Positions 1 through 22,580 of a DNA stretch of 22,580 nucleotides are shown piece by piece. The notes below the pieces were generated by a model, which made no database searches, was not told the origin of the DNA, and saw only the letters and a list, made by a program, of their open reading frames with translations. This stretch comes from a virus, in IMG/VR virus record IMGVR_UViG_3300036884_000002, positions 1 to 22,580 of that record; one strand, 5' to 3'. The position numbers and the translations under genes are program-made. How positions within the stretch are numbered: the first letter of the stretch is position 1; each line of letters begins with the position of its first letter.

Positions 1-1167
1 TCCTTTATACGCATATGCAACTGTTGAGGTAATCGTGCTAGCACCAGCTACAGCCTCCCCTACAATCACATGATTAACGGCACTTGCTACAGTTCCGTTG
101 CCTAGATACATCTGACGACGGTTTTTAATATATGTGTACTGGCCGCTGGTTATTGATGGTGTGCCAGCCTCTTGATAAATAGGTGCTAACGTCATTGGAG
201 TTTGTGCCGTACCAGTATCGGCTGAAACTGGTAAATAATTAGTCTGACTAGCAGTACAACCTGTAAATGTGATATTTGCAGTTAAAGATATAAAAACATC
301 ATTTGGGCTACCATTTGCATTAAATCCATTAGCAGCTGTTATTTTCAATGAATTATAGCCAACTGATATATTTTGAGTTGTTAAATTAAGGCTTACACTA
401 GTAGCCGGTAAAAACGTCGGTATATTATTAGCGTCTGCGGGGCCACTTTCAACTGTTTGACAAATATCTGCAATAGTTGAAACCACCGAAACTTTTATAA
501 ATTGTATATCCGTACCATCGCATATAATAGGATTAGCGCTTAAAGCTACAGCAACCCCAATACCAGAAGATGTTTTGCAAGTAATATTGTATAGTCCAGA
601 AGTATTATTGATTACAGTCCATCCGCTGGCGATTGCAGGAAAAATAAGATTTAAATCGGCGGTAATTGTGCCAGTTAAAACAATTATAGGCTTTCCATAT
701 TGAAGTGGAGTGAGTGTCACGCTGGAATTTGACATCACAATACGTGATATCCCGTTTGTGAAATCAGGCACCCAACCTGCGGCATCGGCTCCTGATGTTT
801 CAGGGTCAACCTTATTTCCTGCAATTGTGTTCAGCCAATATCCAAGGCCGTCGGTTCTCTTGACTTTGGCCCCCGCTGAATAACCATTAATGTTGGTATC
901 ATTTGCAAAAACAGAATCATACTCAAATCCGCCGCCAGCATTTAACCAGCATACAACATCAGATATTGAATATATTACTCCGTTCATGTCCTTGCCAAAT
1001 GGCGGCTCTCCGCCAGCCGCGAGCGGAGTCATTGTCAATGGCGGAAATCCGTCAGTATATGAAGCTGCACCACCGGTAATACCGATCTGCGAGGCAACTG
1101 GAATAACATTTTTATTGCCAGATGCAGCAAATGGTAATGTAAGTTTACTAGGTTTGATTAATGACAT
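1..1167 (-). CDS. Tail fiber protein, N-terminal part (cut by window edge)
   Basis: The frame is open for 389 codons from ATG at 1167 to the left edge with no stop, so the C-terminus lies outside. The N-terminal region (about residues 30-90, with the run FPPLTMTPLAAGGEPPFGKD followed by MNG and WLNAGG) matches the baseplate-attaching start of many proteobacterial phage tail fibers. In these a 'PP.G.D.NG' turn is followed by a W..AGG segment and a G..W repeat. The rest is rich in Thr, Ser, Asn and Val, as expected of beta-structured fiber shaft. The start overlaps the end of the DUF2612 gene by 20 bp; GGAG lies 10 nt upstream of the ATG. Its position as the last gene after the baseplate cluster fits a receptor-binding fiber. 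Receptor specificity cannot be read because the tip is missing. Confidence 0.8.
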   Translation of the reverse strand, partial: MSLIKPSKLTLPFAASGNKNVIPVASQIGITGGAASYTDGFPPLTMTPLAAGGEPPFGKDMNGVIYSISDVVCWLNAGGGFEYDSVFANDTNINGYSAGAKVKRTDGLGYWLNTIAGNKVDPETSGADAAGWVPDFTNGISRIVMSNSSVTLTPLQYGKPIIVLTGTITADLNLIFPAIASGWTVINNTSGLYNITCKTSSGIGVAVALSANPIICDGTDIQFIKVSVVSTIADICQTVESGPADANNIPTFLPATSVSLNLTTQNISVGYNSLKITAANGFNANGSPNDVFISLTANITFTGCTASQTNYLPVSADTGTAQTPMTLAPIYQEAGTPSITSGQYTYIKNRRQMYLGNGTVASAVNHVIVGEAVAGASTITSTVAYAYKG

Positions 1168-1819
1168 AGCTTGAATTCTCCGATCTAAATGGACTTTGAT
1201 CAAATGGGGTTGCTGTTGTGGTCCCTGCTTCTGAAAAACCAAATACTGGAAGTTCTAAATTAATCAATGTAACTTTAACGCCAGCAGGTCTTGGCATAAC
1301 ATTAGAGTTTAATATTATGGAGAGTTCCAATGGAGTTAATTGAAATTCAAAAGTATATCTCATCGTCATGTTACCCAAATTATTGATATAACAACGTCCA
1401 CGGTTTATAAAAAAACTTTGCAACAATTTGTTTAATGCTGGTGCGGTGGTACTTGTTACATTTGAAAGAGCTTTTAATAGTATCAATTTTCTATAAGCAT
1501 CATCTGTAAGTGAATATGTGCTTGTTGCCGGTGTACCATCGTAAAAAGGCTGTTCGTCGAAACAATAGGACCCTGGTAATGCTTCTTTAAATCCAAAATA
1601 CAATGGCGTATCCAAAATGGTTAAATCTCTTTTTACGCCAACTATACGGCCCCATATATCAAGACCAAATCCCTGCGCGGTGTCTATATTCCAAACAAAA
1701 TTATAAAAATTGTTAATATCTGCGCGAGGGTCTATGTATTCATCCAAGTTTTTAATTAATTGGACAAGTACAGGCCTGGTGCAATATTGACTAATTATGG
1801 TTTCGTCTACGTTTATCAA
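1148..1819 (-). CDS. DUF2612 baseplate/tail protein
   Basis: A 223-aa protein of the DUF2612 type. This family sits between the gpJ-like wedge protein and the tail fiber in myoviruses, the place taken by gpI in P2-like phages. The visible hallmarks are a helical N-terminal half with QLIKNLDEYIDP, the segment GFGLDIWGRIVGVKR at about residues 50-64, and the FGFSEAG..PFDQSPF motif near the C-terminus (about 193-211). The start codon is TTG at 1819, because the next Met is far inside. It overlaps the gpJ-like stop in a TTGA arrangement, with GGTGA about 7 nt upstream, so translation is probably coupled. I infer that it links wedge to fiber. The family call is good; the exact structural role is inferred from gene order. 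Confidence 0.8.
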   Translation of the reverse strand: MINVDETIISQYCTRPVLVQLIKNLDEYIDPRADINNFYNFVWNIDTAQGFGLDIWGRIVGVKRDLTILDTPLYFGFKEALPGSYCFDEQPFYDGTPATSTYSLTDDAYRKLILLKALSNVTSTTAPALNKLLQSFFINRGRCYINNLGNMTMRYTFEFQLTPLELSIILNSNVMPRPAGVKVTLINLELPVFGFSEAGTTTATPFDQSPFRSENSSYVINQT

Positions 1820-3027
1820 ACTAGCGTCACCGATATATTTGATGCGCTCAATGTTGGCATCTGATCAATTCCCACGTTAATGCTTGATAGTGTCGGAGTA
1901 GAAGTGCCAATTAGTATGGAAATTATAGCAATATCTCCGAGTGAAGCGATAGCGGAATAATAACGCGAGGCATAAACAATACCTGCGATGCGTTCCCTTG
2001 CAGTTCCATCTGCACCATTAAATCTATTAATAATAGCGGTTTTTATCTGTTGAATTATATCAGAAGGCAAAGATGGGCTTGATACAATGTTGATTGAAAA
2101 TAATATCGGCAATAATGAAGGCCGGTTAAATTTAATCGTATATGACGGTTGTGGTGAACTGTAACTGGTATCTGAGATAATAACACTTGTATTGCCGTTA
2201 AAATCGCATCCTATACTTATTTTAGTCCATATGGCATTAGCAATTTCATTATCTGCACCGCCTTCCACTGCTACATATATGGAATGAGGAAGTAATGAAT
2301 AATTTGTGGCTCCAACAAGTATAACTGAATTAGTTGTGTTCTGTGTTGCATAAACATCAATAACATCGGCCAGATTAAACACGGCAGCATACACTGCTCC
2401 GAGTGAGCCATTTGCATTGGTAAATACAGAATTTTGCCGCCTGTATTCAAAGTCCGCTCTTGTCTCGGCATCTGAACCTAGAACACCGGCGTCTGGATTT
2501 GTTATAGAATCCCACCCTGAAATTGCTTGATATATCTGAGTAAGCGTACCAGCAGCGCAAGGAATAGCCCCTGTGTCCACGTTATTAAATGTAGCCGACA
2601 CATTACCTGATAATCCAATTGTAACGGTTCCAGCGCAAGCGTATGTGTTCCCATTGGTATCTTGTGCAAAGGCTCCAGCTGGTATCACTGTACCTATTGC
2701 GCCGATCAAGGTTACGGCAACCGAGGTCGATGTTGCAGGTTTGCGAGTTAGAAAATAAATACGAGCAATGGCATCTTGAAAACGGCCATCGGAATATTGA
2801 GGATCAACCTGGTTTACAATATAAGCAAATTCAGCGTTTTTATCGGCTATAACCGCGGTATTACTTGATGCAAGCTGTCCCTGTGGTGTTTCCAGTGCGT
2901 TGTTAAGATTACCACCAAAGGCGGCGTTATAATCGGCCTGTACACCGGTTAAAATGTCAGTCTCTTGCGGGATAACAAGACCGGCTGCGGTAAATTCTAT
3001 TTTCGGGACACTTGATAAATATGTCAT
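1816..3027 (-). CDS. Baseplate J-like wedge protein
   Basis: A 403-aa protein of the baseplate J/gp47 family (P2 gpJ, Mu gp47), a wedge component that forms the outer ring joining tail tube end and fibers. Typical features seen are the N-terminal ILTGVQADYNAAFGG segment (about 25-40), the acidic/aromatic helix around FAYIVNQVDPQYSDG (66-81), the central domain with GSDAETRADFEYRRQ (about 183-197), and a C-terminal region ending in VGIDQMPTLSASNISVTLV. Length is normal for the family. AAGGA lies about 10 nt before the ATG. The gene follows the gp25-like gene by 19 bp and overlaps the DUF2612 start at its stop. Confidence 0.9.
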   Translation of the reverse strand: MTYLSSVPKIEFTAAGLVIPQETDILTGVQADYNAAFGGNLNNALETPQGQLASSNTAVIADKNAEFAYIVNQVDPQYSDGRFQDAIARIYFLTRKPATSTSVAVTLIGAIGTVIPAGAFAQDTNGNTYACAGTVTIGLSGNVSATFNNVDTGAIPCAAGTLTQIYQAISGWDSITNPDAGVLGSDAETRADFEYRRQNSVFTNANGSLGAVYAAVFNLADVIDVYATQNTTNSVILVGATNYSLLPHSIYVAVEGGADNEIANAIWTKISIGCDFNGNTSVIISDTSYSSPQPSYTIKFNRPSLLPILFSINIVSSPSLPSDIIQQIKTAIINRFNGADGTARERIAGIVYASRYYSAIASLGDIAIISILIGTSTPTLSSINVGIDQMPTLSASNISVTLV

Positions 3028-3046
3028 TTATTTGCATCCTTTGCGA

Positions 3047-3406
3047 TTAGAAAGACACACCATTTTCTGTACCTACTTCATCTATAAAGAGAATTTGTCC
3101 GGTTATTTCCCTGTTGCTGAATTCTGATATGATACATTGGGCCGTAACAACGCCCGGCACTGTCAATGCAGCAGTTTCAATATATGCCGTTATCAATGAT
3201 ATTGGCGGAAACTGGCCTAAAATATTCTCAAAATAAGGTATTCCCTTTTCGGTATCATACCATAATTCATTAATAAACAACATAACCGCACTTGCTACGT
3301 CCTGGGCCAGAGAATATTCAGGTTGAGCCTTTGCTATATTCCCACCGCTATCAAGAGTTAAATCCCATGTAGCAGGATCAAGGTATATTGTGTCGTATCT
3401 GCTCAT
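3047..3406 (-). CDS. GpW/gp25-like baseplate wedge protein
   Basis: A 119-aa protein with the gp25/gpW lysozyme-like wedge fold signature: an N-terminal DTIYLDPATWDLTLDSGGN strand region, a Q-D-V-A-S-A helix at about 35-45, then ELWYDTEKGIPYFENILG (about 47-64). That Y-D-.-.-.-G-.-P-.-.-.-.-I-.-G pattern is the conserved core of gp25-like proteins that start sheath assembly at the baseplate. The start overlaps the stop of the spike gene in ATGA, so the two are translationally coupled. The place between spike and gpJ-like genes is the standard one. Confidence 0.87.
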   Translation of the reverse strand: MSRYDTIYLDPATWDLTLDSGGNIAKAQPEYSLAQDVASAVMLFINELWYDTEKGIPYFENILGQFPPISLITAYIETAALTVPGVVTAQCIISEFSNREITGQILFIDEVGTENGVSF

Positions 3407-4059
3407 GAAGGGCCACCAGTGTTTCCTGTTCCTGTCTGCACGCCTGAGTGATGATGCGTTGCACCAATGTTGACATTGTTATGGGTAAAGGTTGTTGCAT
3501 TCACATTAAACGTATCTGCAACGATATTAACAGAAACCGATTTAAAATCCAATACCCCTTTTGAAACAATATTAATTCCGGTAGAATTAAATTGCACATA
3601 TTGTTCGGGGATAGCATTGAGCACGCCACCGATATAAAGACCATCCGAAAAGCTGAACTGACGATAACTATCTGGATTGCCTTGTTTTTTAGTGGATTTT
3701 ATCTTTGATATGTCTCTATTGGCAAAGACGCATATTCCTATATCACCTATTTCGGGGTCAATGATAACAGCATTCTTGCCGCCCTGCATACGAAAATAAG
3801 GAATATTAAACACGGTTGTATGTGGTACTGAGTTACCTAATCCATCTATTTGATTAACTAATGGCTGGACATCTACAAAACCAACAACATCATTAATATC
3901 TCCGGTATTCGTGCAAGAAATAATTTTTACTAAAGTAGCAGTTTGGATTTTAGACAACATCTGCGTAATAGCAAATGATATACTGTTGTAATCACCTTGA
4001 GATGTCGATGGTCTGCGCTGCCCGACCGATACTGTATTATTTTGTAATGGCAAGGCCAC
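3403..4059 (-). CDS. Baseplate spike protein (gpV/Gp138-N type)
   Basis: A 218-aa tail spike tip. The N-terminal half has the OB-fold layout of the Gp138 N-terminal family: TATLVKIISC..TGDINDVVGFVDVQPLV, then IPYFRMQGGKNAVIIDPEIGDIGICVFANRDI at about 98-130. The C-terminal third is an alternating beta-helix-like stretch (INIVSKGVLDFKSVSVNIVADTF). It ends in THHHSGVQTGTGNTGGP (about 201-217), an H.H metal-binding apex motif known from central spikes such as P2 gpV that coordinate an iron ion. The trimer is expected to pierce the outer membrane. It overlaps the hub gene by 23 bp upstream and the gp25-like start downstream. Confidence 0.88.
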   Translation of the reverse strand: MALPLQNNTVSVGQRRPSTSQGDYNSISFAITQMLSKIQTATLVKIISCTNTGDINDVVGFVDVQPLVNQIDGLGNSVPHTTVFNIPYFRMQGGKNAVIIDPEIGDIGICVFANRDISKIKSTKKQGNPDSYRQFSFSDGLYIGGVLNAIPEQYVQFNSTGINIVSKGVLDFKSVSVNIVADTFNVNATTFTHNNVNIGATHHHSGVQTGTGNTGGPS

Positions 4060-4909
4060 TTTTATTTCCCCTTATTTGAGTAAACCACGCACCGCCAGGA
4101 CGATCACTTTCAAGTTGATAAGATAACGATGTCACAATCCATTCACCGGCAGCTCTTATAATATCGGTATCCAGTTTAATTGTACCGCCAAAAACAACAG
4201 CCGGATTAAATAATATCCGGCAATTAATGCCTGTACCATCAAATGTAGGATACCCAATCAATCCACTCTCAGCACTGATTAACGGTATAATTGTATTTAT
4301 GGGCTGATTCATCGGGGTAATTGCTAAAACTTTACCGTCAATATACATATCACATTTGGCTATTTTTGCCAGTTCTATGGCTTGCTCCATCGCTGTATTC
4401 GCAAGGTATAAATTGCTAATTTTGACATCTACTCCATTGTTTTCAAAAGAATAGTCCATCTCAGCCGCTATTTGTGCCATAACAGAAGCAGTATCAGAAA
4501 TCCCTTTAAAACTTCGGGGCTCCACTGTTTTCATCTTGTTAAATTGACCAACATTTGCAAGTATATACAAAAACACGTCAGGCATTGATTGATAATCGCC
4601 CCACGCATTATATATATCACCTGAAAAAATACTTGTTTCAACAGTTCCATCAATGGCAAAAACTTCAATGGTGTTCCTTATTTCTACCAACGGTTGCCAT
4701 GTAACGGTAGTAATGGCATTCATATCGGCTTGACTGATACCGTTGATTTTAGCCGTTAATGTAGACATCTGCATCCCGCCAGCTTTATCAATAGATACCG
4801 CAGATCGAAACCCCTCTATAATGATTTGGTCATTGTCCTGAGATCCGAACTTGCCAGTGCCAAGGGTAATGATGAATTTTAACTTCTTGTTATCGCTGAA
4901 GCTCGACAT
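4037..4909 (-). CDS. Baseplate hub protein (gpD/gp27-like)
   Basis: A protein of about 290 aa that fits the hub joining tube to spike. It starts with a strand-rich domain (KKLKFIITLGTGKFGSQDND), has an I-F-S-G-D-I-Y-N-A turn near 100-110, a middle helix with VMAQIAAEMDYSFENNGVD, and ends with IRAAGEWIVTSLSYQLESDRPGGAWFTQIRG, typical of hub C-termini. I chose the ATG at 4909 (MSSFSDNKK) because it gives the usual N-terminus and has GGAT just upstream. Two other in-frame ATGs, at 4915 and 4927, would add 2 or 6 residues. It overlaps the plug gene by about 20 bp and the spike gene by 23 bp. Confidence 0.82.
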   Translation of the reverse strand: MSSFSDNKKLKFIITLGTGKFGSQDNDQIIIEGFRSAVSIDKAGGMQMSTLTAKINGISQADMNAITTVTWQPLVEIRNTIEVFAIDGTVETSIFSGDIYNAWGDYQSMPDVFLYILANVGQFNKMKTVEPRSFKGISDTASVMAQIAAEMDYSFENNGVDVKISNLYLANTAMEQAIELAKIAKCDMYIDGKVLAITPMNQPINTIIPLISAESGLIGYPTFDGTGINCRILFNPAVVFGGTIKLDTDIIRAAGEWIVTSLSYQLESDRPGGAWFTQIRGNKSGLAITK

Positions 4910-5204
4910 ATTCATCCGATGAAGCATAAATTAATGACCATCTGGAACCAAGACCGGTATATAATGGATCTGCAGCTTCCTGATTGTCCACAAAGAACAA
5001 ATTGCCGGAAAAACCTACATATTCACGACAAACGATCTGGACCATATTTCTCGCAATTACGCAGTTGACAATAGCAGTATCATCAACGCTAATGTCCACA
5101 AAAACGCCCTGATCCTTAGCATATACGAATATCTGACAGTTCTGATTTCCTAGGACCACTTTTACAATCTGAGATGGAGCTGGTTGTAATGGTATCTCTA
5201 GCAT
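4890..5204 (-). CDS. Baseplate plug protein (Pam3 gp18-like)
   Basis: A 104-aa all-beta protein with the pattern of the small 'plug' family first defined structurally in the baseplate of cyanophage Pam3. It begins MLEIPLQPAPSQIVKVVLGNQ (LEIPLQP start, then G.QNC), has a middle D-D-T-A-I-V-N-C segment, and ends with YVGFSGNLFFVDNQ..DPLYTGLGSRWSLIYAS. The family usually lies between the Dit-like and hub genes, as here. The family match is from memory of its motifs and was not searched. The start directly abuts the stop of the preceding gene. Confidence 0.7.
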   Translation of the reverse strand: MLEIPLQPAPSQIVKVVLGNQNCQIFVYAKDQGVFVDISVDDTAIVNCVIARNMVQIVCREYVGFSGNLFFVDNQEAADPLYTGLGSRWSLIYASSDEYVELQR

Positions 5205-5903
5205 TTAAAATCCTATCCATCCGGCAATTTTCTTCAATGTTGACTGTAATGGAGTTTTAGGTTGAGCTTTGCCGCTATCTGCCGGCGGTGTAGCGGCTGG
5301 GTTCTTAGCGGCTTTGATAGGTGTCTTGCCTGTTTTGGTGTACCGGACTGAAACCTGACGGATTTCTTTTAGAGATATTTCAACAAGCAATAATGTTGCA
5401 CCTCTGTCATGCCGACGCTGATATGCATACCGCTCTATACTGTAATTTTTGTATGTAACTTCAGGAGTCACCACGTTATAAAGATCATTGGATTTACAAG
5501 CTTTATCTATCGCCGCAAGAAAAACAGTCCTGTCTTTTTCTTTGCCGGTAAACGCAAGAGTTACCATCGGAGTCGCGGGAAGCTCGACTTTGTTGTAGCT
5601 TGCAAAACTTCCCCTCTCGATAGGAAAGTCACTGACTTTCATTTCCTTTGAATAATCCACCGAGCTTGTTGATGTCGTTGTGCCAAGCCCTAAAGTACTT
5701 AAAGCACCGGCACCAATAGCCCCTAACCAGCCCTTAGATATTTTTGATGGATCTCCTAGTACTTTTCCCTTCTGATCGTAAATACCCCATTTAATACGGC
5801 TTTGCAACGCAAGTATTAAAGCAGATTGCAACAACCCTGCAGCCATTTTAATAACTGGCGGTATATTCGCTGATCTTGGTAATGGAGGTATCCCGTATGC
5901 CAT
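5205..5903 (-). CDS. Dit-like baseplate/tail hub adaptor protein
   Basis: A 232-aa protein placed directly after the tape measure gene. The core (about residues 80-200) contains VSDFPIERGSFASYNKVELP, then P-M-V-T-L-A-F-T-G, AAIDKACKSNDLYNVVTPEVTYKNYSIERYAYQRR and LLLVEISLKEIRQV. This is the signature of the Dit-like tail protein N-terminal domain in myoviruses, which docks the baseplate hub to the tube. The C-terminal tail is Lys/Pro/Ala-rich and probably disordered, ending in an amphipathic helix. I chose the ATG at 5903 because it overlaps the tape measure stop by one base (TAATG); a start at 5924 would add 7 residues inside the tape measure gene. Confidence 0.75.
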   Translation of the reverse strand: MAYGIPPLPRSANIPPVIKMAAGLLQSALILALQSRIKWGIYDQKGKVLGDPSKISKGWLGAIGAGALSTLGLGTTTSTSSVDYSKEMKVSDFPIERGSFASYNKVELPATPMVTLAFTGKEKDRTVFLAAIDKACKSNDLYNVVTPEVTYKNYSIERYAYQRRHDRGATLLLVEISLKEIRQVSVRYTKTGKTPIKAAKNPAATPPADSGKAQPKTPLQSTLKKIAGWIGF

Positions 5904-7720
5904 TAGAATAACCCGTAATTCCATTGATTTGTAAATAACCCTTCCATTAATTTACCTATATCCTTTGTTATTCCTGCTGCATCCGTTGCAGCAGAGTATA
6001 CCTTTATTTCTCCGATATGAGTATCTATTTTTGTATTGTTGCCGCCAGAGGGCATACTTGCTGCGGCATCGGTATTGCGCGCCACATTTGCCGCACCTGG
6101 AATTCCACCCATATATGATTGCGCTAATGCCCCACGGAGAGAAGCTTCCCTTGCTGTATATTCCGGCCTTTCATATTCGGTCGAAATAATAGCACCGGCA
6201 GACTGAGCAGATGTCGACCCCCTAAGCATGTTACCGGCTCTTTGTTCGCCGCCCTTTGTTAGTTCATGCTGAATAAAAGCAAGCTGTTCCTCAAATGTAG
6301 ATTTACGGATTGGCTTTCCAAATAGTTTGGCAAAGTTTGCTTGACGGTCTGGTTGCCATTGTGCAATGCCATAAGACTGTCCATGATCTCCTAAAGCCCT
6401 ATGATTATAACTTGATTCATGCTGAATATTAGCTGCAATTCCTGCGGCCTGTTCAGCCGTCCACCCTTGACTTCTAAAATAAGCAATAGCCTCTTGCGAC
6501 CTATCGCCCATTGTCATAGTCTTACCACCGGCAGCAGGACTTGGCATAACAGCGGGATGCTCTTCTTTTCCGTATGTGCTTCCATTACCCTTTTTAAATT
6601 CAGCAAATGCAGCTTTTGCTTGTTTAAAATTACCAGTTGCCAGACTACCAATCATATCAGCGGCGGCAATAGCCCTGTAAATTACATCTCCTAGAAGATC
6701 TTTAATCCACCGGATAGCGTACCCGGCTTTCTGAATCCCAGGCTCCCACTTTTTCCAATCGATTAACGAGTCACCGCCTTGCTTCCATGCGTCGTAATCC
6801 TGTTTTAGCCCTGCAATAGCCGCTGCAAGCCCTACAACAGCAACGGCAGCAAGGTTAATAGGAATGGTTGCAGCTGCTACTGCTCCAAGCCCTACGGCTA
6901 AAATAGAAAGAAATATTTTGACAAATTCCTGATTGTCTTTTATCCAGTTACCAAAATCAGCAAACATCTTTACAAGCTTTTCAATTACCGGCAATGCCGA
7001 TGATAACAACTCTCTACCAAATGCGGCAAAAGTCTGTTTCGATTCAATCATTGCTTTCTGCAACCGGCTGGACTCTTCGGCTTGTTTCTTTGTTACTGCA
7101 CCGTATTCCTTCTGTCGCTTGATGGTCATCTCAATTTCTTGACGACCTTTAAGAATCAAGTTTAATGTCCCTTGATCTATCCCCATCATTAAGCCCATGT
7201 TATTAGCAGTTTCTCTATTAGGAGTTTTATCCAATAACGCTTGACCCATATTTGTCAATAGGTCAGTTACAGGCAACGCTTTACCATAAGCGTCTGTCAT
7301 TGATAAACCAAGTGCGGAGAAGAAAGGGATTAATCCGGATTGACCAGTTAGCATTAACTCAGTTTGAGATTTACTGAGCATAGCCATTGTCCCCTGTAAT
7401 CCAGACGCAGAGCCGCCAGCCTGCTCAACGGCGTTCGACCAGGCAGAAACTTCATTAGCATTTACATTGAGGTTTTTGGATAGACGGTCAAGGGAAGCAT
7501 TTGCATTTATGGTGTGTTCAATAAAACTGCGGATAGCCATTGAACCACCGATAACGGCAAGGAAAGCCCCTGCAGCTTGAGCAAGACCTTTGAATTTATC
7601 GCCGGTCTGCTCAGCATTCTTGCCAGTGTCTTTAAGGTCTTTATTAACTTTTTCTTTGCCCTTATCAAACTTGGTAGAATCGAGTCCAAGTTTTACGATA
7701 AGTTCGTCGATCACGGTCAT
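5903..7720 (-). CDS. Tape measure protein with C-terminal tail lysozyme domain
   Basis: A 605-aa tape measure protein that sets tail length and leaves with the DNA. Residues 1-50 are charged and helical; 51-70 are hydrophobic; 75-260 are mostly helical with low complexity; 267-303 form a strongly hydrophobic membrane-type stretch (FLSILAVGLGAVAAA.., AAVAVVGLAAAIAGL). Residues about 405-537 form a phage tail lysozyme domain: SQEAIAYFRSQGWTAEQAAG, IQHESSYN with probable catalytic Glu435, then HGQSYGIAQWQ and later FEEQLAFIQHEL. This domain cuts peptidoglycan during entry. The short length predicts a short tail. AGGA lies 6 nt before the ATG, inside the end of the chaperone frameshift extension. 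Confidence 0.9.
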   Translation of the reverse strand: MTVIDELIVKLGLDSTKFDKGKEKVNKDLKDTGKNAEQTGDKFKGLAQAAGAFLAVIGGSMAIRSFIEHTINANASLDRLSKNLNVNANEVSAWSNAVEQAGGSASGLQGTMAMLSKSQTELMLTGQSGLIPFFSALGLSMTDAYGKALPVTDLLTNMGQALLDKTPNRETANNMGLMMGIDQGTLNLILKGRQEIEMTIKRQKEYGAVTKKQAEESSRLQKAMIESKQTFAAFGRELLSSALPVIEKLVKMFADFGNWIKDNQEFVKIFLSILAVGLGAVAAATIPINLAAVAVVGLAAAIAGLKQDYDAWKQGGDSLIDWKKWEPGIQKAGYAIRWIKDLLGDVIYRAIAAADMIGSLATGNFKQAKAAFAEFKKGNGSTYGKEEHPAVMPSPAAGGKTMTMGDRSQEAIAYFRSQGWTAEQAAGIAANIQHESSYNHRALGDHGQSYGIAQWQPDRQANFAKLFGKPIRKSTFEEQLAFIQHELTKGGEQRAGNMLRGSTSAQSAGAIISTEYERPEYTAREASLRGALAQSYMGGIPGAANVARNTDAAASMPSGGNNTKIDTHIGEIKVYSAATDAAGITKDIGKLMEGLFTNQWNYGLF

Positions 7721-7722
7721 TT

Positions 7723-7944
7723 TTATTCCTGATTTGCAAGGGTGATATTGTAATCGTCGACCATTACTATTTCCAGCATGTCATACATATCTTCTACGCC
7801 GTAAACTGTACTGAGTTCATTAAGCGTTGCGGCTTTCTTTGATATCAACATCCCTATTGTCGGTGGAACATTAACATAATCAGCGTACTTTCTTACGATG
7901 CCGCCTGCCTGCCTTATTTGGCTGAGTTTGAGAGGGCGACGGCT
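7723..7944 (-). CDS. Tail assembly chaperone, -1 frameshift extension ('T' part)
   Basis: This 73-codon stretch has no start of its own at its beginning. It is open in the -1 frame from the slippery site to TAA at 7725-7723, three bases before the tape measure start. It reads KSRRPLKLSQIRQAGGIVRK..., then PPTIGMLISKKAATLNELSTVYGVEDMYDMLEIVMVDDYN. The YG-x-E-D-x-Y-D-x-L-E-I motif is typical of the T-type extension of tail chaperones. Frameshifting on the first gene (7914-8336) would give a 204-residue fusion: 131 zero-frame residues plus 73. The known role in the family is that the short form coats the tape measure while the fusion recruits tube subunits. An internal ATG at 7851 is possible but would drop much of the domain. 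Confidence 0.8.
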   Translation of the reverse strand, partial: SRRPLKLSQIRQAGGIVRKYADYVNVPPTIGMLISKKAATLNELSTVYGVEDMYDMLEIVMVDDYNITLANQE

Positions 7945-8336
7945 TTTAAAAAATCCGTGTGTAGTTTCCAGATTTCGGCACGTATCTTGATGATAGTGGA
8001 AAGTTCCTCAATATCAACACTGATCACAAGAGGGCGTATAATGTTAGGGTTGCTCTTCTCCGGCATTACCTGTACGCATGATAGCATTTCATCAAGCAAA
8101 GGCTCTGCGGCCTCCCATTTCAACCCCGACATTGCTTTTATGCCTATTTCTGCAAGGCCAGCCATGCCCAAACGGTCAAAGTTATCAGGAAGCTCCACAT
8201 TGCCAGACATAAGAGCCAAAATAACACGACAAGCCCATTTCTCAGCTTGGAAAACGGGCATTTCAGTCAGCACAAAAATCTTGCCTTTGTCTCGACCTTC
8301 ATCGGTAATTGTTAATGATGTTGTTTTTCTTGCCAT
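7914..8336 (-). CDS. Tail assembly chaperone, short form ('G' part)
   Basis: A 140-aa protein immediately upstream of the tape measure and downstream of the tail tube, the standard place for the G/GT (lambda) or E/E' (P2) chaperone pair. It starts MARKTTSLTITDEGRDKGK, a short strand followed by MPVFQAEKWACRVILALMSGN. This W-x-x-R-x-x-x-A-L pattern is seen in small tail proteins of this kind. The rest is mostly helical, including ELSTIIKIRAEIWKLHTDF. Codons 129-131 (TTT TTA AAA) form the slippery site, and the zero-frame stop is 9 codons further on. GAGAGG precedes the ATG by about 7 nt. Assignment rests on position plus the frameshift arrangement more than on sequence identity. Confidence 0.8.
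   Translation of the reverse strand: MARKTTSLTITDEGRDKGKIFVLTEMPVFQAEKWACRVILALMSGNVELPDNFDRLGMAGLAEIGIKAMSGLKWEAAEPLLDEMLSCVQVMPEKSNPNIIRPLVISVDIEELSTIIKIRAEIWKLHTDFLKAVALSNSAK
7944..7953 (-). promoter_or_regulatory. Tandem -1 ribosomal frameshift site TTTTTTAAAA
   Basis: On the minus strand the zero-frame codons GAT TTT TTA AAA contain two overlapping X-XXY-YYZ heptamers, T-TTT-TTA and T-TTA-AAA. A one-base backward slip on either enters the same open frame, which continues to 7723. It sits near the end of the short chaperone gene, as in lambda G/GT and P2 E/E'. A possible downstream pairing (7943-7938 with 7905-7900) starts right at the slip site, so it is not a convincing stimulator. Confidence 0.78.
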
Positions 8337-8350
8337 TTTGAAACCTCTCT

Positions 8351-8427
8351 CTGCGTCAAAGTTCTCCTGTGGGTCTGACGCAGGGGCGGGAGAGTGCGCC
8401 CTTTTCGGTGATCAACCTAGCGTCAGA
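8351..8427 (-). promoter_or_regulatory. Intergenic RNA with two mutually exclusive hairpins
   Basis: The 98-bp gap between tail tube and chaperone holds three related 8-base arms. In the minus-strand transcript, arm 1 TCTGACGC (8427-8420) is exactly complementary to GCGTCAGA (8381-8374). The overlapping segment CTGCGTCA (8383-8376) is exactly complementary to TGACGCAG (8358-8351). The middle arm can therefore pair with either side but not both. The second hairpin ends at the chaperone's Shine-Dalgarno (8350-8345). A role in tuning chaperone yield relative to the abundant tube protein, or as an mRNA processing or stabilising end, is inference. Confidence 0.55.
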
Positions 8428-8434
8428 GGATTTA

Positions 8435-8872
8435 TTACAGAACTGAACGATCTATCCGTTCCCATGTGATAGTGTAATCAAGCGGCTGTAATACCTTCTG
8501 CGCATCTGGTATCTGTTTTGCTGTCTCCAGTATGCCGCGAGTCATCGCAAACGTCTCACCGGTCGAAGGGAGAGAAATATTCCCATTCAGGTAATACACT
8601 TCTCTGGATGTTTTGGTAGCAGTGATAAGGATTGTAAAAATATCCTTACTCGGACTATCGGCCTGTAGTGTAATGGTCTGTTTGACCGGCATTGGTGTAT
8701 ACCCGGCAGTCATGCGCCCGTCAACACCCATCTGTATCTCCGCCATCTGTGTGGCTTCTGTGGTAAACGCTCGGTCAGTAGCGTAACCCTGTAGCTGGAC
8801 TGGAACCGGGAAAAGTCCCGGAATAGTCAAAATAAAAACACTGTTCGCACTTGTAATAGTGGTATCGCTCAT
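8435..8872 (-). CDS. Tail tube protein (DUF3277)
   Basis: A 145-aa protein of the DUF3277 tail tube type, found next to DUF3383 sheaths. It starts with TITSANSVFILTIPGLFPVPVQLQGY, followed by the conserved A-T-D-R-A-F-T-T-E segment, MGVDGRMTAGYTPMPVKQTITLQADSPS, and a C-terminal PDAQKVLQPLDYTITWERI. It polymerises into the inner tube through which DNA passes. The ATG directly follows the HNH gene's stop (TAAATG). A strong AAGGGGGG Shine-Dalgarno is encoded by the last codons of that HNH gene (Val-Arg-Gly-Ala), so the tube gene depends on sequence inside the endonuclease gene. Confidence 0.88.
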   Translation of the reverse strand: MSDTTITSANSVFILTIPGLFPVPVQLQGYATDRAFTTEATQMAEIQMGVDGRMTAGYTPMPVKQTITLQADSPSKDIFTILITATKTSREVYYLNGNISLPSTGETFAMTRGILETAKQIPDAQKVLQPLDYTITWERIDRSVL

Positions 8873-9412
8873 TTAAGCCCCCCTTACATTAAGTATATGT
8901 TTCTTTAAATTATGGTTGGCACACAGTGTTTGGTACCCTTTTGGGAATCCTTCGGCAATAAGTTTATTATACAATTGAGCACCTCCACCGCGACCAGTCT
9001 TTGTATATTCTCTTCGATGTTCTGCGCCGTTGTTTTCAATATGGTCAAGGGTTAACATGTCCACATCATTTACTATGCAACCATCCCAACAACATATAAG
9101 TTTTCCATCTTTTCCATAATGGGTCATAACGGATGTCTTATTCTTTTTTTGAGTGTCTCGTCCATTTTTATTAGCCATGGCTCTACAACTTTCACACCTC
9201 AAAACTTCTGAACTAACAGACCCACCACAAGAAATACAAACTTTATCTTGCCTACATTTTTCTCTATAGGACTTTCCCCTCTGTTTCGTTTCGGTTGTAC
9301 ATTCGGGACAGTCTGGTTTTCCCTCAAATGTTGGGTTGCCACAACGAGTGCATAGGTTTTTAGACTTCATATCCTGCCGCCTTTTTTCTATATAGCCCTT
9401 TGCGTCAAACAT
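8873..9412 (-). CDS. Free-standing HNH homing-type endonuclease with zinc ribbons
   Basis: A 179-aa protein with two CxxC...CxxC zinc ribbons (Cys 21, 24, 35, 38 and Cys 59, 62, 73, 76) followed by an HNH nuclease core: LTLDHIENNGAEHRRE (Asp123, His124, His132) and YQTLCANHNLKKH (Cys164, Asn166, His167). It lies between the sheath and tail tube genes, which are normally adjacent, so it is an insertion of a mobile endonuclease gene into the late operon. Its leader is very AT-rich and no strong Shine-Dalgarno precedes its ATG, suggesting low expression. The target is unknown; by analogy with other free-standing phage endonucleases it probably cuts the neighbouring sheath or tube region of related phages. 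Confidence 0.88.
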   Translation of the reverse strand: MFDAKGYIEKRRQDMKSKNLCTRCGNPTFEGKPDCPECTTETKQRGKSYREKCRQDKVCISCGGSVSSEVLRCESCRAMANKNGRDTQKKNKTSVMTHYGKDGKLICCWDGCIVNDVDMLTLDHIENNGAEHRREYTKTGRGGGAQLYNKLIAEGFPKGYQTLCANHNLKKHILNVRGA

Positions 9413-9424
9413 ATTATATTATCC

Positions 9425-9466
9425 ATTGATATATAGTTATATTTTAAAGTATCAAATGATATCAAT
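9425..9466 (-). repeat. AT-rich inverted repeat at sheath/HNH junction
   Basis: ATTGATAT (9425-9432) and ATATCAAT (9459-9466) form an exact 8-base inverted repeat with a 26-base spacer. It spans the last codons of the sheath gene and the short leader of the HNH gene. The leader is almost entirely A and T. It could fold and reduce entry into the endonuclease gene, but the stem is weak. Confidence 0.35.
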
Positions 9467-10927
9467 AGAAGCTACTGTTATCTTTTGGATAGAACCTCCA
9501 TCTGTAAACCAGAAATTCACAACCGGCGTGCCTCTTTGGCCTCTTACTATCGAACCTGGGTCGAGTATCTGCAAGAAATAACCCTGCTGCTCAATTATGC
9601 TTGAAACGTCCTTGCCTGCGGACTGGTTAACAACGGCTTTCTGCTGTGCCGACATTGATATGCCGGTTCTGATACTGCCAAAGTTTAAGCCAGCATTAAT
9701 CGGGTCGGACATTGCAGCTCTGATAAGACCGTAGCCGCCCTCATTGTAAGCGATTGCACCTGTACCAGTCAAGAGGGTCATCAAAGCAAGCTGAAACTGT
9801 GAATTGAGATAGACCTGATCAACGAACGCGTCTAACCACAACCATTTACCGGTCATCTGACCATTGTAGAAGAAGTTAAAAGAATCGTTAGCAGTTGCAT
9901 AAATACCGTAGAAGCTATAGCCATTCGCAAGAAGGTTTGCGGCGGTCTGTTCGTCGGTGCATGTCGGGGTAAATCCTGACTGAGCTTTGAATGCAGTTGT
10001 TATCCTCCCATTTACTCTACTAAAATCAATCGAAGCAACACAACCCAAAACAAAGGTTGCAAGACTTACAGTATTGTAAACTGGCACGACACCATCGTAT
10101 TTAGCGGCTTTTGCAATGGCACCAAAGCAAACTATAGAACCATTGACAATTGCCTGTGCGTCCGTATCCCAAACGATATAGGCGTATCTCTGATTTTGTG
10201 CGTTTGTCCAAACTGCAAAAGCTGTTTTGTCGGCTATCAGAGGCTCCCAAAGAGTCATGAAGTCAACCCAATTCTGCGTTTTGGATTTCAGCATATCCAT
10301 TGCAGTTGCAGGGGTATCAGCCACGGCACCCTGAGAAAGGATAGCACCGGTAGCAGAGGTAAATTTAAGGCCGGCAGAAAGTGTGCCTGTTGCGTATGTA
10401 ATGCTTGACAATGCCCCGGTTGTTCCTGATGTCATAGTAAAAGTGCTGCTTACCGCATTCCATGCGCAAGTGACCTGACCAGTAAATCCTGCTGTGATCT
10501 TTGTTGCAGCATCGGTAAAGCTTGTTGCAGTTGCCATATTGATTGAAGATGAAGTCGCTACAGTCCCATCAACTGTCAGAATCAATGTTCCTGAAAGTGC
10601 CTGCAATCCTGTAAGCCCCAAGCTTGCCAGCGAACCCGACTGAATCCATGCGGCCCTGGCTGCATCCACATAAGGAGCAAAAAACAGAGTACCAGGCTTG
10701 AGTGTTGAATTGTCGAACCCAGAGAAATAAATCTGAGACTGAACATATTCAGTAGAAGAAGGCCCGAAAAACAAACTGACTGAATCTGCGCTTGTGAACG
10801 ATCTGACTGCGGCTGTGGGAAGTAGTGTGTTTTTGGTCAAGATGACACCGTTAAGCGCAAGGGGCGAACCACCTGTGCCAACCACGCCAGGATTGACCTG
10901 TACGATATTATTTGCTGGGATAGTCAT
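9452..10927 (-). CDS. Tail sheath protein (DUF3383)
   Basis: A 491-aa contractile tail sheath of the DUF3383 family. Family features are the N-terminal NIVQVNPGVVGTGGSPLALNG, then FTSADSVSLFFGPSSTEY..Q.YF.GF, P-Y-V-D-A-A-R-A-A-W at about 85-94, and a variable Ser/Thr-rich surface domain (about 100-200). The C-terminal domain has NGYSFYGIYATANDSFNFFYNGQMTGKW, AFVDQVYLNSQFQLALM and QGYFLQILDP. The sheath contracts to drive the tube through the envelope. GAGAGG precedes the ATG. It sits downstream of the tail terminator gene, but the endonuclease gene separates it from its usual neighbour, the tube gene. Confidence 0.92.
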   Translation of the reverse strand: MTIPANNIVQVNPGVVGTGGSPLALNGVILTKNTLLPTAAVRSFTSADSVSLFFGPSSTEYVQSQIYFSGFDNSTLKPGTLFFAPYVDAARAAWIQSGSLASLGLTGLQALSGTLILTVDGTVATSSSINMATATSFTDAATKITAGFTGQVTCAWNAVSSTFTMTSGTTGALSSITYATGTLSAGLKFTSATGAILSQGAVADTPATAMDMLKSKTQNWVDFMTLWEPLIADKTAFAVWTNAQNQRYAYIVWDTDAQAIVNGSIVCFGAIAKAAKYDGVVPVYNTVSLATFVLGCVASIDFSRVNGRITTAFKAQSGFTPTCTDEQTAANLLANGYSFYGIYATANDSFNFFYNGQMTGKWLWLDAFVDQVYLNSQFQLALMTLLTGTGAIAYNEGGYGLIRAAMSDPINAGLNFGSIRTGISMSAQQKAVVNQSAGKDVSSIIEQQGYFLQILDPGSIVRGQRGTPVVNFWFTDGGSIQKITVASIDII

Positions 10928-10942
10928 AAGTTTACCTCTCTT

Positions 10943-11458
10943 TTATGGTGTGTCTGCTTGAAAAGTGTTGACGGTTACGGTGCCTTCTGCTGATTGTATG
11001 GGTAAAGATAATGATGGATTATACTGTAAAGACAAGGTTAATGTCCATCTACTTTCGTATTGTTCTTCACCTGTTACAAGTGGAGTCTGTATCGGCTCGG
11101 ATGAGTAAAGCGGTCTGATGTTTGTTGGAAACAGCGTATAACCAAATTCAGATTGAAAATACATCTGGATTGCTTTGGCTATTTCCCCAGCACTATCCTG
11201 TCCATATACGTCAACTTGCACGTCAATGCGTGTCGGGCCTTTTAGATATGCAAGATCATGATCATAGTCATATGTTGCTATAGGCCATTCAAGCCTTGTC
11301 TGATTTAACTCCGTCAGCACTGCACAAGGCACATTAGGCATTGGTACCCTGTTGACTTGCGCTCGAACCACGTGGCCGGTCGGCATGAATTTCATAATAA
11401 ATGTTGCAAGAGCGTCTATTACATTGTCAACAGTTATTGAATTAACATAATTCGGCAT
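10943..11458 (-). CDS. Tail/neck terminator-like protein (LIC_12616 type)
   Basis: A 171-aa protein. The start at 11458 overlaps the preceding stop by one base (TGATG) and has AGGTGA 5 nt upstream; an in-frame ATG at 11503 would add 15 residues inside the neighbour. The sequence has an N-terminal helix (DNVIDALATFIMKFMP), a charged turn R-A-Q-V-N-R-V-P-M-P, then ALKTELNQ-like TELNQTRLEWP. It continues with RIDVQVDVYGQDSAGEIAKAIQMYFQSEFG and YESRWTLTLSLQYNPSL. These are features of the LIC_12616 / phage neck terminator family encoded directly before sheath genes. I infer that it caps the tail before head joining. Confidence 0.75.
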   Translation of the reverse strand: MPNYVNSITVDNVIDALATFIMKFMPTGHVVRAQVNRVPMPNVPCAVLTELNQTRLEWPIATYDYDHDLAYLKGPTRIDVQVDVYGQDSAGEIAKAIQMYFQSEFGYTLFPTNIRPLYSSEPIQTPLVTGEEQYESRWTLTLSLQYNPSLSLPIQSAEGTVTVNTFQADTP

Positions 11459-11826
11459 CAAGTCACCTGTAAACAAATGGCGCACTTCGTCCAGTCGGCC
11501 CAACCTTCAAAAACCTTTACAACGAGCCATGTTTCCGCACCAATCAAGATTAAATCTCCGCCCGTCTGGTTCGGCCTGATCACACCGGCCAGCACACCTC
11601 GAAGGTAAATTCCCTTGATTGTCCCATTGATGTTCAACCCATCAAGCTGCTGCAATTCCTTACTGTCAAGAGCTTGCAATTGAGCCATACCAACCACGCC
11701 GGTTGCATATGTAGGTATTTGCTTTGCCCCTGTTCCTATCGTGTATCCTGTGGCCTTTTTGACGGTCACAGGGATATCGGGATTAACGACATTGATACAG
11801 CTATTTGCAATCGAGCGAATATCCAT
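11458..11826 (-). CDS. Neck / head-tail connector protein, unassigned
   Basis: A 122-aa, mostly beta-strand protein with no motif I can name. It begins MDIRSIANSCINVVNPDIPVTV and has a strand-rich middle with GTIKGIYLRGVLAGVIRPNQTGGDLI, then GAETWLVVKVFEGWADW..C.I.LQ. That ending resembles head-completion/connector proteins, where a hydrophobic W..V...E.W segment precedes a terminal strand. Its position between DUF4054/gp10-like and tail terminator genes supports a neck role. The ATG overlaps the preceding TAA (TAATG), and its stop overlaps the next start, so it is coupled on both sides. Confidence 0.65.
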   Translation of the reverse strand: MDIRSIANSCINVVNPDIPVTVKKATGYTIGTGAKQIPTYATGVVGMAQLQALDSKELQQLDGLNINGTIKGIYLRGVLAGVIRPNQTGGDLILIGAETWLVVKVFEGWADWTKCAICLQVT

Positions 11827-12062
11827 TATTTGTTTTTGATCACTTTACGTTCGGATACCGACAATTTACCGATAGCCGACATGATAGCTGTTGCCATTGC
11901 AATTGCCGAGTCCTCATCAATAATAATGGAAGCAAGAGTAGCCCCACGTCCTTTATGTTTAACAGTTACAACAATAGCACTGGCATCTTCATCGTGATCT
12001 ATTGAAAGATATCCAGGGTAAGGCGTTTCGACTGTTTCGGTTACGGAAAAAAGAGTTTTCAT
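11826..12062 (-). CDS. Small protein of unknown function in neck cluster
   Basis: A 78-aa protein that I do not recognise. It starts MKTLFSVTETVETPYPGYLSIDHDED, has a beta-strand pair (ASAIVVTVKHKG), and a helix with DEDSAIAMATAIMSAIGKL, ending in a basic tail. There is no signal peptide or membrane segment. It is tightly linked to both neighbours: its start codon overlaps the stop region of the gp10-like gene, and its TAA overlaps the next ATG. That packing, and a phase consistent with the operon, support a real gene. A structural or chaperone role is only a guess from position. Confidence 0.65.
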   Translation of the reverse strand: MKTLFSVTETVETPYPGYLSIDHDEDASAIVVTVKHKGRGATLASIIIDEDSAIAMATAIMSAIGKLSVSERKVIKNK

Positions 12063-12508
12063 TATTTTACCTCATAGGTGATTGAATTTATCATGTGAGC
12101 AGTGTCGATAAGCGGTTTGTCAAAACCCTTTGCTTTCTTTGTGCTTTCTGCCAATGGGGGAGATGTTAAATCAGTTATACTTTGCATTAAAGCCCCTTTG
12201 ATATCTTCACCCATTATCTTGAATATTGCCTTGCCATTATATTGTGACAACTTGGCAAGTTTTGATATCTTTACCCCCCAATTTGGGGATTCAGAATTAA
12301 TCATGTTGCGAAAGAAAGGGCGGGGCGGGGCAGCATTAACGCCACCATGCCCAAATTCATTTAAAAATGCTACCGTAGCAACCGGCGTACCGTCTGGATA
12401 AGTAGCACCCGCCATAAAGCCGACCTTCAAACTTGCCCCCATCTTAGCGGCAATATCATTTAGGTATGATTCAGTCTTGCCTGATAACTGTAAAACCTTT
12501 TCAGTCAT
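12062..12508 (-). CDS. HK97 gp10-like neck / head-closure protein
   Basis: A 148-aa protein. The start at 12508 (MTEKVLQLSGK) has AAGGT 6 nt upstream and follows the preceding stop (TAATATG); a start at 12535 would add 9 residues. The diagnostic segment is PVATVAFLNEFGHGGVNAAPPRPFFRNMI (about 52-80). This N-E-F-G ... P-P-R-P-F-F pattern is shared by gp10-like tail-completion proteins and Mu gpG-like virion morphogenesis proteins. It is followed by helices (GEDIKGALMQSITDL) and a C-terminal DTAHMINSITYEV, matching the usual 'L.dTG.m..SI...V' ending. It sits in the neck between capsid and tail. Confidence 0.8.
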   Translation of the reverse strand: MTEKVLQLSGKTESYLNDIAAKMGASLKVGFMAGATYPDGTPVATVAFLNEFGHGGVNAAPPRPFFRNMINSESPNWGVKISKLAKLSQYNGKAIFKIMGEDIKGALMQSITDLTSPPLAESTKKAKGFDKPLIDTAHMINSITYEVK

Positions 12509-12509
12509 A

Positions 12510-12908
12510 TTAATACCTTGTCGGGCATGATACATAACGGAATGATCTTAATGCAACAGTCGCTTGCCAGAAAGAAGATCCATAAACTGTTTGGGAAAAC
12601 CAAGCATGTGTCCCTGGAAGAAGATATTCAGTGCTAATTGATACTGACCCCTCAGTTGCACTTGAAACACGCCCCACGGGGCCAGGAATGCCCCCTGCGT
12701 TCAATTTGCCATTTATAGCCGCAATATGAGCAACAAGCATGTTCAAAAGCATGGTACGGCGTGCAATATTCTGGACAGGACTGTTATCCTTATTAGACAA
12801 ATATAAAGTGGCCTCGTCAAAAAAGAGCGACAGCAAGCCATTATCCACATTTACAAATTCAGGATACCGGACTTTAAAAGTTGTAGCATCAAATATGACA
12901 GAGGCCAT
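12510..12908 (-). CDS. DUF4054 head-tail connector protein
   Basis: A 132-aa protein of the DUF4054 family, found in the connector cluster of myoviruses with DUF2184 capsids. Family features are the start FDATTFKVRYPEFVNVDNGLL, an F-F-D-E-A-T-L-Y-L motif (about 29-37), the helix RRTMLLNMLVAHIAAING, then G-P-V-G-R-V-S-S-A-T-E-G-S-V-S-I (about 76-91) and GTHAWFSQTVYGSSFWQATV. It is comparable to gp6-like connector adaptors that bind beneath the portal. The ATG is 5 bp after the stop of the preceding gene. Confidence 0.85.
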   Translation of the reverse strand: MASVIFDATTFKVRYPEFVNVDNGLLSLFFDEATLYLSNKDNSPVQNIARRTMLLNMLVAHIAAINGKLNAGGIPGPVGRVSSATEGSVSISTEYLLPGTHAWFSQTVYGSSFWQATVALRSFRYVSCPTRY

Positions 12909-12913
12909 TTTAT

Positions 12914-13297
12914 TTAATCCTTATCGGCAGATTTAACGCCGAGTGCGTCTTGGCTCATCGGTTCAAAACCGGTCTTGTCTTCCTCCCGATCCTTCGCAAT
13001 CTCTTTAACTGCGTCGATAGTTCTGGCAACAAAAAGCGCACCTGATTTCACAGCTGGAAAGTCATTGTGTTCTTCCAGCCATGCAGCATAAAACTCTGCA
13101 TCAACTTCGGTTGTTGCGTGAGTTGCACCAATAATGACAATGGAGTTCAAGCCTTTTACAACCTGCTTTTTATCTCCCGCTTCAAGAATAATGCCATTCG
13201 GTAGTTTGCATCCGATAATTACTTTATCAGCCATTGTTCGTACCTCTTCTTTTTTAGATTGACCCTCTCCGGTCTGGTTTTTGAACGGTCTACCCAT
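12914..13297 (-). CDS. Small hypothetical head/neck protein, two possible starts
   Basis: A protein of about 127 aa following the capsid gene. The core, MADKVIIGCKLPNGIILEAGDKKQ onward, has the 'GCKLPNGI' start seen in small proteins encoded next to DUF2184 capsid genes, then beta strands and a helical acidic C-terminus (EIAKDREEDKTGFEPM). I cannot assign a function. Two starts are well supported: ATG at 13297 with GGAGG 5 nt upstream, and ATG at 13234 with GAGG about 8 nt upstream. The extra 21 residues are polar and basic (GRPFKNQTGEGQSKKEEVR). A TTG at 13309 is less likely. It lies just beyond the terminator-like hairpin that follows the capsid gene. Confidence 0.7.
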   Translation of the reverse strand: MGRPFKNQTGEGQSKKEEVRTMADKVIIGCKLPNGIILEAGDKKQVVKGLNSIVIIGATHATTEVDAEFYAAWLEEHNDFPAVKSGALFVARTIDAVKEIAKDREEDKTGFEPMSQDALGVKSADKD

Positions 13298-13310
13298 TAC
13301 ACCCTCCAAG

Positions 13311-13338
13311 ATAATAAAGCGGGGGATTTCTCCCCCAC
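13311..13338 (-). terminator. Rho-independent terminator-like hairpin after capsid gene
   Basis: In the minus-strand transcript GTGGGGGA (13338-13331) pairs with TCCCCCGC (13326-13319) around a GAAA tetraloop, giving 8 bp with one G-U. It is followed by TTTATTAT. It begins about 10 bases after the capsid stop. The T-tract is broken, so partial termination is likely. This would lower expression of neck genes relative to the capsid. Confidence 0.7.
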
Positions 13339-13347
13339 TCTTTTATA

Positions 13348-14373
13348 CTACACTCCAATCATTTGTGCAATGAATGCGGGGCGGTAAATGATTGTCCCCC
13401 ATGTTCCCTGCGACTTCTTCTGCTTAAAGCTGGAAGACTGAACAACAATTGGGTGAGCGCGGAGCTTTTCAGTAAAAGCTGTGTCTGCAGTGCGCTGACC
13501 TTCGTATGAATCAACAAGAAGCTGTACCAGTTCGCCGGAAGTAGTCGAATATTCCGGAGCGGTTACGATCTTGAGATTTGGGAAGTTCTTTTTCAGGATA
13601 TCGGACACATTGACATTATAGTCAGTTGTTTTTGTCAGATAGACCTCAGAAAGAGGGGACATAGCCAGAGTCATGGCGGTATCCAGTTCGATTAGGCCCC
13701 CGGCCTGTGTCTGTAGCTGTTTGTAGAGCTTCTGGATATCGTTGTTGATCTCCACGGCAGTTGCTACGGCCCAAGTGGTGCCGGTCAATGCCTTGGTTGT
13801 TGGTACGATAGCAGCAGACAGTGAAGGATCATTCATCAATCCGTAGTTCTGCAAGCCAGAGACCCCAAAGAAATATGTTTTGTTCTGGAACTTATTCAGA
13901 GTCAGAACAGAAGCAATATTCAGCCTGTTAGCCCAATCGATGCGAGCAAGTCCAGCGGTTTCCAGCTCCTTCTCGCCCCACTGAGTCAATACCTGATAGT
14001 GGTAGCTCTGACGCTGTGGGAAGTTGGAGTTAGCACCGGCACGCCCGTTTTCGGAGTAATCGCCGTAAGAAGAAACTTCGCCGGTCGATTCAATGACGGG
14101 AAACATCGCTGTCTGAGTAGTCCAATCACCTTTTTTGACTTCACCGCCAACAACCTCAGCGGCCTTCATTGGGGAAACAAGGACATCAATCAGCTTCGGA
14201 TCAATGTACGTTGACAGGAAAGCAGGGATACCGGAGTTGCTTACAGTAACCAACGACGGCTGAGCGTCCATTGCGACACCATAATCAAATGCAATGTTTG
14301 GTTTTTGCAAGCCCGGATTAACGCCCATAAAATGAACGCCTGCGCGGGTAGAAAGTTCAAGGAAAGTGTTCAT
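13348..14373 (-). CDS. Major capsid protein (DUF2184)
   Basis: A 341-aa major head protein. The DUF2184 pattern is visible: an N-terminal LELSTRAGVHFMGVNPG, IAFDYGVAMDAQPSLVTVSNSGIPAFLSTYIDP, then KAAEVVGGEVKKGDWTTQTAMFPVIESTGEVSSYGDYSENG (about 67-110), GEKELETAGLARIDWANRL, and a C-terminal AHPIVVQSS.KQKKSQGTWGTIIYRPAFIAQMIGV. The family adopts an HK97-type fold. I chose the ATG at 14373 because GGGGGA lies 9 nt upstream; ATG at 14391 would add 6 residues inside the cement gene. The terminator-like hairpin directly after it fits a highly expressed product. Confidence 0.9.
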   Translation of the reverse strand: MNTFLELSTRAGVHFMGVNPGLQKPNIAFDYGVAMDAQPSLVTVSNSGIPAFLSTYIDPKLIDVLVSPMKAAEVVGGEVKKGDWTTQTAMFPVIESTGEVSSYGDYSENGRAGANSNFPQRQSYHYQVLTQWGEKELETAGLARIDWANRLNIASVLTLNKFQNKTYFFGVSGLQNYGLMNDPSLSAAIVPTTKALTGTTWAVATAVEINNDIQKLYKQLQTQAGGLIELDTAMTLAMSPLSEVYLTKTTDYNVNVSDILKKNFPNLKIVTAPEYSTTSGELVQLLVDSYEGQRTADTAFTEKLRAHPIVVQSSSFKQKKSQGTWGTIIYRPAFIAQMIGV

Positions 14374-14378
14374 GTTTG

Positions 14379-15278
14379 TTAATCCCCCCATGTAGTAATT
14401 TTAACGAGTTCGCCAACTGCTGCAATGCTTCCGCATTTGAAAGCCGTTGCGACACCGCCAGTTGTGGTAATTGTTCCTGATGCAGTGTATGCCGCAGCGG
14501 TGGTATCCAGACGATACAGACCAATACCACCAATTGCACCGCTGATCTGCGAAGAGATAACCGCGCCAGAAGGTGCCGAAACAGGTGCGCCGACCAAGAC
14601 AGTACCAGAACCGACAGCGGTAACATCCAGAACAGTACCAAAGCATGTGCCGGTAGCTGCGCTGATTGTGGTTGCTACGCTGGTCACGTAAACACCCGCT
14701 CCGCCAGTTGTGCCACTTGTCTGCGATACAATGGTTGTGCCTGCGGTAATGCCGGTAGTCGTACCGAGTGTATCGCCTACGCTGAGAAGGCCGGTTACAG
14801 CCGAAACAGTGAGGTTAGTACTGGAACCGGAAGCGGTAAAGGTTGCGCCGATGGATGCGGTCGTACTTGCGCCAGTAGCGGCTGAACCGATTGTGATTTC
14901 GCCAGTGGCATAAGTAGCGTAAACAGTAGCCCCGCGAGTTGCGGCGGTTGAGCCTGTTACCAAAGCCCAATAATCGCCTTCATTGGAAAGCGTTACCGGA
15001 AGTCCGACAGGGATAAGGTTTCCGGCTTCTGCCAGATAGGTTGTGATAAGTGCCTGCTGTTCACGATGGACAAAGCCATGGGGTGCGGTTGCCTGGGTGC
15101 CGTAACTGCGGACGGTGATATCATCGTCATCAATCCAGCCAAAGCGTGCGACAGTCACACCAGCGGAACCCGCGACAAGCCCACCGGGGCCAGCCAGCAC
15201 AGAAGCGCGAGGGTTTGCGGATGCAAAATCCCCAGCTACGGCTGGTGCGGGTGTAAGGTTAACGGTTCTCTGAAACAT
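14379..15278 (-). CDS. Head cement/decoration protein
   Basis: A 299-aa structural protein encoded directly before the major capsid gene. The N-terminal half has the segment RASVLAGPGGLVAGSAGVTVARFGW (about 24-48), then HREQQALITTYLAEAGNLIPVGLPVTLSNEGDYWA. This is the usual core of the phage 'structural cement' family that stabilises capsomers. The C-terminal half is Ala/Gly/Ser/Thr-rich with two imperfect tandem beta repeats, LTVSAVTGLLSVGDTLG... and LDVTAVGSGTVLVGAPVS..., each followed by a G-A/I-G-x-Y segment. The repeats suggest an exposed duplicated surface domain. AAGGAGG precedes the ATG. Family is likely; the surface role of the repeats is inference. Confidence 0.8.
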   Translation of the reverse strand: MFQRTVNLTPAPAVAGDFASANPRASVLAGPGGLVAGSAGVTVARFGWIDDDDITVRSYGTQATAPHGFVHREQQALITTYLAEAGNLIPVGLPVTLSNEGDYWALVTGSTAATRGATVYATYATGEITIGSAATGASTTASIGATFTASGSSTNLTVSAVTGLLSVGDTLGTTTGITAGTTIVSQTSGTTGGAGVYVTSVATTISAATGTCFGTVLDVTAVGSGTVLVGAPVSAPSGAVISSQISGAIGGIGLYRLDTTAAAYTASGTITTTGGVATAFKCGSIAAVGELVKITTWGD

Positions 15279-15290
15279 GTTTAATCCTCC

Positions 15291-16031
15291 TTAAGCGTTG
15301 CGGAAGCGCATGGCCCCCGGAAATTGTTTTGCCATTGCTTCGCCATCAAGGGCGATACGTGCGGGTGCTGCTGATTTGCTGGAAGCAACACGGAACAAAG
15401 CAGCGAGAGCTGCATCACCGGTTACACCTTTGTAATCAACAGCCATGTGGTCGAGTGCAAATGCGTAAATGTCGGAAGCCTTGTCAAGAGCAAATACATC
15501 ACCTACAACCGATGCAACGTCACGCCTTGCCTGCTCTGCTGCTTTCATCTCTTTACGAAGCCCGTCCATTGCGGCTTTCACGTCCACGGGTTTGCTGGAC
15601 TTATCAGCAATGTCTTTCAGGTCTTCGTCCTTCTCGTCTTCGGCTGGCATTTCAAAGAGCTTACAAGCTTCTTCGATAATGCTTTCGTCAACCTTACCGG
15701 CAAGCAGAGCTTTCAGCTTTTCGGCGGGGCTTTCGTCTTCACCGATCTTCTTCTCAGCTTTTGGCTTGAAATCCTCTTCGGCTGAATCAGGAACAACCGG
15801 TTTATCTTCCGGCCCCTGCTCAACATCCAGAAGAGCATCAATAATGTTGTCCAACTGCTGCGGGTTCAGCTCAACGTCAAGAGCCATGATTTTGCCCTTG
15901 ATGCCGTCCTTGTCAAACTTCTTTTTACTGACTGAACCAACAATGGCTCCGAGTGCCGAATCTGTAGCAATTTTAGGAGCAGCGGCCCCAATTGCCACAA
16001 AGAGGGCTTTTCCCAACTTCGTCATTTTCAT
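15291..16031 (-). CDS. Nested in-frame scaffold protein from internal start
   Basis: Inside the DUF2213 gene, ATG at 16031 (codon 187, MKMTKLGKALF) is preceded by a perfect AAGGAGG (16046-16040) with an 8-nt spacer. It lies exactly where the protease-like domain ends and the charged helical part begins. Initiation there gives a 246-aa protein made only of the scaffold-like part, with a run of acidic and Lys-rich helices (AEEDFKPKAEKKIGEDES, MDGLRKEMKAAEQARRD). The layout matches lambda C/Nu3, where a scaffold is translated from within the protease gene in the same frame. Expression is inferred from the ribosome binding site. Confidence 0.65.
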   Translation of the reverse strand: MKMTKLGKALFVAIGAAAPKIATDSALGAIVGSVSKKKFDKDGIKGKIMALDVELNPQQLDNIIDALLDVEQGPEDKPVVPDSAEEDFKPKAEKKIGEDESPAEKLKALLAGKVDESIIEEACKLFEMPAEDEKDEDLKDIADKSSKPVDVKAAMDGLRKEMKAAEQARRDVASVVGDVFALDKASDIYAFALDHMAVDYKGVTGDAALAALFRVASSKSAAPARIALDGEAMAKQFPGAMRFRNA

Positions 16032-16589
16032 TTTGCCAGCCTCCTTGACTGTTTTGTGGTCTGCTACTACTACATCGCTACCGGCCCTGCCCAACTCAAC
16101 AAGTGCCAAATGATTTCCGCGTATTTCCGTCATAATGCCGTCGTATGCTGTTCCCTCAAACTCGCCAGAGATCATTACAGGAACATACCTGTAAGCACAT
16201 GATAGCTCTTTAGCTGTCTCAGTCTCGATACTGGCTATCGCCGTTGCATCCCAGAAGCAAAGATCAGCATCGAGGTACGGATTATCAAAAGCAATATCGG
16301 AACCAATAGCACCGATGATCAAGTCTGGCTGTGGCGCGTCAACTGTGACTGGCACATGCTCCGATAATATAGGAAGTCTCGCGAATGTCGGTGCGGCCTT
16401 TTCAAGCTCAACAGGATCACGGTATAGTCGGTAAACCTTATCCGGTTCAAGTCCTAGACCTTGATAATCAGGGATTTCGCGACCATAATAAGGATTTACA
16501 GTCGCTTTAGAAATATGAGACTTAGCAACATGTAGCCGCCCATCCTCATCAACAGACCTTAACGATTTATCAAGTGCTAATTTTATCAT
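15291..16589 (-). CDS. DUF2213 protein: probable prohead protease fused to scaffold
   Basis: A 432-aa protein. Residues 1-180 are the DUF2213 domain: YYGREIPDYQGLGLEPDKVYRLYRDP, then F-A-R-L-P-I-L-S-E-H-V-P-V, ETAKELSCAYRYVPV and GNHLALVELGRAGSDVVVAD. These His and Ser positions resemble those of U35-type prohead proteases, and the family occupies the protease position in the head operon, so a protease role is likely but not proven. Residues 187-432 are acidic, Lys/Glu/Ala-rich and largely helical, as scaffolds are. The join coincides with a perfect internal Shine-Dalgarno and start. AGGTG lies 6 nt before the ATG. Confidence 0.8.
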   Translation of the reverse strand: MIKLALDKSLRSVDEDGRLHVAKSHISKATVNPYYGREIPDYQGLGLEPDKVYRLYRDPVELEKAAPTFARLPILSEHVPVTVDAPQPDLIIGAIGSDIAFDNPYLDADLCFWDATAIASIETETAKELSCAYRYVPVMISGEFEGTAYDGIMTEIRGNHLALVELGRAGSDVVVADHKTVKEAGKMKMTKLGKALFVAIGAAAPKIATDSALGAIVGSVSKKKFDKDGIKGKIMALDVELNPQQLDNIIDALLDVEQGPEDKPVVPDSAEEDFKPKAEKKIGEDESPAEKLKALLAGKVDESIIEEACKLFEMPAEDEKDEDLKDIADKSSKPVDVKAAMDGLRKEMKAAEQARRDVASVVGDVFALDKASDIYAFALDHMAVDYKGVTGDAALAALFRVASSKSAAPARIALDGEAMAKQFPGAMRFRNA

Positions 16590-16637
16590 ATTAACACCTA
16601 TGCTAATGACTTATCTTAATTAATGCAAGAACATTAT

Positions 16638-16742
16638 TTAAACTGCCTGTAAATTCCCATAAAGCGCACCATTGCCAGATTTATCAAGGACGACCACGCC
16701 GGTTGCCACTGACCCATTGTCAAGTTTGATTTGATTACTCAT
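16638..16742 (-). CDS. 34-aa small protein between head genes
   Basis: A short gene with start ATG at 16742 and GAGG 6 nt upstream, stopping at TAA 16640-16638. The product is MSNQIKLDNGSVATGVVVLDKSGNGALYGNLQAV: no cysteine, no membrane segment, probably two beta strands joined by a G-N-G turn. It starts 11 bp after the head morphogenesis gene and fills most of the 164-bp gap before the DUF2213 gene. The good ribosome binding site and tight fit in the operon support it; I cannot name a function. Confidence 0.6.
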   Translation of the reverse strand: MSNQIKLDNGSVATGVVVLDKSGNGALYGNLQAV

Positions 16743-16753
16743 GAGTCACCTCG

Positions 16754-17548
16754 TTAAATTGGTAGTATTGGTCTGGAGACACATCTACACCGAGGAAGAG
16801 TCCCAGGCTGTATTTTTTCGCCATCTATTAAGCAACCATCGGCTATGCTGTATTTCTTGCCATTTGCGGCAACGTGTGATTTTCTTGGCGCCTTACCTGC
16901 ATGACTGTGGAGCCAGATTGCCTCAGTTATCCCAAGTTCAAGCTGGTTGATGCGATTGACTATCGCATTCGCTTTATTAGATTGATCTATCGCTATAAAA
17001 GCCGCCCTGCGCTTGGTAACAGGATAAATAGCCTGGATATCCTCGACCATTGTTGCCAAGTCACGTCCGGCAGAATATGATCTCATAACGGCACCCTCAA
17101 CTTGATTGAGGTATTGCACTGGTATGGATTTGATTAAAGCTATGTTCTCGGCTATTGACGATTCAAGCGCGTCTTTCATCGCCGGGGTCATCTTAAATTC
17201 AACCGACCAGCCAACGTCTTTGAGTGATTGCCTGAACTCTGTATCACTGAATTTATACATACGCCCAACGTACTTCTCTGCCATGGCCTTGGCAAAGTCC
17301 TCAAACTTATCAACCCACCGCTTACCGAGTGCTTTTAATAGCTTCTGTATTATTTTGGAAGGTAGTGCGTCTTGGGCAATGTCAACAAGCGTTGCCACTT
17401 TGGGCGGTTCTTTCTTATATCCAGCCGACAACCAATAGACAAACGAGTTGTGCATATTGTCAATAGCGGATTGCAAAGCCTTTTTGTACTTAATTTCTAG
17501 GCCCCTGTTCGCATGGACGGCTCTTGCAGTTTTGTATTGCTTCACCAT
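16754..17548 (-). CDS. Head morphogenesis protein (SPP1 gp7 / Mu F type)
   Basis: A 264-aa minor head protein. The C-terminal third carries the SPP1 gp7/Mu gpF signature: RRAAFIAIDQSNKANAIVNRINQLELG, the strand EAIWLHSHAGKAPRKSHVAANGK, then S-I-A-D-G-C-L and a terminal PGTLPRCRCVSRPI. This corresponds to the family's 'W....D.R.R..H..l.G' and 'PG...NCRC' motifs, with Thr-Leu-Pro-Arg replacing the common Asn before CRC. The N-terminal two thirds are helical. Such proteins bind the portal and enter the head in few copies. It starts 2 bp after the portal stop. Confidence 0.85.
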   Translation of the reverse strand: MVKQYKTARAVHANRGLEIKYKKALQSAIDNMHNSFVYWLSAGYKKEPPKVATLVDIAQDALPSKIIQKLLKALGKRWVDKFEDFAKAMAEKYVGRMYKFSDTEFRQSLKDVGWSVEFKMTPAMKDALESSIAENIALIKSIPVQYLNQVEGAVMRSYSAGRDLATMVEDIQAIYPVTKRRAAFIAIDQSNKANAIVNRINQLELGITEAIWLHSHAGKAPRKSHVAANGKKYSIADGCLIDGEKIQPGTLPRCRCVSRPILPI

Positions 17549-17550
17549 TG

Positions 17551-19095
17551 CTAATCCTTGGGAACAATCTCTTTACCGGCTGATTCAGCATCAACGCTTT
17601 TATCTGCCAACGGGTCGTCAAGAGTATCTGGACTTTCAAAGTCATCAACAGGAGCAACTATCTCGACATCAAGATCAAGGCTGTCATAGCCGCTGTGAGG
17701 GTCTTTAGAAAGCCTTTCGCGTTCTTCTGAAGGGTCGATCACGCCATTGGAAATATATATCTGGGCGGCCTGGGCATCGTTCAATCTGATTGTGGCCTCT
17801 TCGGCCTCCGTCATTTCATAGAGGGAACAGAAGTTAAATGATATGGTCGGGTCGATCTCGCCATATAGTGATAGCTGAATAACCTTGATAATCGATTCCA
17901 GCGGCGAACGCCAGAAGGATTCTTGTTGTGCCTTTATCCAATCGTAGAACACTCGTATTTCGCCTTCGCTGCTTGCATTCAATCCGCTTGGACTTATGCC
18001 GGTAAGTATCATCGATGGGATTCTCGACACAGAACACATTTGCTCTTGTGACTGAGACTGCAGCTCATGGAGGCCGGAAAGAGGGGTGTTCGTCTGGATA
18101 ATCTCTTCGCGGTCTTTATCAAGAAGCATCAAGCCCTTGTTGCTTCGAGTAGCATTGAATAATACAGCCCTTGCAACAATACCGGAGCCGTCATCACCAC
18201 CGGACAATATACCTTCCATCGAAGTGGCAAGTGCAGTAATTGAAAAGTTGTTAATCAAATCAGATACGCTTTGTCGAGTTCTCAACCAGTTCTCAACGTA
18301 AGGCTCGGCAAGCTGTGACAATGACATACCTGCAAAGTTAAACGCTGGTTTAAGCATATCGGGGAGCGGCCTTGTCACGATAGTAAGCAATCTGCTGGCA
18401 TGTACCTGTTGCCCTAACATGAACCAGCTAGACGGCTTATAGAAGTCAATGGCAGAAGGGTCGACAGCGTTGTAGTCTGATGGAGTAGTCCACATAGCCT
18501 CAACAGCGGATAGCCCTTTTAAGCTACCTACCTTGATTGTCTTGGGTGAAAGTATAAGAGGCTTGGCACTGTCTGCGCCGTTAATACTGATATAGATTTG
18601 ACCACGACCGAAAAAGCAATCATGCGCGGCGGCAAGCTGGAATACACCACGGACATCGAGTTTTTTCATTTCATCCTCAATGCCTTTGATCTTGTCTTTC
18701 GTTGCATCGTCCATGTCTTCACTTGTGCCGTTAAACTCTATCCATTTGCGGGTCAGTTCTGTTGATATGGCACTGGCAAATGATCTATATTCGGCGCGTG
18801 TGGCAAGATATGAAAGATAAGGGAATCCGGGAAAGCCACCACCGGGAAGCTGGCCGCCATACATTTGCGCATATTCGTACTGGTTTGAATCCATTGCAAG
18901 GACGGGAGGGGTGACACCTTTCGGGGCAATGCCCGCAACCAGTTCAGGCGGTTTTATCTCATAAGTGTATGCGGGTGTTTTGTTGCCAATCGCCATTTTA
19001 CCGGCAGCTACTCGCATGTTGGTTGCCAATGATTGTGCAGTTTGTTTACTCGGCGCAATTTTGCGCTCAGTGCTAATAGGTCTTTTACGGCTCAT
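17551..19095 (-). CDS. Portal protein (DUF1073 type)
   Basis: A 514-aa portal of the DUF1073/phage-associated family, the ring at the capsid vertex through which TerL pumps DNA. Visible features are a basic N-terminus, FPYLSYLATRAEYRSFASAISTELTRKWIEF (about 92-122), RGVFQLAAAHDCFFGRGQIYI (about 144-164), and a long stem/crown helix region with ISPSGLNASSEGEIRVFYDWIKAQQESFWRSPLESIIKVIQLSLYG (about 364-409). The last is the 'SP.Glna.ge.e.r.yyd.i...Q......' motif of this family. An acidic tail (DDFESPDTLDDPLAD) follows. GGGGG lies 5 nt before the ATG and is encoded in the end of TerL. Confidence 0.9.
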   Translation of the reverse strand: MSRKRPISTERKIAPSKQTAQSLATNMRVAAGKMAIGNKTPAYTYEIKPPELVAGIAPKGVTPPVLAMDSNQYEYAQMYGGQLPGGGFPGFPYLSYLATRAEYRSFASAISTELTRKWIEFNGTSEDMDDATKDKIKGIEDEMKKLDVRGVFQLAAAHDCFFGRGQIYISINGADSAKPLILSPKTIKVGSLKGLSAVEAMWTTPSDYNAVDPSAIDFYKPSSWFMLGQQVHASRLLTIVTRPLPDMLKPAFNFAGMSLSQLAEPYVENWLRTRQSVSDLINNFSITALATSMEGILSGGDDGSGIVARAVLFNATRSNKGLMLLDKDREEIIQTNTPLSGLHELQSQSQEQMCSVSRIPSMILTGISPSGLNASSEGEIRVFYDWIKAQQESFWRSPLESIIKVIQLSLYGEIDPTISFNFCSLYEMTEAEEATIRLNDAQAAQIYISNGVIDPSEERERLSKDPHSGYDSLDLDVEIVAPVDDFESPDTLDDPLADKSVDAESAGKEIVPKD

Positions 19096-19096
19096 C

Positions 19097-21463
19097 TTAC
19101 CCCCTGCACAACATCTTGTTGATTGCCGCCTGTGATATGTTCAGCCCTGAGAATGTAGGGTATAACCTTCTTAAAGCCTGGGTCATAGCATCACAATTGG
19201 ATACTAAAATTCCGTTAGCGTAATATACCCCGTCAGATTCAACCTTTAGATTATATACAGTTTCTATTTGCGCACTTTTTAGAACAGAACTTTTTGACAC
19301 GAGACGGGTTAATTGGCAAAACTGTGTCATATTTTGACCCGCATTGTTCGCATTTCCTGGTAACATTATACTGTCCTTCTGCCCTTCTGGTTTTGTACCC
19401 ACACAAAGGAGAACAGTAACGTGCATCTTTATTCTTTGCAATAAATTCTTTACCGCACCATACGCAGGAACAAATAACATCTTTCTTTTTGGCTTTTGCA
19501 TGTTCTCTGTGCCATGCTCGGCCCTCTTCGGATTGATGCCATGCGACAGTGAGTGGTCGTATTTTGGCAAGATGTTCAAGATCGTATGTTCCCGGCTCAA
19601 TCTGACGATGTTCTTTACGCGATACTTCGCGTAAGTTTTCAGGGTGGTTGTTGAAAGAATCACCATCGATATGATGAATTTCAAAGCCTTCCTTAGCTGA
19701 CCTTCCATTATGAAATTCCCAAATTGCGACATGGAGGCCCTTAGGACGCTTCCTTCCCTCATTTGTCGTTGACTGGCTAAGATAATACCGTCCCTTCCCT
19801 CCCATGAGTCGGTACTTGATTCCATTGAATTCAATAATTTTAGGATTCTCCATCTGATTAATCTCCTTAGAGATAATATATCACATGAATCCGCTTGTGT
19901 CAAAGCGTCCAATGGCTTAAAGCCATTTTGCGTAAATATCTTATGACTTGCTGTCCCGGTTAGACCATTCTTGTTTATAACATTCTTAATCCTAGTAGGC
20001 CCACAATCTATTACACGGCCAATGCCAAAAGGGGTAATAACGCTATCCCCTACAACCATATCTCTAATAGGCTTATCGCCATCTGGGGTAGAAATCATAG
20101 TATCGCCAACAAAACATTGATCATCGTGCGCCCCCGCTGGAAACGCTGTCAATTCGGAAACAAACTCTTTTACCCACGGTGATATATCTGGATGCGGCAA
20201 GTAAATATTGCCAGCTTCCCAAAATGACGTTACGGCGTGCGCTCTTGCTATCTTGGAGCCATCCGGCTCTATTGGTATGATACCAGGGACGCGCTTTTTG
20301 AGAACATCAATGACGGCTGGCCCGTTCGCTTTGTCCTCAATAAGGATTTCGCGTGTGGCTTTCCATCGGTCGCGTAAGAGTATGACACTTAATACCGTAT
20401 CTGTAAATGATAATCTAGCTCTAATTTGATCAAGCAAATAAGAGTCCGCACCTTTTTTGCCCCATACCTGGCCCACTACAAAGTCAGTGCCGTCTGTGTC
20501 CTTGAACGTGCAATCCCATGATGCAATCACTTTGTCAAACTTTGTCGGCAGGTCTTTAGGCAGATAATACTTGATACTTGATTCTTTGAATATGTTGCCA
20601 CCAAGGGATTTAGGCGATTGCTGGAACATTGCCGACCACCAATAATCAGATGATTCGGCTTTGAGTTCAAGCAATTGTTCAAGGGGGTGCAGTTCGGGTA
20701 CAAGCGGCCCCAACGGTAAATCGGGGTTATATCCCACCTCGCCAGGGTCATTGATTGCCGGGAATTTCAAGACAGTAAGGCGCGGGTCTCCACGGTGTAA
20801 GTCAATAATACGGGCCGACAGGTCATCCTCGGCCCATGACGTAGCCATGATGATCTGCCCAGAGTTTGCCGACATACGGGTTTTACATGTAGATTGATAC
20901 CAATTCCAGTGGCCTTCCTTTACTGTTGGGCTAAGAGCTTCCTGAGCATTTTTTATTGGATCGTCGATAATAAAAATATCTGCTGCGCGGCCAGTGAAAC
21001 CACCGCCGACACCATCGCCGATATATCCGCCTTTTCCATTAGGGGAGCTGAATTCCCCATTACGGTTGATTGAGTATTTGCGTTTTTCTTCTGGTTCGGG
21101 GAATAGTGCTAGATGTTCGGGAGATACAAGGTTGCGTCTCACATCCAGAGACATTGAATCAGCAAGAGTTGACGAATAACTAGCGGCGGCAATCCTCCAA
21201 TCAGGAAACTTGCCTAGTAGATATGCAGGTAACTGGCGGCTTGCCATTTCCGACTTACCCATTTGAGGCGGAGCCTGTAATATCAATACCGGTCTGAACC
21301 CGTTTTGACAATCAACGATAAATTTATCAAGGGCTTGGCATACGGCAGTAGAGAATCTTGAATGAACAAAAGATTTGTTTACGTAGGATATATAGTCTTG
21401 TAGGGATTTGCGAGCCTGACGGCGTTTGTATAGCTCTGCAGCGATATCGGATTGTTTGATCAT
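19097..21463 (-). CDS. Terminase large subunit interrupted by an intein
   Basis: A 788-residue precursor. Removing the intein leaves 481 residues (449 + 32), a normal TerL length. ATPase motifs: Walker A-like APPQMGKS at 64-71 and Walker B IIDD at 165-168. The C-terminal nuclease has SWD (Asp317), IEDKANG (Glu376/Asp377) and HDDQ|CDA, where the third acidic motif (Asp447/Asp448) is directly followed by the intein. TerL cuts concatemeric DNA and drives packaging at the portal. The ATG overlaps the terminase small subunit stop in ATGA with only a weak Shine-Dalgarno, so translation is coupled. Function should require splicing, because the intein splits the nuclease motif and removes the last helix. 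Confidence 0.92.
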   Translation of the reverse strand: MIKQSDIAAELYKRRQARKSLQDYISYVNKSFVHSRFSTAVCQALDKFIVDCQNGFRPVLILQAPPQMGKSEMASRQLPAYLLGKFPDWRIAAASYSSTLADSMSLDVRRNLVSPEHLALFPEPEEKRKYSINRNGEFSSPNGKGGYIGDGVGGGFTGRAADIFIIDDPIKNAQEALSPTVKEGHWNWYQSTCKTRMSANSGQIIMATSWAEDDLSARIIDLHRGDPRLTVLKFPAINDPGEVGYNPDLPLGPLVPELHPLEQLLELKAESSDYWWSAMFQQSPKSLGGNIFKESSIKYYLPKDLPTKFDKVIASWDCTFKDTDGTDFVVGQVWGKKGADSYLLDQIRARLSFTDTVLSVILLRDRWKATREILIEDKANGPAVIDVLKKRVPGIIPIEPDGSKIARAHAVTSFWEAGNIYLPHPDISPWVKEFVSELTAFPAGAHDDQCFVGDTMISTPDGDKPIRDMVVGDSVITPFGIGRVIDCGPTRIKNVINKNGLTGTASHKIFTQNGFKPLDALTQADSCDILSLRRLIRWRILKLLNSMESSTDSWEGRDGIILASQRQMREGSVLRASMSQFGNFIMEGQLRKALKFIISMVILSTTTLKTYAKYRVKNIVRLSREHTILNILPKYDHSLSHGINPKRAEHGTENMQKPKRKMLFVPAYGAVKNLLQRIKMHVTVLLCVGTKPEGQKDSIMLPGNANNAGQNMTQFCQLTRLVSKSSVLKSAQIETVYNLKVESDGVYYANGILVSNCDAMTQALRRLYPTFSGLNISQAAINKMLCRG
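19196..20116 (-). other. TerL intein (307 aa) without an in-frame endonuclease domain
   Basis: Residue 1 is Cys (codon 20116-20114). Block A is CFVGDTMISTPDGDKPIRDM; block B is GLTGTASHKIF with Thr55 and His58; blocks F/G are ETVYNLKVESDGVYYANGILVSN, followed by Cys+1 (19195-19193). These are the residues of a standard Cys1/Asn307/Cys+1 intein. Two positions differ from the common pattern: Ser306 replaces the penultimate His, and Gly replaces the usual block F His. Residues about 88-270 have no recognisable endonuclease or splicing motif. They are the TerL-frame reading of the HNH gene that lies in another frame. Without that stretch the intein would be mini-intein sized, about 125 residues. 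Splicing is inferred, not shown. Confidence 0.92.
19251..19853 (-). CDS. HNH homing endonuclease nested out of frame inside the intein
   Basis: A complete 200-aa gene in a frame different from TerL. ATG at 19853 has TAAGGAG (19869-19863) 9 nt upstream; a TGA ten codons upstream closes the frame, so it is not a fusion to the intein N-terminus. Residues 10-85 form an HNH_3-type domain: FNGIKYRLMGGKGRYYL, HVAIWEFHNG, then IHHIDGDSFNNHPENL (His60/61, Asn69, Asn73) and REVSRKEHRQ. Two Cys4 zinc-binding units follow (Cys 128 or 130, 133, 147, 151; Cys 168, 171, 190, 194). It probably cuts intein-free TerL genes so the intein spreads. Its last ~20 codons overlap the intein's C-terminal splicing segment. 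Confidence 0.92.
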   Translation of the reverse strand: MENPKIIEFNGIKYRLMGGKGRYYLSQSTTNEGRKRPKGLHVAIWEFHNGRSAKEGFEIHHIDGDSFNNHPENLREVSRKEHRQIEPGTYDLEHLAKIRPLTVAWHQSEEGRAWHREHAKAKKKDVICSCVWCGKEFIAKNKDARYCSPLCGYKTRRAEGQYNVTRKCEQCGSKYDTVLPINPSRVKKFCSKKCANRNCI

Positions 21464-21930
21464 TTGCCAGCGGCAATCATAGCGAGTAGTTGTTCGTCGG
21501 TTAACTCGGCGACGTTTTGCGTTTTGATGGGGCCGCCGTCAAGGCCAGATACTTCCTGGGTAATCTTTTCGCCATACTTTTTGGCATTCAGCTTTGATAA
21601 AGCCCATTTCATGTTATCGCATTCAATCCTTGCCATAGCAATAGCGTCTTTAGGTTCCCAGCCTTCGGCAATATATTTCTTGACTGTCTCTCCGGCAGCG
21701 TCTTGGTATTCGTCAAACCGATAATCAGTCATCAGCGTTCGCGCGTGCGTGTACTGGTTGGCTAGTTCCTCGTTGTCATTGCACCACCCGATGATTGAAC
21801 TATGACTAGGTATTCCCTCTACGCTTTTGCATATTCGCCTGAGTGACTGCCCCTCTGCCATGCAAGCGCACACAATATCCATTATGCGTTGTCTATATTC
21901 TTCTTGTGTTTCGTTATCGGGTTTTTTCAT
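21460..21930 (-). CDS. Terminase small subunit
   Basis: A 156-aa protein directly before TerL, overlapping its start by 4 bp. The N-terminal part is a helix-turn-helix DNA-binding region: EEYRQRIMDIVCACMAEGQSLRRICKSVEGIPSHSSIIGWCNDNEEL, as in small terminases and terminase-small-like proteins that recognise the packaging site. A helical middle (TLMTDYRFDEYQDAAGETVKKYIAEG) and the conserved IECDNMKWALSKLNAKKYGEKI segment (about 105-126) follow; the latter pattern is common in this family. The tail ELTDEQLLAMIAAGK may contact TerL. Its ATG overlaps the stop of the 50-aa gene in ATGA. Confidence 0.85.
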   Translation of the reverse strand: MKKPDNETQEEYRQRIMDIVCACMAEGQSLRRICKSVEGIPSHSSIIGWCNDNEELANQYTHARTLMTDYRFDEYQDAAGETVKKYIAEGWEPKDAIAMARIECDNMKWALSKLNAKKYGEKITQEVSGLDGGPIKTQNVAELTDEQLLAMIAAGK

Positions 21931-22079
21931 CTTTCATGTTTCCCATTATGCACATCGCAGTATAAAGCATAGAGTTTTTTCTTAAACTCATACAACCATT
22001 GGTTATCTTTATCGTCTTTAAACTGAATTGGTTTATCACTGATATACGGTTTACAATGACCTTTATTTATTATTGTCAT
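21927..22079 (-). CDS. 50-aa protein coupled to terminase small subunit
   Basis: A 50-residue gene starting at ATG 22079 and ending in an ATGA overlap with the terminase small subunit. The product is MTIINKGHCKPYISDKPIQF then KDDKDNQWLYEFKKKLYALY and CDVHNGKHER. Cys9, Cys41 and His44 could bind a metal, but there is no full zinc-finger pattern. It has no signal or membrane segment. The Shine-Dalgarno is weak (TGGTG about 9 nt upstream). It is the first gene behind the promoter. Coupling and the absence of any other frame in this 295-bp stretch support it; its function is unknown. Confidence 0.65.
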   Translation of the reverse strand: MTIINKGHCKPYISDKPIQFKDDKDNQWLYEFKKKLYALYCDVHNGKHER

Positions 22080-22121
22080 GTTTTAACACCACACATCAGT
22101 TATTTTCTTTTTCATGCCGCT

Positions 22122-22150
22122 ACTATACGTTTTTTTATTAAGTAATGCAA
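22122..22150 (-). promoter_or_regulatory. Sigma70-like promoter for the packaging/head operon
   Basis: On the minus strand TTGCAT (22150-22145) and TATAGT (22127-22122) are separated by exactly 17 bases of A/T-rich DNA. They match TTGACA/TATAAT at 4 and 5 of 6 positions. It lies in the only long non-coding gap at the head of the operon. The predicted start (about 22115) falls on an ATG of a 10-codon frame (22115-22083) that ends just before the 50-aa gene's start. Confidence 0.6.
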
Positions 22151-22189
22151 TAATTAACTTGACAAGGTAAAAATGTCTAACTCCCGCTG

Positions 22190-22206
22190 TTGCCGACAAG
22201 CGGCAA
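22190..22206 (-). repeat. Short hairpin between upstream gene and promoter
   Basis: TTGCCG (22190-22195) and CGGCAA (22201-22206) form an exact 6-bp stem with a 5-base loop. It lies about 20 bp after the stop at 22226. In the minus-strand transcript no T-run follows directly (ATTTTT only about 16 bases on), so a terminator role is doubtful. The rest of the 22080-22225 gap holds only the promoter. Confidence 0.4.
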
Positions 22207-22225
22207 ATCTGTTTGTTGTAATTTT

Positions 22226-22580
22226 CTAGTAGCTGTGTCGTCTGGATTCTTCCATCCATTTAATTTGCTGTTTGAGTGATTCGATTTCTGCCAACATATC
22301 TTGGTTAAGGTCTGGTATCAGTTCGTCACGGTATTCCTTGTAAATTTCAGCCCGAATTTTTGCAAAGTCGTGTTGCCCTTGCACTTTGCGGTTATTGTAA
22401 TTTCGGAATCCGTCCAAAAGTTCGTTTCGGTAATTTGTCCAATGGTCGCTTTCAATATAACAAGAAACATCACAATAGAGTGTTTCAAGAGTTGCATCGC
22501 AAACCTTTAGCATTTCGGCTTTGAATTGTTCCATCAGTTCTTTCGCCTGTTTCTGTGCCTCTTCGGAAAGTGAAGGGTAA
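22226..22580 (-). CDS. Unrecognised charged helical protein, N-terminus outside window
   Basis: The frame is open from TAG at 22226 to the right edge, so the true start may lie outside. The first Met inside is codon ATG at 22534, but the 15 upstream codons read YPSLSEEAQKQAKEL in the same helical style, which argues for a longer protein. The visible part contains LYCDVSCYIESDHWTNYRNELLDGFRNYNNRK, an aromatic and acidic motif I have a sense of having seen in conserved phage and bacterial hypotheticals but cannot name. It ends in a probable coiled coil (LAEIESLKQQIKWMEESRR). It precedes the packaging promoter and so may belong to an earlier transcription unit. Confidence 0.7.
   Translation of the reverse strand, partial: YPSLSEEAQKQAKELMEQFKAEMLKVCDATLETLYCDVSCYIESDHWTNYRNELLDGFRNYNNRKVQGQHDFAKIRAEIYKEYRDELIPDLNQDMLAEIESLKQQIKWMEESRRHSY

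Follow-up and report, generated by a model that had tools for sequence, protein, structure and literature searches.

The window analyzed here spans an entire IMG/VR record (22,580 bases); its source is a tailed phage, and its tail genes form a contractile-type module (baseplate J, baseplate hub). The terL gene is one 788-codon frame on the minus strand, with TerL domains at residues 62-215 and 315-449, and it carries an intein within which an HNH gene is read in another frame. The features of the locus are as follows.

19097..21463 (-), terL with its intein, one 788-codon frame; Terminase_6N and Terminase_6C, PHROG TerL families
20117..21463 (-), TerL N-extein, residues 1-449, last residues HDDQ in the nuclease motif
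19100..19195 (-), TerL C-extein, starting with the +1 Cys (CDAMTQALRRL), aligned to intein-free relatives
19196..20116 (-), intein, residues 450-756, 307 aa, a 921-base insert; Hint_2 and intein_Cterm matches
19854..20116 (-), N-terminal splicing half of the intein, blocks A and B; pLDDT 90-98 over residues 1-90
19943..19954 (-), block B TxxH, here TASH; T55 near-invariant, H58 invariant
19196..19261 (-), C-terminal splicing half of the intein, blocks F and G, last residues SN; TIGR01443
19251..19853 (-), HNH endonuclease gene in the other frame, ATG to TAA, 200 aa; HNH_3
19863..19869 (-), Shine-Dalgarno-like TAAGGAG of the HNH gene; duplex energy -9.1 kcal/mol

The original prediction, made from the letters of this DNA, had described an intein with blocks A, B, F and G that stays open in the TerL frame for 307 codons, and inside it a 200-codon HNH gene in another frame with its own TAAGGAG, ATG and TAA. 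Both were found intact, the intein at 19196-20116 and the HNH gene at 19251-19853(-), with its ATG at 19853 and its TAA at 19251. The intein has the anatomy of class 1 inteins: C450, which is Cys1 in block A, directly follows HDDQ; block B holds the TxxH motif (T504..H507 in precursor numbering); and blocks F and G end VSN/C (the slash marks the junction), the block G Asn being followed by the +1 Cys. It shares one frame with both exteins and occupies a conserved host site that is vacant in relatives. Close TerL relatives (65-79% identical) have no intein at this exact site, and intein-free relatives read NDDQ/VDALTQAL or HDDQ/VDAMTQAL across it. C1, T55, H58 and N307 of the intein align with 50 relatives, among which C1, H58 and N307 are invariant. 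Pfam Hint_2 matched just under its cut-off and NCBIfam intein_Cterm (TIGR01443) over its own; near DNA relatives of this intein were not found in phage records.

Structure prediction separates the ends of the intein from its middle. AF2 was run on an alignment from which rows from named phage records were left out. In the terL frame, a HINT fold is predicted with confidence (pLDDT 90-98) for intein residues 1-90 together with the final 27; Foldseek returned the gp41-1 intein as best match for this fold, and also DnaB inteins. The middle has a pLDDT of 40-84, mostly <70, and is predicted to be disordered. Translated in the HNH frame, this DNA yields a model with a mean pLDDT of 92. The HNH protein combines the catalytic motif and the DNA-binding part of an HNH homing endonuclease, namely an HNH_3 core (Pfam HNH_3, 5.6e-15) and two CxxC zinc fingers; H60, H61, N69, N73, H82 and the zinc cysteines are invariant across deep divergence. 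Its profile matches the I-HmuI structure 1u3e (E 2.4e-4), and Foldseek with the whole HNH model gave no significant match. The 3' end of the gene overlaps the first codons of the C-terminal half of the intein (block F). No group I intron was matched by Rfam in 18900-21500 at E up to 0.1.

Nested HNH genes in related loci

HNH searches of named phages together with IMG/VR scans yielded 105 loci of this HNH family. In 73/105 of these phage or viral loci the HNH gene is nested, with a host frame of 500 to 1,130 codons open across its whole length. The register is the same throughout: the host frame is HNH+1 in 73/73 nested loci and never HNH+2. In every one of these 73 HNH-selected loci the host frame encodes the two halves of the intein, their catalytic residues intact, and the insertion sites are TerL nuclease motifs (e.g., HDD/C, EDH/C, NDH/C and SPDR/C). 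Host genes are of Terminase_3, Terminase_6 and GpA types, and 55/60 nested hosts scanned matched the PHROG TerL family phrog_2. The median intein is 319 aa long; the HNH gene starts a median of 90 residues past Cys1 and ends a median of 19 residues ahead of the terminal Asn. An independent contig with 99% identity (L012/L092) has the same two frames. Nineteen further nested loci with both intein halves lie in bacterial and archaeal genome contigs, including Rhizobium lusitanum, Beijerinckia mobilis, Bacteroides, Thermoplasmatales and Nitrosotalea; in the genome contigs L196 and L216 the insertion is at an apparent TerL Walker-B site. Among named phages, the HNH gene lies out of frame within the annotated terL of Acinetobacter phage Highwayman, Tetrasphaera phage TJE1 and Rhodobacteraceae phage LS06-2018-MD07. 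The records of these three phages annotate nothing but TerL at the nested HNH gene.

To avoid circularity, we also assembled an HNH-independent sample by scanning with the intein N-terminal half alone. The query was a closer set of N-termini; 34 intein N-termini shared no conserved stretch. Among the 51 complete inteins of this sample, 47 hold an out-of-frame HNH gene, all in one register, and none (0/51) holds an HNH in frame. The other four comprise two mini-inteins, one intein with an in-frame LAGLIDADG and one with a different nested gene. An equivalent query of named phages also returned two TerL inteins at the same site without an HNH, those of vir335 and Microcystis Mic1. The original prediction named homologues with an in-frame HNH, which would point to a double frameshift in sequencing or assembly, as evidence against it; none of the 51 is of this kind. 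The layout is not unique to the window but belongs to a large family. Present in some hundred further genes of phages and prophages, it is, judged by sequence, a common and largely overlooked selfish element.

Selection on the two overlapping frames

The original prediction also held that the second frame is open beyond chance, putting the odds at about 1 in 15,000. Over the relatives this was borne out, and for the window alone the figure was too strong (P about 0.004). When synonymous codons of the window HNH gene were shuffled with the HNH protein and codon usage kept, the host frame acquired a mean of 3.6 stops and was free of them in about 0.4% of shuffles; the odds are weaker than stated because this frame is naturally stop-poor. 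In the window alone, then, the open second frame is moderately unlikely.

Across 62 distinct nested genes (12,452 codons), host-frame stops number 0 vs. 157 expected, a zero that is partly by construction in this HNH-selected set, because openness defined the class. The argument rests instead on the non-nested controls and the HNH-independent sample. In 25 non-nested relatives the same frame has 182 stops vs. 193 expected and is stop-free in 0/25, and the third frame of the 62 nested genes has no such depletion (1,124 stops vs. 1,174 expected). A frame open by chance was rejected over the family on the 0 vs. 157 stops, though for the window alone P is 0.004. The original prediction had further named frequent TerL-frame stops across the HNH gene in relatives as evidence against it; among the relatives such stops occur only in non-nested genes, which are either free-standing or associated with fractured terL and split inteins.

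The two frames also differ in what is conserved. Identity is higher in the HNH frame than in the host frame in 785/785 nested pairs compared. At an HNH identity of 0.42, identity in the overlap is 0.22 in the host frame and 0.21 in the third frame, and the corresponding frame of non-nested relatives has 0.20, equal to that of the nested host frame; host-frame residues in the overlap are otherwise unconserved. Third positions of HNH codons are the most variable. These identities and the variation by codon position therefore argue that selection in the overlap preserves the HNH protein and, in the host frame, acts only to keep it open. A functional host-frame domain in the overlap was considered and is not supported, identity there being only at third-frame level and AF2 confidence low.

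Shine-Dalgarno strength at the HNH starts averages -6.0 kcal/mol vs. a background of -3.8 kcal/mol (p 1.5e-9, 82 genes). It is stronger in non-nested HNH relatives (-8.7) than in nested genes, some of which have a weak site or none.

Transfer, split inteins and other nested nucleases

Two pairs of relatives bear, indirectly, on transfer of the element into empty alleles. In one (L060/L077), a 960-base intein is 99-100% identical between terL genes that are 69-94% identical upstream (past the first 100 bases) and 56-95% identical downstream. In the other (L042/L047), a 912-base intein is identical together with 500 bases of flank, and terL further upstream (>500 bases) is 53-75% identical. Near-identical inteins in diverged terL genes are the pattern expected from homing with limited co-conversion, and the two pairs indicate recent transfer of intein and HNH gene as a block. 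We also considered Highwayman and BP10 as an intein plus/minus pair, which was unusable because their TerLs are just 27% alike.

Most non-nested members of the HNH family are located between terL and the portal gene. Some dozen and a half of the non-nested loci have a fractured terL: an ORF ending in a split-intein N-half is followed by the same HNH gene, and the C-half, where found, starts in a separate ORF that overlaps the end of the HNH gene; in 9/10 its register is HNH+1. Relatives with such a fractured gene and split intein include L051, L069, L078 and L164. In other non-nested loci the HNH gene directly follows an intein-free terL. The window terL, as one 788-codon ORF, is not fractured. 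An unrooted HNH tree, many of whose branches are weak, mixes nested, split and free states (about 20 label changes vs. 37 when shuffled) and groups the nested L091 and L198 with the split L069 and L185. The tree fits interconversion of the three states and, being unrooted, carries no direction or order. The suggestion in the original prediction that the window represents an intermediate on the way to fractured genes is thus compatible with the data as to the states involved, and the unrooted tree lends it no direction.

Nested nucleases are found beyond this HNH family. Five contigs (L128 and L130-L133), among them one whose TerL shares 88% identity with that of the window, lack the nuclease-motif intein and have another at the TerL Walker-B site, with an out-of-frame HNH of a different type (HNH_1) in the opposite register. 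This second family is nested in 15/15 loci (9 distinct genes), and each of the 9 genes has 0 host-frame stops vs. 7-17 expected. In one further contig (L296), an intein in a SNF2-type helicase contains an out-of-frame DUF559 nuclease. The second HNH family and the DUF559 case suggest repeated origin of the nested layout.

Proposed mechanism and known systems

We consider it very probable that the insert is a mobile cis-splicing TerL intein whose homing endonuclease gene overlaps it in another frame; the original prediction of an intein that splices in cis and is overlapped by an HNH gene translated on its own gained support from every sequence test made. Under this model, ribosomes on terL would meet no stop in the terL frame, which has been kept open, and would traverse all 921 bases of the insert; the splicing halves of the precursor would fold together and excise the 307-aa intein, the middle of which would be an unstructured translation of the alternative frame of the HNH gene. 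Other ribosomes would start at the internal Shine-Dalgarno site and ATG and would make the 200-aa HNH protein, with its two zinc fingers, as a separate product. This enzyme would cut or nick intein-free terL at the conserved nuclease-motif site, and repair would copy intein and HNH gene into the cut gene. The model joins what is read directly in the DNA (the anatomy, the intact catalytic residues, the two open frames, the selection on each, and block transfer) to splicing, internal initiation and HNH translation, cleavage and site specificity, which we infer.

Several other accounts deserve weight. The window is a metagenomic contig, and its HNH gene sits exactly where in-frame endonuclease domains usually do, so that frameshifts in sequencing or assembly might mask an intein of the ordinary kind, its HNH domain in frame. 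However, the two frames recur in the 99% identical contig, in named phages and in about a hundred loci, always in one register, and the HNH gene has its own Shine-Dalgarno site, start and stop; we rejected assembly error on the strength of the independent contigs and named phages, and its probability is close to nil. Another account takes the HNH ORF as an untranslated, decayed relic in an intein that is now immobile, which would suit those nested genes that lack a good Shine-Dalgarno site. This is very improbable given that the HNH protein is kept over deep divergence with the invariant residues and zinc cysteines listed above, that its third codon positions are the most variable, and that intein and HNH blocks appear to have moved recently. 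It is harder still to believe that the intein halves have ceased to splice and that the insert stays in TerL, a fate proposed for the methylase insertion of ShiLan, which shares the out-of-frame logic (PMC11855218): nucleophiles and helper residues are kept in 73/73 loci, a HINT fold is predicted, the insert breaks an essential TerL nuclease motif, and mycobacteriophage TerL inteins at other sites do splice (PMC5050341).

Two further accounts are somewhat less remote, although we regard both as unlikely. The HNH protein might be a packaging partner of TerL instead of a homing enzyme; it is always within or beside terL, its non-nested copies are mostly between terL and portal, and HK97-type HNH proteins beside terminase are reported to have a packaging role (as cited in PMC12613952). 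A packaging function is at odds with its sporadic presence among close TerL relatives, with transfer of intein and HNH as a block, with the similarity to I-HmuI, and with the finding that nucleases are nested at further sites and in a helicase gene as well. Alternatively, the HNH protein might arise from the terL frame by programmed ribosomal frameshifting rather than internal initiation, which is compatible with the sequence and with the weak Shine-Dalgarno sites at some starts. Yet the HNH ORFs open shortly ahead of a start codon with enriched Shine-Dalgarno strength, and the frameshift product would be TerL plus half an intein, ending at the HNH stop, i.e., a truncated TerL.

The overlapping-gene intein that we favor resembles several known systems in part. 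I-HmuI, with which the HNH protein shares its core and profile similarity, is encoded in a group I intron, whereas Rfam found no intron at the window locus. Dassa et al. reportedly described, in 2009, fractured genes that combine a split intein with a free-standing homing endonuclease. In such genes, of which AceL NrdHF is a case (PMC7891396), the endonuclease is likewise encoded apart, between the splicing halves, and the fractured terL genes of the present analysis contain the same HNH family; in the window, by contrast, the host gene is continuous, the intein is in cis, and the endonuclease gene overlaps it instead of separating two genes. The mycobacteriophage TerL inteins a-g (Kelley et al. 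2016, PMC5050341) share the TerL host, the HINT domain and an endonuclease between blocks B and F, but all seven of their sites are in the ATPase domain, and those with tested endonucleases have in-frame LAGLIDADG domains. The window endonuclease is an HNH protein, is out of frame as against that of a conventional intein, and lies at the TerL nuclease motif.

The closest published case is the ShiLan domain (Pacc40 gp60; Arsenault, Gosselin, Gogarten 2025, PMC11855218), a DNA methylase insertion of patchy distribution that has an out-of-frame HNH and no intein. Like the window element, it is open in the host frame and encodes a zinc-finger HNH in another frame. Unlike it, the ShiLan insertion is without intein motifs or HINT fold, is thought to be retained in the protein and has no detectable RBS, whereas the window element has intact intein motifs, a TerL host and Shine-Dalgarno sites, and extends to about a hundred loci. 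A preprint by Gosselin, Arsenault and Gogarten (bioRxiv 2025.01.02.630785) concerns actinobacteriophage inteins with a "non-canonical architecture"; PMC11855218 cites it with regard to overlapping reading frames in actinobacteriophages, and it may describe similar inteins. In the literature examined, no paper describes an intein with an out-of-frame endonuclease; this 2025 preprint may overlap with the finding.

A broader proposition, tentative enough that we lean slightly against it, is that inteins with overprinted endonucleases are a major, repeatedly evolved phage class, formed when whole free-standing homing endonuclease genes (HNH_3, HNH_1, DUF559) are captured in mini-inteins in whichever frame is open, and that a stop and a new start then turn some into split inteins, making them a source, or the source, of natural split inteins. 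If this is true, capture in an open frame would make an intein mobile without in-frame fusion.

The usual teaching is that an intein holds its endonuclease as a fused part of the protein. In this terL intein family the rule is reversed: in 47/51 complete inteins of the HNH-independent sample, a gene of its own in another frame encodes the endonuclease. Nesting would let the endonuclease be translated apart from the host protein, and it explains why public annotation contains a long "terminase" with a featureless middle; the endonuclease content of phage inteins has so far been undercounted. The nested loci also make up a large natural collection of long overlaps between genes on one strand, where the sole constraint on one of the two frames is to lack stops. 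HNH genes beside terL, nested in a cis intein, and between split-intein halves form a natural series, and the origin of split inteins and fractured genes is therefore testable on closely related loci. Nested inteins are of high interest because of this testability, their breadth and their apparent repeated origin.

Inteins at other sites and in other host genes

Contig L128 encodes a TerL with 88% identity to that of the window. In L240 and L245 the TerL ORF is some 1,100 codons long and apparently contains two inteins, one at the Walker-B site and another after "RLMPGG.IV.IQ|C". Out-of-frame concealment of a nuclease is also seen in a SNF2/DEAD helicase intein (VIVDE|C..HN|CNAYKT), for which L296 is the single informative contig, L303 being a truncated copy of the same intein:

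L296 2652-4496, helicase intein locus
L296 3607-4356, DUF559-type nuclease, out of frame

Host-frame translations and a tail-region candidate

PHROG families 30251 and 35162, built from public phage proteins, appear to include the host-frame translation of nested HNH genes. The phrog_35162 match, annotated as unknown function, spans residues 583-762, chiefly the HNH overlap region. In the tail region of the window, a 179-aa protein carries zinc-ribbon-like cysteines and an HNH-like stretch, "LDHIENNG..H":

8873-9412, - strand, 179-aa protein gene, flanked by the tail sheath-like DUF3383 gene and the tail gene that follows it

Pfam returned only a weak DZR match for this protein, which looks like a separate free-standing nuclease.

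Free-standing and fractured arrangements of the HNH family

In L300-L302 a nested-HNH intein lies at EDVD|TAGEDH and the host ORF stops a few residues past the intein, perhaps reflecting a second terL interruption. The same HNH family is free-standing directly downstream of intein-free terL in L004, L005, L009, L010, L011, L026, L027, L031, L039, L045, L082, and L085. It is also present where terL is fractured and its intein split, and many of these loci belong to Firmicutes prophages and MAGs. Both intein halves are present in L051, L069, L078/L079, L164, L165, L166, L179, L182, and L192, and the N half alone in L028, L061/L063/L064, L170, L180, L185, and L191. These fractured loci are a source of natural split inteins.
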